Assembly (NCBI GenBank): GCA_003931895.1 | Contig: RRZV01000071.1 | Span: 1 to 64,000 of the forward strand | Reading direction: 5' to 3' | Source: Mesohalobacter salilacus | Lineage (GTDB): Bacteria > Bacteroidota > Bacteroidia > Flavobacteriales > Flavobacteriaceae | DNA: 64,000 nt | Shown here: one piece after another, positions 1-64,000 of the stretch | Numbering within the stretch: the stretch's first letter is position 1 | How the letters are laid out: every line of letters begins with the position of its first letter | Program-made: the position numbers and the translations under genes | The notes under the pieces: generated by a model | Database searches by the model: none | What the model saw: the letters and a program-made list of their open reading frames with translations, nothing else | What the model was told of the DNA's origin: nothing

Positions 1-64
1 CCTAAAGGGGCTCATAGGACTGCTGTTTTCCAGGTAAATTAATATGTCACCCCTAAAGGGGCTA
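1..64. repeat. GC-rich short hairpin motifs flanking the 26-bp array
   Basis: Two copies of the word CCTAAAGGGGCT lie at 1-12 and 53-64; the second is part of CCCCTAAAGGGG, a small stem-loop. They share the GGGGC/GCCCC vocabulary of the tandem array that starts at 84, so they probably are diverged outlying members of the same repeat family. The window begins inside this region, so its left limit is unknown. Confidence 0.5.
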
Positions 65-83
65 AATGGATCGCATTTAAAAA

Positions 84-213
84 AATAGCTCCGTTAGGAG
101 CGCAATATTAATAGCCCCGTCAGGAGCGCCATATTAATAGCTCCGTCAGGAGCGTCATATTAATAGCCCCGTTAGGGGCGTGATATTAATGCCTCCGTTA
201 GGGGCGGTATATT
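84..213. repeat. Five tandem 26-bp units, each with a small GC-rich hairpin
   Basis: Units start at 84, 110, 136, 162 and 188 with no gaps. Consensus is AATAGCYCCGTYAGGRGCG followed by nnATATT. Each unit carries a 5-bp stem around a GTYA loop (GCTCC-GTTA-GGAGC or GCCCC-GTTA-GGGGC); units 1, 3 and 4 pair perfectly, and the paired T/A versus C/G differences in units 1, 3 and 4 look compensatory. There are no unique spacers, so this is not CRISPR. Arrays with this GCCCC-GTNA-GGGGC look occur between genes in Bacteroidota and resemble REP-like sequences; that link is from memory, and no transposase is visible here. Confidence 0.85.
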
Positions 214-244
214 TTTCCGGTAGTGTATATTTGCGCAAAAACGA

Positions 245-682
245 ATGGCATCATTACGGGAATTTATGTTGAAAAAAGGGTTTCAAAGGGTGAAGTTGCG
301 TTATACAGAGACCGATCATTTTGAAGTAAAAGCTTCTATAAATGGTGTTGAAGGTCGATTTATTTTAGATACTGGGGCGTCAAGCACATGTGTGGATTTT
401 AGTCGAGTTAAGTTCTTTAAGCTGTTTGCCCGCGAAAGCGAAGTCAAAGCCGCTGGTGCTGGTGCAACTAATATGATGACGCATGTTTCTGAAAATAATA
501 AATTGACGCTTGGCGACTGGGAAGAACCTGATGCTGATATTGTGGTTTTTGATCTAAGTCATGTGAATGAAGCGCTGATTAACCATAAAGCAACCGAAGT
601 TGACGGCATTATTGGGGCTGATGTTTTAAAGCAAGGTAGAGCCGTAATTGACTATAAACAGAAAGCTTTGTATTTAAAATAG
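245..682 (+). CDS. Retropepsin-like aspartic protease, single-domain
   Basis: A 145-residue protein with one aspartic-protease half-domain. The catalytic motif LDTGAS is at residues 41-46 (Asp42), and the hydrophobic-hydrophobic-Gly flap-closing motif is in IIGADVLKQGRAVIDY near the C terminus. With only one DTG motif the enzyme would have to dimerise, as retroviral and gag-asp-type bacterial retropepsins do. There is no signal peptide, so it is presumably cytoplasmic; its substrate cannot be told. The ATG at 245 is preferred because the family usually begins MASL with a short amphipathic stretch; an alternative ATG lies at 266. It ends 14 bp before the convergent hemA stop and follows the 26-bp repeat array, which may lie in its 5' region. 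Confidence 0.85.
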   Translation: MASLREFMLKKGFQRVKLRYTETDHFEVKASINGVEGRFILDTGASSTCVDFSRVKFFKLFARESEVKAAGAGATNMMTHVSENNKLTLGDWEEPDADIVVFDLSHVNEALINHKATEVDGIIGADVLKQGRAVIDYKQKALYLK

Positions 683-696
683 AGTAAAGATTGGTT

Positions 697-1956
697 TTAC
701 GTAGTGGATTCAGTTTCTAAATCAAACATTTTTTCTAACCACGAAATACCTTCTTCAGTGGTGCCGTTAGCATAACGCAGATGACTGGCAAACTGACGTG
801 TAATTTTATGAATCATACGCTCTTGCAAGATTTCAGCTTGCTCGGTGTCAAAACCTTTAATCTTTTTAGATTGATAGTCGATTTCGTCTTCGGCTATGCT
901 TTGCAGTTTAGATTTGATCGCCTGAAGTGTAGGCGCAAATTTTCTAGTGTGAAGCCATTCGTAAAACTCTTCTTTTTGTTCATCGATAATGGCTTTAGCT
1001 TTTGGAATACACTGTTTTCTTCGTTCCAGAGTTTCATCGGTCATTCGGGAGAGATGGTCTAAATGCAAAAGACTAACATTGTGTAAATCGGCAACATCAT
1101 CAGCCACATTTTTTGGAATAGATAAATCCAGGATAAGAAGCTCTTTTTTGGGATAAATCAACTCCTTGGTAATAGTAGGTTGTTGAGCGCCTGTGGCCAC
1201 GATAAGAACATCAGTTTGTCTAATTTCGGCTTGAAGTTCTGAAAAATCTTTAACGTTCAAGTTAAATTTTCCTGCAATTTTTTCTGCTTTATTTTTGGTT
1301 CGGTTAATTAAAGTAATGTTTTTATTTTGGGTGTGTTTAACCAAATTTTCGCAAGTGTTTCGTCCGATTTTACCCGTTCCGAATAGCAAAATATTTTTAG
1401 ATGAAATTTGTTCAACAGTATCTAAAATGTATTGAACAGAGGCAAATGATACTGATGTAATTCCAGAAGAAATTTGAGTTTGATTTTTTATTTTTCGACT
1501 GGTTTGAACCAATGAATTAACCAAACGTTCTAAAAAAGCATTGCTTATTTCTTTCTTTTTAGAAAGATTGAATGAAGATTTAATTTGACTGATAATTTCA
1601 AAATCGCCTAAAATTTGACTGTCTAAACCTGCTGCGACGCGGTAAAGATGAGCTATTGCACTATCATCAGTATAGGTATAGCCCACATTCTGAAAAGTAA
1701 TTTTATCACCATTAGAATGCTTACAAAGTAAATTTATTAAGGTTTCTGTATGTTCTGCAAAGCCATAAACTTCTGTTCTGTTACAAGTGGATACTACCAT
1801 GACGCTATCTAAACCTTGCGATTTAGCATCTTGAAGTAGAGCAGATTTTTGACTTTGGTTTAGACTAAATAATCCTCTTGTCTTCGCATCAGCCTTTTCG
1901 TAACTTAGCCCAATCACACAGAAGTGTGGATATTTTGAAACTTTGTATTCTATCAT
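697..1956 (-). CDS. hemA: Glutamyl-tRNA reductase
   Basis: Reduces glutamyl-tRNA(Glu) to glutamate-1-semialdehyde with NADPH, the first committed step of C5-pathway haem synthesis, in the cytoplasm. At 419 residues it has full family length. The N-terminal catalytic domain carries VSTCNRTEVYG with nucleophile Cys58; GLDSQILGDFEIISQIK near residue 110 is the conserved substrate-binding helix; LLFGTGKIGRN near 190 is the NADPH Rossmann loop; the C-terminal third is the helical dimerisation domain. The start ATG is at 1954-1956. It is divergent from an AraC-type regulator 203 bp away, an arrangement I recall as common in flavobacteria and one that suggests local control. No other hem genes follow in this window. 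Confidence 0.97.
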   Translation of the reverse strand: MIEYKVSKYPHFCVIGLSYEKADAKTRGLFSLNQSQKSALLQDAKSQGLDSVMVVSTCNRTEVYGFAEHTETLINLLCKHSNGDKITFQNVGYTYTDDSAIAHLYRVAAGLDSQILGDFEIISQIKSSFNLSKKKEISNAFLERLVNSLVQTSRKIKNQTQISSGITSVSFASVQYILDTVEQISSKNILLFGTGKIGRNTCENLVKHTQNKNITLINRTKNKAEKIAGKFNLNVKDFSELQAEIRQTDVLIVATGAQQPTITKELIYPKKELLILDLSIPKNVADDVADLHNVSLLHLDHLSRMTDETLERRKQCIPKAKAIIDEQKEEFYEWLHTRKFAPTLQAIKSKLQSIAEDEIDYQSKKIKGFDTEQAEILQERMIHKITRQFASHLRYANGTTEEGISWLEKMFDLETESTT

Positions 1957-1978
1957 TGATTAAACATAAAATGCTTTA

Positions 1979-1986
1979 CAAAATTA
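1979..1986 (-). promoter_or_regulatory. Candidate -7 box (TAATTTTG) for hemA
   Basis: The minus strand reads TAATTTTG, an exact match to the Bacteroidota -7 consensus TAnnTTTG, ending 22 bp before the hemA ATG. I see no clear TTG at the expected -33 distance. Confidence 0.45.
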
Positions 1987-2159
1987 AGGCTTTAGTATTT
2001 TTAAAAATAACGCTAAAAGTCCTATTTGTATCGTTTATTGTGAATTTTTATAAAAACTGATAAATGTCAACTCAAAATTGTAATTTTACAGCAATAAAAC
2101 CCCTTAAAAGAGGGTTTGTTTAGATTAATTCTAAATAAAAATTAGCAAAACAAATTTAA

Positions 2160-3044
2160 ATGAATTCAAAAAATAACGCTATAGGTTCAGAAGCAGTTTT
2201 TGAAATTGAGCCTAATATCATCTTAGTCCGCTTACAAAACCCGTCTGATGATCAAGCTGTATTTGATTATCCGATAGATGAAAGTTATATCCAATTTCAC
2301 TTTTGTTTGAAAGGGAATATTTCATTTGGTTTTAACGAAGGGCAATACAATTTAAACATTCAAGAAGATAAGAGTTTGTTGTTGTACAATCCCAATCAAA
2401 AATTACCAGTAAACCTTGAACTCTATCCTAATTCATTAGGCGTTTCAGCATTTATTTCACTTAAAAAACTTCATGAGCTTTTCAGTGCATCTACGCATTA
2501 TATTGATTTTTTAACTGAGGATAATCGCGATAAAAAGTATTATACTGAAGATCAGGTTTCAGCCTCAATGGCAGTGGTTTTAAGTCAAATTCTTAACTTT
2601 AATTTACATCCTTCGGTAGAGCATATTTATCTCAAAGCTAAAATATATGAACTTTTAGGTTTATTTTTTAACAAGCCAGAAGCTGCAAATATTGAACAAT
2701 GCCCTTTTTTGATTGATGAAGATAACGTAAGAAAAATAAAAATGGCCAAAGAAATTGCTATCCAACACATGGCTAATCCGCCAAGTTTACAGGAGTTGGC
2801 TGATGAAGTGGATTTGAGTCTTAAAAAACTCAAAGAAGGATTTAAAGAAATTTATGGCAACACCGTATATGCTTACATTCTTGATCATAAAATGGAATTC
2901 GCCAGAAAACTCTTAGAAAAAGGCAATAAAAACGTCAACGAAATTGGTCTAACCTTAGGCTATAGCACAGCAAGTCATTTTATAGCGGCATTCAAGAAAA
3001 AATTTGGTACTACACCAAAAAAGTATCTGCAATCTAAGGTTTAA
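2160..3044 (+). CDS. AraC-family transcriptional regulator
   Basis: A 294-residue DNA-binding regulator. The last ~100 residues form the double helix-turn-helix of the AraC/XylS family: PSLQELADEVDLSLKKLKEGF is the first HTH, and NVNEIGLTLGYSTASHFIAAFKK with the terminal FGTTPKKYL is the second HTH and family signature. The N-terminal ~190 residues have no domain I can name; the FCLKGNISFGFNEGQY segment suggests a cupin-like sensor. It is divergent from hemA, so haem-pathway control is a reasonable inference but is not shown. The ATG at 2160 follows an AT-rich leader; a 6-bp hairpin (AAACCC...GGGTTT, 2097-2117) lies in that leader. Confidence 0.9.
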   Translation: MNSKNNAIGSEAVFEIEPNIILVRLQNPSDDQAVFDYPIDESYIQFHFCLKGNISFGFNEGQYNLNIQEDKSLLLYNPNQKLPVNLELYPNSLGVSAFISLKKLHELFSASTHYIDFLTEDNRDKKYYTEDQVSASMAVVLSQILNFNLHPSVEHIYLKAKIYELLGLFFNKPEAANIEQCPFLIDEDNVRKIKMAKEIAIQHMANPPSLQELADEVDLSLKKLKEGFKEIYGNTVYAYILDHKMEFARKLLEKGNKNVNEIGLTLGYSTASHFIAAFKKKFGTTPKKYLQSKV

Positions 3045-3126
3045 TTTATTTGCTTTAACACTAGAACACTAAGCTATTCTTAAATTAAAATTTCACTTCA
3101 ACTAAATTTTGTTTATTTGTGAAGAC

Positions 3127-4920
3127 ATGACATATTTAAAATATACCATTATTGTATTTTCACTTTTACTTGTGCCTAAACTTTACGCACAAAGCATAAG
3201 TCTTGCTATGAATTATGTTGACCAAGGGGAATATGTAAAGGCCAAAAGCCTATATGAAAAACTATATCAGGAAAATCCTCGTAAGCAGGATTACCTATTA
3301 GGTTTAGTCAATGTTCATGTTCAACTTCAAGAATATAAAGAAGCTCAAAACCTCCTAAAAAACTACTTAGAACAATCAAATTCTTACCCTAATATTATGG
3401 TAGAATTAGGCTATGTTTTTCAATTACAAGGCGACAGTTTAAAAGCCAATTCGTGGTACGACAAGGCCATTAATATTGTTAAAACAAGATCTGTATTTGC
3501 CTACACCACAGGTCAAGCTTTTCAAAAACACAATCTCTTAGATTTAGCAATTAAAACTTATGAAATCGCCAAAGCCGAAGACTCTAGATTAACTTACAAT
3601 ATTCAATTGGCAAGACTATATGGCGAAAAAGGAGAACAAGAAAAAATGTTTGACAGCTATCTGGATTTGATTTTAGATAATGAAAAATACATTAACGTTA
3701 TTCAGCGAAATTTTAGTGAATACATTAGTAGTAATCCACAAAATGAAAGCAATCTTATCCTCAAAAGACTACTTTTTAAAAACCTTCAACAGTCTCCAAA
3801 TACGATATACAATCAAATACTGAGTTGGACTTTTATTCAAGAGGAATCTTTTGACAAGGCTTTTGCTCAAGAAAAAGCCATTTATAAAAGAACACAAGAC
3901 AAAAGTTTCAACCGCTTATTTAGCTTAGGAGAAGTCGCTAAAGATGCTGAGTATTTTGATGAAGCGCTAACGATTTTTAATTATATTTCTGAAGAAAGTT
4001 CAAATTTAAATACTAAGCTCGAGGCAGTAGAAAACATAATGAAAATTCAATTACTTCAAGATAAAGATTCATCTGCTGTAAATCAAAAATTTCAATCTTA
4101 TTTTAAAACCTTTGGGTACAACAAACAAACATTCGATCTCCAATTAATTTACGCAAAGTTTAAAGCCTTTGTTACTGATGATAAGAAGGGAGCCTTAAAC
4201 CTTTTAGAGCAGACTTTTACTTATGAACTCAGCCGTTTTCAAGAGGCTAATGCTCAAATGCTTATGGCAGATATATTGGTGGCTCAAGAGCAGTTTAATA
4301 AGGCCTTAATCAAATACAGTTTAGTGAGTAAACAAGTGAAAAATACACCTCTAGCTCAAGAAGCTAAGTTTAAAACAGCTATGACGAGCTATTATAAAGG
4401 AGATTTTGATTGGTCACTTTCTCAGCTGAAAGTGCTTAAAAAAGCGACTACACAGACCATAGCAAATGATGCAATGGAAATGTCAAGATTTATTAAAGAT
4501 GGACAGTCAGATATTGACTCGACTCAACAAGCTTTAAGAACAATTGCTAAAGTTGATTTTTTAATTTATCAAAATAAACTTAATCAAGCATTGCAACAAC
4601 TAAATAACGCAATACAAAATACCGATAATTTTCATCTATTAGATCAGGCTTATTTTAAAAAAGCAAAAATACTTGAAGAGCAACAACAATTTCAACTGGC
4701 TGTAAATCAATATGAAATTTTGGTTAATCAACAGCCTGAAAGCTTTTTGGTTGACAACGCCTTGTTTGCTATGTCTAATATACAATACTATAAACTCAAT
4801 TTGCCTGAAGATGCAAAGAAAAATCTTGAAACCTTAATTTTTAATTATCAAGATAGTATCTACTTTACAGAAGCGCGCAAGCTGTATCGTAAAATTAGAG
4901 GGAATCAAAATTTGCAATAA
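3127..4920 (+). CDS. Secreted/periplasmic tetratricopeptide-repeat protein
   Basis: From the ATG at 3127 this is a 597-residue protein with a signal peptide (MTYLKYTIIVFSLLLVPKLYA, cleavage after YAQ). An in-frame ATG at 3109 would add MFICED before the charged start of the signal peptide and is less likely. The rest is all-helical TPR repeats: ALAMNYVDQGEYVKAKSLYEKLY at the N terminus, YPNIMVELGYVFQLQGDSLKANSWYDKA next, and further repeats to the C terminus (SFLVDNALFAMSNIQYYKL). It presumably scaffolds protein contacts in the periplasm. Its stop overlaps the start of the next gene (TAATG), so the two are translationally coupled. No enzymatic domain is visible. Confidence 0.85.
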   Translation: MTYLKYTIIVFSLLLVPKLYAQSISLAMNYVDQGEYVKAKSLYEKLYQENPRKQDYLLGLVNVHVQLQEYKEAQNLLKNYLEQSNSYPNIMVELGYVFQLQGDSLKANSWYDKAINIVKTRSVFAYTTGQAFQKHNLLDLAIKTYEIAKAEDSRLTYNIQLARLYGEKGEQEKMFDSYLDLILDNEKYINVIQRNFSEYISSNPQNESNLILKRLLFKNLQQSPNTIYNQILSWTFIQEESFDKAFAQEKAIYKRTQDKSFNRLFSLGEVAKDAEYFDEALTIFNYISEESSNLNTKLEAVENIMKIQLLQDKDSSAVNQKFQSYFKTFGYNKQTFDLQLIYAKFKAFVTDDKKGALNLLEQTFTYELSRFQEANAQMLMADILVAQEQFNKALIKYSLVSKQVKNTPLAQEAKFKTAMTSYYKGDFDWSLSQLKVLKKATTQTIANDAMEMSRFIKDGQSDIDSTQQALRTIAKVDFLIYQNKLNQALQQLNNAIQNTDNFHLLDQAYFKKAKILEEQQQFQLAVNQYEILVNQQPESFLVDNALFAMSNIQYYKLNLPEDAKKNLETLIFNYQDSIYFTEARKLYRKIRGNQNLQ

Positions 4921-5225
4921 TGTATATTTACAATACCACTTTTAATATAGAGATAAACATATTTAACCAGTGTTTAAAAGAAATCAAAACAGACTTAATC
5001 CCACAGTTATTAGATTCTGGTTTAGTTGAAAAAGCTATTTTAACAGAAGTTTTAGGTCAGGATGATTCTGTGGGAAAAACGTTTAGTTTACAGTTGTTTT
5101 ATTCTTCTAAGGCTCATTTGTCTCAATTTCAAAAATTTCATAACCACATCACTGGAGGTTGGGTAAAACGCTACAAAGGTAAAGTGGTTTTTTTTCAAAC
5201 ACCTATGCGGGTAGTTGATCAATAA
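4920..5225 (+). CDS. DUF4286 family protein
   Basis: A 101-residue cytoplasmic protein of unknown function that I recognise as the DUF4286 family, common in Bacteroidota. It starts with the conserved MYIYNTTFNIE strand and has a ferredoxin-like alpha/beta pattern ending FFQTPMRVV. Its ATG shares the A of the upstream TAA stop, so it is co-expressed with the TPR protein. No catalytic residues are evident. Confidence 0.85.
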   Translation: MYIYNTTFNIEINIFNQCLKEIKTDLIPQLLDSGLVEKAILTEVLGQDDSVGKTFSLQLFYSSKAHLSQFQKFHNHITGGWVKRYKGKVVFFQTPMRVVDQ

Positions 5226-5263
5226 AGCCGAAAATATATTTTGGAATACTAACTTAAGGTAAA

Positions 5264-7276
5264 ATGCTTAAAAACGAACTCTCAAAATCTTCAAGTCCAT
5301 ATCTGCTTCAGCACAAAAACAATCCTGTACATTGGCTGGAGTGGAGCGATGAAACGCTTCAACTGGCTAAAGATCAAAACAAGTGCTTACTCATCAGTGT
5401 GGGTTATTCGGCTTGCCATTGGTGTCATGTCATGGCGCATGAGTGTTTTGAAGATGATGAGGTGGCTGCTTTGATGAATAAGCATTTTATCAACATTAAA
5501 ATAGATAGAGAAGAGCGACCAGATATCGATCAAATCTATATGGATGCAGCTCAAATTCTCACTGGTCGAGGCGGGTGGCCACTCAATGCGTTTGCTTTAC
5601 CCGATGGCAGACCGTTTTATGCTGGCACCTATTTTCCTAGTTACAACTGGATAAAAGTCCTTCAAAATATTGCCCAAGCCTATAAAGAACAGCCTGAAAC
5701 CCTAATCAATACAGCGAGCAGATTAACCGATAGTATTAAAAGTGTTGAGATTTTTGAAACTGAAGACACTCCAAAAAAATTATCAGAAATAGAATTGACT
5801 AATTCATACAAATCATGGTATGCGCATATTGATTTTGAAAAAGGCGGCGTTGATAAAGCCTCAAAATTTCCGATGCCTGTGGTTTGGGAAAGTTTATTAG
5901 AATATTATGCGGTTTATAAAGACACCCAAGCCATAAAAGCCATTGACATTACGCTTTCTGAAATGCTAAAAGGTGGTATTTACGATTGGGTTGGCGGTGG
6001 TTTTTCGCGCTACAGCGTTGACGAAAATTGGTTTGCACCACATTTTGAAAAAATGCTTTACGACAATGCGCAACTTGTTAGTCTTTACGCTGATACTTTT
6101 AAAATCACTCAAAACTCTAATTATAAAAAATGTATTAAAGAAACCATTAATTTTTTAAATTCAGATTTAAAACATGGAAATTTCGGCTACTATTCTGCAC
6201 TTGATGCAGACTCTGAAGGTGAAGAAGGCTTGTTTTATACTTGGACATTTCAAGAATTGAAGCAGATTTTAAATGCAGAAGAATTTGAATTGAATTCAAT
6301 ATTTTTTGGATTAAAACCTCACGGGAATTGGGAAAATCAAAGAAATATCTTGGCTCAAAAGGTGTCACTAAAAACATTAGCAGATAAATTTCAAGTGAAT
6401 GTAGAGCAAATACAAAAGGACTTAAAAAAGATTAAAGCTAAACTCAACGCTGAAAGGAATAAGCGTGAAAAACCGGGTTTAGATAACAAGTTAATAACGG
6501 CGCATAATGCTATGATGGTAAAAGGTTTTGTAAAAGCATACCAGGCTTTATCAAACGAAACCTATAAGGATTGGGCTGTAGAATTAATGCAAAACCTGAT
6601 TGAGCATAGTATTAATGAAGACTATTCTGTGAACCGCTTAATGGACAAACCCAAACCACAAGGCTTTTTAGATGATTATGCTTTTCTGATAGAAGCTTTA
6701 ATTTATTCTTATGAAATTAGTTTTGAAGTCAAATATTTAGAATTGGCTGAAAATTTAACCCAATATAGCTTAAACAACTTTTATGATGAGCACCAACAGC
6801 TTTTCTATTATACAGAAAAGTCCACACAGCTTATTGCCAGAAAAATTGAATTTAGCGACAATGTCATTCCATCCTCAAATGCTGTCATGGCTGAAAACCT
6901 TTGGCGATTAGGACATTTAGTTTCTAATGAAAACTATATTGAAAAGGCGAAAAAAATGTTGCTAAAAGTCAAACCGCTCTATAAAAAATTCAGCCTTTAC
7001 TTTGCTCGCTGGCACAAACTTAATATAGCCATTTTAAAAGGACAAATTGAAGTCGCAGTTACAGGTCCAAAATCTACACAACATAGTAAAAAGCTTCAAA
7101 AATACTATTGGCCATATTGCAATTTTTGTGGAGGTTTAAATGAAAACTTATCCCAACTTCAGCATAAAGTCAATCCCAATCAAGACCAAATATTCATTTG
7201 TCAAAATAAAACCTGTTCAAATCCTTTAACAAATATTAAGGAAGGTATAGCGATGTTAAAAAAGCAGTATCAATAA
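5264..7276 (+). CDS. Thioredoxin domain-containing protein, YyaL / SPATA20 family
   Basis: A 670-residue protein of the DUF255 family with full length. The N-terminal thioredoxin fold carries the hallmark YSACHWCHVM (Cys51, Cys54), followed by NIKIDREERPDIDQIYM and the GGWPLNAFALPDG segment. The remainder is an (alpha/alpha)6-toroid like N-acyl-glucosamine epimerase or cellulase folds, including GGIYDWVGGGFSRYSVDENWFAPHFEKMLYDNAQL (residues ~237-271; conserved His-Phe-Glu-Lys). Family members are widespread but their reaction is not established; a redox role is inferred from CxxC. The C terminus carries a CNFCGG...C...C cluster (residues ~622-660), a possible extra metal site. It stands 38 bp after the DUF4286 gene on the same strand. 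Confidence 0.9.
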   Translation: MLKNELSKSSSPYLLQHKNNPVHWLEWSDETLQLAKDQNKCLLISVGYSACHWCHVMAHECFEDDEVAALMNKHFINIKIDREERPDIDQIYMDAAQILTGRGGWPLNAFALPDGRPFYAGTYFPSYNWIKVLQNIAQAYKEQPETLINTASRLTDSIKSVEIFETEDTPKKLSEIELTNSYKSWYAHIDFEKGGVDKASKFPMPVVWESLLEYYAVYKDTQAIKAIDITLSEMLKGGIYDWVGGGFSRYSVDENWFAPHFEKMLYDNAQLVSLYADTFKITQNSNYKKCIKETINFLNSDLKHGNFGYYSALDADSEGEEGLFYTWTFQELKQILNAEEFELNSIFFGLKPHGNWENQRNILAQKVSLKTLADKFQVNVEQIQKDLKKIKAKLNAERNKREKPGLDNKLITAHNAMMVKGFVKAYQALSNETYKDWAVELMQNLIEHSINEDYSVNRLMDKPKPQGFLDDYAFLIEALIYSYEISFEVKYLELAENLTQYSLNNFYDEHQQLFYYTEKSTQLIARKIEFSDNVIPSSNAVMAENLWRLGHLVSNENYIEKAKKMLLKVKPLYKKFSLYFARWHKLNIAILKGQIEVAVTGPKSTQHSKKLQKYYWPYCNFCGGLNENLSQLQHKVNPNQDQIFICQNKTCSNPLTNIKEGIAMLKKQYQ

Positions 7277-7404
7277 TTTTTTTTCAAAAATCAAGCACTC
7301 TCCTAAGCCCTTTAAAATACAACGAAAATAATTTACGAAAAATAGTAAATCACTAACAATCAATATTTTAAATAACTGCTTCACAATCAGTTGGATTAGC
7401 TAAA

Positions 7405-7425
7405 TGTTGAAAACTTGTTGAAAAC
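7405..7425. promoter_or_regulatory. Direct repeat TGTTGAAAAC x2, 11-bp phase, upstream of nrdB
   Basis: TGTTGAAAAC occurs at 7405-7414 and 7416-7425, one helical turn apart, in the 240-bp gap before nrdB. The complement TTTTCAACA differs from the DnaA box TTATCCACA at two positions. A same-face tandem upstream of the ribonucleotide reductase operon suggests a regulator binding site. The rest of the 7277-7516 gap holds no gene or terminator that I can see. Confidence 0.45.
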
Positions 7426-7516
7426 CTTAGCAGCACATCGAATATAAAACTGTATTTATTTTGGATATTTGTTGGTGCTGAAACAATCAAAATTTAACAT
7501 TTAAAATTCACTAATC

Positions 7517-8497
7517 ATGGCGCAAGTAGAACCTATTTTGCAAGAAAACAAAGACCGATTTGTAGTATTTCCTATCAAACACCACGATATTTGGGAATGG
7601 TATAAAAAATGTGAAGCAAGTTTTTGGACGGCAGAAGAAATCGATTTGCATCAAGATATTTCAGATTGGCAAAACAAACTCAACGCTGATGAGCAGTATT
7701 TTATTAAACATATTTTAGCTTTTTTTGCAGCATCTGACGGTATTGTCAATGAAAATTTAGCTGAAAATTTTGTTAATGAGGTGCAGTATACAGAAGCCAA
7801 ATTTTTCTACGGCTTTCAAATCATGATGGAAAACATCCACTCAGAAACCTATTCTTTGTTGATTGATACTTACGTTAAAGATGAAGCTGAAAAGGATAAA
7901 TTATTTAAAGCCATTGAAAATTTTCCTGCCATCAAGAAAAAAGCAGATTGGGCACTTAAATGGATTGAAAGCCCAAGTTTTGCAGAGCGTTTAATCGCCT
8001 TTGCAGCGGTAGAAGGAATTTTCTTTTCCGGAGCTTTTTGCTCTATTTTTTGGTTGAAAAAACGCGGATTAATGCCAGGCTTAACTTTCTCTAACGAATT
8101 GATCTCAAGAGATGAAGGTGTACATTGTGATTTTGCAGTGCATTTGCATAACAACCATTTAATCAATAAGGTACCAAAAGAACGCATCAAAGAAATTATT
8201 ATAGATGCTTTAGACATAGAGCGTGAATTTATAACGGAATCATTGCCGGCAAGCTTAATCGGTATGAATTCCAAATTGATGACTCAGTATTTAGAATTTG
8301 TTACCGACCGTCTTTTGGTAGAAATGGAGTGTGAAAAAGTGTATAATGTGTCTAATCCATTTGATTTTATGGATATGATAAACCTTCAAGGTAAAACCAA
8401 TTTCTTTGAAAAACGAGTTGGTGAATACCAAAAAGCTGGCGTGATGTCTAAAGACAAAGAAAAAGATAACAAAATTAGTTTTGACGAAGATTTTTAA
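7517..8497 (+). CDS. nrdB: Ribonucleotide reductase class Ia, small (radical) subunit
   Basis: Houses the di-iron centre and tyrosyl radical that drive ribonucleotide reduction by NrdA. At 326 residues it is the usual length. [23 protein letters not shown] (residues ~97-119) holds metal ligands Glu105 and His108 and the probable radical Tyr112; AASD near residue 74, FAAVEGIFF and [13 protein letters not shown] provide the other ligands. The [16 protein letters not shown] wording is closer to eukaryotic R2 than to E. coli NrdB, as is known for Bacteroidota. It is 85 bp upstream of nrdA on the same strand and probably co-transcribed with it. Confidence 0.97.
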
Positions 8498-8582
8498 AAC
8501 TCGTTAAAACAATATACTTACAACTAACTATTTATTAATTAATTAAATCTGTATATCAGATTTAACTAAAATCATTTTTACC

Positions 8583-11051
8583 ATGTATGTCATAAAAAGA
8601 AACGGACAAAAGGAGCCAGTAATGTTCGATAAAATTACAGCTCGTATCAAAAAACTATGCTACGGATTGAGCCCACTTGTTGAACCCACTAAAGTTGCCA
8701 TGCGAGTTATTGAAGGCTTATACGACGGCGTAACAACTAGCGAATTGGATAACCTCGCCGCTGAGGTAGCTGCAACGATGACTACTACACATCCAGATTA
8801 TGCTCAACTCGCTGCAAGAGTGTCTGTTTCTAATTTGCATAAAAACACCAAAAAGACCTTTAGCGAGGTTATGACCGATTTGTATGAATACGTCAATCCA
8901 CATACAGGTAAAAAAGCACCATTACTTTCAGATGAGGTTTATCAAGTTGTTCAAGAGCATAAAGACACTCTCGATTCGCATATCATTTATAGCCGTGATT
9001 TCAACTATGACTATTTCGGGTTTAAAACTTTAGAACGCTCGTATCTTTTAAAACTTGATGGTAAAATAGCGGAACGTCCGCAACACATGCTAATGCGAGT
9101 TTCAATTGGTATTCATATTGATGATATTGAAGCGGCTTTAGAAACTTATGAGTTGATGTCTAAAAAATATTTTACACACGCCACGCCAACTTTATTTAAC
9201 TCAGGAACACCAAAACCACAAATGTCTTCTTGCTTCCTCTTGACAACTAAAGAAGATAGTATTGATGGGATATACGACACGCTAAAACAAACCGCAAAAA
9301 TTTCTCAGTCAGCAGGAGGTATAGGCTTATCTATTCACAACATTAGAGCGACAGGATCTTATATCGCTGGAACCAATGGAACCTCAAATGGAATTGTTCC
9401 TATGCTTCGTGTATTCAATGACACGGCAAGATACGTAGACCAAGGTGGTGGAAAACGAAAAGGCTCATTTGCTATTTATATTGAACCTTGGCACGCCGAT
9501 ATTATGAATTTCCTTGATTTAAAGAAAAATCACGGGGCGGAAGAAATGCGCGCCAGAGACTTATTTTACGCCATGTGGATTCCAGATTTGTTTATGAAAC
9601 GTGTGGAAGAAAACGGCGAGTGGACTTTAATGTGTCCTAATGAATGTCCAAATCTTTTTGATAGTCATAGTGAAGAGTTCGAAGCTTTATACGAAAAATA
9701 TGAAAAAGAAGGTCGTGGTCGTAAAACTATAAAAGCTCGTGAATTATGGGAAAAGATTTTAGAATCTCAAATTGAAACGGGTACACCTTATATGTTATAC
9801 AAAGATGCTGCCAATAGAAAATCAAATCAAAAGAATTTGGGAACCATCCGTTCGTCAAACTTATGTACTGAAATTTTAGAATACACTAGTCCAGATGAAG
9901 TTGCTGTATGTAACCTGGCTTCAATTGCTCTACCAATGTTTGTGAAGGATGGCGAGTTTGACCATAAAGAACTCTATAAAATCACCAAACGCGTCATCAA
10001 AAACTTGAATAAGGTTATTGATAGAAACTACTATCCTGTCAAAGAAGCTGAAAACTCAAATATGCGCCACAGACCAGTCGGTTTGGGTATTCAAGGTTTA
10101 GCAGATGCTTTTATTTTGCTTAGACTGCCATTTACTAGTGATAAAGCTAAAAAACTCAACCAAGAGATATTTGAAACTTTATACTACGCCTCTGTTGAAG
10201 CTTCAATGGAATTGGCAAAAGTTGAAGGACCATATTCTACTTATGAAGGCTCGCCAATTAGTCAAGGTGAATTTCAATACAATTTATGGGGTTTAAAAGA
10301 TGAAGATTTAAGTGGCCGTTGGAACTGGGATGAACTCAGGGCTCAGGTTAAAGAAAACGGTGTTAGAAACTCCTTACTCTTAGCGCCAATGCCAACCGCT
10401 TCAACCTCTCAGATTCTTGGAAATAACGAAGCTTTTGAGCCTTATACGTCTAATATTTATACCCGTAGAGTGCTTTCAGGTGAGTTTATCGTCGTGAATA
10501 AACACTTGCTCAAAGATTTAGTAGGTCGAGGTTTATGGACAGACGAAGTTAAAGATACCATCATGCGAGCCAATGGTTCAGTTCAAAATATTGATATTAT
10601 TCCAGATGATATCAAAGAACTCTACAAAACGGTTTGGGAATTATCAATGAAAGATATTATTGATATGAGTCGTCAGCGTGGTTATTTCATTGACCAATCA
10701 CAGTCACTTAATCTCTTTATGGAAGGTGCAACTTTAGCTAAATTAACTTCTATGCACTTTTACGCGTGGAAGAGCGGCTTAAAAACAGGTATGTATTACC
10801 TAAGAACTAAGTCAGCTGTTGATGCGATTAAGTTCACCTTAAGTAAAGAAAAGAAAACACAGGAGTTACCAAAAGATAAAGTCACTGAGAAAGTTGCAGA
10901 AGCTAATGCTGAAAAGCTAAAACAACACGAAGCTAAAAGCAAAAGTGTTGTTGCTCCAGATAATTCATCATTATCTCCTGAGGAGCTTAAAGCTTTAATT
11001 CAGCAATCCAAAGAATCAGAAGGAGACGACTGCTTAATGTGTGGCTCTTAA
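8583..11051 (+). CDS. nrdA: Ribonucleoside-diphosphate reductase class Ia, large subunit
   Basis: Reduces NDPs to dNDPs in the cytoplasm, in complex with NrdB. The 822-residue protein starts with an ATP-cone regulatory domain ([22 protein letters not shown], very like eukaryotic R1), followed by the ten-stranded barrel. Active-site cysteines are visible at Cys217 (MSSCFLL) and Cys428 (SSNLCTEI, with the catalytic Asn and Glu); [17 protein letters not shown] is the conserved late-barrel segment. The tail ends DDCLMCGS, whose CxxC relays electrons from thioredoxin. A Lys/Glu-rich linker of ~60 residues precedes the tail. A rho-independent terminator follows. Confidence 0.97.
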
Positions 11052-11075
11052 ATTTTTATTATTCATTAAATAACC

Positions 11076-11106
11076 AAAAAGCCGATCTTTCAAAAGGTCG
11101 GTTTTT
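11076..11106 (+). terminator. Rho-independent terminator after nrdA
   Basis: AAAAAGCCGATCT (11076-11088) pairs with AGGTCGGTTTTT (11095-11106) with one bulged G, giving a GC-containing stem flanked by A and T runs, 25 bp after the nrdA stop. Confidence 0.75.
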
Positions 11107-11162
11107 GCTTTTAGTAATTAAATTGTTTTAATTTTAGTATTTTTAAGGCAAATTATAATGAT

Positions 11163-13310
11163 ATGAAACCTCTTTTAACCCTTTTGATAATTTGCATTAC
11201 CATGAGTGCTTGCCAAGACAATTTAAAATCCACTCCAACACCGGCAATTACCTATCCTCAAACCAAAACAGTTGATACTGTAGATAACTATTTTGGTACT
11301 GAAGTCAAAGATCCCTACCGTTGGTTAGAAGATGACCGCAGCGAAGAAACTGAAGCCTGGGTCAAAGCGCAAAATAAAGTCACACAATCTTTTCTTGAAG
11401 AAATTCCTTATCGAGATAAATTAAACAAACGCCTAACTGAAATATGGAATTATGAAAAAGTTGGCGCACCATTTTTTGAAGGCGATTATGTGTATTTTTA
11501 TAAAAATGACGGACTACAAAACCAATCGGTGCTTTACCGTTACAAAAAAGGTGAAACAGAAGCCGAAGCTGAGGTGTTTTTAAACCCAAATACATTTAGC
11601 GAAGATGGTACAACTTCTCTTGCTGGTTTAAGTTTTTCTGAAGATGGAAAACTCTCAGCACACTCTATTTCTGAAGGCGGAAGTGACTGGCGAAAAGTTA
11701 TTGTTAGAAATACAGAAACACAAGAAATTATTGAAGATACTATAGTTGACGTTAAGTTTAGTGGTATTTCCTGGAAGGCCAACGACGGGTTTTATTATTC
11801 AAGTTACGACAAACCAAAGGGTAGTGAATTGTCTTCTAAAACCGATCAGCATAAACTTTATTACCATAAGTTAGGTACAAAACAGGCTGAAGATCAATTA
11901 ATTTTCGGTGGTACTGAAGAAGAAAAGCACCGCTATGTCTCAGGTAGAGTAACAGAAGATAATAAATTTTTGTCAATTTCGATGTCAATTTCAACCTCAG
12001 GAAATAAACTCGCATTTAAAAGTCTAGAAAATTTTAATCTCCCACTTTGTCCTGTGATTGGGGATTACGAAAGTGATGTCTATTTGTTATATAGTGATGA
12101 CAAAGACATGTGGTTCTACACTAACCACAATGCCCCTAATGGTAAAATCGTAAAGGCCACCTATCCCCATTTAATACCAAAATACTGGAAAGAAATCATT
12201 CCTGAAACAGAACATGTTTTGAGCCCATCAACTGGTGGCGGTTATATTTTTGCTGAATATATGGTCGACGCTATTTCGCAAGTCAAACAATACGATAAAA
12301 CAGGAAAACTTATTCGTGAAGTTGAACTACCAGGCATAGGAACTATCAGTGGATTTGGTGCAAAAGAAGAAGAAAAAGAATTGTACTATCGCTTTACCAA
12401 TTACGTCACTCCAGGTTCAATTTACAAATACGATATTGAAAATGGTAAGTCTGAATTGTTTAGAAAATCCGCTATAGACTTTAATACAGAAAACTACGAA
12501 AGCAAACAAGTCTTTTACACATCAAAAGATGGAACAAAAATTCCAATGATTATTACCCATAAAAAAGGTTTAGAATTGAATGGTCAAAATCCAACGATTT
12601 TATACGGTTATGGCGGTTTCAATATTTCTTTAACCCCAAGTTTTAGTACAGCCAATACCATTTGGTTAGAACAAGGAGGCGTTTATGCTGTTGCCAACTT
12701 ACGAGGTGGTGGAGAGTATGGCAAAGCCTGGCATAAAGCAGGTACAAAAATGAAAAAACAAAACGTATTTGATGATTTTATTGCTGCAGGAGAATATTTA
12801 ATTAAAGAAAACTACACTTCTTCCGATTATCTGGCGATTCGTGGTGCTTCTAATGGCGGTTTGTTGGTTGGTGCTACAATGACTCAACGTCCTGATTTGA
12901 TGAAAGTCGCTTTACCTGCTGTTGGTGTTTTAGATATGTTGCGGTATCATACATTTACGTCAGGTGCAGGATGGGCCTACGATTATGGCACTTCTGAAGA
13001 CAGCAAGGACATGTTTGAATATCTTTATGGATATTCACCAGTTCACAATGTTGAGGAAGGCACAAAATATCCTGCAACTTTAATCACAACAGGTGACCAT
13101 GACGATAGAGTTGTGCCAGCACATAGTTTTAAGTTTGCTGCCGAATTACAAGCCAAACAAGCTGGAGATAACCCCGTTTTAATTAGAATAGAAACCGATG
13201 CGGGACATGGTGCTGGTAAGCCAACCTCTATGGTGATCCAAGAGCAAGTCGATATTTTTGCGTTTACTTTGTATAATATGGGTTTTGAAAAACTCCCTAA
13301 TTCAAAATAA
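11163..13310 (+). CDS. Prolyl oligopeptidase family serine peptidase (S9), lipoprotein
   Basis: Cleaves short peptides after proline or in the broader S9A manner, in the periplasm or at the outer membrane. The 715-residue protein starts with a lipoprotein signal ([14 protein letters not shown], lipobox Cys18). An N-terminal beta-propeller (residues ~40-420) starts with the family's DPYRWLED. The C-terminal alpha/beta-hydrolase domain has the nucleophile in RGASNGGLL (Ser563), the acid in [15 protein letters not shown] (near Asp647) and the base in DAGHGAGK (His682), so the triad is complete. The stop is followed directly by the ATG of the next gene, so both are likely one operon. Confidence 0.95.
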
Positions 13311-13856
13311 ATGGCTTTAAAAACCATAATTCTTTTAATTTCTTTATTTGCTAGTATGAGTGTTAATGCCCAACAAAATATTTATTCATTTTCTATAACC
13401 ACTTCAATTGAAGATTGGCAAGTCATTAACGATGGAGTGATGGGTGGGCGGTCTGAAAGTTCTATTAGTTTAACTAAAGATGGACATGGACAATTTTCTG
13501 GTCATGTATCCTTAGCCAATAACGGCGGCTTTGCTTCGGTGAGACTACTCACAAATGTTGAGGTTAATCCAAATTCAGAATACATTTTTTTAAAAGTTAA
13601 AGGCGATAAAAAGAATTATCAGTTTAGATTGAAAGGCGATAAAAATCAATCTCAATCTTATGTTCAAGAGTTTCAAACTAATGGTGAATGGCAAACTATA
13701 AAGTTGAAATTAAGTGAATTTTCTCCTCAATTTCGAGGAAGAACTTTAGACCTTCCCAATTTCAACTTTTCTAAAATTGAGGAAATCCGTTTTTTAATAG
13801 CCAATAAAAAAGAAGAAGATTTTAAGTTACTTGTAAAATCTATTGATTTGAACTAA
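13311..13856 (+). CDS. CIA30 family secreted protein
   Basis: A 181-residue protein with a signal peptide (MALKTIILLISLFASMSVNAQ) and a galactose-binding-like jelly-roll of the CIA30 (complex I intermediate-associated protein 30) family. Family hallmarks visible are WQVINDGVMGGRSESSI near residue 40, the GGFASVR strand, and the C-terminal IEEIRFLIANKKEEDFKLLVKSI. In mitochondria CIA30 helps assemble complex I; bacterial exported forms have no established role, and the export signal here argues against cytoplasmic assembly work. The ATG abuts the stop of the prolyl oligopeptidase gene (TAAATG). Confidence 0.88.
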   Translation: MALKTIILLISLFASMSVNAQQNIYSFSITTSIEDWQVINDGVMGGRSESSISLTKDGHGQFSGHVSLANNGGFASVRLLTNVEVNPNSEYIFLKVKGDKKNYQFRLKGDKNQSQSYVQEFQTNGEWQTIKLKLSEFSPQFRGRTLDLPNFNFSKIEEIRFLIANKKEEDFKLLVKSIDLN

Positions 13857-13863
13857 TTTTAAT

Positions 13864-15015
13864 TTAGTTTAAATCGTCAATATTTTGCCAATTGATAAGC
13901 TCGCCATCACTGGTTTTTATATGATTTACACCTGTATAAACAACAATGCTTTTTTTGAGTTTACTTTTAGCTAAAGATTTATAAAATTTTAAGTTATCAA
14001 AATAGCTTTGACTAAATGTTGATCCAGATTTTATTTCAAGTGCAGTGACATTATTTCCTTGGTCAATAATACAGTCAATTTCTTTTCCTTTATGGTCTCT
14101 CCAAAAATACAAAGAATGTTGTTTACCTTTGTTAGTGCTTTTTTTTATAAGTTCTGTAATCACAAAATTTTCAAATAGCCCACCTTTGAGATAATGTGTT
14201 TTTAATTGCTCAGCAGAGCCTATCTGTAATAAGCTGCACGCCAGACCTGTATCGTAAAAATACAGTTTGCTCTGTTTTGTCAGCCGTTTATTAAAATTGT
14301 TATGGTGAGGTTTCAGCCTGTAAATTACATAGCTCGTCTCTAATGCAGAAAGCCACTTTTTAGCTGTATTTGGGCTTATACCAGTATCGTTTGCTAATGA
14401 GCTCACATTAATAAGTTGCCCTATTCTGCCAGCACATAATTTTAGAAAGGTATTAAAACTATTCAAATCCATCACGTTTATAAGCTGTCGTATATCTCTT
14501 TCTAAATAGGTCTGAATGTAATAAGGATAAAAATCTACTGCAGGTATGTTTTTATCATAAATTCTTGGATAAAACCCTGTATAAATCAATTCCCATAAAG
14601 ATTTATGAGTATAGTTTTTTATCTCTTGATAACTGAATGGAAGTAAGTTGAGTATAGCTGTTCGTCCTGCTAAAGATTGAGATACACTTTGCATAAGCAA
14701 GAAATTCTGTGAACCTGAAAGTATAAATTTACTATTGGGGTGTTCGTCAGAAATGACTTGCAAATAAGAAAAAAACTCAGGAACATTTTGAATTTCATCA
14801 AAAATAGCACCTTTTAAGTAGTTTTCTATAAATCCTTTTGGGTCATTTTCGGCAAAAGTTCTTATATCAGGTTGCTCTAAATTGACATAATCAAGGTGTT
14901 CTGTAATGCTTTTAATAAGTGTGGTTTTGCCTGACTGTCTTGGTCCAGTTACAGTTAAAATAGGATATTTTTCTAATAAATTTTTAGCTTTATGTGTTAG
15001 TATTCTTTGAAACAT
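13864..15015 (-). CDS. AAA_14 / DUF4143 ATPase, copy 1
   Basis: From the ATG at 15015 this is a 383-residue protein. An upstream in-frame ATG at 15102 would make translation run through the 37-bp palindrome, so the shorter start is chosen. Walker A is GPRQSGKTT (residues 24-32); Walker B is IFDEIQNVP; a sensor-like FILSGSQNFLLM follows. The C-terminal DUF4143 part has a winged-helix stretch (SSLANDTGISPNTAKKWL), YFYDTGLACSLL, FENFVITELIKK, and a PD-(D/E)xK-like core (KGKEIDCIID ... VTALEIKSG). Proteins of this family are widespread and patchily distributed; their biological job is unknown to me. A second, divergent paralogue lies at 59565-60692. It converges on the CIA30 gene 7 bp away. Confidence 0.9.
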   Translation of the reverse strand: MFQRILTHKAKNLLEKYPILTVTGPRQSGKTTLIKSITEHLDYVNLEQPDIRTFAENDPKGFIENYLKGAIFDEIQNVPEFFSYLQVISDEHPNSKFILSGSQNFLLMQSVSQSLAGRTAILNLLPFSYQEIKNYTHKSLWELIYTGFYPRIYDKNIPAVDFYPYYIQTYLERDIRQLINVMDLNSFNTFLKLCAGRIGQLINVSSLANDTGISPNTAKKWLSALETSYVIYRLKPHHNNFNKRLTKQSKLYFYDTGLACSLLQIGSAEQLKTHYLKGGLFENFVITELIKKSTNKGKQHSLYFWRDHKGKEIDCIIDQGNNVTALEIKSGSTFSQSYFDNLKFYKSLAKSKLKKSIVVYTGVNHIKTSDGELINWQNIDDLN

Positions 15016-15036
15016 ATTACAAATATAATTAAAAAG

Positions 15037-15073
15037 TAGTACAATTTTGCAATTTAATTGCAAAATTGTACTA
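15037..15073. repeat. Perfect 37-bp palindrome upstream of DUF4143 ATPase copy 1
   Basis: Two 18-bp arms (15037-15054 and 15056-15073) are exact reverse complements around a single central T. Each arm reads TAGTACAATTTTGCAATT. Each strand contains CAATTTTG, one base off the TAnnTTTG -7 box, so a promoter may be embedded symmetrically. It sits 21 bp from the ATPase start codon at 15015, the right place for an operator or for a boundary of a mobile unit. Confidence 0.9.
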
Positions 15074-15140
15074 TATACTATTAAGGTTTTATTTTTCAAC
15101 AATACATCTCTTCAGAAACCAAAATGTAAAATTTATATGT

Positions 15141-15148
15141 TAATTTTG
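15141..15148 (+). promoter_or_regulatory. Candidate -7 box (TAATTTTG) for terC
   Basis: Exact TAnnTTTG match 36 bp before the terC ATG; no convincing -33 TTG is visible. Confidence 0.4.
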
Positions 15149-15184
15149 ATTTTAAAATAATTATATACTTATCCTTTCTGCATT

Positions 15185-15901
15185 ATGGAAATATTTCTTC
15201 AACCTGAAATTTGGATATCCTTACTGACTTTAATTTTTATGGAAATAGTTTTGGGGATAGACAACATTATTTTTATTTCCATTATTTCTGGTAAATTACC
15301 AAAAGACCAACAACAAAAAAGCATGTATGTGGGTTTGACCTTGGCTTTGTTAATGCGAATTGCTTTGCTGTTCAGCATCACTTGGATCATCGGTTTAACT
15401 GAGCCTGTTTTAAGTATTTTCAATTTTGATTTAAGCTGGCGCGATATCATTTTAGCTGTGGGTGGTACATTTCTAATTATGAAAAGTATTTTTGAAATTC
15501 ACCACAAAGTAGAAGGTGACGAAAAGGAAACCGCCGTCAAAAAAGTTAGTTCGTTTAGTAAAGCCATTGTGCAGATTGTGGCTTTAGATTTGGTGTTTTC
15601 TTTCGACTCTATTCTTACTGCTGTTGGGTTAACCGAAGAAATTATTTTGATGATTATTGCCGTTATCGTTTCCATTATTGTGATGATGATTTTTGCTAAA
15701 AAAATCAGCGATTTTGTCAACAAATATCCAACCATTCAGATATTGGCGCTGTCGTTTTTAATCTTGATCGGCTTTATGCTCTTTATTGAAGCTCTGCACT
15801 ATCACGTGCCCAAAGGCTATATCTATTTTGCCGTATTCTTTTCGTTGATTATTGAAATGTTGAATATAAGGTTTAGGAAAAATCGGGAAAGTAAAAGTTG
15901 A
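15185..15901 (+). CDS. TerC family integral membrane protein
   Basis: A 238-residue inner-membrane protein with about seven transmembrane helices. The N-terminal IWISLLTLIFMEIVLGIDNIIFISIISGKLP carries the family's conserved E-x-x-L-G-I-D-N, and the second half repeats the pattern (VQIVALDLVFSFDSILTAVGL), with acidic residues inside the membrane typical of the LysE-like superfamily. TerC proteins are tied to tellurite resistance and, in better-studied bacteria, to manganese export at the Sec translocon; which applies here is not shown. It stands alone, divergent from the DUF4143 gene. The 120 bp after it are AT-rich low-complexity sequence without a gene. Confidence 0.92.
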   Translation: MEIFLQPEIWISLLTLIFMEIVLGIDNIIFISIISGKLPKDQQQKSMYVGLTLALLMRIALLFSITWIIGLTEPVLSIFNFDLSWRDIILAVGGTFLIMKSIFEIHHKVEGDEKETAVKKVSSFSKAIVQIVALDLVFSFDSILTAVGLTEEIILMIIAVIVSIIVMMIFAKKISDFVNKYPTIQILALSFLILIGFMLFIEALHYHVPKGYIYFAVFFSLIIEMLNIRFRKNRESKS

Positions 15902-16021
15902 CAAGCTTTCAAGTTTAAAGTTTGAAGTTGAAAAGTTGTTCGTTCATTACCTAATTTCCACATTATCAGAGCAAGCATTTTCAAATCAACATATTTTCAA
16001 ATTAACACATTGTTAAATTGG

Positions 16022-18133
16022 TTAATTGTTTTCAGCTAAATACAACCCCATTTTAATTTTCCAATACGGCATTTTTTCTTCAAAATATTCATAATAAGGT
16101 TTGAGTGCTTCTTCTTCTAAGTTTAATTCGTTTTTAGCCTTCAAAATGTTTTCAACTTCTGTTTTGTCGATATATTGCCACAGGTCAATTGGTTTGCCTG
16201 ATCGATGTAGTTTGATCAAATGCCCATAAATTGTAGTTTCTGCATATTCTCTCTTTTGGGCTATTTCGGCGATGCTTAACCCTTCTTGGTGATATTGATA
16301 AGTAATGTTTTCGGTTGGGGTTTTTTTAGTTTTTCTTGTTTTCTTTTTGGGTTTAGACTCGTTTTGTTCTGTCAGGTAGGTTTTGATTAGGGCTAAAAAC
16401 CGTTGGCCATATTTTTTGTTTTTAGCTTCACCGACACCACTTATTTGTAGAAAATCTTTGCCGTCTTTAGGTAATTGCTTTTCCATATCTTTTAAACTGG
16501 CATCGCTAAATACAATATAAGCTGGCACTTGCTCTTCTTGGGCAATTTGTTTTCGCAACTGCCGTAATTCATCAAATAATCCTGATGACTGTTGTTGAGG
16601 CAAACCTGTAATTTTTTGGGGTTTGGATTGAGTTTGTAATCTTGCCAGTTTCACTTTTCGGCCTTCAAACAGTATTTTTTTAGCCAGAGGGGTCAATAAT
16701 AATCGGCCTTTTTCGTGAAAGCGTATTTCAAGAATTCCCTGATTTACCATTTGAATGATGTATTGCTGAAGGTCTAACCAAGATACATCTTTAGCTACGC
16801 CATAAGTTTTGATATTTTGATAGCCTTTATCATAAACCTGAGCATTTCTAGAGCCACGTAACACATCAACTAACATCGTTATGGGCTCTCTTTGTTTTAG
16901 ACGATATACTGCTGAACATACTTTTTGGGCTAAAACAGTGCCATCAAAAAACTCTGGTGGTGTTTTACAGTTATCGCAGTGGCCACAATCTTCTGATTTT
17001 TGTTCTCCAAAATAATTTAATAAGGTAATACGCCGACAATTTAAGGCTTCTGCAAATTGCTGCATACGTTCAAGTTTAGCCAATTGCACCTCTTGATTGG
17101 CAGATTCATCAACAAATTTTCGAAGTTGAATAACATCGGCATAGCTGTAAAAAAGTAGCGTATGCGCCGGCAAACCATCACGACCACTTCGACCAATTTC
17201 TTGGTAGTAACTTTCAATATTTTTGGGCATATTGTAGTGAATAACCCAACGCACATTACTTTTATCAATGCCCATTCCAAAAGCAATAGTAGCTACAATA
17301 ATTGGCGTACGATCGTTAACAAAACTGTCTTGAATTTTACTGCGTTCATCCGAATCTAAACCTGCGTGATAGGCTTGTGCATCATAACCGTAATTGACCA
17401 AGTTATCAGCTAAACTTTCTGTGCCTTTTCGGCTTAAACAATAAATAATGCCACTTTCATCAGTTTTGTTTTTTAAAAATTCTAATATCTGTGGTAAACG
17501 TTTGGTGCCTGGCCTGACTTCTAAATACAGGTTTGCACGGTCAAAAGATGCCAAATGTTTTTGAGCTGTTGTGATGTTCAGCTGATTTAAAATATCATCT
17601 TGTGTTGCTGAATCGGCAGTTGCTGTAAAAGCTGCAATTGGAATGTTAGGGTATTTCTCTTTTAGCTGACTTAAGTCCTTATAAGCTGGCCTAAAATCAT
17701 GACCCCAAGCTGAAATACAATGGGCTTCATCTATGGCAAAAAGACCAATTTGAGATTCCTTGAGATGAGGTATTAATAGTTTTAAACTTTCGGGTGCGAC
17801 ATATAAAAGTTTAATATTTTGTTGATGCAAATCTTTAAGCACCTGATTTTGAACCTCAACAGGCTGCGAGCTGTTATAGTAATTTGCTGAAATTCCGTTG
17901 GCTCTCAGTGCATCTACTTGATCTTTCATCAAAGCAATAAGCGGTGAAACCACAATTGCAGTGCCGTCAAGCATCAATGCGGGCAATTGAAAACACAAAG
18001 ATTTACCACCACCTGTTGGCATAATAGCAAGAACATCTTTTTTGTCAAGTAAATCCTGAACAATAGCCTCTTGGTTGGGTCGAAAACTATCGTAACCGAA
18101 GTATTTTTTGAGTAAACTTAAAGGCTTAGCCAT
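16022..18133 (-). CDS. recQ: ATP-dependent DNA helicase RecQ
   Basis: Unwinds DNA 3' to 5' during recombinational repair. From the ATG at 18133 the protein has 703 residues; an ATG at 18142 (MQKMAKPL) is possible. Domains in order: superfamily-2 helicase core with Walker A MPTGGGKSLCFQLP (~residues 37-50), DEAH box AIDEAHCISAWGHDFR, and motif VI YYQEIGRSGRDG; the RecQ zinc site (CRR...CGHCDNC); the winged-helix RQC domain; and an HRDC-like segment (KDFLQISGVGEAKNKKYG). The C terminus carries an extra helix-turn-helix (LSIAEIAQKREYAETTIYGHL) seen in longer RecQ proteins. It is monocistronic in this context. Confidence 0.97.
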   Translation of the reverse strand: MAKPLSLLKKYFGYDSFRPNQEAIVQDLLDKKDVLAIMPTGGGKSLCFQLPALMLDGTAIVVSPLIALMKDQVDALRANGISANYYNSSQPVEVQNQVLKDLHQQNIKLLYVAPESLKLLIPHLKESQIGLFAIDEAHCISAWGHDFRPAYKDLSQLKEKYPNIPIAAFTATADSATQDDILNQLNITTAQKHLASFDRANLYLEVRPGTKRLPQILEFLKNKTDESGIIYCLSRKGTESLADNLVNYGYDAQAYHAGLDSDERSKIQDSFVNDRTPIIVATIAFGMGIDKSNVRWVIHYNMPKNIESYYQEIGRSGRDGLPAHTLLFYSYADVIQLRKFVDESANQEVQLAKLERMQQFAEALNCRRITLLNYFGEQKSEDCGHCDNCKTPPEFFDGTVLAQKVCSAVYRLKQREPITMLVDVLRGSRNAQVYDKGYQNIKTYGVAKDVSWLDLQQYIIQMVNQGILEIRFHEKGRLLLTPLAKKILFEGRKVKLARLQTQSKPQKITGLPQQQSSGLFDELRQLRKQIAQEEQVPAYIVFSDASLKDMEKQLPKDGKDFLQISGVGEAKNKKYGQRFLALIKTYLTEQNESKPKKKTRKTKKTPTENITYQYHQEGLSIAEIAQKREYAETTIYGHLIKLHRSGKPIDLWQYIDKTEVENILKAKNELNLEEEALKPYYEYFEEKMPYWKIKMGLYLAENN

Positions 18134-18254
18134 TTTTTGCATTTTGTAAAATTAATAAGTTTTGGCGATTTTAATGTACTATTTTACAAAGCTAAGGCAA
18201 AAATGTCGCTAACTTGTCGGTTTAAAACCGCAAGACTTATGAGCAAAATAATGC

Positions 18255-18262
18255 TAATTTTG
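18255..18262 (+). promoter_or_regulatory. Candidate -7 box (TAATTTTG) for the XRE regulator gene
   Basis: Exact TAnnTTTG match 25 bp before the ATG at 18288. Confidence 0.45.
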
Positions 18263-18287
18263 GATAAATAAAAACATCCTCTAATTT

Positions 18288-18851
18288 ATGAAAAACATAG
18301 GACAAAAAATTAAAAGCATTCGTAAACAAAAAGGATTTTCACAAGAAGAACTTGCCGACCGAGCAAAAGTTAATTTAAGAACCATACAACGCATAGAAAA
18401 TGTTGAAAGCGAACCACGAGGTAAAACCCTTCAATTAATTTGTAAAGTTCTTGAAGTGAATATTGAAGATATTTTAGATTATGGCAAACAAACCGACCGT
18501 AATTTCTTAGTCATTTTTCATTTGTCTGTTTTGAGTTGTCTTGTTATTCCCATAGGGAATATTATTCTTCCTCTTATTTTATGGATGAATAAAAAAGATA
18601 AAATTATAGGCCTTCACAGCATTGGAGCTAATCTATTAAACTTTCAAATTGTTTGGACTGTTGTTTCGTTTTCATCAATCATAACATTTGCTCTATTCAA
18701 AATCATGCACTATGGGAATTATGAATATTTCTTTTTTATATTTATAGGGCTTTATGTTGTAAACATAGTTTTACCTATAATTTTTGCAGTCAAAGCCAAT
18801 AAAGGACAAACCCAAATATATTATCCTAAATTGATAAAGTTTGTGAGGTAG
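18288..18851 (+). CDS. XRE-family HTH regulator with C-terminal membrane domain
   Basis: A 187-residue protein. Residues 1-65 form a Cro/C1-type HTH (IGQKIKSIRKQKGFSQEELADRAKVNLRTIQRIENVESEPRG in pattern; recognition helix around LRTIQRIE). Residues ~75-175 contain three or four transmembrane helices (FLVIFHLSVLSCLVIPIGNI; FQIVWTVVSFSSIITFALF; FFFIFIGLYVVNIVLPIIF), similar to the DUF4870-type membrane domain often paired with HTH_3 in Bacteroidota. A membrane-tethered DNA-binding protein is implied. Nothing nearby indicates its target; the convergent neighbour is ahcY. Confidence 0.88.
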   Translation: MKNIGQKIKSIRKQKGFSQEELADRAKVNLRTIQRIENVESEPRGKTLQLICKVLEVNIEDILDYGKQTDRNFLVIFHLSVLSCLVIPIGNIILPLILWMNKKDKIIGLHSIGANLLNFQIVWTVVSFSSIITFALFKIMHYGNYEYFFFIFIGLYVVNIVLPIIFAVKANKGQTQIYYPKLIKFVR

Positions 18852-18900
18852 ATTGATTAGTAAAAAGTAATTATCTCAAATACAATTCTAAATTAAAAAA

Positions 18901-18933
18901 AAACCTCACAGGTCTTTGAGACCTGTGAGGTTT
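18901..18933. repeat. Interspersed palindrome AAACCTCACAGGTCT-TTG-AGACC..., copy 1
   Basis: Two perfect 15-bp arms (18901-18915, 18919-18933) around TTG, preceded by an A run and followed by TTTAAATTT. It lies between the convergent XRE and ahcY genes and can act as a bidirectional terminator. The same CTCACAGGTCT-N3-AGACCTGTGAG core recurs at 54944-54968, so this is a dispersed repeat rather than a local terminator alone. Confidence 0.85.
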
Positions 18934-18969
18934 AAATTTGATTTATCCTACTTGTTGTTTTATAAACTT

Positions 18970-20286
18970 TTAATACCTGTAATACTCAGGCTTAAATGGT
19001 CCTTTAACTTCAACACCAATATAATCGGCTTGGTCTTGCTTGAGTTTTGTCAACTCGGCACCAACACGACTTAAGTGTAATTCGGCTACCTTTTCGTCTA
19101 AATGTTTTGGCAACATATAGACTTCGTTTTTGTATTGATCTTCGTTTTCCCATAACTCCATTTGAGCTAAAGTTTGATTGGTAAATGAGTTACTCATCAC
19201 AAAACTTGGATGACCTGTAGCACAACCTAAATTGACTAATCGACCTTCTGCTAAAAGAATAATGTCTTTGCCATCTATGGTATATTTGTCAACTTGAGGT
19301 TTGATTTCTACTTTTGGTCCATCGCTATTTTGTTTTAGCCAAGCCACATCAATTTCGTTATCAAAATGCCCTATGTTGCAGACGATAGTTTTGTCTTTCA
19401 TGGCCTTAAAGTGCTCGCCTCTCACAATGTCTTTGTTTCCTGTGGTGGTGATCACGATATCTGCTTTGTGTAAAACAGTTTCTAATCGCTTTACTTCAAA
19501 GCCATCCATAGCGGCTTGTAAAGCACAAATAGGGTCAATTTCTGTTACAGTTACAATAGAACCTGCGCCTCTAAATGAAGCCGCTGTGCCTTTACCAACA
19601 TCGCCATAACCACAAACCACGACTTGCTTTCCAGCCAACATAGTGTCCGTTGCACGTCTTATAGCATCTACCGCAGACTCACGACAACCGTATTTATTGT
19701 CAAATTTAGATTTGGTTACACTGTCATTCACATTGATAGCAGGGATTGGTAAAGTTCCGTTTTTCATGCGTTCATACAAACGGTGAACACCTGTTGTGGT
19801 TTCTTCAGAAAGTCCTTTAATGCCTTCGGTTAATTCAGGAAATTGATCTAAAACCATATTAGTTAAATCGCCGCCATCATCCAAAATTAAATTTAAAGGT
19901 TGGCGCTCTTCACCAAAAAATAAGGTTTGCTCAATACACCAATTAAATTCTTCTTCGGTCATGCCTTTCCAGGCATAAACTGCAATACCTGCGTCGGCCA
20001 TAGCTGCAGCGGCATGATCTTGCGTAGAAAAAATATTACAAGAGCTCCAAGTCACTTCCGCACCAAGTTCCACTAAGGTTTCAATTAGAACCGCTGTTTG
20101 AATAGTCATGTGAAGACAGCCGGCAATTCTAGCACCTTTTAAAGGTTTTTTAGCACCGTATTCTTCTCTTAGTGACATTAAGCCTGGCATTTCGGCTTCA
20201 GCTAATTCGATTTCACGGCGACCCCATTCGGCCAATGAAATATCTTTAACTTTATAAGGAACATAATTAGTCGTTTTTGTACTCAT
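18970..20286 (-). CDS. ahcY: Adenosylhomocysteinase (S-adenosylhomocysteine hydrolase)
   Basis: Hydrolyses S-adenosylhomocysteine to adenosine and homocysteine using bound NAD, closing the methyl cycle in the cytoplasm. The 438-residue protein has full family length. Visible: substrate-domain segments [29 protein letters not shown] in pattern and DDGGD; NAD-binding [18 protein letters not shown]; and the C-terminal KPEYYRY tail whose Lys/Tyr reach into the neighbouring NAD site. It is followed by the palindromic repeat at 18901-18933 and has a -7 box upstream. Confidence 0.98.
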
Positions 20287-20311
20287 CTTGTATATTTGTT
20301 TGAATTTTTGG

Positions 20312-20319
20312 CAAAATTA
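20312..20319 (-). promoter_or_regulatory. Candidate -7 box (TAATTTTG) for ahcY
   Basis: The minus strand reads TAATTTTG, an exact TAnnTTTG match, 25 bp before the ahcY ATG. Confidence 0.5.
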
Positions 20320-20339
20320 AACATAATCTTTATAACACT

Positions 20340-20978
20340 ATGCCCGTTTACAAAACAATAACAATAGATGAAACTTCAAAACTTCAGATTTGGAAAGTTG
20401 ATGAGACTTTAGAAGAATTGTCCCAAGATATTGAACTTTCAGCATATTGCCAGCAACGCTTTGACGCTATGAAATCTGAAATGCACCAACGGGCGTTTAT
20501 GAGTATTAGGCATTTACTCAATAATTTTGGGTATTCTGATTTTGATTTAGAATATGATGACAATGGTAAACCGCATCTTAATGATGGTAGGCATATTTCT
20601 ATTTCTCATTCCTATCATTTTACCGCAGTCATTGTAAGCGACAGAAAGGTTGGTGTTGACATAGAAAAACAACGCGAAAAGATTAAACGCATCGCTCCAA
20701 AATTTACACCAATTGAAGAATATCGTTCCTTAGGTCAGCAAGATTTAATCAAAAAACTCACCATAGTTTGGGGTGCAAAAGAGGCTTTATATAAACTGTT
20801 TGGAAAGCAAGGCTTGTTATTTCTACACGATATATACGTGGTAGATTTTGATTTTAAAGCTTCGACCACAGATGCAGAAGTGACTTATCAAGGAGTTAAG
20901 AAAAAATACTACTTGAAGTTTTTTGAAATTGAAGGTTTTATATGTGTTTATGCAATTGAGCCTAAAAAGGAGTTTTAA
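20340..20978 (+). CDS. 4'-phosphopantetheinyl transferase superfamily protein
   Basis: Transfers phosphopantetheine from CoA to a carrier-protein serine. The 212-residue length and two-lobed layout fit the Sfp-like class rather than AcpS. The signature motifs are VGVDIEKQREKIKRIAPKF (Mg-binding Asp/Glu; residues ~102-120) and IVWGAKEALYKLFGKQG (residues ~141-157). The conserved His of the first lobe is in ISISHSYHF. Its carrier protein is not nearby. It converges on rfbC and their 3' ends overlap by 17 bp (20962-20978). Confidence 0.92.
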   Translation: MPVYKTITIDETSKLQIWKVDETLEELSQDIELSAYCQQRFDAMKSEMHQRAFMSIRHLLNNFGYSDFDLEYDDNGKPHLNDGRHISISHSYHFTAVIVSDRKVGVDIEKQREKIKRIAPKFTPIEEYRSLGQQDLIKKLTIVWGAKEALYKLFGKQGLLFLHDIYVVDFDFKASTTDAEVTYQGVKKKYYLKFFEIEGFICVYAIEPKKEF

Positions 20979-21513
20979 AATCTTTAAAGCTTTGAAGATT
21001 TTTATCTTTTTCAGATAAAATGAGTTTGTCTTTATCAAACTGCCAATCAATGTTTAAATTTTTATCATCCCAAATAATACCTGTATCATACTCAGGAGCA
21101 TAAATATTATCTATTTTGTAGGAAAAAATGGCAGTTTCACTGAGTACTAAAAATCCATGGGCAAAGCCACGAGGCATGAAAAATTGCTTTTTATTTTCTG
21201 CGGTTAACAACACACTTTGATGTTTTCCGAAGCTTGGAGAGTTTTTTCTAAGATCGACAGCAACATCTAAAACCTCACCCTGGACAACTCTTACTAATTT
21301 TGCTTGTGCATATGGTGGTGATTGAAAATGCAAACCTCTCAGCACACCTTTTTGAGATTTTGACTCGTTATCTTGAACGAAATTGATATTTTGACCTATA
21401 AGTTGTGTGAATTTTTCGTGATTATAACTTTCGAAGAAGTAGCCTCTTTTATCTTCAAAAACTTTAGGTTGGATGACATAACAGCCCTCTAAACACGTTT
21501 TTTCTAAAGTCAT
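20962..21513 (-). CDS. rfbC: dTDP-4-dehydrorhamnose 3,5-epimerase
   Basis: Epimerises dTDP-4-keto-6-deoxy-glucose at C3 and C5. From the ATG at 21513 it has 183 residues; an upstream in-frame ATG at 21537 would overlap the preceding gene, whereas 21513 lies 2 bp after that gene's stop. The cupin barrel shows GYFFESYNHEKF, VLRGLHFQSPPYAQAKLVRVVQGEVLDVAVDLR (in pattern; catalytic His in LHFQ) and the RGFAHGFLVLSETA segment. Last gene of the nucleotide-sugar operon; it overlaps the convergent PPTase gene by 17 bp. Confidence 0.95.
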   Translation of the reverse strand: MTLEKTCLEGCYVIQPKVFEDKRGYFFESYNHEKFTQLIGQNINFVQDNESKSQKGVLRGLHFQSPPYAQAKLVRVVQGEVLDVAVDLRKNSPSFGKHQSVLLTAENKKQFFMPRGFAHGFLVLSETAIFSYKIDNIYAPEYDTGIIWDDKNLNIDWQFDKDKLILSEKDKNLQSFKDFKTPF

Positions 21514-21515
21514 AA

Positions 21516-21941
21516 TTAATTGTTTTTGAGCAACCAACTGCTCGATTGGATTTTATCGCCAAGACCATCTAGAAGTTTCACTCCTAATTTATTGCAAATC
21601 TCAGCCTCAGGAATACTTTGATTGTCTTGATCGCCACCATTGGCAAAAATAAAGTTGTATTGATTGCCGAAGTCTTCTACGATTTTTTCAATACTTGCTT
21701 TCACAGTTCGGTCTTCATCTACAGATAAAAAGGCTTTGTCGACCGGTTTGATATTGCTTACAATTGTCATGCGCTCTTCTTCATCTTGAAAAGCTTTACT
21801 GCCTTTGAGTTCTCGCTGATGATCATTATTGACAATGACAAACAAGCGATCTGCATGAGCTTTAGCATTATGAAAATACTCTAAATGTCCTTTATGAATG
21901 GGATTAAAGTAACCAGAGACTATGATTGCAGTTTTTTTCAT
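21516..21941 (-). CDS. HIGH-motif cytidylyl/adenylyltransferase-like protein
   Basis: A 141-residue protein of the nucleotidylyltransferase superfamily (GCT/RfaE2/TagD type). The fold signature is VSGYFNPIHKGHLEYFHNAK (residues ~8-27), with HKGH as the HxGH motif; DEEERMTIVSNI and FANGGDQDNQSIPE give the later nucleotide-contacting segment. It would activate a phosphorylated sugar or alcohol with CTP or ATP; the substrate cannot be deduced. It occupies the place where rfbD would be expected, between rfbA (5 bp upstream) and rfbC (2 bp downstream), so it is co-transcribed with dTDP-sugar genes. Confidence 0.8.
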   Translation of the reverse strand: MKKTAIIVSGYFNPIHKGHLEYFHNAKAHADRLFVIVNNDHQRELKGSKAFQDEEERMTIVSNIKPVDKAFLSVDEDRTVKASIEKIVEDFGNQYNFIFANGGDQDNQSIPEAEICNKLGVKLLDGLGDKIQSSSWLLKNN

Positions 21942-21946
21942 GTTTT

Positions 21947-22816
21947 TTAATTTACAATAGATTTTAAATAGTCGTAGTAATTGCCTTTAAGATTTTCAAT
22001 ATTATTCTGTACTTCTTCTTTTTTTATCCAGGCTTTACTTAAACCAATTTCTTCAAGGCATGCTATTTTTAAACCTGTTCTTTTTTCTACAGCCTTAACA
22101 AATTCTGTCGCTTCGGTGAGTGCTTCATGTGTTCCTGTGTCTAACCAAGCAAAGCCTCGACTTAAGATTTGCATTTTTAAGTTGTTTTCTTTTAAATAGT
22201 GTTGGTTGACAGAGGTTATTTCAAGTTCACCACGATTGGATGGCTTTACATTTTTGGCAACTTTAATAACAGAATTAGGGTAGAAATAAAGGCCAACAAC
22301 GGCGTAGTTAGATTTTGGAATACTTGGTTTTTCCTCTATACTGACCACATTTTTTTCTTGATCAAATTCTGCGACACCGTATCGCTCTGGATCATTGACA
22401 TAATTTCCAAAAATGACGGCTTTTTGATCGTCTTCAACAGTTGTAACAGCATTGGTCAATAGGTTTTGCAAACCGGCACCGTGAAAGATATTGTCGCCTA
22501 AAACTAAACATACATCTTCATTACCAATAAAATCTTCACCAATAATAAAAGCCTGAGCCAAACCATCTGGCGAAGGTTGTTCTGCATAATTTAAATTGAT
22601 ACCATATTTAGATCCATCACCGAGTAATCTTTTAAAACTAGGCAGATCTGTAGGTGTTGAAATAACCAATATATCTTTGATTCCTGCTAACATTAGTACA
22701 GATAGCGGATAGTATATCATCGGTTTGTCATATATGGGTAGAAGTTGCTTTGAGGTTGCTAAAGTCAATGGATGTAATCTCGTACCTGAACCGCCAGCTA
22801 GAATTATTCCTTTCAT
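21947..22816 (-). CDS. rfbA: Glucose-1-phosphate thymidylyltransferase
   Basis: Makes dTDP-glucose from glucose-1-phosphate and dTTP. The 289-residue protein begins [18 protein letters not shown], the nucleotide-binding signature, followed by [28 protein letters not shown] (metal Asp) and [22 protein letters not shown]. The late [12 protein letters not shown] is also conserved. The downstream nucleotidyltransferase starts 5 bp after its stop; rfbB lies 52 bp upstream. Confidence 0.97.
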
Positions 22817-22868
22817 GATAATGGAAAGTTTATAGGTTTAATATTTACAAAGTTAACATTCTTAAAGA

Positions 22869-23924
22869 CTACTTATATTGTTCGTCATAATACTTTTGAT
22901 AATCTCCGCTTGTGACATTTTTTAACCAATTTTCATTGTTGAGGTACCAGTCTATGGTTTGAGATAAACCTTCTTCAAAGGTTACAGAAGGTTTCCAGCC
23001 TAAGTTTTTGTTGATTTTACTTGCATCAATGGCATATCTTAAATCATGACCAGGTCTATCTTTTACAAAGGTGATGAGGTTTTCACTTTCGCCTTGTTTA
23101 CGTCCTAGTTTAGAATCCATTTGTTGGCACAAAACTTTGACAAGGTCAATATTTTTCCATTCATTAAATCCGCCAATATTATATGTTTCGCCAAGATTTC
23201 CTTTATTAAAAATCAGGTCAATCGCATCAGCATGATCAATCACGAAAAGCCAATCTCTTGTATAGTTGCCATCACCATAAACGGGTAAAGGCTTGTTATT
23301 GATTATATTATTAATAAAAAGCGGAATTAATTTTTCTGGAAATTGGTTTGGGCCATAGTTATTAGAACAATTACTAATGACATAAGGTAGCCCATAAGTT
23401 TCACCAAAAGCTCTCACAAAATGATCTGAGCTGGCCTTTGAGGCTGAGTATGGCGAATTAGGGTCGTATGCGGTTTCTTCTGTGAACAAGCCAGTAGAGC
23501 CGAGAGTTCCATAAACCTCGTCGGTACTGATATGATAAAATAAATGATTTTTATCGCTGTTTTTCCATAGGTGATGAGCAGCATGGAGTAGGTTTAAAGT
23601 TCCCATAACATTGGTTTCCACAAAAGCAAAGGGGTTTGTAATTGAACGATCGACATGCGATTCTGCTGCAAGGTGGATTACTGAGTCAAATTGATGTTTT
23701 TCAAAAAGTATTTTTATTTGCTCCCGATTGCAGATGTCAGCTTTTAAAAATGTATAGTTCTTAGCATCTTCAATATCCTTAAGGTTTTCTAAATTACCAG
23801 CGTAGGTAAGTGCATCGAGATTATATATATGATCCTTAGGATATTTATTGACAAAAAGCCTTACCACATGACTGCCTATAAATCCAGCGCCACCAGTTAT
23901 GAGTATATTTCTTGATTTTGACAT
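22869..23924 (-). CDS. rfbB: dTDP-glucose 4,6-dehydratase
   Basis: Converts dTDP-glucose to dTDP-4-keto-6-deoxyglucose with tightly bound NAD. The 351-residue extended SDR shows ITGGAGFIGSHVVRLF (residues ~8-23), HLAAESHVDRSI, STDEVYGTLG with the catalytic Asp-Glu, and YSASKASSDHFVRAFGETYGLP with the Tyr-xxx-Lys pair. GDGNYTRDWLFVIDHADAI is the family's substrate-binding region. Sits between the HexNAc epimerase (18 bp upstream) and rfbA. Confidence 0.97.
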   Translation of the reverse strand: MSKSRNILITGGAGFIGSHVVRLFVNKYPKDHIYNLDALTYAGNLENLKDIEDAKNYTFLKADICNREQIKILFEKHQFDSVIHLAAESHVDRSITNPFAFVETNVMGTLNLLHAAHHLWKNSDKNHLFYHISTDEVYGTLGSTGLFTEETAYDPNSPYSASKASSDHFVRAFGETYGLPYVISNCSNNYGPNQFPEKLIPLFINNIINNKPLPVYGDGNYTRDWLFVIDHADAIDLIFNKGNLGETYNIGGFNEWKNIDLVKVLCQQMDSKLGRKQGESENLITFVKDRPGHDLRYAIDASKINKNLGWKPSVTFEEGLSQTIDWYLNNENWLKNVTSGDYQKYYDEQYK

Positions 23925-23942
23925 TTCTTTATTTAATAAAAT

Positions 23943-24938
23943 TTAATAGTGTTTCCAATACCAGTTAACAGCTTCTTTTAATCCCTCTTTGAATTCATGA
24001 GTGGGTTTATAACCAAGCCTTTTTTCTGCTTTTTCTATTGAAGCAAGAGAATGGGGAACATCACCTTTTCGGTTAGGGCCATGTTTGATCTCTATATCTG
24101 CAATTTTAGAATCAAACGCAGACAAATACGTTTTGAGCAAATGAGCCATTTCTAATATTGTAGTTCGATCACCAACAGCGGTATTGTAAACTTGATTAAG
24201 TGCGTCATTATTGTCAGTAGTAATAGCCAAAATATTCATCTGAATAACGTTATCAATGTAAGTGAAATCTCTAGAAAAAGTGCCATCGCCATTTATAACT
24301 GGGCTTTGGTGCTTCATAAGTTGTATCACAAACTTCGGTATGACAGCGGCATAAGCGCCATTGGGGTCTTGTTTTCTTCCAAAGACATTGAAATACCTTA
24401 AACCAATGCTGTCCAAATTATATATTAGCTTAAAGTTTTCGGCATATAATTCATTGACATATTTAGTTATGGCGTAAGGTGATAAAGGTTTACCAATATT
24501 TTGCTCAACTTTTGGAAGCGATTTTGAATCGCCATAAGTTGAAGAACTTGCAGCGTAAACAAAGCGCTGTACACCTTGATCTTTTGAGGCTACAAGCATA
24601 TTTAAAAAACCACTAATGTTAGCATTGTTGGTTCGAATAGGATCTTCTATAGAACGCGGTACAGAGCCTAATGCAGCTTGATGGAGTACAAAGTCAACGC
24701 CTTGACATGCTATTTGGCAATCTTTTAAACTGCAGATATCAGCTTCTAAAAATTCAAAATTTTTATGCCCCTTTAAATTTTGAATATTACTAAGGTGACC
24801 CGTTGCAAAATTGTCTAAGCCTTTAACTGTAATATCATGATTTAATAGAAACTCACATAGATTAGAACCGATAAACCCGGCAACACCAGTAATCAGTATT
24901 GTTTTTCCTTTAAGTTTTTCTATTTTTTCTTTTATCAT
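23943..24938 (-). CDS. UDP-N-acetylhexosamine 4-epimerase (WbpP/TviC-like SDR)
   Basis: A 331-residue extended SDR. ITGVAGFIGSNLCEFLL (residues ~17-33) binds NAD; YAASSSTYGDS holds the catalytic Ser; YAITKYVNELYAENF carries Tyr-xxx-Lys; FSRDFTYIDNVIQMN is the conserved late motif. The opening KLKGKTILITGVAGFIGSN and the DNFATGHLSNIQNL loop match WbpP/TviC-type enzymes, which interconvert UDP-GlcNAc(A) and UDP-GalNAc(A). Placement next to the UDP-HexNAc dehydrogenase supports a HexNAcA product. Substrate is inferred from similarity, not proven. Confidence 0.88.
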   Translation of the reverse strand: MIKEKIEKLKGKTILITGVAGFIGSNLCEFLLNHDITVKGLDNFATGHLSNIQNLKGHKNFEFLEADICSLKDCQIACQGVDFVLHQAALGSVPRSIEDPIRTNNANISGFLNMLVASKDQGVQRFVYAASSSTYGDSKSLPKVEQNIGKPLSPYAITKYVNELYAENFKLIYNLDSIGLRYFNVFGRKQDPNGAYAAVIPKFVIQLMKHQSPVINGDGTFSRDFTYIDNVIQMNILAITTDNNDALNQVYNTAVGDRTTILEMAHLLKTYLSAFDSKIADIEIKHGPNRKGDVPHSLASIEKAEKRLGYKPTHEFKEGLKEAVNWYWKHY

Positions 24939-24953
24939 TTTAGTAAATCAGAT

Positions 24954-26243
24954 TTAAAGTTTTGCATCACTTTTGTTTCCTAAAACCCCTTTGACGTCAT
25001 ACACTACAGCATTAGGATTTTTAAGCTTTTCGAAATCTAAATTTTTGAACTTGTCATGAGCAACACAAAGCACAATGGCATCAAATTTTTCTTGAGGAAG
25101 TTCATTGTAAGACTTAAGTTGATACTCATGTTGAACCTCCTTTGTATTAGCCCATGGATCGTAAATACTTACTTGGGTTTCATAATCTTTGAGCTGTTTA
25201 ATTACGTCTACAACTTTGGTATTACGAACATCTGGACAGTTTTCTTTAAAAGTGATACCTAAAACTAATACTTTAGCATTTTTTACTTTTAAATCATGTT
25301 TAAGCATAAGTTTAATCACTTGGCTAGCAACATATTCTCCCATTGAGTCGTTAAGTCGTCTTCCTGCTAAAATGATTTCGGGGTGATATCCAATTTCTTG
25401 TGCTTTTTGTGCTAAATAATAGGGGTCAACACCAATACAGTGTCCGCCTACTAAGCCAGGCTTAAAAGGTAAAAAATTCCATTTTGTTCCAGCCGCCTCA
25501 AGAACAGCATTGGTATCGATATTCATAAGGTTGAATATTTTAGCCAGTTCATTGACAAAAGCAATATTGATATCCCGTTGTGAATTTTCTATAACTTTAG
25601 CCGCCTCAGCGACTTTTATAGTTGGCGCTAGATGTGTGCCCGCTGTTATAACTTCTTTGTATAAATTATCAACTTTTCTACCTATATCAGGCGTCGAGCC
25701 AGAAGTGACTTTTAAGATTTTTTCTACAGTATGTTTTTTATCACCTGGATTTATTCTTTCTGGAGAATACCCCACAAAAAAATCTTCGTTGTATTTTAAA
25801 CCTGAATGCTTTTCTAAAACCGGTACACACTCTTCTTCGGTTGCTCCTGGGTAAACAGTACTTTCATAAATGACAATGTCATCTTTTTTAAGAACTTGTG
25901 CAACACTTTCGGAAGCTTTAATAAGAGGTGTTAAAATAGGACGATTATTTTTGTCAACGGGTGTAGGGACTGTAACGATATAAATATTACAAGATTTAAT
26001 GTCTGAAAGTGATGTTGTACAAAACAAGCCTGTTCCTTCTTTATCTATATCTTTTTTTTGAATTAAAACACGCTGTAAGATATCATCCTCAACTTCTAAA
26101 GTGTCGTCGTGTCCTGAGTTAAGCTGATCGACTCTTGATGGGTTGATATCAAAACCTACAACTTTGTATTTTGTAGCAAAAAGACGTGCTAAGGGAAGTC
26201 CAACATAGCCTAAGCCAATGATGGCAATTTTATCGTTTTTCAT
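24954..26243 (-). CDS. UDP-N-acetylhexosamine 6-dehydrogenase (WbpO/TviB-like)
   Basis: Oxidises a UDP-N-acetylhexosamine to the uronic acid with two NAD. The 429-residue protein has the NAD loop IIGLGYVGLPLARLFA (residues ~8-23), VYPGATEEECVPVLE, GYSPERINPGDKKH, and the catalytic cysteine in VGGHCIGVDPYYLAQKAQ. The SPERINPGD pattern and HCIGVDPYYL are typical of the WbpO/TviB/WecC-type group. First gene of the operon, with a plausible promoter 19 bp upstream. Together with the following epimerase it would supply UDP-GalNAcA or a close relative for surface polysaccharide. Confidence 0.93.
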   Translation of the reverse strand: MKNDKIAIIGLGYVGLPLARLFATKYKVVGFDINPSRVDQLNSGHDDTLEVEDDILQRVLIQKKDIDKEGTGLFCTTSLSDIKSCNIYIVTVPTPVDKNNRPILTPLIKASESVAQVLKKDDIVIYESTVYPGATEEECVPVLEKHSGLKYNEDFFVGYSPERINPGDKKHTVEKILKVTSGSTPDIGRKVDNLYKEVITAGTHLAPTIKVAEAAKVIENSQRDINIAFVNELAKIFNLMNIDTNAVLEAAGTKWNFLPFKPGLVGGHCIGVDPYYLAQKAQEIGYHPEIILAGRRLNDSMGEYVASQVIKLMLKHDLKVKNAKVLVLGITFKENCPDVRNTKVVDVIKQLKDYETQVSIYDPWANTKEVQHEYQLKSYNELPQEKFDAIVLCVAHDKFKNLDFEKLKNPNAVVYDVKGVLGNKSDAKL

Positions 26244-26261
26244 GAAACTTTAGTTAAAGTT

Positions 26262-26294
26262 CAAAAATATTATTTTTTATGATGAGTATGGCAA
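26262..26294 (-). promoter_or_regulatory. Candidate promoter of the nucleotide-sugar operon
   Basis: On the minus strand TTTTTTG (its TTG complement at 26292-26294) is followed after 22 bp by TATTTTTG (26262-26269), matching the Bacteroidota -33/-7 pattern, 18 bp before the first start codon. Upstream, 26295-26400 is AT-rich with no gene that I can see. Confidence 0.55.
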
Positions 26295-26437
26295 AAAAGC
26301 ATAATTGTTTGAATATTATTTAAAAATAAATTTTATGTAGATTATAAAGAAGGTGTCACTCCCTCAAGGAATTACCTGAGAAAACTTGGCATGATATATT
26401 CAATCATTTTAGGCTAAAACCTTGGCCTGTGTGATTA

Positions 26438-26490
26438 ACCCCGTCCCGCATCTTCGGGACGGGACTCTAACCAACTGGGCTAGATTTCCG
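26438..26490 (-). pseudogene. tRNA-like remnant with a D-arm and a strong hairpin
   Basis: The minus strand carries a D-arm-like CTAGCCCAGTTGGTTAGAG, followed at anticodon-arm position by a perfect 9-bp stem CCCGTCCCG / CGGGACGGG (26440-26448 and 26455-26463) around a 6-nt loop. The stem is too long for an anticodon arm and no matching T-arm or acceptor stem follows, so this is not a working tRNA. It abuts remnants of a small protein gene (26517-26640). Confidence 0.4.
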
Positions 26491-26516
26491 TTGGGAATAA
26501 AATCAGGTTGTGTAAG

Positions 26517-26640
26517 CTTAACAATCAGATTTCTGCTTTTTGATGAATTTTTCAATTTTTTCAGCTTCACCACGAGTTTTGCCAGCTTCAAAAACTGCTT
26601 TTAATATTTTTTTATCAGTATTGTAATAATAAACAGTTCT
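26517..26640 (-). pseudogene. Protein-coding remnant, possibly a GIY-YIG nuclease C terminus
   Basis: An open frame on the minus strand with no start encodes TVYYYNTDKK..., then GKTRGEAEKIEKFIKKQKS, and stops. The TRGEAEKxEKFIKKQKS phrase resembles the end of small GIY-YIG nucleases (T-R-x-E-A-x-x-R-E-K-x-I-K-K-x-K-S) found in Bacteroidota; a RelE-like toxin tail is an alternative reading. No catalytic part is present, so it is a fragment. Assignment is tentative. Confidence 0.3.
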
Positions 26641-26660
26641 AATTAGGGGGAGCTTACATA

Positions 26661-27182
26661 TTACCCCTTTGATTTAGAACCAGCTTTTCGTTTCTCTTCC
26701 CATTTTTTTCGTTGGTTAAATTTATTTATTGCCTTCTCGATATTTTTACGTCCCAAAAACCTTTTACACATATTTTTATTAATATCTATTCCAAAATATC
26801 CAGATGGACTATTAAATATAAAATTAGGCTCACCAAATAATGCGTCAACATAAGACAACTTCCATTTTCCAATCATAATTGAGCTACTTTTTTTATTTTC
26901 TTTACTCTTCGTTATCCACAAGGCTAAATTCTCTAAGTCTTTGTAGGTTGCTTTAAACTCAACTTTATGATATTGCGAAACGTGAGTCCTATAGCTAGTT
27001 ATTTCTTTCTCTCTAACCTTCCATAAGACAAAAAGACTATCACTACTTATTTCACGAATAAACGCATCAATATTCCTACTCTTACCTAAATCAATTAACT
27101 CTTTTTTAGATTTTTCAAAAGTAATTTGAGAATTTCCTAATAAAGGATTTAGCATTAAGCATAAAATAATTATAATTTTCAT
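26661..27182 (-). CDS. Hypothetical secreted protein
   Basis: From the ATG at 27182 it encodes 173 residues with a signal peptide (MKIIIILCLMLNPLLGNSQ); an ATG at 27203 would add seven residues ahead of it. The mature part is charged, mixed alpha/beta, with a Lys/Arg-rich tail (KRKAGSKSKG). I recognise no domain. Segments such as VEFKATYKDLENLALWI and GYFGIDINKNMCKRFLG show no catalytic pattern. It lies between a decayed region and tRNA-Asn and appears monocistronic; its AT content is higher than that of neighbouring housekeeping genes. Confidence 0.6.
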   Translation of the reverse strand: MKIIIILCLMLNPLLGNSQITFEKSKKELIDLGKSRNIDAFIREISSDSLFVLWKVREKEITSYRTHVSQYHKVEFKATYKDLENLALWITKSKENKKSSSIMIGKWKLSYVDALFGEPNFIFNSPSGYFGIDINKNMCKRFLGRKNIEKAINKFNQRKKWEEKRKAGSKSKG

Positions 27183-27301
27183 AGCGTTCAAAATAAAAAA
27201 CATTAAAATTAAATATAAAATTTTAGAATTAGTGATATAAAAACGCTTATGTATTCCTAAAAATATGATGCTTATTTGCGTATTGTGTTACAATAGCAAA
27301 T

Positions 27302-27329
27302 AAAAAAAGCCTTACATCTCTGTAAGGCT
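27302..27329 (-). terminator. Terminator after tRNA-Asn
   Basis: AGCCTTAC (27308-27315) pairs with GTAAGGCT (27322-27329) around a 6-nt loop; on the minus strand the stem is followed by a run of seven T. It lies 12 bp beyond the tRNA 3' end. Confidence 0.8.
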
Positions 27330-27341
27330 CTAATTATCAAG

Positions 27342-27415
27342 CTCCTCCTCAAGGACTCGAACCTTGGACCCTCTGATTAACAGTCAGATGCTCTAACCAA
27401 CTGAGCTAAGGAGGA
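27342..27415 (-). tRNA. tRNA-Asn (GTT)
   Basis: 74 nt, read on the minus strand. Acceptor stem TCCTCCT/AGGAGGA with discriminator G, D-arm TAGCTCAGTTGGTTAGAGC, anticodon stem TCTGA/TCAGA with loop CTGTTAA (anticodon GTT at 27379-27381), T-arm CAAGGTTCGAGTCCTTG. No CCA is encoded. A terminator follows. It is the only intact tRNA in the window. Confidence 0.97.
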
Positions 27416-27492
27416 ATTTTGCGAGTGCAAATATAATTTAAATTTTAAATACTAAAAACAAATTTTTCAATTTTTCAAAAATATATATCAAA

Positions 27493-28821
27493 TTATTCTT
27501 TAAAAACAAAGCGATAAATATCGTTACCATTAGCAAAAAGCACCAAGGCAATTAGTAAGAAAAACCCTACAATTTGTGCGTATTCTAAAACTTTTTCATT
27601 AGGCTTTCTACCACTGACCATTTCGTAAAGTAAAAATACAACATGTCCGCCATCTAATGCAGGAATGGGTAAAATATTCATAAACGCTAAAATGATTGAA
27701 ATTAAAGCCGTGGTCATCCAAAAGGATTGCCAATCCCAGGCGGGTGGAAATAAACTTCCAATTGCCCCAAAACCACCGACTTGCGTTGCACCTTTTTTGG
27801 TGAAAACATATTTGAACTGTGCTATATAATCTCTTAATGTCCAATAGCCATAACTGACTCCAGAAGTAATACTTTCACCTAAAGAAAAACTTTCATGCTC
27901 AAAACGATCAGCCAATGAATTTTGAACAGCAATACCTATTTTCTTGTCTTCATTTAAAATAATTTCAGAAGTCACTTTATCTAAATCTGAATTGATATAA
28001 GTCAACTGAATGGTGTCTGATTTAGCTTCAGCCACGGCATTTGTAAAATCGTCCCAATATGGCGTTGTTTTTCCATCAACTGCTAAAAGTTTATCTCCTT
28101 TCTGCAATCCTGCCTTTTGGCCAGGTTGATTGGGCAAAACAGAATCTATTATGGGTTCTAACTTAAGACTAAAAGGATACATCACCCCTTTTTGAAATAA
28201 TTGGCTACCCATATCCTCAGGTAAGTTAATAGTTTCTGTATTTCCATCTGGATGCTCAACTTTTATGGTGCTAACATCCCTTAGCATCAAATACTTATTG
28301 ACCTCAGGCTGATTTTTTAACGGTTCGCCATCAATACTCAAAATAACATCTCCATCTTGAAAGCCGTATTCGTATAATACTTCATTAACTGCTAAACCAT
28401 TATCTAAATTTTCCTTGGGAATATAATCTGTGCCCCAAACAAAAAGCACCATAATATAAATAAGAATTCCCACAATAATATTTACAGTAACACCACCTAA
28501 CATAATAATAAGTCGTTGCCAAGCCGGTTTACTTCTAAATTCCCAAGGTTGTGGTGGTTTGGACATTTGCTCTTTATCCATACTTTCATCTATCATTCCG
28601 GCAATTTTCACATAACCACCCAACGGTAACCAACCTATGCCGTAAACCGTTTCACCTATTTTCTTTTTAAACAAAGAAAACTTGACATCAAAAAAGAGGT
28701 AAAATTTTTCAACTTTAGTTTTAAATAGTTTTGCTGGTATAAAGTGGCCTAATTCGTGCAAGACGACTAGGATTGATAAACTTAAAATAAGCTGAGCAGC
28801 TTTTATCCAAAAGGTTTCCAT
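27493..28821 (-). CDS. rseP: RIP metalloprotease, site-2 protease family
   Basis: An inner-membrane zinc protease that cuts transmembrane segments, typically anti-sigma factors or signal-peptide remnants. The 442-residue protein has HELGH at residues 22-26 in the first transmembrane helix (zinc ligands His22, His26, catalytic Glu23), two periplasmic PDZ domains (around GLAVNEVLYEYGFQDGDVILS and NQPGQKAGLQKGDKLLAVDG in pattern) and the C-terminal NILPIPALDGGHV with the third ligand Asp. The layout matches E. coli RseP. It is divergent from the SCO1 gene; no sigma/anti-sigma pair is adjacent. Confidence 0.96.
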   Translation of the reverse strand: METFWIKAAQLILSLSILVVLHELGHFIPAKLFKTKVEKFYLFFDVKFSLFKKKIGETVYGIGWLPLGGYVKIAGMIDESMDKEQMSKPPQPWEFRSKPAWQRLIIMLGGVTVNIIVGILIYIMVLFVWGTDYIPKENLDNGLAVNEVLYEYGFQDGDVILSIDGEPLKNQPEVNKYLMLRDVSTIKVEHPDGNTETINLPEDMGSQLFQKGVMYPFSLKLEPIIDSVLPNQPGQKAGLQKGDKLLAVDGKTTPYWDDFTNAVAEAKSDTIQLTYINSDLDKVTSEIILNEDKKIGIAVQNSLADRFEHESFSLGESITSGVSYGYWTLRDYIAQFKYVFTKKGATQVGGFGAIGSLFPPAWDWQSFWMTTALISIILAFMNILPIPALDGGHVVFLLYEMVSGRKPNEKVLEYAQIVGFFLLIALVLFANGNDIYRFVFKE

Positions 28822-28951
28822 AAAAAATTTTGTATCAAAAAGTTGACAAAAATAGACTTTTATAATTGCATAAAAAAATATGCCTTTTTTTAATTTTCAC
28901 CTTAACAAAATATTGATAGTTTTAATGTCTATAACTCTCTTTGTCATTGGT

Positions 28952-28959
28952 TATCTTTG
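28952..28959 (+). promoter_or_regulatory. Candidate -7 box (TATCTTTG) for the SCO1 gene
   Basis: Exact TAnnTTTG match with only 12 bp to the ATG at 28972, predicting a very short leader. The TTG at 28957 inside this box is not a likely start. Confidence 0.55.
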
Positions 28960-28971
28960 CAAAAAATAAGA

Positions 28972-29646
28972 ATGCTTAAATTTTTTTCAAGATATAAGTT
29001 TATTGCTGTGGTGATGTTTATCCTATCAATTATCATCATCACAATTATTTACAACCTATACAAACCTGAGCCTCGATTAAAAGTCTATCAGCCTAATGAA
29101 TTTACAAAAGAGCTTGTAGATTCTTCTCTACAACGGGTCAGAAAATTTCACCATATCAGTGATTTCAAGCTTATCAACCAATATGGCGATACAATTTCGC
29201 AAGACAATTTCAAAGACAAAATTTACATTACAGACTTCTTTTTCACCACCTGTCAAACCATTTGCCCTATTATGACAAAACATATGGAGCAAATTCAAGC
29301 CGCCTTTAAGAATGATGATGAAGTAATGCTGCTTTCTCATTCTGTAACGCCTCAAATTGATGATGTTGAACGTCTAAAAAAATACGCTGAAGCGCACAAC
29401 GCCATCAAAGGCAAATGGCATCTCGTTACTGGTCTAAAAAAAGACATATATAAGCTAGCACGCCAATCTTACTTCACGACAAAAACCACTGGCGACGGTG
29501 GAAAATACGATATGATTCACACCGAAAACTTCGTGTTGATTGATAAAGAAAAGCGCATTCGCGGCATATACGATGGCACCAACCCCGAAGAAATTGAACA
29601 AGCCATAAAAGACATCAAAATCTTAAAACAAGAATATGCTAAATAA
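28972..29646 (+). CDS. SCO1/SenC family copper-binding protein
   Basis: Delivers copper to, or reduces, the CuA site of cytochrome oxidase, facing the periplasm. From the ATG at 28972 it has 224 residues, with an N-terminal membrane anchor (FIAVVMFILSIIIITIIYNLY) and a thioredoxin-like domain. The copper motif is TTCQTICP (Cys94, Cys98), and the distal ligand is probably the His in DMIHTENFVLID. IYITDFFFTTC and GKWHLVTG fit the family. A TTG 15 bp upstream is rejected as start because it lies in the -7 box. No oxidase genes are adjacent. Confidence 0.94.
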   Translation: MLKFFSRYKFIAVVMFILSIIIITIIYNLYKPEPRLKVYQPNEFTKELVDSSLQRVRKFHHISDFKLINQYGDTISQDNFKDKIYITDFFFTTCQTICPIMTKHMEQIQAAFKNDDEVMLLSHSVTPQIDDVERLKKYAEAHNAIKGKWHLVTGLKKDIYKLARQSYFTTKTTGDGGKYDMIHTENFVLIDKEKRIRGIYDGTNPEEIEQAIKDIKILKQEYAK

Positions 29647-29670
29647 TTTCACATTAAAATGTATTTTACT

Positions 29671-29787
29671 TTGGGCGTTTCTCCCGCCTTATGCGGGAGT
29701 CGGGCTTTCCGTTCCAATATTTTGTTCGTGCCTCACAAAATGATTTCCACTGCCCTGTCTGCCTGGGGTAGAAATCACTAACGCGGG
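29671..29787 (+). repeat. Interspersed two-hairpin repeat, copy A
   Basis: Skeleton in order: TTGGGCGTTT, hairpin CTCCCGC/GCGGGAG (29681-29699), CGGGCTTTCCG (29701-29711), a second weaker inverted repeat (ATTTTGT/ACAAAAT), and ATCACTAACGCGGG (29774-29787). The same order of elements occurs at 43717-43831 and, inverted, at 55854-56024. It fills most of the 340-bp gap between SCO1 and the next gene. Confidence 0.7.
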
Positions 29788-29927
29788 GTTGAAGAAATAT
29801 GTTGAACTTTTACTAATTAAAAACACACAGGAAACAACATTTATTTTTGACCATATATAATATTTTAACATTTAAAACTTGTATTTTACTAAAAATATAG
29901 TTAATATTTGTTAACAAATTATTTATT

Positions 29928-30415
29928 ATGATACACAACAACACAACAACTACAAATTTAAGTTTTGTGCTACACTAATACTTCTAATAATGATTGATTT
30001 AGGAGTTTATGCACAAACCACATTGCCTGAAGTTCAGTATTATTATGTAGAAGAAAAAATGCCTGATTTACTTCAACCCACTTCACAAAACAGATTAGCA
30101 GACCATTCTCTAGACCTTACTTTTTCAAGAACTTCTTTACAGTCTTTTTTTGATACAAAAACTGTTTATGTTTATAAAAAAGCTTTTCCAGGAGCCATTA
30201 ATCCTCGTTTGCAAAATAAGTATTTAATTGATGATCAAGATAACGCCATTATAAAACTCACTCATATTACAAATGGCACATTTTATAATTATATCTTAGA
30301 TAATTCTATAGATACTGTAGATTTAGACCTTACAAACTTAAGCTCCGGACAATATATCGTCAATTTGATTTCTGGAGGACAAGTTTTAGATACGCAAAAT
30401 TTAATTAAAAATTAA
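29928..30415 (+). pseudogene. Secreted protein gene with an apparent 1-nt frameshift in the signal peptide
   Basis: The intact frame runs from an ATG at 29990 (141 residues, MIDLGVYAQTT...). Read upstream in the same frame, the sequence encodes NYKFKFCATLILLIMIDLGVYAQ, an obvious signal peptide, but no ATG precedes it in frame. An ATG at 29928 (MIHNN) is two bases out of phase; one base added in the ACA-rich stretch at 29932-29951 would join the two. The gene is thus either frameshifted, mis-sequenced, or started at an unusual codon. The mature part has no known domain; its end (LSSGQYIVNLISGGQVLDTQNL) looks like a short type IX sorting tail. It lies 5 bp before the next secreted-protein gene. 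Confidence 0.55.
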
Positions 30416-30420
30416 AGACC

Positions 30421-31140
30421 ATGAAAACGTTAATAAATTTTATAACACTTTTGATAGTGTGCTGTTCTTATGCTCAAGACCCCCAGTTGTTTCAATATAA
30501 TTGGCGTTTAGAGTCTATAGTTACCGATACAGATTCTTTTATACCTGATTCTAATCCAAATCCAAACACAGGCACATTTAATCATATTATTTTTTTTGAT
30601 CAAAATAATGGTGTTCCTTATTATTTCCAATTTGGTATTTATGGCAGTGTATTTGGTGATGATTTAATTTTTTCTGGTAACCAAAGTTTTGTGATTTCTA
30701 ATGTAACTCTATCGCTTGGCGAAAGTTCTCAAGCATCGTTATTTCTGGTTGATCATTTTTTGTTTGAAGATCAGCTGAATGACCTTTTATATAACCCATA
30801 TACTTACGACTTTAGATATGAAAATGGATTTATCTTCTTAGATATTACAAATAGTGCAGGCAATGTAGTTACCTTTTTTGATAATTTTTTAAGTCAGGAG
30901 GAGTTTTTAAGACAAAATGTAAAAATATATCCTAACCCTGTTGTAAATGATCTGTTTATTGAAAGTAATCAAACAAATATTCAAGAGCTTCTTATTAATG
31001 ATTTAAGCGGAAGAATTGTTTTAAAACAAGACGGTTTAGAAAATAATCAACTTGATGTAAGCAAATTAAGACAAGGAATTTACATTTTAAAAATTAAAAC
31101 TTCTAACGGTCATATAAATAAAAAGATAGTAAAAAAATAA
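30421..31140 (+). CDS. Secreted protein with type IX secretion (Por) sorting domain
   Basis: A 239-residue protein with a signal peptide (MKTLINFITLLIVCCSYAQ) and a C-terminal T9SS type A sorting domain of ~75 residues: VKIYPNPVVNDLFIES at its start, LLINDLSGRIVLKQ in the middle and LRQGIYILKIKTSNG with a Lys-rich end. Such tails direct export across the outer membrane and are then removed. The middle ~140 residues, rich in Asp, Asn and aromatics, match nothing I recognise. It follows the probable frameshifted gene by 5 bp, so the two form an operon of exported proteins ending at a strong terminator. Confidence 0.88.
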   Translation: MKTLINFITLLIVCCSYAQDPQLFQYNWRLESIVTDTDSFIPDSNPNPNTGTFNHIIFFDQNNGVPYYFQFGIYGSVFGDDLIFSGNQSFVISNVTLSLGESSQASLFLVDHFLFEDQLNDLLYNPYTYDFRYENGFIFLDITNSAGNVVTFFDNFLSQEEFLRQNVKIYPNPVVNDLFIESNQTNIQELLINDLSGRIVLKQDGLENNQLDVSKLRQGIYILKIKTSNGHINKKIVKK

Positions 31141-31144
31141 AAAA

Positions 31145-31179
31145 ACCTCAAAGACTCGATAAACACCAATCTTTGAGGT
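31145..31179. terminator. Bidirectional terminator between the T9SS-protein gene and sdhB
   Basis: ACCTCAAAGA (31145-31154) pairs perfectly with TCTTTGAGGT (31170-31179), flanked by an A run on the left. It serves both convergent genes. Confidence 0.7.
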
Positions 31180-31202
31180 CAATATTAATTTTTAAAACAA
31201 AA

Positions 31203-31949
31203 TTACCCCGCCACAGAAGCCGATAAGTATTCTCTGTTCATTCTGGCAATGTTTTCAAGGGAAATGCCTTTAGGACATTCAATTTCGCATGCACCAGTAT
31301 TAGTGCAATTGCCAAAACCTTCTTTATCCATTTGGTCTACCATGTGCATCACACGCTCAGACGCTTCAACTTCACCCTGTGGCAATAAGGCAAACTGAGA
31401 TACTTTAGCAGAGGTAAATAACATCGCAGAAGCATTTTTGCAAGCAGCTACACAAGCCCCGCAACCAATACAAGTTGCGGCATCAAAAGACATGTCTGCT
31501 TTTTCTTTTTCGATAGGTGTGCTATTGGCATCTATGGTATTTCCAGAAGTATTAACAGAAATAAATCCGCCAGCTTGTTGAATTCGATCAAAAGCAGAAC
31601 GGTCAACAATTAAATCTTTTACTATCGGAAAAGCTCTTGCTCTAAAGGGTTCAATCACAATAGTGTCTCCATCTTTAAAACTTCGCATATGGAGTTGACA
31701 AGTCGTTACTCTGTTGCCTGGTCCGTGTGGTTCGCCGTTGATTTGAAGGGAGCAGGTTCCGCAGATGCCTTCTCTACAATCGTGATCAAATTCTACAGGT
31801 TCTTTGCCTTCTCTAACTAAACCATCATTTAAAACGTCAAGCATTTCTAAGAATGACATATCACCTTCAACCTTATCAACATTATAGGTCTCAAAACGAC
31901 CTTTTGTATTTGAGTTTTCTTGTCTCCAAATTTTTAATGTCAGTTTCAT
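31203..31949 (-). CDS. sdhB: Succinate dehydrogenase/fumarate reductase iron-sulfur subunit
   Basis: Carries electrons from the SdhA flavin to quinone in complex II. 248 residues. The N-terminal plant-type ferredoxin domain binds [2Fe-2S] through [12 protein letters not shown]; the C-terminal domain binds [4Fe-4S] and [3Fe-4S] through [13 protein letters not shown] and [15 protein letters not shown]. Third gene of sdhCAB, 18 bp after sdhA. The long, B-type subunit with this cysteine spacing is the usual one in Bacteroidota. Confidence 0.97.
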
Positions 31950-31967
31950 TTCAATACAATTTTTTGG

Positions 31968-33971
31968 TTATTTATAACTTCTCGTTTTGAGTTCAATATT
32001 GTCGTAAATTAATTGTTCTTTATGTAGAACAGCATCTTTTGGCTCACCTTTATATTCCCAAGCGGCTACATATCTGAAATTTTCGTCATCTCTTAAAGCT
32101 TCACCTTCAGGTGTTTGATATTCATCTCTAAAGTGACCACCGCAAGATTCATTTCTATGGAGAGCATCTTTAGCAAACAATTCTCCTAATTCTAAGAAAT
32201 CAGCTACACGTGCAGCTTTTTCCAGTTCAGCATTTTTGGCGTCAACTTTTCCAGGTACTCTTACATTGCTATAAAATTCTTCTCTCAATTCTGCAATTTC
32301 TTTAATAGCCGATTTTAAATCTTTTTCATTTCTCGCCATACCACATTTGTTCCACATTATTTTTCCAAGTTTTTTGTGGAAATCATCAACGGGTGTATCG
32401 CCTTTAACATCAATGAATTTTTGAAGTTGGTCTTTGATAGCATTTTCAGCTTCGTCAAAGGCTTTGTGGTCTGTAGGAATTTCACCTGTTTGAATATCAT
32501 CAGATAAATAATCGCCAATGGTATAAGGCAAGACAAAGTATCCATCGGCCAAACCTTGCATTAAGGCAGATGCGCCAAGACGGTTAGCGCCGTGATCAGA
32601 GAAATTGGCTTCTCCAGTGGCATAACAACCAGGAATAGTAGTCATTAGATTATAATCTACCCAAAGTCCACCCATAGTGTAATGCACTGCGGGATAAATC
32701 ATCATAGGTGTTTGATATGGATTTTCATCGATGATTTTTTCATACATTTCAAATAAGTTACCATACTTATTTTCAATGGCTTCATCGCCGAATTTCTTGA
32801 TTTGCTCTTTTGTGGGGTTTTCAATACCTGAACTAAAGGCTTTTTCTTTACCATAACGTTCAATAGCGGCAGCAAAATCCAAATATACAGCTTCGCCTGT
32901 TTTATTAACGCCATAACCAGCATCGCAACGTTCTTTGGCTGCTCTTGAGGCGACATCACGTGGCACTAAGTTCCCGAAAGCCGGATAGCGTCTTTCAAGA
33001 TAATAATCTCTATCTTCTTCTGGAATTTCAGTAGGTTTAAGTTTCCCTGCTCTTATGGCTTCAGCATCTTCTTTTTTTGCAGGCACCCAAATTCGACCGT
33101 CATTTCTTAAAGACTCAGACATTAATGTCAATTTAGATTGCAATTCGCCAGAAACGGGAATACAAGTGGGGTGAATTTGTGTGAAACACGGATTGGCAAA
33201 AAAGGCCCCTTTTTTATGTGCACGCCAAGCAGCAGTCACATTACTTCCCATAGCATTGGTCGATAAAAAGAAAACATTGCCATAACCACCAGAAGCTAAG
33301 ACTACAGCATGAGCAGAATGTCTTTCTATTTCACCACTAATCATATCTCGGGCAATAATTCCTCTTGCTTTGCCATCAATCAAGACCACATCCATCATTT
33401 CGTGACGTGTATAAGATTTTATTTTTCCACGGTTAATTTGTCTATTCATTGCTGAATACGCACCGAGTAAAAGTTGTTGGCCAGTTTGTCCTTTAGCGTA
33501 AAAAGTTCTGGATACCAAAACCCCACCAAAAGAGCGGTTATCAAGTAATCCGCCGTATTCTCTAGCAAATGGCACACCTTGCGCAACACATTGGTCAATG
33601 ATATTCCCAGAAACTTCGGCGAGACGATAAACATTAGCTTCGCGTGAACGGTAATCACCACCTTTTACGGTGTCATAGAATAGTCTGTAATCAGAATCGC
33701 CGTCACCTTGATAGTTTTTTGAAGCATTGATTCCACCTTGAGCTGCAATGGAGTGGGCTCTTCTTGGCGAGTCTTGAAAGCAAAATGTTTTAACGTTGTA
33801 ACCCAATTCGGCCAACGTGGCTGCTGCCGAAGCGCCTGCAAGACCAGTGCCTATCATAATAATATCAATATTTCTCTTGTTCGCAGGATTGACTAGATTA
33901 ATATTGTTTTTATGTTTAGTCCACTTTTGTGCTAATGGACCTTCAGGTATTTTGGCATCTAAAGTTGTCAT
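31968..33971 (-). CDS. sdhA: Succinate dehydrogenase/fumarate reductase flavoprotein subunit
   Basis: Oxidises succinate to fumarate on covalently bound FAD. The 667-residue length is typical of the Bacteroidota/epsilon type. [20 protein letters not shown] is the FAD Rossmann loop (residues ~42-61); the flavinylation motif is [16 protein letters not shown] (His in RAHS); the active-site region includes [25 protein letters not shown] and [21 protein letters not shown] are also conserved. It lies 9 bp after sdhC. Confidence 0.98.
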
Positions 33972-33980
33972 AATCTTATA

Positions 33981-34661
33981 TTATAAATGTGATACATAAT
34001 GAAATATAGCAATAAAAGCAAAGCCCAAAGGAATAACAATTGCAAAAGCTTTGGTAAAAGTTTTTAAGGCTTTAGAATATTTATTGTTGAATCCTACCGA
34101 TTGAAAAGCTGATGAAAATCCATGTAAAAGGTGAAAAATCAAAAATACAAAGGCTAAAACATACAGACCAGTTCTATAAGGGTCGTTAGCAAATTTTTCT
34201 ACTGTTTCCTCATAATATCTAAACTCTCCGTTGTGCATGCCAGACATATCGCCTTCGATATATTTGGTTGTAATCTCTGGTATCCAGAAATCATAAAAGT
34301 GAAGTCCTAAGAATAATAATATTACAATTCCTGATATCAACATGTTTCTAGAAAACCAACTTGAATTAGCAGACCCTTTAAATAATGAATAACCAACATC
34401 ACCTCTGGCTTTTCTGTTCTGAATTTCTAAAATAAAACCCATTACAAAATGAAAAATAACCCCGAAAATAAGAATGGGCTGTAAAACACCTTGCACTAAA
34501 ATATTGGTTCCCATAAAATGAGACCATTCATTGAATGTATCAGGACTAATTACTGATGTGATATTTATAGTAAAATGTTGTGCTAAGAAAACCACTAAAA
34601 ATAGACCTGATAAAGCCATAGCAACTTTTCTGGCAATTGAAGACTTGATAATTCCTCCCAT
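33981..34661 (-). CDS. sdhC: Succinate dehydrogenase cytochrome b subunit
   Basis: Membrane anchor of complex II, binding haem b and quinone. From the ATG at 34661 it has 226 residues and five transmembrane helices, as in the di-haem b558 type: KVAMALSGLFLVVFLAQHF starts helix 1, and the haem-ligand histidines are likely among AQHF, GVIFHFVMGF, GLHFYDFWI and HLLHGFSSAF. An in-frame ATG at 34715 is rejected because a good promoter (34685-34715) would lie inside the coding region. First gene of sdhCAB; divergent from the aconitase gene. Confidence 0.94.
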   Translation of the reverse strand: MGGIIKSSIARKVAMALSGLFLVVFLAQHFTINITSVISPDTFNEWSHFMGTNILVQGVLQPILIFGVIFHFVMGFILEIQNRKARGDVGYSLFKGSANSSWFSRNMLISGIVILLFLGLHFYDFWIPEITTKYIEGDMSGMHNGEFRYYEETVEKFANDPYRTGLYVLAFVFLIFHLLHGFSSAFQSVGFNNKYSKALKTFTKAFAIVIPLGFAFIAIFHYVSHL

Positions 34662-34684
34662 TATAAAATTTTTTAATTTGTCCT

Positions 34685-34715
34685 CAAAAATAAGTTTAAA
34701 ACCACTATTTGCCAA
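34685..34715 (-). promoter_or_regulatory. Promoter of sdhCAB
   Basis: On the minus strand TTG (34713-34715), 20 bp, then TATTTTTG (34685-34692): a full match to the Bacteroidota TTG-N19-21-TAnnTTTG pattern. The predicted transcript would start ~17 nt before the ATG at 34661 and settles the choice of start codon. Confidence 0.65.
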
Positions 34716-34846
34716 CTTTAGAGCTGTTTTTAAATTTAATTTAGAATTGATTTAAACGTTTATGCTTTTCAAGGAGAATTAGTTTTAAAATTTTGTTATT
34801 CTTTTGTTTCCAGACTTTTATAGTTATACATTATGAAAAAAGAATT

Positions 34847-36814
34847 ATGGCAAATTTAAACGTAACACAAAAATTAATAGAATCTCACCTTATAGAAGGC
34901 GAATTGAAGGTTGGACATGAAATTGGTTTAAAAATAGATCATGCCTTATTGCAAGATGCTACAGGCACTTTGGTTCAACTTGAGCTTGAAGCCATGAATT
35001 TAGATCGAGCTAAAACTGAAGTTGCGGTTCAATATGTAGATCACAATCTTTTACAAACCGATTTTAAAAATGCAGATGACCATAGGTTTTTAAAATCAGC
35101 TGCCCAAAGATTTGGGTTATGGTTTAGCCGTCCTGGAAATGGAGTTAGTCATCCAGTTCATATGGAGAGATTTGGCAAACCTGGCAAAACCATGGTTGGC
35201 TCAGATTCGCATACTTGTGCCGCAGGATCATTGGGCATGTTAGCAATCGGAACTGGCGGACTTGATGTTGCTGCCGCCATTGCGGGAAAACCTTATTATG
35301 TAAAAATGCCCGAAGTCATGGGCGTAAAACTGACAGGCAAATTGCCAGATTGGGTGAGTGCAAAAGATGTGATTTTAGAAATGCTTCGCCGTCATGATGT
35401 GAAAGGCGGTGTAGGCAAAATCATTGAATATTACGGCGATGGATTAAAAGAATTGAGTGCTATGGACAGACACGTTATCGCCAATATGGGTGCTGAACTT
35501 GGCGCTACAACGACAGTTTTTCCTAGTGATGAAGAAACCAAAAAGTTTTTAAAATCTCAAGAAAGGGAAGACGACTGGAGTGAATTAAAAGCTGATGAAG
35601 GTTGCGAATACCAATATCATGAAGAAATTGTTTTAGATGACTTAGCACCTCTCATTGCTTTACCGACAAGTCCTGGCAACGTTGTTCCTGTTGAAGAAGT
35701 TGCAGGAAAATCCATTAGTCAAGTTGTTATTGGTTCATCGGCCAATCCAGGATTACGCGATTTTTGGATAGCAGGAAAAATTGTAGAAGGCAAAAGTGTA
35801 AGTCCAGAAGTGAGTTTTGACATCAATCCAACTTCTCGCCAAGTCATGCAAAATATGATTGAAAATAGAACTTTTGCAAACCTAATAACGGCAGGTGCTC
35901 GTTATCACCAATCGGGTTGTATGGGTTGTATAGGTATGGGTCAAGCGCCAGCAAGCGGAACGATCAGTTTACGAACTATGCCAAGAAACTTCCCAGACAG
36001 AAGCGGAACAAAAGATGACCAAGTGCATTTGTGCAGTCCAGAAACCGCAGCCGCATCGGCTTTAACTGGAAAAATTACCGACCCAAGAACTTTGGAAAAA
36101 ACACATGGAATGTCTTATCCAAAATTTGAATACCCAACACACGAATTGATCAATCGCGAAATGCTTGTTGCACCGATAGATGATAATCAATCTGTTGAAC
36201 TTGAAAAAGGTGAAAACATTAAAAGTTTACCTGAAATTCCAAAATTAAAAGACAGTTACCGCGTTCCTGTTTTACTTAAAATGGGTGATAATATTTCTAC
36301 TGATGAAATTCTAAAAGCGGGTGCAGAAGTTTTGCCGTTTAGAAGTAATCTACCTGAAATTAGCAAGTATTCTTTTACGGTAATAGATGATACGTTTTAC
36401 GACCGTGCTTTAGAGTCTAAAGACAGTCATGGCGGTCATGTTGTTGTAGCCAGCGAAAATTATGCACAAGGTTCGAGTAGAGAACATGCCGCTTTAGCGC
36501 CAAAATATTTAGGTCAAGTAGCCGTTTTAGCCAAAAATTATGCTCGAATCGCGTGGCAGAATATGATAAATTTTGGCATTTTACCTCTTGAATTTATAGA
36601 CGAGTCTGATTATGATAAGATTGAGCAAGGTGATGAAATATCACTTGATAATATGATTGAGCAAGTTAGAAATGGCAGTGAAATTAATATTAAACTGATT
36701 AAAGCTTCTGGTGAGGAAAAACAAATCAAGGTTAAACACACCATGAGCGAAAGACAAATTCAGGTTTTGCTTAAAGGAGGTATTATTAATGACTTTAAAG
36801 AAAAATTGAATTAG
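34847..36814 (+). CDS. Aconitate hydratase, Aquifex-type (short form)
   Basis: Interconverts citrate and isocitrate in the TCA cycle. From the ATG at 34847 it has 655 residues, shorter than the ~750-residue mitochondrial type; I recognise it as the putative Aquifex-type aconitase family (TIGR01342-like). [4Fe-4S] cysteines are in GSDSHTCAAGSLGML and YHQSGCMGCIGMGQAPASG; MGDNISTDEILKAG and NYAQGSSREHAALAPKYLG are the C-terminal swivel-domain motifs. An upstream ATG at 34793 (MLFFCFQTF) would add 18 hydrophobic residues with no homology. Divergent from sdhCAB, so two TCA steps share an intergenic control region. Confidence 0.93.
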   Translation: MANLNVTQKLIESHLIEGELKVGHEIGLKIDHALLQDATGTLVQLELEAMNLDRAKTEVAVQYVDHNLLQTDFKNADDHRFLKSAAQRFGLWFSRPGNGVSHPVHMERFGKPGKTMVGSDSHTCAAGSLGMLAIGTGGLDVAAAIAGKPYYVKMPEVMGVKLTGKLPDWVSAKDVILEMLRRHDVKGGVGKIIEYYGDGLKELSAMDRHVIANMGAELGATTTVFPSDEETKKFLKSQEREDDWSELKADEGCEYQYHEEIVLDDLAPLIALPTSPGNVVPVEEVAGKSISQVVIGSSANPGLRDFWIAGKIVEGKSVSPEVSFDINPTSRQVMQNMIENRTFANLITAGARYHQSGCMGCIGMGQAPASGTISLRTMPRNFPDRSGTKDDQVHLCSPETAAASALTGKITDPRTLEKTHGMSYPKFEYPTHELINREMLVAPIDDNQSVELEKGENIKSLPEIPKLKDSYRVPVLLKMGDNISTDEILKAGAEVLPFRSNLPEISKYSFTVIDDTFYDRALESKDSHGGHVVVASENYAQGSSREHAALAPKYLGQVAVLAKNYARIAWQNMINFGILPLEFIDESDYDKIEQGDEISLDNMIEQVRNGSEINIKLIKASGEEKQIKVKHTMSERQIQVLLKGGIINDFKEKLN

Positions 36815-36914
36815 TTAAACAGGTTATTTTAGTTTCATAAGAAAATAATGATTTGGCTTTCGTTAACCTATTCCCAAATATTTATTTTTAAAATTCCTAT
36901 TATATGGTTTTGAA

Positions 36915-36922
36915 TATATTTG
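36915..36922 (+). promoter_or_regulatory. -7 box (TATATTTG) 5 bp from the TPR gene ATG
   Basis: Exact TAnnTTTG match; only CTTTT separates it from the ATG at 36928. A transcript from this box would start at or beside the start codon. Confidence 0.55.
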
Positions 36923-36927
36923 CTTTT

Positions 36928-37881
36928 ATGAGAAATATATGTTTTGTCATATTCTGTTTTCCTTTGATTTTATCTGCACAAAATCAGATAGAAAAAGCTA
37001 TTGCTAATTTTGATAGTCAAAATTACTCGAAAGCTGAAGTTCAGTTTAAAGCAATCATCAATCAAAATCCTAATAATTTTAAAGCTTATGAATATTTGGG
37101 TGACACTTATGCCGCTAAACAAGAATGGGATAAGGCTATAAAGGTTTTTGAATATCTGTTAGAAAAACAACCCAAAAATGCCGATTACAATTATAAATAC
37201 GGCGGTTCGATAGGCATGAAAGCCAAAAGCTCTAATAAATTAACCGCTTTATTTTTACTCGATGATGTCAAGAAATACCTGAAGCAAGCCGCTAATTTGG
37301 ATGTTAAGCACATTGATGTGCGTTGGGCATTGCTCGAATTGTATTTAGAATTGCCAGGCGTTATAGGAGGCAGCATAGACACCGCTAAAAATTACGCTGA
37401 GCAGCTTCAAAATATCAGCCCTGTTGATGGTGCATTAGCCTACGGTAGAATTGCTGATTATCAAGATGATTTTAATTCTGCTGAAAAACACTTCAAACAA
37501 GCCGTTGAAATAGGTGGTTCAAAAACGTGTTATTCAAAATTGATTGATCTTTATGTGAAATACCAAAAACCTGACAATGCTCTTCATATGGCAAAAGAGG
37601 CTATTCAAAAGTTAAATGCTAAGGATTTTAATTTTAAATATACTGAAATTGCTTTAAACTTTAATACAAAAATTGATAATGCTGTAAAATATATAGATGC
37701 ATTTATTCAAAATCACAATTCATCTCAACATTCTCTCGATGAAGCCTTAATTCTAAAAGCTAAACTACATCATAAACTTGGTCAAGTTGATGAAGCTAAA
37801 TTTTGTTTAACTCAAGCTTTAGCTCATAATCCAGATTCTATTCAAGCAAAAACAGAATTGAAGCGCATACAGCAACTCTAA
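36928..37881 (+). CDS. Secreted tetratricopeptide-repeat protein
   Basis: From the ATG at 36928 it encodes 317 residues with a signal peptide (MRNICFVIFCFPLILSAQN). The ATG at 36904 would lie upstream of the -7 box and is unlikely. TPR units are visible: AIANFDSQNYSKAEVQFKAIINQNPNNFKAYEYLGDTY in pattern, WDKAIKVFEYLLEKQPKNADYNYKYG, then YGRIADYQDDFNSAEKHFKQAVEIGG and KLGQVDEAKFCLTQALAHNPDS at the C terminus. It probably mediates protein contacts in the periplasm; partners are unknown. It follows the aconitase gene and precedes mpl by 34 bp. Confidence 0.85.
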   Translation: MRNICFVIFCFPLILSAQNQIEKAIANFDSQNYSKAEVQFKAIINQNPNNFKAYEYLGDTYAAKQEWDKAIKVFEYLLEKQPKNADYNYKYGGSIGMKAKSSNKLTALFLLDDVKKYLKQAANLDVKHIDVRWALLELYLELPGVIGGSIDTAKNYAEQLQNISPVDGALAYGRIADYQDDFNSAEKHFKQAVEIGGSKTCYSKLIDLYVKYQKPDNALHMAKEAIQKLNAKDFNFKYTEIALNFNTKIDNAVKYIDAFIQNHNSSQHSLDEALILKAKLHHKLGQVDEAKFCLTQALAHNPDSIQAKTELKRIQQL

Positions 37882-37886
37882 TTCTT

Positions 37887-37894
37887 TATATTTG
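37887..37894 (+). promoter_or_regulatory. Candidate -7 box (TATATTTG) for mpl
   Basis: Exact TAnnTTTG match 21 bp before the mpl ATG and just after the TPR gene stop. Confidence 0.45.
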
Positions 37895-37915
37895 TTGTTT
37901 TAATTTACAACAACT

Positions 37916-39268
37916 ATGCATATTCATTTTATAGCCATTGGCGGCAGTGCCATGCACAATTTAGCCATTGCCTTAAAACTTAAAGGCGAAACCATAACGG
38001 GAAGCGATGATGAGATTTTTGAACCGTCCTATTCAAGACTAAAGCAACATGATATTTTACCTGAAAAAATGGGATGGCACCCAGAACAAATTTCTAATAA
38101 TATCGACTTAGTTATTCTCGGCATGCATGCTAAACCCGATAATCCTGAATTGTTGAAGGCTCAAGAGTTAGGACTAAAAATCTATTCCTATCCAGAGTAT
38201 TTATTTGAACATTCTAAAAAGAAAACCCGTGTCGTCATTGCAGGCTCTCATGGTAAAACCACAATCACATCTATGATTTTGCACGTGTTAAATTATCACG
38301 ACAAACCCACGGATTTTATGGTTGGTGCCCAACTTGATGGTTTTGATAATATGGTGCATTTAACCGAAGAAAACGATTTTATATTACTTGAAGGCGATGA
38401 GTATTTGTCTTCTGCTATCGACCCCAAACCTAAATTTCTATGGTATCAACCCAATATAGCTTTGATTAGCGGGATTGCTTGGGATCATGTCAACGTTTTT
38501 CCTGATTTTGATGTTTACAAAAAACAATTTGAAGATTTTGTAGAATCTATGACCAATGGCAGCACTTTGGTGTATAATGAAGGTGACGAGCTCTTAAAAA
38601 AAATTGCTTTAAACACGACAAAACCCACCCGTAAACATGCTTATCACATTCCAGAACATCAAATAGAAGATGGCATAACTTATCTTGAAACCAATGAAGG
38701 CCCGATGCCAATCGAGGTTTTTGGCGAGCACAACTTACAAAACATTGCAGGTGCCAAGTGGATTTGCCAACATATGGGCGTTGATGAAGATGATTTTTAC
38801 GAAGCCATTGCCAGTTTTAAAGGCGCATCTAAACGCTTAGAAGAAGTTATAAAAACCCCGAGATGTCAAGTTTTTAAAGATTACGCACACAGCCCTTCAA
38901 AAGTAGAAGCAACAACTAAGGCCGTTAAAGCACAATTTCCAGATAAAACTTTATTGGTGTGTTTTGAGCTACACACCTACAGTAGTTTGACGGCTTCATT
39001 TTTAAAAGAATACCACAAAACTTTAGACAAAGCAGACGAGGTTGCGATTTTTTATTCTAAAAAAGCTTTGGAAATCAAACAAATGCCAGAATTGACAAAA
39101 GAACAAATTCAAGATGCCTTTAACCGAGACGACTTAAGCGTCTATACTAATGCTGAAGATTTTAAAGCATTCCTTAAGGCCAAACATTTTGATAATCACA
39201 TTTTATTATTAATGAGTAGCGGCAATTACGGCGGATTAGATTTTAATGAATTGAAAGAGTGGGTTTGA
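37916..39268 (+). CDS. mpl: UDP-N-acetylmuramate:L-alanyl-gamma-D-glutamyl-meso-DAP ligase
   Basis: Recycles murein by attaching the salvaged tripeptide to UDP-MurNAc, in the cytoplasm. The 450-residue protein has Mur ligase architecture: N-terminal IHFIAIGGSAMHNLAIALK (MurC/Mpl-type UDP loop), ATP site AGSHGKTTITSMI (Lys114), LLEGDEYLSSAIDPKPKF, and C-terminal KDYAHSPSKVEATTKAVK. The HFIAIGGSAMHNLA opening, with AMHN where MurC has GMSG, separates Mpl from MurC. It appears to have its own promoter. Confidence 0.94.
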   Translation: MHIHFIAIGGSAMHNLAIALKLKGETITGSDDEIFEPSYSRLKQHDILPEKMGWHPEQISNNIDLVILGMHAKPDNPELLKAQELGLKIYSYPEYLFEHSKKKTRVVIAGSHGKTTITSMILHVLNYHDKPTDFMVGAQLDGFDNMVHLTEENDFILLEGDEYLSSAIDPKPKFLWYQPNIALISGIAWDHVNVFPDFDVYKKQFEDFVESMTNGSTLVYNEGDELLKKIALNTTKPTRKHAYHIPEHQIEDGITYLETNEGPMPIEVFGEHNLQNIAGAKWICQHMGVDEDDFYEAIASFKGASKRLEEVIKTPRCQVFKDYAHSPSKVEATTKAVKAQFPDKTLLVCFELHTYSSLTASFLKEYHKTLDKADEVAIFYSKKALEIKQMPELTKEQIQDAFNRDDLSVYTNAEDFKAFLKAKHFDNHILLLMSSGNYGGLDFNELKEWV

Positions 39269-39279
39269 TATTTTTCACG

Positions 39280-39452
39280 CAAACCTGTCTTTCGGCAGAC
39301 AGGGATGCAAAACCGCTAAGATTTTGAGTAATGCGCAAAGAGAAAAAATGAAAACTTGCAACTGTCAATTGCTGACTTCTCACTGAAAACTGCCAACTGA
39401 AAACTGATAACTACGGACTGTTCACTGAAAACTGCTCACTGTTCACTGAAAG
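39280..39452. repeat. Intergenic repeat patch: hairpin, GCTAAGATTTT/GCGCAAAG fragment and ACTGAAAACTG reiterations
   Basis: CCTGTCT/AGACAGG (39284-39303) is a small hairpin. It is followed by CCGCTAAGATTTT and GCGCAAAG (39313-39340), the reverse complement of words at 43845-43877. From ~39365 to 39450 the words ACTGAAAACTG and TTCACTGAAAACTG are reiterated at irregular spacing. The patch lies between the convergent mpl and obgE genes and holds no gene. Confidence 0.6.
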
Positions 39453-39455
39453 ATG

Positions 39456-40454
39456 TTAATTCAACATCGTCCAAAGTCTATCTTTTAAATCTTGCAAGCC
39501 TTGTTGAGCTACAGAAGAAATAAACAAATAAGGGATATCTTTAAACGATTGTTTCAATTCTGTATCTAATTCTTGTTGTAATTCATTATCGAGCATATCA
39601 CTTTTTGAGATGGCCACTAAACGGTCTTTATCTATCAATTCAGGGTTGTAGCGTTTTAATTCATCGAGTAAAATATCGTATTCTTTTTTGATGTCTTTAG
39701 CGTCGGCTGGAATAAGGAAAAGCAATGTGGAATTGCGCTCAATATGTCTTAAAAACCGATGTCCGAGACCTTTTCCTTCAGCGGCACCTTCAATAATTCC
39801 CGGTATATCAGCAATCACAAAAGTTTTGAATTCTCTGTATTTTACAATGCCCAAATTGGGTTTTAATGTGGTAAATTCATAATCAGCTATTTTGGGCTTT
39901 GCTGCAGTAATGACTGAAAGTAAAGTCGATTTGCCCGCATTTGGAAATCCAACCAAACCTACATCCGCTAAGACTTTGAGTTCTAAAGTAATGTCTTTTT
40001 CTTCACCTTCCATGCCAGTTTGAGCGTAACGAGGCGTTTGATTAGTCGAACTTTTATAATAAGAATTTCCTAAACCACCTTTACCGCCTTTAGCGGCTAT
40101 GTATTCCTGCCCATCTTCTGTCAACTCTTTAATGACTTTTTGAGTTTCGGTATCACGAATCACGGTTCCAAGTGGAACTTCAATATATTGGTCTTCACCA
40201 TCAGCGCCAGTGCTGGTTTGTTTACCACCGTTTCCGCCGTGTTCAGCGCGAATGTGGCGCTTAAATTTAAGGTGAAAAAGCGTCCAAAGGTTTTTGTTGG
40301 CCTTAACAATGACATGACCGCCACGACCGCCATTACCGCCGTCAGGGCCACCTTTAGGAATATATTTTTCTCGACGCAAGTGCGCAGAACCTCTGCCTCC
40401 ATTTCCAGAATTGAGGTGAATTTTTACATAATCTACAAAATTGCCTTCGGTCAT
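39456..40454 (-). CDS. obgE: GTPase Obg/CgtA
   Basis: Essential GTPase in 50S ribosome maturation and stress signalling. The 332-residue protein has the glycine-rich Obg fold (residues 1-~158: [31 protein letters not shown] in pattern) and a GTPase domain with G1 [14 protein letters not shown]2/G3 region [11 protein letters not shown] and [13 protein letters not shown]4 AISKSDM and G5 ISSVAQQGL. The short C terminus lacks the extra OCT domain of Bacillus Obg. It converges on mpl across the repeat patch. Confidence 0.97.
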
Positions 40455-40555
40455 AGTCTTTAAATATATTGCAAATATCCGAAAATATTAATCAAAAATG
40501 GACATAAAGGTTTGCGCCTGATTTAATTTCTGCTGAGAATGCTTATTTTTACCCC

Positions 40556-41005
40556 ATGAAATTTTTGGTGTATATTTTAGTTTTCACATTGTTATGGTCA
40601 TGCAAACAAAACAACTTTAAAAAAATAGATGCCAACGATATTGCTGAAAAAGAGCTAAAAACAATAAATTTTAAAGAAGTTGACCGCTTTCCACTGTTTA
40701 AAACTTGTGATGAAACGGCTTCTCGTAAAGTTCAACAAGCTTGTTTTGAGCAACATTTACATCAATGGATTAAACCTTATTTAGATACTTTAGACATTAA
40801 TCTTCTTCAAAGTGATACGCTACATCTTTTTTTAAAAATTAATAAAACAGGAAAAATCCATCTAGATTCACTCCAGGGTAAAATGGGTTTAACCAAAACC
40901 TTTCAACGTATTTTTGAAAACGCCCCTCAAATTTACCCTGCTCAAAAACGAGGTATCCCAGTAAATGTCAAATTAGAATTACCCATTATTTTAAAAGTGA
41001 ATTAA
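40556..41005 (+). CDS. Hypothetical lipoprotein
   Basis: A 149-residue protein with a lipoprotein signal (MKFLVYILVFTLLWSCKQ, lipobox Cys16). The mature part contains a paired-cysteine segment (FKTCDETASRKVQQACFEQHL) and a C-terminal strand pattern (LHLFLKINKTGKIHLDSLQGK ... VNVKLELPIIL) reminiscent of TonB C-terminal-like energy-transducer domains, but I cannot assign it. Its TAA stop overlaps the stop of the convergent glycosyltransferase gene within TTAA (41002-41005). Confidence 0.7.
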   Translation: MKFLVYILVFTLLWSCKQNNFKKIDANDIAEKELKTINFKEVDRFPLFKTCDETASRKVQQACFEQHLHQWIKPYLDTLDINLLQSDTLHLFLKINKTGKIHLDSLQGKMGLTKTFQRIFENAPQIYPAQKRGIPVNVKLELPIILKVN

Positions 41006-42126
41006 ACTTGATAGCTACGCCCTTTCCAATTAAATTTTCCTCCTAAGGACAAAACCGCGAAATACACGCTAACAAAAGGATAAATCAACAATAAAAATAA
41101 ATAATCTCGAGCACATAAGCTTGTTTTAAAAAATTGATTTCCTGTTTTTAAAACTGTAAAATCTGCAATTAATTTTAAAATCCACAATAACCAAAATCCA
41201 GTTTTAAAACTTTCAAAGATTAAAGCAAAACCTAAACTTAAAACTAAAATCAAATTGGTTAAAAACACCAAAATCCCTAAACCTATCAAAGTTTTGTTTT
41301 GGTAATGTTTAGCTTTTGATGCCCAACGTATGCGTTGTTGGGTTAAATCCTTAAAACTCTGCTGAGCTTTTGTCCAAACGACAGCGTCAGGATGAACTAT
41401 TGCTTTTATGGTTTTCCCTGCTTGATCAAAGGCTTGAAGTGTAAAAATATCATCACCGCTGATCTGTTGTTGATGCGTATCAAAAGCATTTAAGGCTTTA
41501 AGTGTTTTAAGCTTGTAAGCCAAATTTGCCGCATTGCAAATTAAAGGCGTTTTGGTTTTAAAACTGCCTAAACCAATTACTTGTAAACTCATCAAATCCA
41601 AAACTTGAAACTTTTGCCAAAATGAGGTTTCTTCTATAATTCGGACTGGTCCAGCGATTAAATCGGCCTTTGTTTGTTGTATGCAATGTTCAAAATGTAA
41701 GAGCCAATGTTCTGGCAACAAACAGTCTGCATCTGTCGTAATAACATAGCCTGATTTAATCTGTTCTAAAGCCGTGAGTATGGCACTTTTTTTGGGCGAT
41801 GTCGCTAAGTTTTTATTCTTTAAAATTTGAATATTTCTCAAGCCTAATTTTTCGATTTGTTCTAAACAAACAGCATTAGATTCGTCTTCAGAATAGTCGT
41901 CAATAAGGTAAATTTGAAATAAATGTTGCGGATAGTTCAATTCACTTAAACACTTTAAAAGTAGTGGTAAGTTTTCAGCTTCATTTCTAAAGGGAATTAA
42001 AATCGAAAAATGGGTGTGGGTTTCCATTGAATCTAAATCGTAAGTTTTAAACGTTTTGAATTTATAGGCGTAAAACAGCATAACCGCCATATAAATCAAA
42101 ATCACAATTAAGCAGGAAAAAATCAT
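41002..42126 (-). CDS. Glycosyltransferase family 2, membrane-associated
   Basis: A 374-residue GT-A glycosyltransferase. An N-terminal hydrophobic segment (IFSCLIVILIYMAVMLFYAY) precedes the catalytic domain: FSILIPFRNEAENLPLLLKCL, IYLIDDYSEDES (nucleotide-binding Asp), VITTDADCLLPEHWL (DxD), and QQRIRWASKAKHY (QxxRW). Two or three helices near the C terminus re-anchor it. The QRIRWASK motif is typical of processive-like membrane GT2 enzymes. Its ATG overlaps the flippase-like gene's stop (ATGA), so the two are translationally coupled and may build and handle one glycolipid. The substrate is unknown. Confidence 0.9.
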   Translation of the reverse strand: MIFSCLIVILIYMAVMLFYAYKFKTFKTYDLDSMETHTHFSILIPFRNEAENLPLLLKCLSELNYPQHLFQIYLIDDYSEDESNAVCLEQIEKLGLRNIQILKNKNLATSPKKSAILTALEQIKSGYVITTDADCLLPEHWLLHFEHCIQQTKADLIAGPVRIIEETSFWQKFQVLDLMSLQVIGLGSFKTKTPLICNAANLAYKLKTLKALNAFDTHQQQISGDDIFTLQAFDQAGKTIKAIVHPDAVVWTKAQQSFKDLTQQRIRWASKAKHYQNKTLIGLGILVFLTNLILVLSLGFALIFESFKTGFWLLWILKLIADFTVLKTGNQFFKTSLCARDYLFLLLIYPFVSVYFAVLSLGGKFNWKGRSYQV

Positions 42127-43067
42127 GTTTTAGATTTTAAATAAGCTGGCTGCCAAGTCCATAGCCAAAGAAAACCAAATACTGCAGGCAAGATGACGTT
42201 GCCAAACCACATTAAAAACACAGTGATTAAAACGGCCGAAACAGGCAATCCAAAAAGCGACATCAACACCACGGCAACACTTCCTTTGACCACAGCATCA
42301 CCTATGGCTAAAACAGGAACAATTGAAGTTAAAATGTAAACTGAACTAATTAAACTCAAACCCAACACATAATCAACATTAGCGTCAAAACACCACAACA
42401 ATACCAAAAATTGATGTGCAAAAACCACATATCGAAAACCACTCCACAAGAAGGCTGTTGAGATTTTCTCTAATTTTATAGTTTTAAACTGAAGCCAAAT
42501 CGACCAAAGTTGGTGTCTTATCACTTTAAAACTTAATGCAAATCCTATCAAAAGAAATGATAATACAATCAACCATGACCATTTCAACTGAAGGATTTCA
42601 AAACTATCGAATGCGCTGTAAATTAGCAATAATCCAAAACTACCAAACAATAAAGTCATGATTAACTGACTCAAATGCCCAAGTCCAGTCAGAGCGATGA
42701 TTTTTGAAGATTGCGCTTTAGCATAAAACAAACATTTTCCGCCGTATTCGCCCCATTTGTTTGGTGTAAAAAGCGATAGACTGTGACCAATTAAGCTTTG
42801 TTTTAAAGCTTCAACAAATGAAATATGTCCGACTAATTTTTGCCATTTTTTAACCTCACCAAACCAGTTTAGTATTGAGCCAAAAATTAAAATTAAGATT
42901 GCCCAAATTATGCTTTGTGGCTGAGATTCCCAATGTCCATACAATAAGCCAAATTCAGTTTTTGAAGACTGTATCGACCAAACTACAAACGCCAAACCTA
43001 TGAGCATTACAACATATTTTAAGCCCAAAATCAATTTCTGTTGCATTTTGTCTTGTATCTTTGGCAT
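42123..43067 (-). CDS. Lysylphosphatidylglycerol synthase TM / flippase-like membrane protein
   Basis: A membrane protein of ~314 residues with 7-8 helices, of the UPF0104/AglD-type family (PF03706-like). Helix 1 is KYVVMLIGLAFVVWSI; the conserved segments include IGHSLSLFTPNKWGEYGGKCLFY and SSVYILTSIVPVLAIGDAVVKGSVAVVLM in pattern. The LFTPNKWGEYGGK motif (a P-x-x-x-G-E) is characteristic. The start is uncertain: ATG at 43067, ATG at 43046, or TTG at 43073. It is coupled to the downstream glycosyltransferase (ATGA overlap). Members of this family often accompany lipid-linked sugar synthesis. Confidence 0.8.
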   Translation of the reverse strand: MPKIQDKMQQKLILGLKYVVMLIGLAFVVWSIQSSKTEFGLLYGHWESQPQSIIWAILILIFGSILNWFGEVKKWQKLVGHISFVEALKQSLIGHSLSLFTPNKWGEYGGKCLFYAKAQSSKIIALTGLGHLSQLIMTLLFGSFGLLLIYSAFDSFEILQLKWSWLIVLSFLLIGFALSFKVIRHQLWSIWLQFKTIKLEKISTAFLWSGFRYVVFAHQFLVLLWCFDANVDYVLGLSLISSVYILTSIVPVLAIGDAVVKGSVAVVLMSLFGLPVSAVLITVFLMWFGNVILPAVFGFLWLWTWQPAYLKSKT

Positions 43068-43152
43068 ACGCAAATAAAACTAAAAATAGCCACGAATGCA
43101 CGAATATACTCATAAACATTTGTGTTAAAGTGGCGATAATAAATAAAACATT

Positions 43153-43704
43153 TTGCCCACAGAACAAATCATATTAGGGATTGACCCAGGAACAACCATT
43201 ATGGGTTTTGGCGTAATAAAAACTTACGACAAAAAAATGGAATTACTTCAACTCAACGAGCTCAACCTTAAAAAATACAGCGACCATTACACCAAACTGC
43301 GATTTATTTTTGAGCGCAGTATTGAATTGATTGAAACCTTTCATCCAGACCATATTGCTATTGAAGCCCCATTTTTTGGCAAAAACGTGCAATCTATGCT
43401 CAAGCTAGGACGCGCGCAAGGCACGGCTATGGCCGCAGGATTATCTCGCCAAATTCCCATCACCGAATATTCGCCTAAAAAAATCAAAATGGCCATCACG
43501 GGCAATGGTAACTCCAGCAAAGAACAAGTCGCTGGAATGTTACAGAATTTACTCAAAATCAAAACTTTACCTAAAAACTTAGACTCTACCGATGGACTCG
43601 CAGCTGCCGTCTGTCATTTTTATAACCAAGGTAAAATTCAAGGCTCAAAATCCTATTCAGGTTGGTCGGCGTTTGTAAAAAATAATGAAAAACGGATTTC
43701 TTAA
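43153..43704 (+). CDS. ruvC: Crossover junction endodeoxyribonuclease RuvC
   Basis: Resolves Holliday junctions together with RuvAB. 183 residues. The RNase H-like core shows IILGIDPGTTIMGFG (first catalytic Asp), HIAIEAPFFGKNVQSMLKLGRAQG (Glu), and STDGLAAAVCHFY (last catalytic acidic site), with the K-K-I-K-x-A-I-T-G-N-G-x-x-x-K-E-Q-V stretch. The start is a TTG at 43153 (TTGCCCACAGAA); an in-frame TAA at 43144 leaves no upstream ATG, so a non-ATG start is required. It is not linked here to ruvA or ruvB. Confidence 0.96.
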   Translation: MPTEQIILGIDPGTTIMGFGVIKTYDKKMELLQLNELNLKKYSDHYTKLRFIFERSIELIETFHPDHIAIEAPFFGKNVQSMLKLGRAQGTAMAAGLSRQIPITEYSPKKIKMAITGNGNSSKEQVAGMLQNLLKIKTLPKNLDSTDGLAAAVCHFYNQGKIQGSKSYSGWSAFVKNNEKRIS

Positions 43705-43716
43705 TTGATATATAAT

Positions 43717-43831
43717 TTGGCGGTTGCTTGCGTGACTGAGGTCACACAAGCCGGGCTTTCGGCAGTCGCTTTTCCACGCTTATTGGCGTGGCAAGAGCTC
43801 CAACAATTGCCTCAATCCCTAACCGAGCGCA
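43717..43831 (+). repeat. Interspersed two-hairpin repeat, copy B
   Basis: Same element order as copy A: TTTGGCGGTT, hairpin GCTTGCGTGAC/GTCACACAAGC (43726-43751), CCGGGCTTTCGGC, hairpin CCACGC/GCGTGG (43774-43791), then CAATCCCTAACCGAGCG. Only the connecting words are conserved; the stems differ in sequence but not in position, which suggests that structure matters. Confidence 0.7.
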
Positions 43832-43844
43832 TTCCACTTTAAAA

Positions 43845-43877
43845 AAAATCTTAGCGGCTTTGCGCCTTAGCGAGAAA
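43845..43877. repeat. Short repeat fragment CTTAGCGGCTTTGCGCCTTAGCG
   Basis: AAAATCTTAGCGGCTTTGCGCCTTAGCGAGAAA is built of two related words and recurs, degenerate and inverted, at 39313-39340 (CGCTAAGATTTT ... GCGCAAAG). Such phrases are common between genes in Bacteroidota. The TTTG within it (43859-43862) may serve as the -33 element of hemW. Confidence 0.5.
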
Positions 43878-43886
43878 CATAAACCC

Positions 43887-43894
43887 TAAATTTG
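43887..43894 (+). promoter_or_regulatory. Candidate -7 box (TAAATTTG) for hemW
   Basis: Exact TAnnTTTG match 38 bp before the TTG start of hemW; the nearest TTTG upstream (43859-43862) is 24 bp away, slightly long. Confidence 0.45.
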
Positions 43895-43932
43895 CATTTA
43901 AAATTTTTAATTTAACATTTAGAATTTCAAAC

Positions 43933-45072
43933 TTGGCTAGCATTTACATTCATATTCCATTTTGCAAACAAGCCTGCCATTATTGTGATTTTCATTTTTC
44001 AACATCACTCAAGTATAAAGACCAACTCATCAAAGCTATTGGTCAAGAATTAATACTGAGACAAGAAGAACTCAATCAACCTGTTGAAAATATATATTTT
44101 GGTGGTGGCACGCCGAGTTTACTCTCAGCACAAGATTTAGACTTTATTTTTAATACGATTTACAAACATTTTAAAGTCGTAAAAAATCCAGAAATCACTC
44201 TTGAAGCCAATCCCGATGATATTACTCAAGCACTTTTAAAAACTTTAAAACAACAAGGCATTAACCGATTGAGTTTGGGTGTGCAATCTTTTTTTGAGCA
44301 AGACCTTAAACTGATGAATCGCGCTCATAATGCGATTGAAGCTAAAACAAGTATCAAATTGGTAAAAGACTTTTTTGATAATTATTCGATAGATTTAATT
44401 TACGGTATGCCCGATATGGATGTGTCCAGATGGAAAACCAACCTCCAAACCGCTCTCGATTTTGATGTACCACATTTGTCTTGTTATGCTTTAACGGTCG
44501 AGCCTAACACCGCTTTAAAACGTTTTATTGAAAAAGAGATTGTTCCTCCCGTTGATGACGAGCAAGCTGCAGCACACTTTGACGAACTTTATCAAATTTT
44601 GACTTCATGTGGATATCAGCACTACGAATTTTCAAATTTTGGCAAGCCAGGTTATTTTTCTCAAAATAATTTAGCCTATTGGACGGGCAAAGCTTATCTC
44701 GGAATTGGTCCTTCAGCGCATAGTTATAACGGTAAAAATATACGCCAATGGAACATCAAAAACAACATCAAATACATCAAAGCACTTCAAAGAGACGAAC
44801 TGCCTATCACTTCAGAACACTTGAGCAAAACCGATAGATACAATGAATACATCATGACCAGATTGCGCACCCAACCGGGTGTTGATTTAGATGAAATTCA
44901 ATCAGTATTTGGACAAAACTATTTGGACTACTTAATGCTACAAGCTCAGTTTCATCTTAAAGAGTTTAATTTAGAAGTTTTAGAAAACAAACTCAAAATT
45001 ACACCTAAAGCTAAATTTCTTTCTGATGGCATTGCTGCAGATTTATTTAAAATTGAATTTGATAATTCTTGA
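43933..45072 (+). CDS. hemW: Radical SAM family haem chaperone HemW
   Basis: Binds haem and passes it to respiratory proteins; it resembles but is not coproporphyrinogen dehydrogenase HemN. The 379-residue protein starts at TTG (43933; residues MASIYIHIPFCKQ), with no upstream in-frame ATG visible before the -7 box. The [4Fe-4S] motif is CKQACHYC (Cys11, Cys15, Cys18) with the following residue Asp19; the HemN cysteine that would continue the motif is replaced by Phe (CDFHF), typical of HemW. YFGGGTPSLLS, EANPDDITQALL, INRLSLGVQSF and LIYGMPDMD follow in order. Confidence 0.95.
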   Translation: MASIYIHIPFCKQACHYCDFHFSTSLKYKDQLIKAIGQELILRQEELNQPVENIYFGGGTPSLLSAQDLDFIFNTIYKHFKVVKNPEITLEANPDDITQALLKTLKQQGINRLSLGVQSFFEQDLKLMNRAHNAIEAKTSIKLVKDFFDNYSIDLIYGMPDMDVSRWKTNLQTALDFDVPHLSCYALTVEPNTALKRFIEKEIVPPVDDEQAAAHFDELYQILTSCGYQHYEFSNFGKPGYFSQNNLAYWTGKAYLGIGPSAHSYNGKNIRQWNIKNNIKYIKALQRDELPITSEHLSKTDRYNEYIMTRLRTQPGVDLDEIQSVFGQNYLDYLMLQAQFHLKEFNLEVLENKLKITPKAKFLSDGIAADLFKIEFDNS

Positions 45073-45150
45073 TAATATAGAGTGTTTAAACAACGATTTT
45101 TTTAATATCATTTATTTTTCAGCATATAATTCATAAATCTCTAATAATTG

Positions 45151-45158
45151 TATATTTG
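45151..45158 (+). promoter_or_regulatory. -7 box (TATATTTG) 4 bp from the HMG-CoA lyase ATG
   Basis: Exact TAnnTTTG match; only AGCC separates it from the ATG at 45163, so a leaderless or near-leaderless transcript is predicted. Confidence 0.55.
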
Positions 45159-45162
45159 AGCC

Positions 45163-46023
45163 ATGTCTCAAGTAAAACTAATCGAATGCCCAAGAGATGC
45201 CATGCAAGGCATCAAACCTTTTATACCAACACAAGATAAAGTCAAGTATATTCAAAGTCTTTTGTCTTGTGGATTTGACACAATAGACTTTGGGAGTTTT
45301 GTCTCGCCAAAAGCTATTCCACAGATGAAAGATACAGCTGAGGTCTTAAAACATCTTGACTTATCTGAAACGCAGTCTAAACTTTTGGCTATTGTAGCTA
45401 ATTTGAGAGGGGCAAAAGATGCCTGTGAATTTGAAGAAATTGATTATTTAGGCTATCCATTTTCGATTTCAGAAAATTTTCAAATGCGTAATACGCACAA
45501 AACCATAGCAGAATCTATTGACATTTTAAAGTCTATCATTAACTTAGCTCATAAACACGACAAAGAAGTTGTGGCTTACCTTTCTATGGGGTTTGGCAAT
45601 CCTTATGGCGACCCATGGAACGCGGATATTGTAGGCGAATGGACGGAAAAATTATCAGGTTTAGGCGTTAAAATTCTTTCATTGTCTGATACTATTGGCA
45701 GTTCAAATAAAACCATAATTAAAACACTGTTTTCAGACCTCATTCCAAAATATCCTAATATAGAATTTGGAGCCCATTTGCATACGACACCTACGACTTG
45801 GCATGAAAAAGTTGATGCAGCCTATCAGTCTGGTTGCAGGAGATTTGACGGAGCCATTCAAGGTTTTGGAGGATGTCCGATGGCTAAAGACGACTTAACT
45901 GGTAATATGCCAACAGAAAAACTCTTATCGTATTTTAACACCCATAAAGCGAGTCACGGCGTAAAAATGACCCGTTTTGAAACCGCTTACAATAAAGCTC
46001 TTGAAGTTTTTAGTGGGATTTAG
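45163..46023 (+). CDS. Hydroxymethylglutaryl-CoA lyase
   Basis: Cleaves HMG-CoA to acetoacetate and acetyl-CoA, the last step of leucine breakdown. The 286-residue TIM barrel has ECPRDAMQGIKPFIPT at the N terminus (catalytic Arg-Asp pair; family: PRDGLQ), FGSFVSPKAIPQMKD, and the LHTTPTTWHEKVDAAYQSGCRRFDGAIQGFGGCPMAKDDLTGN region (in pattern) with metal His and the catalytic loop Cys in GGCP. The RDAMQG reading in place of RDGLQ is as in other Bacteroidota. A mevalonate role is unlikely because the DOXP enzyme Dxs is present in this window. Confidence 0.93.
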   Translation: MSQVKLIECPRDAMQGIKPFIPTQDKVKYIQSLLSCGFDTIDFGSFVSPKAIPQMKDTAEVLKHLDLSETQSKLLAIVANLRGAKDACEFEEIDYLGYPFSISENFQMRNTHKTIAESIDILKSIINLAHKHDKEVVAYLSMGFGNPYGDPWNADIVGEWTEKLSGLGVKILSLSDTIGSSNKTIIKTLFSDLIPKYPNIEFGAHLHTTPTTWHEKVDAAYQSGCRRFDGAIQGFGGCPMAKDDLTGNMPTEKLLSYFNTHKASHGVKMTRFETAYNKALEVFSGI

Positions 46024-46116
46024 TTTTTATTGTAGCTAAAATGGTTAAGGATTTAAGAAAAATTCGACATATTAAATTATAAGTGTTAAATTTCGACTTG
46101 TTTTAAAAAGTATTTT

Positions 46117-46554
46117 ATGAATAAATTTATCTTACCCTTACGTTTTGGAATCGCTATTAGTGGTTCACTTATTGGTTACTTTTTATTGTTATCCTTATTT
46201 GGTTTGCACACCAATCCTTTTTTCAGTCTATTTAATGCTGTTATTACGGGTTTTGGTATATTTGAAGCTATCCGTTTTAGGCGATTAGAACATGGACCAA
46301 ATTATACATATTCTACTGGCTTTACCTGTGGTTTAGTTTCTGGCTTTGTGGCTACTATTATCTTTTCTATTTTTATGGCTGTTTATGCTACAGAAGTCAA
46401 CCCCAACTTTATTAATAATTTGCTCACCAGCTGGGATAATCATTTTGAAGTTACGGTTGGTACCTTTATATTTGTCGTTGCTTTAATGGGTTTTGCTACA
46501 GCAGTAGTGACGACACTTACTGTAATGCAATTATTTAAAAACCCAAAAAAATAA
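46117..46554 (+). CDS. DUF4199 domain membrane protein
   Basis: A 145-residue inner-membrane protein with four predicted helices (RFGIAISGSLIGYFLLLSLF; FFSLFNAVITGFGIFEAI; FTCGLVSGFVATIIFSIFMAVYA; VGTFIFVVALMGFATAVVTTLTVMQLF in pattern). It fits the DUF4199 family of Bacteroidota, with the soluble FRRLEHGPNYTYSTGF loop between helices 2 and 3. Function unknown. It lies alone between the HMG-CoA lyase gene and the rplU promoter. Confidence 0.75.
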   Translation: MNKFILPLRFGIAISGSLIGYFLLLSLFGLHTNPFFSLFNAVITGFGIFEAIRFRRLEHGPNYTYSTGFTCGLVSGFVATIIFSIFMAVYATEVNPNFINNLLTSWDNHFEVTVGTFIFVVALMGFATAVVTTLTVMQLFKNPKK

Positions 46555-46555
46555 G

Positions 46556-46587
46556 TTTGGATATCTTAAAAACTTACTTTACATTTG
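46556..46587 (+). promoter_or_regulatory. Promoter of rplU-rpmA
   Basis: TTTG (46556-46559), 20 bp, TACATTTG (46580-46587): the best match to the Bacteroidota vegetative promoter in the window. The start codon follows after 35 bp. Confidence 0.75.
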
Positions 46588-46621
46588 CAATCCTTAAAAA
46601 ATTGAACAAAATCATTAAGCT

Positions 46622-47149
46622 ATGTATGCAATTGTAGAGATAGCAGGGCAGCAATTTAAAGTTGCAAAAGACCAAAAAGTGTTTGTTCATCGTTTACATG
46701 ACGAAGAAGGTGCAAAGGTTAACTTTGACAATGTTCTTCTTTTGGACAACGATGGCCAGATTCAAGTTGGCGCCCCAGCTATAGACGGTGCTCAAGTCAG
46801 CGCCAAAATTTTAAGACACCTCAAAGGTGACAAAGTCATTGTCTTTAAAAAGAAAAGACGAAAAGGCTACAAAAAGAAAAATGGACACCGACAATATTTG
46901 TCTGAAATCCAAATTGAAAGTATTGTCGCTTCAGGTGCAAAAAAAGCAGAGAAAAAAACAGAAGCTAAAGCTGAAGTTAAAAAAGAAGAGCCTAAAAAGG
47001 AAACTTCAAAAAAAGATGATTCTTCTGCTAAACTTTCTGATATGACCGTAGCAGAGTTGAAAGCTCATGCTAAAGACATAGGACTTGAAGGTTACTCAAG
47101 TCTTAAAAAAGCTGAATTAATAGAAGCAATAGAAAACTTTAAATCATAA
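46622..47149 (+). CDS. rplU: 50S ribosomal protein L21 with C-terminal SAP/HeH-like extension
   Basis: Residues 1-~105 are L21 ([25 protein letters not shown] in pattern; [15 protein letters not shown] is the 23S-binding basic segment). A Lys/Glu/Ala-rich linker (~106-135) joins a ~40-residue domain, [35 protein letters not shown] in pattern, which looks like a SAP/HeH/Rho-N helix-extended-loop-helix nucleic-acid-binding domain. Total 175 residues against ~103 for E. coli L21. rpmA starts 4 bp downstream; both share one promoter and terminator. Confidence 0.95.
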
Positions 47150-47153
47150 AACC

Positions 47154-47414
47154 ATGGCACATAAGAAAGGCGTTGGAAGTTCCAAGAACGGAAGAGAGTC
47201 AGAATCGAAACGACTCGGTGTAAAAATATTTGGTGGTCAACCTGCAGTAGCTGGCAACATTATTGTTAGACAGCGCGGCACGGCTCACAGACCAGGAGAA
47301 AATGTTTACGCCAGTAAAGACCATACCTTACATGCTAAAGTTGATGGCATTGTAAAGTTTCAAAAATCTAAAGGTGATAAATCTTATGTTTCGATAGAGC
47401 CTTTTGAGGCATAG
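47154..47414 (+). CDS. rpmA: 50S ribosomal protein L27
   Basis: 86 residues, the expected length. [29 protein letters not shown] (in pattern) is the N-terminal tail that reaches the peptidyl-transferase centre; it starts AHKK without the Firmicutes-type cleavable N-terminal extension. [14 protein letters not shown] and [15 protein letters not shown] complete the family pattern. It lies 4 bp after rplU and before a strong terminator. Confidence 0.98.
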
Positions 47415-47435
47415 AAACAAAGTTTTTAAATAATA

Positions 47436-47469
47436 AAAAAAGGATATTCAATTTTGAATATCCTTTTTT
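47436..47469 (+). terminator. Rho-independent terminator after rpmA
   Basis: A perfect 15-bp stem (47436-47450 with 47455-47469) of AAAAAAGGATATTCA and its complement, around ATTT. The A and T runs on both sides make it bidirectional, serving also the convergent lipoprotein gene. Confidence 0.85.
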
Positions 47470-47493
47470 ATGTTTACACTTATTAAATGCTGA

Positions 47494-48039
47494 TTAATTT
47501 ACCGTAATTAAACTGCCTTTATAAAATCCACTTATTTGACGACCTAAATTATCTACTCCAGAAAATTCTATTTCGTATTCAGGCCCATTGCTTATCACCT
47601 GTAAACTGCCCTCAACCAAAAACGGAGGTTCATCTACTTCAGTTTCTGAGCTAATATCAATATTTTCTAATATAGCAGCGTATTCAAAGCTTTGTCCTGT
47701 GATTTCAGAAAAATCTACCAAAGGATATTCGCCTTCTAATAAATCTTGATTCGAGTCCGTAAAAAGCTCAAAATTAATTAAATTAACTATATTATTTTCT
47801 GGCACTGGTTGACCATTTACTATTACAATATTAGTATCAACTAAGGTAATATCAAAATTAGTGAGATTATTAAAAGAGCCAAAGTTTTCTATAGCTCCAG
47901 CTCTAAGCTCATACTCGGTGCCTCCAATTTTTAAAAAGTTATTGGTTTCTGCTGCAACATTGGCATCATCATCGCTTGAGCACGAAATGCTGACTAAAGC
48001 TATAACGAAACACATTAAAAGTAAATCAATTTTTTTCAT
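47494..48039 (-). CDS. Hypothetical lipoprotein, probably surface-exported
   Basis: A 181-residue protein with a lipoprotein signal (LLMCFVIALVSISC, Cys20) followed by SSDDDAN. An acidic S-D-D cluster right after the lipidated cysteine resembles the lipoprotein export signal that sends flavobacterial lipoproteins to the cell surface. The mature part is beta-rich and acidic (NNFLKIGGTEYELRAGAIENFG; VISNGPEYEIEFSGVDNLGRQISGFYKG in pattern); I recognise no named domain. It converges on rpmA and is divergent from metG. Confidence 0.75.
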   Translation of the reverse strand: MKKIDLLLMCFVIALVSISCSSDDDANVAAETNNFLKIGGTEYELRAGAIENFGSFNNLTNFDITLVDTNIVIVNGQPVPENNIVNLINFELFTDSNQDLLEGEYPLVDFSEITGQSFEYAAILENIDISSETEVDEPPFLVEGSLQVISNGPEYEIEFSGVDNLGRQISGFYKGSLITVN

Positions 48040-48129
48040 AATTGTTTTAATTTAGATGCAATTTTACAATAAAACTTAATATTATGATAGCTTAATTTAT
48101 AATATTTCTTTAGTCAGATTAAGATTGTG

Positions 48130-48137
48130 TAATTTTG
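48130..48137 (+). promoter_or_regulatory. Candidate -7 box (TAATTTTG) for metG
   Basis: Exact TAnnTTTG match 37 bp before the metG ATG. Confidence 0.45.
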
Positions 48138-48174
48138 CATTTTTCAAACCGTTTTAATATAACTTCTACTTTAT

Positions 48175-50238
48175 ATGAAAGATTTTAAACGCTATACCAT
48201 TACAGCGGCTTTACCTTATACTAATGGTCCTATTCATATCGGACATTTGGCTGGTGTTTATATTCCAGCTGATATTTATGCGCGCTATTTAAGACTAAAA
48301 AATAAAGACGTGCTCTTTGTCTGTGGTAGTGATGAACACGGTGTGCCGATTACTATTAAAGCCAAAAAGGAAGGCGTTTCACCACAAGATATCGTTGACC
48401 GTTATCACAATATGATTAAAACGTCTTTTGAGAAATTTGGTATTGCCTTTGATTACTACGGCAGAACAACGTCTGAGACACATCAAAAAACAGCTTCTGA
48501 TTTTTTTAAGACTTTATACGATAATGATAAATTTATAGAGCAAACCACCGAACAGCTTTACGACCAAGAAGCTCAACAATTTCTCGCTGATAGATTTGTA
48601 ACCGGTACTTGCCCTAAATGTGGTCACGACGAAGCTTATGGCGATCAGTGTGAAAAATGTGGCACTTCACTAAATGCCACAGATTTGATTAACCCAAAAT
48701 CGGCAATTACAGGAAATAAACCCACGTTAAAAACAACCAAACACTGGTTTCTCCCACTTGACCAATACGATGACTTTTTAAAAGAATGGATTATAAAAGA
48801 GCATAAATATGATTGGAAACCCAATGTTTATGGCCAATGCAAATCTTGGATAGATGAAGGCTTGCGTCCAAGAGCCGTAACTCGTGATTTAGATTGGGGT
48901 ATTTCTGTGCCATTGAAAGATGCCGAAGGTAAAGTGCTATATGTATGGTTTGATGCACCAATCGGTTATATTTCAGCGACTAAAGAATGGGCTGAACAAG
49001 TTGGTAAAAACTGGAAAGACTATTGGAAAAGTGATGATACCAAGCTGCTTCACTTTATCGGAAAAGATAATATTGTCTTCCATTGTATCATCTTCCCCTG
49101 TATGCTTAAAGCCGAAGGTAGTTTTAATTTACCTGATAATGTACCCGCTAATGAATTTCTGAATCTTGAAGGACAAAAACTATCCACTTCAAAAAATTGG
49201 GCGGTTTGGTTGCACGAATATTTAGAAGATTTTCCAAATCAACAAGATGTCTTACGATATGTTTTAACAGCAAATGCGCCTGAAACTAAAGACAACGACT
49301 TTACATGGGCTGATTTTCAAGCCCGAAACAATAACGAACTCGTGGCTATTTACGGTAACTTTATCAATCGAGTTGCGGTTTTGACCCATAAATATTACGG
49401 TGGAAAAGTGCCACAAGCAGATGATTTACAAGATATAGATCAAAAAACACTTCAAGAACTAAAAAGCTTTCCAGAAAAAATAGGTCAATCTATAGAAAAA
49501 TACCGTTTTAGAGAAGCGCAGCAAAAACTGATGGAATTGGCTCGATTAGGTAATAAATATCTAGCCGATGAAGAGCCTTGGAAGCAATTTAAAACCAATC
49601 CTGAACGAACTCAGAATATCATGTTTGTTGCTCTGCAAATCTCAACAGCTTTGGCTGTGTTGAGTGAACCCTTTTTGCCGCATACTTCTAAGACATTGAG
49701 TGATATTTTAAGACTAAAAACATTGGTTGTAAAACTCAATTGGTCAAATATTGCTAAGCACGATGTTTTGCTCCCAACTGATCATTATATTGAAAAAGCA
49801 GGATTGTTATTTTCTAAAATTGAAGACGAACAGATTCAAAAACAACTCAATAAATTGAAGCAAAGCAAAATTGATAATGAAAGCAGCTCTCAAGATCTAA
49901 CGCCTCAAAAGGAACAAATCACTTTTGACGATTTCAGCAAGTTGGACATCAGAACAGGAAAAATTATCAAAGCTGAAAAAATGCCAAAAACCAAAAAATT
50001 GATGACCTTAAAAGTGGATATCGGTTTAGAACAAAGAACCATTGTTTCTGGTATTGCTGAGTATTTTAAAGCTGAAGAAATCATTGGCAAGCAAGTCAGT
50101 GTTGTCATTAATCTAAAACCCATCAAGCTAAGAGGAACATTGAGTGAAGGGATGATTTTAATGACAGAAAATGAAAAAGGCAAATTGGTATTTGTCAACT
50201 CTGACGTTGAAACTCCTACTGGAAAAACAATCGCTTAG
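48175..50238 (+). CDS. metG: Methionyl-tRNA synthetase with C-terminal tRNA-binding domain
   Basis: Charges tRNA(Met) with methionine. The 687-residue class I synthetase has the HIGH-type [18 protein letters not shown] (~residues 11-28), a zinc knuckle [18 protein letters not shown] (~144-161), the KMSKS-type loop as [11 protein letters not shown], and the anticodon-binding helical domain. After a Ser/Gln-rich linker the C terminus carries an EMAP/Arc1p-like OB fold ([20 protein letters not shown] ... [11 protein letters not shown]), the dimerising tRNA-binding module. It appears monocistronic. Confidence 0.98.
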
Positions 50239-50262
50239 CAAGCATTAAAAATATTTGCTTTT

Positions 50263-50859
50263 TTAAAACCGCCATCCGAAGTGGACACCACCTCGTGGTA
50301 TAACACTTTCTCTAAGTTCATCAGGCTCACTTGAAAACCCAAGATTTCTACCTATTCCAAAACCTAAATCAATCATAAAACCAGAATTACTAACCCATTT
50401 CCAACCTATAGACACACCTAAAGCAGTTTCAAAGTAAGTATTATCTCCTCTTTCACTAATGGGTCTTGGGCCTATAAAATCATCATTTTCATATGTATAA
50501 GCTTTCAAGAAACCTTCAGCATAAAAGCCTTTTGCGCCATAATCTTCTTTACTAAAGAAGTATTGTCTGTAAAATGGTGTAATTGAAAGTTTTTCTAGTT
50601 CTTCAGTTTCAACTTCATCACTATCAAGTGCTATAAATATATCTGCACCTAAACCTGAATATCGTCCTAAAATATATTCATATCTTGGTTGTAGAGCAGG
50701 TAAAGCCAATGCAGCAGTAACATCAAGAGATAGTTCGTGTCTTTTCTCAGCAGAAAAAGCATCTAATCTTTTTTCAGAATCTGAGGGTTCAAGTTTGTCC
50801 TGTCCAGAAGCATTAAAACCAAGACACAAAAGGGCAAGGAGATAAAAAAATGGTTTCAT
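50263..50859 (-). CDS. Hypothetical outer-membrane beta-barrel-like protein
   Basis: A 198-residue protein with a signal peptide (MKPFFYLLALLCLGFNASGQ). The mature part has alternating strands ending in an aromatic residue (GWKWVSNSGFMIDLGFGIGRNLGF; RGGVHFGWRF at the C terminus), the pattern of an eight-stranded outer-membrane barrel; the segment YFFSKEDYGAKGFYAEGFLKAY recalls DUF3575-type proteins. No enzymatic motif is present. It converges on metG with a 24-bp gap. Confidence 0.7.
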   Translation of the reverse strand: MKPFFYLLALLCLGFNASGQDKLEPSDSEKRLDAFSAEKRHELSLDVTAALALPALQPRYEYILGRYSGLGADIFIALDSDEVETEELEKLSITPFYRQYFFSKEDYGAKGFYAEGFLKAYTYENDDFIGPRPISERGDNTYFETALGVSIGWKWVSNSGFMIDLGFGIGRNLGFSSEPDELRESVIPRGGVHFGWRF

Positions 50860-50972
50860 AATTGGTTAGTTTATATTAAGACAACAATTATAGTAAAATT
50901 CCTATTTTGTAAATGTTAAATTTTTGAACTAAGATTTTTTCTTTAATGGGCCAGCTACTTAGATCTAAAAAT

Positions 50973-51713
50973 TTAATTGAAACTACTAATTTCATTTTCA
51001 ATTTTATTCTTGCAATGTTCAAAAAGCTCATCAAATTTTAGTGAGCTTGCTTTAATGGGTTGGTGTACTTTGAATCGAATATTTATACCGACGGGTAACG
51101 GAAACATTCCGTGTTGCTGAAGTTTCCAAGAATTGTCAATGCTTACCGGTACGACAGTTGCGTCGGGACAACTTTCGACAAGTGTTCTTAAACCATTTTC
51201 AGAAAAACGCTTGAGTTGACCGTCCCGACTGCGTGTTCCTTCTGGAAAAATAACACCTGAGCGTTTGTTTTTGCTGAGGTATTGCCCAAAAGCCTTAATC
51301 GCTTCTACAGCACTTTCACTATTTTTTCTGTCAATTAAAACTGAGCCTCCGTGACGTAAATTATAAGATACCGATGGAATGCCTTTGCCGAGCTCTTTTT
51401 TGCTGATAAATTTAGGGTGAATTTTTCTCAAATACCAAATCAATGGTGGTATATCATACATGCTTTGGTGATTGGCCACGACAATATGCGGAATACCTTT
51501 TTTCAATTGATAAGGATTATCAAAATAAATGCGTGTTCCAAGTAAATTTAAACAACGCATTATAAAAAAGTTAAGCCAATCCACACTAATTTTATGCGCT
51601 CGATACCCAAAACCGCGATGTGCAATAAATTGAAGTCCATGAAAAATAACCAAAACCAAACCAAAAACCAAATAGAAAATAACGGAAAGTGGATAGGAAA
51701 GGATTTTTTTCAT
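50973..51713 (-). CDS. plsC: 1-acyl-sn-glycerol-3-phosphate acyltransferase
   Basis: Acylates lysophosphatidic acid to phosphatidic acid at the inner membrane. The 246-residue protein has an N-terminal membrane helix (LSVIFYLVFGLVLVIFHGLQF), the HxxxxD motif in VVANHQSMYD (His82, Asp87), FISKKELGKGIPSVSY, and FPEGTRSRDG with the glycerol-phosphate-binding Arg/Glu. VVPVSIDNSWKL is the fourth motif. It appears monocistronic; the PIN toxin gene lies just upstream on the same strand. Confidence 0.93.
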   Translation of the reverse strand: MKKILSYPLSVIFYLVFGLVLVIFHGLQFIAHRGFGYRAHKISVDWLNFFIMRCLNLLGTRIYFDNPYQLKKGIPHIVVANHQSMYDIPPLIWYLRKIHPKFISKKELGKGIPSVSYNLRHGGSVLIDRKNSESAVEAIKAFGQYLSKNKRSGVIFPEGTRSRDGQLKRFSENGLRTLVESCPDATVVPVSIDNSWKLQQHGMFPLPVGINIRFKVHQPIKASSLKFDELFEHCKNKIENEISSFN

Positions 51714-51773
51714 GATTTACCTTTGTGATTTATAGTGTCTATAGTCATTTAGAGACAAATAATATCTATAAAT

Positions 51774-52205
51774 TTATCTCATTTTAGAAATAGTTTTTGT
51801 ATCTAAAACTAGATTAAATCCTTTTTTATTTAAACCTCTTATAAGTTTTTTATCACCTGTCCAAAGCGGTGATTTTAATTGTAAACTTAATGCGATAAAA
51901 GGTGCATCAAATTCATCAACATCATGGACTAAATTTAGAGATTTTTCCCAAATTTTACTTGAAATATTTTCAATATCAATTAATTTAACTTTTTTTATAA
52001 TAACCCCTTGAATAAAATCTAATTCGTGTTCTTCAAGCTTAGAAATCTGTAAAAGCTTGCCTCGGTGTTTCTTTAATTCTTCTAAAATAAAGGTAGGTGC
52101 ATAAAAATCAAAGCTTTGGAAAGAATTTAAAAGTAAATCTGAAATTCTACCGTTAGGATTTAAAACACCACTAAAAATAATATTGGTATCTACAACAATA
52201 ATCAC
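51774..52205 (-). CDS. PIN-domain toxin of a type II toxin-antitoxin pair
   Basis: A 143-residue PIN-domain ribonuclease. The acidic residues are in VVDTNIIFSGVL (Asp6), FILEELKKHRG, DVDEFDAPFIALSLQL and WTGDKKLIRGLNKKGF. It belongs to the 'putative toxin component, PIN family' group rather than to compact VapC. The start is GTG at 52205, inside GTGA, so its first bases overlap the TGA of the antitoxin gene. The coupling and gene order (antitoxin first) are standard for TA modules; the RNA target is unknown. Confidence 0.88.
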   Translation of the reverse strand: MIIVVDTNIIFSGVLNPNGRISDLLLNSFQSFDFYAPTFILEELKKHRGKLLQISKLEEHELDFIQGVIIKKVKLIDIENISSKIWEKSLNLVHDVDEFDAPFIALSLQLKSPLWTGDKKLIRGLNKKGFNLVLDTKTISKMR

Positions 52206-52411
52206 TTGATAAAGTATGCTTTATGTTCAAGCCACCAACTTTGTTTTGATTTTTTGGAAAGTTTATCAATTTGTTCTTGTGAGGCTTTGCTTTTTGAAGC
52301 AATTTCTCTAAACTTTATATAATCTAAAATTCGTTGTAAGCCAACTAAGTCAGTATCAGAAGGTATTTTAATTAATATTTCGCTATCTGTTCTTTCTATT
52401 TTCATATTCAA
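52202..52411 (-). CDS. Antitoxin of the PIN-domain pair
   Basis: A 69-residue protein, 67 if started at the second ATG (MKIERTDSEIL), upstream of and overlapping the PIN toxin by 4 bp (GTGA). The N terminus forms short strands (IERTDSEILIKIPSD) and the rest is a helical, Lys/Ser-rich segment ending KQSWWLEHKAYFIK, the likely toxin-wrapping tail. No classic AbrB or RHH signature is clear. Its role is inferred from position and size. Confidence 0.75.
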   Translation of the reverse strand: MNMKIERTDSEILIKIPSDTDLVGLQRILDYIKFREIASKSKASQEQIDKLSKKSKQSWWLEHKAYFIK

Positions 52412-52463
52412 ATATAATTATTTTATGCGAATTTTTTGGATACCTGCAAATTACATAGCAAAA

Positions 52464-52495
52464 AAATCCTTTGTCAAAAAGCTGGCAAAGGATTT
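52464..52495 (-). terminator. Terminator downstream of the bacilliredoxin gene
   Basis: AAATCCTTTG (52464-52473) pairs perfectly with CAAAGGATTT (52486-52495); the plus-strand A run at 52461 gives a T run on the minus strand. Confidence 0.7.
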
Positions 52496-52552
52496 ATATT
52501 TTACAATGCTACGATTAATTAAAACTTATAGCCTATTGTCATCTACGATTCA

Positions 52553-52963
52553 CTAACAATGCTCATCAAAAGCCGCTTTAAGGTTGTCTGCAATCATTTC
52601 TGCGGGACGACCTTCGATATGGTGACGCTCAAGCATATGAACCAATTCGCCGTCTTTAAACAAAGCAATTGATGGTGAACTTGGTGGGAATGGTATCATA
52701 TGAGCTCTGGCTTTGTCTGTAGCTTCGGTATCAACACCTGCAAAGACAGTATATAAATTATCTGGTGTTTTAGTGTGTTCAGCGGCTAATCTTGCGCCAG
52801 GTCTGGCATTTGCCGCAGCACAACCACATACGGAATTGACTAAAACTAAAGCCGTGCCGTCTTGAGTTAATGCGCTATCTACATCTTGTGCTGACAACAA
52901 CTCTTTAAAGCCTACAGTTGTTAACTCATCTTTCATGGGTTTTACTAATTCTGGTGGATACAT
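52553..52963 (-). CDS. BrxA/BrxB family bacilliredoxin
   Basis: A 136-residue thioredoxin-fold protein of the YphP/YqiW family, which removes bacillithiol from proteins or acts as a disulfide isomerase in Firmicutes. The hallmark CGC is in LVNSVCGCAAANARPG (Cys46, Cys48). The opening MYPPELVKPMKDELT and the PPSSPSIALFKDGELVHMLERHHIEGR pattern match the family closely. It is transcribed alone with a terminator 57 bp downstream. Confidence 0.95.
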   Translation of the reverse strand: MYPPELVKPMKDELTTVGFKELLSAQDVDSALTQDGTALVLVNSVCGCAAANARPGARLAAEHTKTPDNLYTVFAGVDTEATDKARAHMIPFPPSSPSIALFKDGELVHMLERHHIEGRPAEMIADNLKAAFDEHC

Positions 52964-53088
52964 AGTTTCAATTTTTACTGCAAATATACAAATTATTCAA
53001 TGTGGGAATTGGGAATTTATAGAAGTAACAAAATATTAGGATTCGATAGCACATCCTAACTTTCTCTTTGGGAAAGAATATTTATTAT

Positions 53089-53117
53089 GAAAAAAGCCCC
53101 TTCGGGGTTTGGGGCTT
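53089..53117 (-). terminator. Terminator after glnS
   Basis: On the minus strand AAGCCCC pairs with GGGGCTT around a 10-nt loop, followed by a T run; it starts just 3 bp beyond the glnS stop. Confidence 0.8.
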
Positions 53118-53120
53118 AAC

Positions 53121-54791
53121 TTAGCCTTTCCAAGAATCCCGTAAACCGACGGTTTTATTAAACACTAATCCTGAAGGTAGAGAAGTTTTATCCACACAAA
53201 AATACCCAATACGCTGAAATTGATAATGTTCTAAAACCTTAGCGTCTTTTAAACTCGGCTCTAAATAGCCTGTAATGACTTCGTGAGAATTGGGGTTGAT
53301 GTGCTCAAGAAAATCAACGTCTTTGTCTTGTGTTGGGTTTTCAACCATAAACAAGCGGTCGTATAAGTTTATTTTTGCGGTAACAGCATGTTTTATCGAC
53401 ACCCAATGTAGCGTGCCTTTCACTTTTCGTTTTGAGGCTTCTGTGCCGCTGCCACTTCTGGAATCTTCATCGTAGGTACAATGCACTTCGGTAATGTTGC
53501 CGTTGTCGTCTTTCACACAACTTTCAGCTTTGATAATATAAGCGTTTTTTAAACGGACTTCTTTACCGAGTTTTAATCTAAAAAATTTTCTATTGGCTTC
53601 TTCTCTAAAGTCTTCTTTTTCAATATATAACTCTCTTGAAAATGGCAATTTACGCTGTCCAGCAGATTCATCTTCAGGGTTATTTTCGGCGTCGAGCCAT
53701 TCTTCTTTGTCTTCAGGATAATTGGTAATGACCACTTTTAATGGGTCTAAAACGCCCATCACACGCGGTGCTTTTTTGTTGAGATCTTCGCGAACACAAA
53801 ACTCAAGGTGGGATAAACTCACGGTGTTTTCACGTTTACCGATTCCAATTGATTCTGCAAAATTAACGATAGAATCTGGCGTATAACCACGACGTCTCAT
53901 ACCAGATATAGTTGGCATTCTTGGGTCGTCCCAAGATTTTACAAGCCCTTTTTCTATCAGTTGCAAGAGCTTGCGCTTACTCACTACGGTATGACTTAAA
54001 TTTCGCCTTGCAAATTCACGTTGTTTGGGTTTGAGTTTGTCAGCAGCTTTCACTTTTTTGGCGAACCAGTTGTAGAGTTCACGATGCGGTTGAAACTCCA
54101 GTGTACAAAACGAATGTGAAACTTGTTCGATATAATCTGATTGGCCGTGTGCCCAATCGTACATCGGATATATTTTCCAATCAGAACCTGTCCGATGATG
54201 AGGTTTGTGTAAACACCTATACATAATGGGGTCGCGCATCAGCATATTTTTGGCGCCCATGCTGATTTTTGCACGTAAGACGTCGCGACCTTCTGGCGTT
54301 TCTCCGTTTTTCATAGCTTCAAAAAGCTTCAGATTTTCTTCAACTGAACGGTTTCTGTAAGGGCTGTCAGTGCCTGAGGTGGTTGGTGTGCCTTTTTGTT
54401 CGGCAATAGCTTCAGAAGTTTGACTGTCGACGTATGCATCGCCATTTTTAATCATTTCAACTGCCCAATCATAGAGTTGCTGAAAATAATCAGAAGCATA
54501 ACATTCTTTAGACCATTTAAACCCTAACCATTCTACATCACGCTTGATAGCGTCGACGTATTCACTTTCTTCTTTAGTGGGATTGGTGTCGTCAAATCTT
54601 AAGTTAACAGGAGCGTTGTATTTAAGTCCTAAACCAAAATTAAGACAAATCGATGAAGCATGACCAATGTGTAAATAGCCATTAGGTTCGGGCGGAAAAC
54701 GGAATTGCAACTGTTCTTTAGTATAGTTGTTTTTCAAATCCTCTTCGATGATTTGTTCTATAAAATTCAGTGATTTTTGTGGCGCTGACAT
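53121..54791 (-). CDS. glnS: Glutaminyl-tRNA synthetase
   Basis: Charges tRNA(Gln) directly with glutamine. The 556-residue class I enzyme has RFPPEPNGYLHIGHASSICLN (HIGH-type) in pattern near residue 29, FDDTNPTKEESEYVDAI, and the KMSKS-type HTVVSKRKLLQLI. The C-terminal anticodon-binding beta-barrels carry the usual VDFLEHINPNSHEVITGYLEP. GlnRS in Bacteroidota is the eukaryote/gamma-proteobacteria type, which removes the need for transamidation on tRNA(Gln). It ends at a terminator; no partner gene is adjacent. Confidence 0.98.
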   Translation of the reverse strand: MSAPQKSLNFIEQIIEEDLKNNYTKEQLQFRFPPEPNGYLHIGHASSICLNFGLGLKYNAPVNLRFDDTNPTKEESEYVDAIKRDVEWLGFKWSKECYASDYFQQLYDWAVEMIKNGDAYVDSQTSEAIAEQKGTPTTSGTDSPYRNRSVEENLKLFEAMKNGETPEGRDVLRAKISMGAKNMLMRDPIMYRCLHKPHHRTGSDWKIYPMYDWAHGQSDYIEQVSHSFCTLEFQPHRELYNWFAKKVKAADKLKPKQREFARRNLSHTVVSKRKLLQLIEKGLVKSWDDPRMPTISGMRRRGYTPDSIVNFAESIGIGKRENTVSLSHLEFCVREDLNKKAPRVMGVLDPLKVVITNYPEDKEEWLDAENNPEDESAGQRKLPFSRELYIEKEDFREEANRKFFRLKLGKEVRLKNAYIIKAESCVKDDNGNITEVHCTYDEDSRSGSGTEASKRKVKGTLHWVSIKHAVTAKINLYDRLFMVENPTQDKDVDFLEHINPNSHEVITGYLEPSLKDAKVLEHYQFQRIGYFCVDKTSLPSGLVFNKTVGLRDSWKG

Positions 54792-54943
54792 AAGTTGATT
54801 TTAGAGTGCGAAAATACTTAATTATTATAAGAATTTAGCCAGTATAAATTCAAAATTGTTGCCATTAAAATATGAGGAAATTGTCTGAATATCTTTATCT
54901 TAACATATAATGTGACCTTTAAGATTTAGTATCACATTTAGAA

Positions 54944-54968
54944 CTCACAGGTCTGCGAGACCTGTGAG
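54944..54968. repeat. Interspersed palindrome CTCACAGGTCT-GCG-AGACCTGTGAG, copy 2
   Basis: Two perfect 11-bp arms (54944-54954 and 54958-54968) around GCG; the same core as the element at 18901-18933, with a different central triplet. It lies in the 232-bp gap between glnS and the DoxX-like pair, which otherwise holds nothing I can identify. Confidence 0.85.
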
Positions 54969-55023
54969 GTCTTGTTTAAAAAGGTGATTAGCATATAAAA
55001 TCTATACGTGTTTTAACCATAAT

Positions 55024-55374
55024 TTATAATCTAAGCAACGAAAACCATACGATATAAGCATTTAAGACAAAAAAGAAAAAAGCAGGAAGAATAACAAACA
55101 AACCGTCTTTGACCCTAATTCTTACGAGAATACCCAAAAACATCATAAGCGTAAGACCGATAGCTGATATATTCAGCAATAATGTAATCTCTAAAAAATG
55201 ACCTACTAAAAGCCCAATGGCGCCTAAAATTTCAAAAACAACTGTTAGTAATGCATATTTTTCTAATCCAAACCTTACAAACTCATTTTTCATTTTTGTT
55301 CCTTTGAAATAAGCTAAGGAATATCCCAAAAATGAGATTGCAGATAATAAAACGCAAAATGTAAATGACGACAT
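55024..55374 (-). CDS. DoxX-like membrane protein (second of a tandem pair)
   Basis: A 116-residue inner-membrane protein with four helices, fitting the DoxX-like family: FTFCVLLSAISFLGYSLAYF; the soluble KGTKMKNEFVRFGLEKYALLTVVFEILGAIGLLVG (in pattern; E/K-x-F-x-x-x-G motif); two C-terminal helices. Family members occur in redox or terminal-oxidase-linked complexes, but most have no known role. It begins directly after the stop of its paralogue with no gap, so both are made together. Confidence 0.75.
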   Translation of the reverse strand: MSSFTFCVLLSAISFLGYSLAYFKGTKMKNEFVRFGLEKYALLTVVFEILGAIGLLVGHFLEITLLLNISAIGLTLMMFLGILVRIRVKDGLFVILPAFFFFVLNAYIVWFSLLRL

Positions 55375-55722
55375 TTATATAATTTCAGCTGAGCTAAGCG
55401 CAATAAAAACACTTAACACTAAAAGTATAAGTGATGGTAGTTTTTGTTTCATTGGGTTTCCTGCAGACCAATGGAAGTATTGCGCTGCTGCCATAAAAAA
55501 GGCCATGCCAACAGCAGCATAAAACACCAATTCTGGATACCAAATCCCAACAACCAGTAAAGTTGAAATTACTGTTTTAGCAAAACCTACAAAGCTTCTA
55601 ACTTTCAAGCTTAACCCAAATTGTTCAAATTCTTTTTTAACGTTATGCATTCTTAGTATCCAAACAAAAGCTACCGAAATTGCCACGGCGATTTGTGCTA
55701 AAATTGTGATTGTATCTAACAT
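55375..55722 (-). CDS. DoxX-like membrane protein (first of a tandem pair)
   Basis: A 115-residue, four-helix membrane protein paralogous to its downstream neighbour: ILAQIAVAISVAFVWILRM, KEFEQFGLSLKVRSFVGFAKTVISTLLVVGI (in pattern), then two helices. The shared KxEFxxFGL segment identifies the pair. Two non-identical, directly adjacent copies suggest a hetero-oligomeric membrane protein. Promoter not clear. Confidence 0.75.
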   Translation of the reverse strand: MLDTITILAQIAVAISVAFVWILRMHNVKKEFEQFGLSLKVRSFVGFAKTVISTLLVVGIWYPELVFYAAVGMAFFMAAAQYFHWSAGNPMKQKLPSLILLVLSVFIALSSAEII

Positions 55723-55853
55723 AATGTATAATTTTTCTTAATATAAAGAATATTTTGCATAGAGTTTGCTAGAAATGAATCAATTATTAATTTTTTATGA
55801 AATCCTTAAATGATATTAGTTTTCAGACTTTAATTGTTTACCCGTTTTTGCTT

Positions 55854-56024
55854 TAGGCTTAGGGATAGTAGCGACATCCTTTTTGAGGTTTGTTTTTAGT
55901 GAAGTTGGGTTTTGTGGGTGCCGCCATAAGTGGCAACCTCAAAAGCCTTACTGAAACTTTACAAATCCCAAAAAGATATAGCGGATAGCCTGTCTGCCGG
56001 CAGGCAGGCCCGTTAAAAGCCCCT
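55854..56024 (-). repeat. Interspersed two-hairpin repeat, copy C (inverted)
   Basis: Read on the minus strand it follows the skeleton of copies A and B: GGGCTTTTAACGGGC, hairpin CCTGCCTGCC/GGCAGACAGG (55989-56008), CTATCCGCTATATCTTTTTG, a second inverted repeat (TTTTGAGGTT/AACCTCAAAA, 55881-55944), CAAAAAGGATGTCGCTACTATCCCTAAGCC in pattern. It fills most of the 390-bp gap before the next gene. Confidence 0.75.
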
Positions 56025-56115
56025 AATAAATATTTAAAACTATGATTATCAATATTTTAAAATTTATGGCATAACCTTTGTAAACTAGAATATATAACCC
56101 TTAAAACTTAAAGTT

Positions 56116-57309
56116 ATGAAACAATTTATTTTTTTACTCGCAGGGTTTGTGTTTTTCAGTATGTCTGGATGGGCAAATCATTCAAATTCTCAATTTGATT
56201 TAAATCAATGGAATTATGGACAAGGACAGGCATTTATATTTATGGAAAACGGTGTTGAGTTTTCTGTGTTTAAAGATGGTCAATTTGATTTTTTTATTCC
56301 TGATTATGGACCAAATGTAAGTGTTGGATTTTCAACTTCAAATGTAAGTTTTAGCTTTAATACGGGTTATAATTATAATCCTTATGTGCAATATGATAGT
56401 TATGGTGCGGTTATTCAAATTCAAAATACCCCAATTTATTACGACCGTTATGGACGCGTCAACCAAATAGGAAATATTTGGATTGACTACAATTATTATG
56501 GTTTAGTTTCTCAAATTGGAGGAATGCACATCTATTACAGAAACAACGTGTATTGGAGACAGCGTGGTTACATCAATCACTATAACCGTAGATATGTATG
56601 GCGACATCGACACCAATATTATGCCATACCTGCAGCTCAATATTGCGTGGTAAGTCCAAGACCTTATAGACAATATTATAGTCCAGTGAGGTATGTCTAT
56701 TATAGACCATATCAAAATAATGTGAGACATTTTAATTTGAATAGACAAAATCCTAGGCTTAGAAAAACAACTAACAGGTCAAACCAAAGATATGCGCAGT
56801 CGCCACGAAATAGATCAGAAAGACAAATACGATCTAATGTACAGAGAAGAAACCGAGAAGTCTCAAGAATGCGAAATAGCAGACTTGCAAATACTGATAG
56901 AAGTAACCTGCGTAGAGATGTAAGCATAGGAAGGAATTCAAGAAACCTTTCAGAGGCAAATACTAGAAATAGTAGAGCAAACTCCATGAGTATTTTCAGA
57001 TCTGATCGTGTTGAACGAAATAATGATAACAGTAGAAAAAACAGCTCTGCTAAAAGTTCGCTACCTAATTCTAGAAATGACAGAAGAGTTGCTCAAAATT
57101 CTAGACGAACTGAGCAGGCGCGTAATAAAAACAGAACACCTAACAAGGTTTCAAGAAGAACGTCTGCTAGAAACGACAAAGTAAGCAGACAAACTTCTTC
57201 AAGACAGCCATCGTTTAACAGAAGTCGTTCGGTGTCTAACAAAAAGATAGTGAGAGCCAATAAGAACAACCAAAGAACTTCTGCCCAAAGCTCTAGAAGT
57301 AGACGATAA
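56116..57309 (+). CDS. Large secreted protein with YGxVxQIG repeats and Arg/Ser/Asn-rich tail
   Basis: A 397-residue protein with a signal peptide (MKQFIFLLAGFVFFSMSGWA). Residues ~93-143 hold three copies of a ~16-residue repeat, Y-G-[ARL]-V-x-Q-I-[GQ] (residues 96-102, 112-119, 128-135), Tyr-rich and probably beta. From ~residue 195 to the end the chain is almost purely Arg, Ser, Asn, Lys and Gln, strongly basic and disordered, ending SSRSRR. I recognise no family. An exported polycation suggests binding to anionic polymer (DNA, LPS, exopolysaccharide); this is inference. A terminator follows; no partner gene is adjacent. Confidence 0.85.
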   Translation: MKQFIFLLAGFVFFSMSGWANHSNSQFDLNQWNYGQGQAFIFMENGVEFSVFKDGQFDFFIPDYGPNVSVGFSTSNVSFSFNTGYNYNPYVQYDSYGAVIQIQNTPIYYDRYGRVNQIGNIWIDYNYYGLVSQIGGMHIYYRNNVYWRQRGYINHYNRRYVWRHRHQYYAIPAAQYCVVSPRPYRQYYSPVRYVYYRPYQNNVRHFNLNRQNPRLRKTTNRSNQRYAQSPRNRSERQIRSNVQRRNREVSRMRNSRLANTDRSNLRRDVSIGRNSRNLSEANTRNSRANSMSIFRSDRVERNNDNSRKNSSAKSSLPNSRNDRRVAQNSRRTEQARNKNRTPNKVSRRTSARNDKVSRQTSSRQPSFNRSRSVSNKKIVRANKNNQRTSAQSSRSRR

Positions 57310-57332
57310 TTATATTTGATTTTTGGTTTATT

Positions 57333-57363
57333 AAACCCCTTTTGAAAATTTCAAAAGGGGTTT
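57333..57363 (+). terminator. Rho-independent terminator after the Arg/Ser-rich protein gene
   Basis: AAACCCCTTTTGA (57333-57345) pairs perfectly with TCAAAAGGGGTTT (57351-57363) around AAATT, followed by T. Confidence 0.85.
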
Positions 57364-57411
57364 TGTTATACATCAAATGAATAATGTATTTTAGCTTCAT
57401 AAAATGCATTT

Positions 57412-58749
57412 ATGTTAGATTGGGAACAGCTATTATCGCTCAAACGTCTAGGCGATACCACAAAACGCTTACGCAAAGAACAGGACGATACGCGATTGGG
57501 TTTTGAAGTGGATTACGACCGTATAATATTTTCGTCGGCTTTCAGAAGTTTACAGGATAAGACTCAGGTCATTCCCTTATCAAAAACGGACTTCGTCCAC
57601 ACCCGATTAACTCATAGTTTAGAAGTCTCGGTAGTTGGTCGCTCATTAGGTCGTCAGGCTGGTAAAGCCATTATTCAAAAATATCCACATTTAGAAAAAA
57701 CCTTGGGTTATCAATTTAGTGATTTTGGAGCAATTGTCGCCGCTGCAGCTTTAGCACACGATATTGGCAATCCGCCTTTTGGACATTCGGGGGAAAAAGC
57801 CATCGGGGCATTTTTTGAGCGTGGCAAAGGACAGCGTTTTAAGCCTGAAATTTCAGACTGGGCGTATCAGGATTTGGTTAAGTTTGAAGGTAACGCTAAT
57901 GGTTTTAAACTATTAACCGAGACTAAACACGGTAGTTTTGGAGGCTTACGATTGTCTTATGCCACTTTAGGAGCATTTACCAAATATCCAAGAGCTTCAT
58001 TTCCTTTAGAAACTTCAAAACACGTTTCTCGAAAAAAATACGGTGTTTTTAAAGCAGAAAAACCTTTATTTGATGAAGTGGCTGATGAACTAGGGTTGCA
58101 ATATGTTAAAAACACATCCTATTTTAGACATCCTTTGGCGTATTTGGTAGAAGCAGCCGACGATATTTGTTATACTATTATCGATTTTGAAGATGGTATC
58201 AATCTCGGGTTAATTCCCGAAGAATATGCTTTAGAATATTTGTCTAAATTGATTAATACACGGATTGACAAAGACAAATATTATAAGTTATCTACGACTA
58301 AAAATCGGGTGAGTTATTTAAGGTCTTTAGCTATTGGGCGATTGATTGAGGATGCGGTTGAAGCTTTTATCCAAAACGAAGAGAAGATAAGATGTGGAGA
58401 ATTGGACAAGCCATTAATAGAACTTTCACCTTACAAAGCACAAATTGAAGATATTATTCAAATAAGTATAAAAAACATTTATCAAAGCCAAGAAGTACTT
58501 GAGAAAGAAACGGTAGGTTTTCGCGTTATTAGCGAGATTTTAGAACATTTTAGTCAAGCCATTGAAAATAGTAAAAACGATAAAGCGAACCATTTTGATA
58601 AAGTTATTATCAAAGCCTTTTTAAAAGATTTTGAATTTGAAAACTTAGACACTGAATCTTGGTTGATTGAACTCAGTAGTCGAATTGCTTCTTTGAGTGA
58701 TAGCAAAGCTTTAGAAATTTATAAAACACTTTCGGGACAAAACTTATGA
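57412..58749 (+). CDS. dgt: Deoxyguanosinetriphosphate triphosphohydrolase
   Basis: Hydrolyses dGTP (and probably other dNTPs) to the nucleoside and triphosphate, moderating dNTP pools. The 445-residue HD-domain protein has SAFRSLQDKTQVIPL, the metal His in TRLTHSLEVSVVG (His68), and the HD pair in LAHDIGNPPFGHSGE near residue 116; a later conserved EAADDICYTIIDFEDG supplies the last ligands. It overlaps the following pcrB-like gene by 4 bp (ATGA). Confidence 0.95.
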   Translation: MLDWEQLLSLKRLGDTTKRLRKEQDDTRLGFEVDYDRIIFSSAFRSLQDKTQVIPLSKTDFVHTRLTHSLEVSVVGRSLGRQAGKAIIQKYPHLEKTLGYQFSDFGAIVAAAALAHDIGNPPFGHSGEKAIGAFFERGKGQRFKPEISDWAYQDLVKFEGNANGFKLLTETKHGSFGGLRLSYATLGAFTKYPRASFPLETSKHVSRKKYGVFKAEKPLFDEVADELGLQYVKNTSYFRHPLAYLVEAADDICYTIIDFEDGINLGLIPEEYALEYLSKLINTRIDKDKYYKLSTTKNRVSYLRSLAIGRLIEDAVEAFIQNEEKIRCGELDKPLIELSPYKAQIEDIIQISIKNIYQSQEVLEKETVGFRVISEILEHFSQAIENSKNDKANHFDKVIIKAFLKDFEFENLDTESWLIELSSRIASLSDSKALEIYKTLSGQNL

Positions 58750-59450
58750 TTGCTCAATCTCATATACTTCAGCAAATTCAACAAAATGTAAACCTTCAAA
58801 AGAAAGTTTTTGCCGTTCTTATTGATCCTGATAAAGTAAAATCAGAGGAGGTAGCTTCAACATTAAATCGACTTCCAGAAGACACTGATTTTATTTTAGT
58901 TGGGGGTAGCTGTGTTGAAAATCTCAAAACGGATGTGGTGGTTAAAGCTATAAAAGCTTTAATTGATTTACCTGTAATTTTATTTCCTGGTAATGTTAAC
59001 CAAATCACATCAAAAGCTGACGCTATTTTATTTTTGAGCTTGATGTCAGGTGATAACCCAGAATATTTGATTCATCAACAAGTGAAATCGATTAAGTTTT
59101 TAAAGCAATCAACCCTTGAAATTATGCCTACTGGATATATTTTAATAGATGGTGGAAAAACTACAGCAGTGGAAAAAATAAGCAAAACACAGGCTATTCC
59201 TCAAACCGAAATCAATCAAATTGTAAATATTGCTCTAGCCGCACAATATTCAGGAAAACAACTTATTTACTTAGAAGCGGGTAGTGGCGCAAGATTTCCT
59301 GTTAAACCCGAAATTATAAAAGCGGTTAAACAGCAAATTGATTTACCACTTATCGTTGGTGGCGGCATTAAAACTGAAAAACAACGTCAAATGGTCTACG
59401 AAGCTGGTGCAGATATCGTGGTTATGGGAACAGTATTTGAAGAAATTTGA
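58746..59450 (+). CDS. Geranylgeranylglyceryl/heptaprenylglyceryl phosphate synthase (PcrB-like)
   Basis: Joins glycerol-1-phosphate to a polyprenyl diphosphate by an ether link. The 234-residue TIM barrel has VLIDPDKVKSEEV (the early D-P-D-K motif), FILVGGSCVENLKTD, LFPGNVNQIT, YLEAGSGARFPV and VGGGIKTEKQRQMVYEAGADIVVMGTVFE in pattern, the standard phosphate- and prenyl-binding layout. Archaea use this reaction for core lipids; a Bacteroidota form is known. Translationally coupled to dgt (ATGA). The product's fate here is unknown. Confidence 0.92.
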   Translation: MIAQSHILQQIQQNVNLQKKVFAVLIDPDKVKSEEVASTLNRLPEDTDFILVGGSCVENLKTDVVVKAIKALIDLPVILFPGNVNQITSKADAILFLSLMSGDNPEYLIHQQVKSIKFLKQSTLEIMPTGYILIDGGKTTAVEKISKTQAIPQTEINQIVNIALAAQYSGKQLIYLEAGSGARFPVKPEIIKAVKQQIDLPLIVGGGIKTEKQRQMVYEAGADIVVMGTVFEEI

Positions 59451-59456
59451 CTTTTA

Positions 59457-59516
59457 ATTCATAAATTATCATAATATTATGTGATTTAATTCATATAATA
59501 TTATGTTTTTATATGA
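59457..59516. repeat. 60-bp direct repeat, left copy
   Basis: Identical at 59 of 60 positions to 60699-60758 (C/T at position 14). It contains the palindrome CATAATATTATG and an inverted pair ATTCATATA/TATATGAAT that extends 4 bp past the right edge of the direct repeat. It starts 6 bp after the pcrB-like stop and ends just before the ATPase promoter. Confidence 0.9.
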
Positions 59517-59524
59517 ATTATTCT

Positions 59525-59532
59525 TACATTTG
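59525..59532 (+). promoter_or_regulatory. -7 box (TACATTTG) of DUF4143 ATPase copy 2
   Basis: Exact TAnnTTTG match 32 bp before the ATG and 8 bp after the left direct repeat, so that repeat overlies the -33 region and could be an operator. Confidence 0.55.
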
Positions 59533-59564
59533 GATATACACATCTTTAATTTTTAGATAAAAAA

Positions 59565-60692
59565 ATGATAAGCCGCACTATTACAGAAAACATCAAGACC
59601 AAATTAAACCGAGGTAAGGCAATCATTATAGTTGGCCCGAGACAAGTAGGTAAAACGACACTCATAAAAGGCTTGATTAAACATGATGACTATTTATTTT
59701 TTGATGGTGATGACCCTGCAACGAGAACCTTGTTAGATACGCCAAATACAGACCAAATTAGAATGCTGCTTGAAAATAAAAAGACTGTTTTTATCGATGA
59801 AGCTCAAAGAATAAATAATATAGGATTGACTGTAAAAATTATTATAGATCAACTTCAAGAGGTTCAAGTTTGGATAAGTGGTTCGTCTTCTTTTTTTATT
59901 TTTGACGAATTTAATGAGTCGCTTACAGGAAGAAAATGGGAATACAAACTTTTTCCAATAAGTTGGGAAGAATTCGAAAATCACGTCGGTTTTTTATCTG
60001 CAGAAAAGCAACTTGAAGACAGGCTTATTTATGGGATGTATCCTGACGTTATTAACAATCAAGGCGAAGAAATTCAAATCCTTAAGGATTTAGTAAATAG
60101 TTATTTATACAAAGATATTTTGGCATATGGAGGTATAAAAAAACCTGAAGTTTTAGATAAATTGGTTAAAGCCTTAGCGCTTCAGGTTGGAAATGAAGTT
60201 AACTTCAACGAAATCAGCCAACTAGTAGGCATAGACCGAAATACTGTTGAAAAATATATCTCTATTTTAGAAAAAGGATATGTAATCTTTAAATTGCCTA
60301 GTTTGAGTAGAAACCTGAGAAATGAAATAAAAAAAGGAAAGAAAATTTACTTTTATGATAATGGTATTAGAAATGCGATAATTGGCAGCATGAACAAGAT
60401 TCAATTAAGAACTGATGTTGGTGCTTTATGGGAAAACTTTCTTGTCGCTGAGAGAATTAAACAAATTGAATACAAAAAAAGATTGGTAAACTCTTATTTT
60501 TGGCGAACTACACAACAGCAGGAAATCGATTATATAGAGGAAATTAATCAAAAACTTCAAGCTTTCGAATTCAAATGGAATCCAAATAGAAAAGCTAAAA
60601 TTTCAAAAACTTTTATAAACAATTATAATACCGATATGTTTGTGGTAAACAGAAATAATTTTAGAGAATTTATAATTTTAGATAGTAAATAA
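59565..60692 (+). CDS. AAA_14 / DUF4143 ATPase, copy 2
   Basis: A 375-residue protein. Walker A is GPRQVGKTT (residues 24-32), Walker B is VFIDEAQRI near residue 70, and VWISGSSSFFIF is sensor-like. A winged-helix stretch (EISQLVGIDRNTVEKYISIL) leads into the DUF4143 part: KIYFYDNGIRNAIIG, LWENFLVAERIKQ, YFWRTTQQQEIDYIEE and LQAFEFKWN, with a PD-(D/E)xK-like nuclease core. Domain order is the same as in copy 1 (13864-15015) but the sequences are clearly different, so the two are not a recent duplication. Function unknown. Flanked by 60-bp direct repeats. Codon use is AT-rich and Lys/Asn/Ile-heavy like the other accessory genes. Confidence 0.9.
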   Translation: MISRTITENIKTKLNRGKAIIIVGPRQVGKTTLIKGLIKHDDYLFFDGDDPATRTLLDTPNTDQIRMLLENKKTVFIDEAQRINNIGLTVKIIIDQLQEVQVWISGSSSFFIFDEFNESLTGRKWEYKLFPISWEEFENHVGFLSAEKQLEDRLIYGMYPDVINNQGEEIQILKDLVNSYLYKDILAYGGIKKPEVLDKLVKALALQVGNEVNFNEISQLVGIDRNTVEKYISILEKGYVIFKLPSLSRNLRNEIKKGKKIYFYDNGIRNAIIGSMNKIQLRTDVGALWENFLVAERIKQIEYKKRLVNSYFWRTTQQQEIDYIEEINQKLQAFEFKWNPNRKAKISKTFINNYNTDMFVVNRNNFREFIILDSK

Positions 60693-60698
60693 ATTACT

Positions 60699-60758
60699 AT
60701 TCATAAATTATTATAATATTATGTGATTTAATTCATATAATATTATGTTTTTATATGA
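60699..60758. repeat. 60-bp direct repeat, right copy
   Basis: Second copy of 59457-59516, beginning 6 bp after the ATPase stop codon and ending 4 bp before the tadA stop. The 6-bp spacing after a stop codon repeats the spacing of the left copy after pcrB. Confidence 0.9.
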
Positions 60759-60762
60759 TTTA

Positions 60763-61206
60763 CTACTTTCTCTTTTCAAAAAAGAATTTCTTCATCAGAT
60801 GTGAGGCTTTCTGCTCCAAAATTCCTTTGACGACTTTAGTTTTAGGGTGAAGTTGAGTTTGCATAACATCAAAGCCACGCTTATAATCACTGGCTGCATA
60901 AACTAATTTTTTTAATTGACTCCAATACAAGGCACCGGCACACATTTGGCAGGGTTCAAGGGTTACATATAAAATACATTGATTTAAATATTTCCCGCCG
61001 AGGTAATTTGCAGCAGAAGTGATGGCTTGCATTTCCGCATGGGCAGTGACATCATTTAAAGTTTCGGTAAGATTATGTGCTCTGGCAATAATACTTTGGT
61101 TGATTACAACTACAGACCCCACAGGAATTTCTCCTTTTCCATAAGCAATTTGAGCTTGGTCTAAAGCTTTTTGCATAAAGTAAGTATCGTCAAATTCTGT
61201 TTTCAT
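60763..61206 (-). CDS. tadA: tRNA-specific adenosine deaminase / nucleoside deaminase
   Basis: Deaminates A34 of tRNA(Arg) to inosine, or free nucleosides in related enzymes. The 147-residue protein has the zinc motifs HAEMQAI (His56, Glu58) and EPCQMCAGAL (Cys86, Cys89). Length and the GKGEIPVGSVVV and AHNLTETLNDVTAHAE segments fit TadA. Convergent with the pcrB-like gene across the ATPase cassette; divergent from dxs with 38 bp between start codons. Confidence 0.93.
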   Translation of the reverse strand: MKTEFDDTYFMQKALDQAQIAYGKGEIPVGSVVVINQSIIARAHNLTETLNDVTAHAEMQAITSAANYLGGKYLNQCILYVTLEPCQMCAGALYWSQLKKLVYAASDYKRGFDVMQTQLHPKTKVVKGILEQKASHLMKKFFFEKRK

Positions 61207-61231
61207 AGTCTAAAAATACAAAATCAAGCCA

Positions 61232-61239
61232 TATCTTTG
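61232..61239 (+). promoter_or_regulatory. -7 box (TATCTTTG) 5 bp from the dxs ATG
   Basis: Exact TAnnTTTG match; only TTTAA separates it from the ATG at 61245, so a leaderless or near-leaderless transcript is expected. Confidence 0.55.
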
Positions 61240-61244
61240 TTTAA

Positions 61245-63002
61245 ATGAAAGAAGAGTATTTAAAAAATATCAACTCACCTGAAGATTTACGTCAACTTTC
61301 TCATGACAAACTAAATGATGTTGCCGTAGAGTTAAGACAATTTATTATTGATATTGTTTCAGAATATGGAGGCCATCTCGGTGCCAGTTTGGGAACTGTA
61401 GAATTAACTATAGCATTACACTACGTTTTTAATACACCCGATGACCAATTAATTTGGGATGTTGGACACCAAGCTTATGGGCATAAAATATTAACGGGTC
61501 GACGCGATACATTCCACACCAATCGGCAATTAGGAGGTTTGTCTGGTTTTCCGTCTCGAGATGAAAGTCCTTACGATGCATTTGGGGTTGGCCATAGTTC
61601 AACATCAATATCTGCAGCTTTGGGTATGGCTATGGCGTCGCAATTAGAGGGTAATTCTCGTGAACATATCGCTGTGATTGGTGACGCGTCTATTGCCTCT
61701 GGAATGGCTTTTGAAGGGCTAAATCACGCTGGTGTAACTTCTGCAAATCTTCTTGTTATTCTCAATGACAATGCCATAGGAATAGACCCAAGCGTTGGGG
61801 CGCTTAAAAATTATTTAACCAAAGCTAAAATTGGGTATAAACCAAAGCAATCTAATATTATTGAGGCTTTAAATTTTACTTATGTCGGTCCGATTGATGG
61901 GCACGATATACCAACATTAATCGAAGCTTTTGAAAACCTAAAAAAAATTAAAGGTCCTCGATTTCTTCATGTAATGACTAAAAAAGGCAAAGGCCTAAAA
62001 TCAGCAGAAACCGAACAGGTAAAATATCATGCGCCTGGAAGATTTGATAAAATAACCGGAAAAACTTTTCGTAAACCTACAGGTGAAAACAGAATAAAAT
62101 ATCAAGATGTTTTTGGTAAAACGCTCCTGCATTTAGCAAAGCAAGATGAGAAAATCATAGGTGTAACACCAGCTATGCCAACAGGGAGTTCTTTGAAGTA
62201 TATGATGGATGCTTTTCCAGACCGCGCCTTTGATGTGGGTATTGCAGAACAACACGCGATAACCTTTAGTGCCGGTATGGCCACAAGAGGCTTTAAAGTT
62301 TTTTGCACAATTTATTCAACTTTTCTTCAAAGGGCTTTTGACCAAGTAATTCACGATGTCGCCTTGCAAAATCTACCAGTTGTCTTTTGTGTAGATAGAG
62401 CCGGCGTAGTTGGTCACGACGGTGCTACACATCATGGCGTTTTTGATATTGGTTTTTTAAAAGGCATCCCTAACTTGGTCATCGCTTCACCTTCTTGTGC
62501 AGAAGACTTAAAAAACTTACTTTATACGGCTAGTTTGGATTTAAAACATCCATTAGTGATAAGATATCCAAGAGGTAAAAGTGATGTAGAACATTTGGAT
62601 ATGAAATTTAAAAGTATCTCAATAGGTCAGGCGAATTGTCTGCAAGAGGGAGAAAAGCTAACAATTCTATCTTTAGGTAAAATGCGCAGTATTGCTGAAA
62701 AGGCTATAAAACAATCGAAGAAAAATGTTGGATTATACGATATGCGATTTGTAAAACCTTTAGATACAGTTGCTTTGGACAATATAGCAAAAAATTACAA
62801 AAAAGTTATTACCCTTGAAGATGGTGTATTAAATGGTGGTTTCGGAGAATCGGTTCGGATGTACTTGGCTAAACATCATTCAGAAATAGAGGTCAAAACT
62901 CTGGGCTTGCCAGACAAATTTATCCCACATGGCAACACCGATGAATTATTTGATAAATTCGGTTTAGGCGTTGATGATATATTGAAAGTTATTGAATCCT
63001 AA
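61245..63002 (+). CDS. dxs: 1-deoxy-D-xylulose-5-phosphate synthase
   Basis: Condenses pyruvate with glyceraldehyde-3-phosphate using thiamine diphosphate, the entry to MEP isoprenoid synthesis. The 585-residue protein is a little shorter than E. coli Dxs, as usual in flavobacteria. GHLGASLGTVELTIALHYVF, the ThDP motif IGDASIASGMAFEGLNHAG with NDNAIGIDPSVG, GPIDGHDIPTLIEAF, and the second-domain VGIAEQHAITFSAGMAT and HDGATHHGVFDI are all present. It supplies prenyl units for quinones and for the pcrB-like enzyme. Confidence 0.97.
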   Translation: MKEEYLKNINSPEDLRQLSHDKLNDVAVELRQFIIDIVSEYGGHLGASLGTVELTIALHYVFNTPDDQLIWDVGHQAYGHKILTGRRDTFHTNRQLGGLSGFPSRDESPYDAFGVGHSSTSISAALGMAMASQLEGNSREHIAVIGDASIASGMAFEGLNHAGVTSANLLVILNDNAIGIDPSVGALKNYLTKAKIGYKPKQSNIIEALNFTYVGPIDGHDIPTLIEAFENLKKIKGPRFLHVMTKKGKGLKSAETEQVKYHAPGRFDKITGKTFRKPTGENRIKYQDVFGKTLLHLAKQDEKIIGVTPAMPTGSSLKYMMDAFPDRAFDVGIAEQHAITFSAGMATRGFKVFCTIYSTFLQRAFDQVIHDVALQNLPVVFCVDRAGVVGHDGATHHGVFDIGFLKGIPNLVIASPSCAEDLKNLLYTASLDLKHPLVIRYPRGKSDVEHLDMKFKSISIGQANCLQEGEKLTILSLGKMRSIAEKAIKQSKKNVGLYDMRFVKPLDTVALDNIAKNYKKVITLEDGVLNGGFGESVRMYLAKHHSEIEVKTLGLPDKFIPHGNTDELFDKFGLGVDDILKVIES

Positions 63003-63051
63003 ACTTAGCGAGAGTTAAACAGTTTTAAATTTATAGAAATCAATCCAAAAT

Positions 63052-63720
63052 CTAAAATTTTATAGCTCTTAACATCTCACGCTTTCCAGGTGGCCCAGCA
63101 ATTTTTTCAACCTTGAAGCCAATGTCTTCTAAATCTCGTCTAACGCTTCCTTTACAAGAATAGGTCACCCAAACCCCGTGTTTTGATAACATGTCATAAC
63201 AATTTTGTAAAATAGGCTTTACCCATAGCTCGGGTTGAACTCGCGAACCAAAGGCGTCAAAGAATATGACGTCATATTTGTCCTTACTGGTAAAGCTTTG
63301 AAAATCTGCTAGTATTTTTTTGAGTTGAAAACTATCATTAATTTTTAAAGGACTTTCCCATTCAGTTTCGTGTAATTTGTTGAAGTCTATTTGTTTTGTT
63401 TTTAAAATTTTGTCAAAGTTAAAATCACTAATTTCTTGTTGACTTAACGGAAATTTTTCAACACTGTGGTAAGTGATTTTAACTTGATTTTCTTTGGCAT
63501 AAATTGCAGTCAAATAGGCATTAAGTCCGGTGCCAAAACCAAACTCCAAAACGCTTAAACTTGAACTTTGATGGCGTTTACATCTAAAATCTAAGCCTGA
63601 TTTAATGTAAACGTGTTGGGCTTCTTGTATAGCGCCGTGCTTAGAGTGATAACTCTCATTCCACTCCGGAAAATGAATAGTTTTTGAACCATCTGCAGTA
63701 GTAATAATTTGTTTCTTCAA
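63052..63720 (-). CDS. mnmD: tRNA (mnm5s2U34)-methyltransferase, MnmD-type
   Basis: Carries out the final methylation to mnm5s2U in the wobble position of some tRNAs. The 222-residue protein corresponds to the methyltransferase half of MnmC, without the FAD oxidase half. SVLEFGFGTGLNAYLTA is the SAM-binding motif (~residues 56-72); KYDVIFFDAFGSRVQPELW carries the post-motif-IV FFDAF-x-P-x-x-x-P-x-x-W hallmark; WVTYSCKGSVRRDLEDIGFKVEKIAGPPGKREM (in pattern) is the C-terminal signature. It lies 84 bp after a DUF4920 gene on the same strand. Confidence 0.92.
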   Translation of the reverse strand: MKKQIITTADGSKTIHFPEWNESYHSKHGAIQEAQHVYIKSGLDFRCKRHQSSSLSVLEFGFGTGLNAYLTAIYAKENQVKITYHSVEKFPLSQQEISDFNFDKILKTKQIDFNKLHETEWESPLKINDSFQLKKILADFQSFTSKDKYDVIFFDAFGSRVQPELWVKPILQNCYDMLSKHGVWVTYSCKGSVRRDLEDIGFKVEKIAGPPGKREMLRAIKF

Positions 63721-63804
63721 ATTGGAGTTATCAGGTTATATTATATTTCATTATTAAACACAAAAAAACGAGAAACCAGAAACGAGAAACTTTTCAACTA
63801 AAAA

Positions 63805-64000
63805 CTATTGCAAATAAACCCCATCAGCTTCAAAGCTGTAAATCAATTCAGGCTCAGTAATAGCAGCAATTTCTTCTTCAGATTTACCTGCATCTTTGGC
63901 GTAATGTTTTAAATCTTCTACGCTAGTTTTTTGAACAAAAGCTTTACCGTGAACCACAGCGGTTTGATTGTCTATGTCTTTTGGTACGAAAAACTCGTAA
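63805..64000 (-). CDS. DUF4920 domain protein, C-terminal part (5' end beyond window)
   Basis: An open frame enters from the right edge and ends at TAG (63805-63807). The 65 visible residues (YEFFVPKDIDNQTAVVHGKAF, then VEDLKHYAKDAGKSEEEI, then ITEPELIYSFEADGVYLQ) match the end of DUF4920 proteins of flavobacteria, usually small exported proteins of unknown function. The start lies outside the window. Confidence 0.8.
   Translation of the reverse strand, partial: YEFFVPKDIDNQTAVVHGKAFVQKTSVEDLKHYAKDAGKSEEEIAAITEPELIYSFEADGVYLQ

What the first reader, a model, noticed from the sequence alone, without database searches (positions are those of the whole stretch)
59457..60758. A DUF4143 ATPase gene bounded by near-identical 60-bp direct repeats
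Seen: 59 of 60 bases are identical between 59457-59516 and 60699-60758, and the repeats bracket exactly one gene with its own promoter. Each repeat begins 6 bp after a stop codon (pcrB-like, then ATPase), and the right copy ends 4 bp before the tadA stop. Each repeat contains a 12-bp palindrome and inverted ATTCATATA arms. Known: AAA_14/DUF4143 proteins are abundant, patchy and without a settled function; they combine a P-loop ATPase with a PD-(D/E)xK-like core. Inference: a self-contained mobile or excisable unit with no transposase of its own. A 60-bp repeat is too long for an ordinary target-site duplication, so either the element carries its ends or it captured a 60-bp convergent-gene terminator. 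Recombination between the repeats would restore a compact pcrB-tadA junction with one copy.
Basis: partly seen in the sequence, partly recalled or inferred. Interest (0 to 1): 0.75.

Follow-up and report, generated by a model that had tools for sequence, protein, structure and literature searches.

The report
Orphan defence ATPase's self-operator, copied downstream
The two matching 60-base stretches around this gene look like copies of the gene's own on/off switch: nearly every relative of this very common, untested bacterial ATPase carries such a private switch in its promoter, and here, as in at least two unrelated cousins, a second copy sits just behind the gene.

Summary
A 64-bp direct repeat (62/64) brackets one AAA_14/DUF4143 gene and occurs nowhere else in its genome. 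It is neither a captured terminator nor a target duplication but the gene's operator. In 51 of 66 held-out homologous genes the same kind of palindrome (GGTGAATA..TATTCACC) sits within 200 nt upstream, over 70 times denser than elsewhere, usually repeated every 32-33 bp. The window repeat keeps the 32-bp register and stops just before the -7 box. In seven Flavobacterium-like genomes all 13 tandem-operator matches lie at the gene itself. Paralogs within one genome carry different palindromes, and operator similarity tracks the predicted winged-helix recognition helix better than any other part of the protein. The downstream copy is the unusual part; it recurs, with unrelated operator sequences, in two other DUF4143 lineages. 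The gene comes and goes: a close relative has pcrB-tadA with neither gene nor repeat, and a sister copy in xerD has a clear empty site. Best reading: a mobile, self-regulating ATPase-nuclease (PADLOC PDC-S01, function untested). Whether the second copy is a working operator or an insertion relic is open.

The parts
59457..59520 (+). upstream repeat copy = operator (iterons with 32-bp period) covering the promoter up to the -7 box
60699..60762 (+). downstream repeat copy = second operator copy, 6 bp after the ATPase stop codon, without a -7 box
59482..59518 (+). half-sites TGATT (59482) and TGAAT (59514), 32 bp apart; opposite half-sites ATTCA at 59457 and 59489, also 32 bp apart
59525..59532 (+). 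-7 box TACATTTG (TAnnTTTG) of the ATPase promoter, just outside the repeat
   Evidence: the consensus type is from general knowledge of Bacteroidota promoters
59565..60692 (+). AAA_14/DUF4143 ATPase (PADLOC PDC-S01): AAA domain, winged helix at about residues 194-265, PD-(D/E)xK-like core at about 285-361
58746..59450 (+). pcrB-type geranylgeranylglyceryl phosphate synthase gene, left neighbour
60763..61206 (-). tadA tRNA adenosine deaminase gene, convergent right neighbour
13864..15015 (-). second AAA_14/DUF4143 gene in the same window, from another subfamily
15039..15071 (.). its operator GTACAATTTTGCAATTTAATTGCAAAATTGTAC (arms perfect); the same 33-mer is the gene-less solo site in G006 with one difference at the centre

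Best explanation
The 64-bp repeat is the operator of the ATPase gene, an array of palindromic sites 32 bp apart (three helical turns, so on one face of the DNA). The protein most likely binds it through its own winged helix and represses its own promoter, keeping an ATPase/PD-(D/E)xK nuclease silent until it is triggered. The gene with its operator is a ~1.2-kb unit that enters and leaves intergenic sites. At this site a second operator copy lies behind the gene. I think it arose with the insertion or with an exchange between operators, and it may now serve as a second binding site (looping or a roadblock). Shown by sequence: operator conservation, placement, periodicity, gene-privacy, tracking with the recognition helix, and presence/absence. 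Inferred: binding, repression, the nuclease role, the trigger, and the origin and use of the second copy.
For: Upstream regions of the homologs carry GGTGAATA..TATTCACC palindromes. A matrix trained on 14 loci finds them in 51/66 held-out loci at 5.85/kb upstream against 0.08/kb in the gene and 0.075/kb elsewhere, with spacing 32 (29 cases) or 33 (13). The window repeat has half-sites exactly 32 bp apart. In seven genomes all 13 tandem-operator matches lie in the contig ranges of the fetched DUF4143 loci; the reversed-pattern control has 0. Across subfamilies promoter palindromes exceed control genes (Mann-Whitney p 8e-13), and the G048 paralogs each have their own. The recognition-helix window (221-235) has the top partial correlation with operator similarity, 0.46 against a median of 0.06 over 72 windows. 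AlphaFold pLDDT 89 with helix-helix-helix-strand-strand at 194-264 and invariant E290, D322, E335, K337. Upstream operators of G000 and G019 show 68 matches to 6 mismatches although fourfold sites in dxs are only 46% identical. Operator-gene-operator recurs in L168 (62 bp) and L191/L217 (41 bp). Empty sites.
Against: No binding or expression data. The downstream copy is rare: three independent lineages among 165 genes. Some homologs (e.g. L096, L097) show no clear operator, though their start codons may be mis-set. Pairwise correlations are not independent observations, and I ran no permutation test. The recognition helix could track operators partly through shared ancestry that the control for protein identity did not remove. 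In the position upstream of the -7 box an operator could activate rather than repress.
Confidence: 0.78

Rival explanations
1. The repeats are the recognition ends of a minimal mobile element: the ATPase-nuclease binds its operator at both ends and moves or excises the unit, so autoregulation and mobility use one site.
For: Operator-gene-operator in three lineages with unrelated operator sequences, where the repeat coincides with the operator and no more. Presence/absence at pcrB-tadA. A gene-less site in G006 keeping one perfect operator of another paralog. The protein has an ATPase, a winged helix and a PD-(D/E)xK-like core.
Against: Most relatives have no downstream operator (1/66 held-out). 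Insertions with an identified empty site show a 22-bp target duplication (xerD) or none, not operator ends. The gene-less pcrB-tadA junction in G006 has no operator copy. No strand-transfer domain was found.
Confidence: 0.2
2. The repeats are intrinsic terminators or insulators of neighbouring convergent genes, kept similar by chance or gene conversion.
For: Both copies lie 6 bp after a stop codon. As RNA they fold well (z -7.6 and -4.3). G006 has a different hairpin at the same junction.
Against: No terminator-like match at either copy. The sequence family is found upstream of the gene in relatives at unrelated sites, and the match ends at the -7 box.
Confidence: 0.08
3. The downstream copy is only a relic: a second, tandem DUF4143 gene with a like operator once followed and was deleted, or the insertion duplicated a resident operator.
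For: DUF4143 genes often lie in tandem (G048 C41 and C81, G003 C3). G019 keeps only a shortened downstream copy.
Against: No remnant of a second DUF4143 gene between the ATPase and tadA in G000, G019 or G024. The G000 downstream copy is 97% like the upstream one although neutral sites between these species are near saturation.
Confidence: 0.35

Closest known systems
PADLOC PDC-S01 (phage defence candidate, single gene)
   Same: The window protein matches model PDLC04789 over residues 1-370 of 375 (E 1.6e-162). It has the ATPase plus PD-(D/E)xK-like architecture reported for S01 (PMC12988326).
   Different: No operator or flanking repeat came up in the passages I read or in literature searches. 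Neighbours here are housekeeping genes, not a defence island.
Archaeal STAND-like ATPases of solved structure (2qen Pyrococcus abyssi, 2fna Sulfolobus SSO1545)
   Same: Best fold matches over residues 1-274: Z 16.0 (rmsd 3.2, 252 aligned) and 15.3 (rmsd 3.4, 252 aligned).
   Different: Sequence identity only 15-19%; the C-terminal part (from about 285) is barely covered by these matches.
Autoregulated defence or restriction genes with their own operators (restriction C proteins, BrxR/CapW-type WYL regulators; PMC9122601 found, abstract only)
   Same: A DNA-binding protein controlling a potentially costly locus through a promoter palindrome (general knowledge).
   Different: Here regulator, ATPase and putative nuclease are one polypeptide, and the operator differs from gene to gene.
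Orc1/Cdc6 and iteron-type initiators
   Same: AAA ATPase plus winged helix with repeated sites next to its own gene; 2qby is among the fold matches (Z 12.1, rmsd 8.9, 250 aligned). A likeness in layout only.
   Different: A nuclease-like domain is attached, and nothing indicates an origin of replication.

Membership tests
AAA_14/DUF4143 (Pfam PF13173 + PF13635) | both domains over the curated cut-off in one protein | tested here: met
   105.2 and 142.5 bits against cut-offs 27 and 28.1
AAA_14/DUF4143 (Pfam PF13173 + PF13635) | intact Walker motifs and PD-(D/E)xK-like residues | tested here: met
   invariant G29 K30 T31, D78, and E290, D322, E335, K337 in 44 homologs, placed on the matching secondary structure
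PDC-S01 phage defence candidate | match to the PADLOC model over its length | tested here: met
   PDLC04789, residues 1-370 on model 1-373 of 375, E 1.6e-162
PDC-S01 phage defence candidate | protection against phage | not testable with these tools
   needs an experiment; the cited review says validation is pending for most such candidates (PMC12988326)
self-operator (autoregulation) | conserved palindromic sites on the gene's own promoter, absent elsewhere | tested here: met
   held-out enrichment, all 13 matches at the DUF4143 loci in seven genomes, 32-bp register in the window
self-operator (autoregulation) | protein has a DNA-binding domain whose specificity residues track the operator | tested here: met
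   winged helix in the model; recognition-helix window ranks first of 72, without a permutation test
self-operator (autoregulation) | binding and repression in vitro or in vivo | not testable with these tools
   no assay possible
insertion sequence / transposon | transposase and target-site duplication at this site | tested here: not met
   one ORF only, with no transposase domain in Pfam; the empty G006 junction shows no duplicated target
insertion sequence / transposon | multiple identical copies in the genome | tested here: not met
   repeat found only here; the DUF4143 paralogs aligned in G000 are 29-62% identical to the window protein
intrinsic terminator | GC-rich stem followed by a T run | tested here: not met
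   0 terminator-like sites in 59400-60800; the hairpin is made almost only of A/T pairs

The most novel reading that the evidence does not exclude
AAA_14/DUF4143 (PDC-S01) genes are a very large class of solitary, mobile, self-regulated ATPase-nucleases in which each gene carries a private operator that co-evolves with its recognition helix, and operator copies on both sides make the unit excisable or exchangeable by the protein itself.
Probability: 0.17. Interest if true: 0.88.

Novelty: new variant of a known kind. Interest (0 to 1): 0.62.

Why it matters
[quoted passage not shown] A private operator on nearly every such gene gives a concrete molecular handle: what DNA the protein binds, and a reporter for what turns it on. 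Gene-specific operators that follow the recognition helix would also offer a large natural set for reading winged-helix specificity.

Tried and rejected
Target-site duplication for this repeat: rejected, because the gene-less G006 junction has no copy and the sequence recurs upstream of relatives at other sites. Common intergenic repeat: rejected, only two copies in the genome. Remnant of a second tandem gene: nothing found between gene and tadA in three species. A general rule that all DUF4143 genes are flanked by direct repeats: 10 flanking-repeat hits in 74 DUF4143 genes against 2/130 control genes, but several are dispersed intergenic repeats (L104-L106, L030, L071), tandem paralogous gene ends (L171) or terminators (L084, L089), so this is weak. 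Solved structures by sequence: no true relative. The C-terminal part was not searched alone for fold relatives, so absence of a nuclease match among the rows says nothing. Distances use the first start codon in the ORF, so some starts are uncertain (e.g. L191/L217).

Full report
What is there. The two copies are real and confined to this place in the genome. They bracket a 375-aa AAA_14/DUF4143 protein that matches the PADLOC single-gene defence candidate PDC-S01 with E 1.6e-162. The window lies in a 2.84-Mb genome (G000). Its nearest useful relatives are G006, G019 and G024: XerD is 94, 93 and 82% identical.

The repeat is not the target. In G006 the dGTPase-pcrB and tadA-dxs order is kept, but there is no ATPase gene and no copy of the repeat between pcrB and tadA; a different hairpin lies there. 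In G019 and G024 the ATPase follows pcrB as in the window and carries repeat-like sequence on both sides, shortened downstream in G019. In G024 about 400 further bases separate the downstream copy from tadA. The repeat therefore belongs to the gene.

It is an operator. Upstream of relatives in Bacteroidota (53-65% identical proteins, unrelated neighbours) lies an array of palindromes GGTGAATA..TATTCACC with an asymmetric spacer like AAAAAACATAACTATT. A matrix built from 14 Flavobacterium-like loci, tested on 66 others, hits 51/66 upstream regions, at 5.85/kb against 0.08/kb in the genes and 0.075/kb in the rest; successive sites are 32 or 33 bp apart in 42 of 43 cases. The window repeat reads TGATT and TGAAT 32 bp apart and ATTCA twice 32 bp apart, and it stops a few bases before a TAnnTTTG box that the downstream copy lacks. 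In seven genomes all 13 matches to a tandem pattern fall in the contig ranges of the fetched DUF4143 loci, with no match to the reversed control. So the sites appear private to the gene.

Every gene its own operator. Across Bacteroidota, DUF4143 genes have more and longer promoter palindromes than control genes. In G048, with 16 DUF4143 matches, the paralogs show different inverted repeats at the promoter or start codon, for instance arms of 29 bp in L223. The AlphaFold model (mean pLDDT 89) shows an AAA domain, a winged helix at residues 194-264 and a PD-(D/E)xK-like core with invariant E290, D322, E335 and K337. Over 100 proteins, similarity of the upstream regions, corrected for overall protein identity, correlates best with residues 221-235, the recognition helix: partial rho 0.46; the next windows are its neighbours, and the median of 72 windows is 0.06. 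Pairs are not independent, so I read this as localisation and not as a p-value. Genes with the helix INKxTVQ or INKxTIQ (L071, L094, L106, L219) share GGTCA-type sites, whereas most DKNTVS/N genes have GTGAA-type sites.

The second copy. A downstream operator is rare (1 of 66 held-out loci), but among 165 DUF4143 genes it occurs with unrelated operator sequences in three lineages: this site, L168 in G024 (62 bp), and L191/L217 in G048 (41 bp, the whole palindrome, about 14 bp after the stop). The upstream operators of G000 and G019 still show 68 matches to 6 mismatches while fourfold sites of dxs are only 46% identical, so the upstream operator is under selection. The G000 downstream copy is as close (60 of 62 to the G019 upstream copy), which means selection, conversion, or a recent event. 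I cannot tell which.

Mobility. The paralog on C44 is inserted in the 3' end of xerD. G006 shows the empty site, and the filled site carries a 22-bp duplication of the xerD end. The paralog on C71 has an empty site in G006 with no duplication beyond a few T residues. For the second DUF4143 gene of this window (13864-15015), G006 lacks the gene but keeps its operator palindrome with one change at the centre. L095 shows a 73-bp duplication of the 5' end of a neighbouring gene. Between G006 and G024 one DUF4143 region is 94% identical although other matching segments are nearer 71-78%. These genes move, but the ways of insertion differ and give no single mechanism.

How it most likely works. The protein binds its own array through the winged helix, cooperatively on one face, and holds its promoter down; an ATP-driven change on some signal would release it and engage the nuclease core. 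Binding, repression, signal and target are inferred. The fold matches to STAND-type ATPases (2qen, 2fna, Z about 15-16) agree with a sensor-switch role but do not show it.

Verdict. It is a self-operator. The generalisation to this widespread untested family is the interesting part.

Noticed in passing
window 13864-15015 (-) with operator 15039-15071: A second AAA_14/DUF4143 gene in the same window, from another subfamily, with a 33-bp operator whose arms are perfect. G006 lacks the gene at this site but keeps the operator.
   Followed up: partly
L169 3841-5110 (G000:C44) and L261 (G006): A DUF4143 gene inserted at the 3' end of xerD with a 22-bp duplication of the gene end; G006 has the empty site.
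   Followed up: yes
L095 4847-4919 and 6139-6211: A 73-bp duplication (72/73) of the start of what reads like an S4-domain pseudouridine synthase gene flanks a DUF4143 gene.
   Followed up: no
L180 about 4310-5720 (G006:C4) and L175 (G024:C87): A DUF4143 gene preceded by a small ORF (71-82 aa) is 94% identical between two species whose other matching segments are about 71-78% identical, suggesting recent transfer.
   Followed up: partly
L178 (G019:C1) about 6251-7586: The dGTPase gene next to pcrB matches in two reading frames (residues 1-304 and 304-445), so it is frameshifted or misassembled.
   Followed up: no
L174 3197-4325 (G006:C1): A decayed DUF4143 copy broken by stops or frameshifts.
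   Followed up: no
L082, L085, L086, L092, L098, L101, within about 5 kb of the DUF4143 gene: A gene of about 500 bp beside the DUF4143 gene in Flavobacterium-like genomes has AAACTTTCA..TGAAAGTTT hairpins on both sides, probably terminators.
   Followed up: no
L171 (G000:C64): A DUF4143 gene lies between two repeated stretches of about 200 bp that read like the ends of tandem CocE/X-Pro peptidase-type genes, so its flanking repeat is ordinary.
   Followed up: partly
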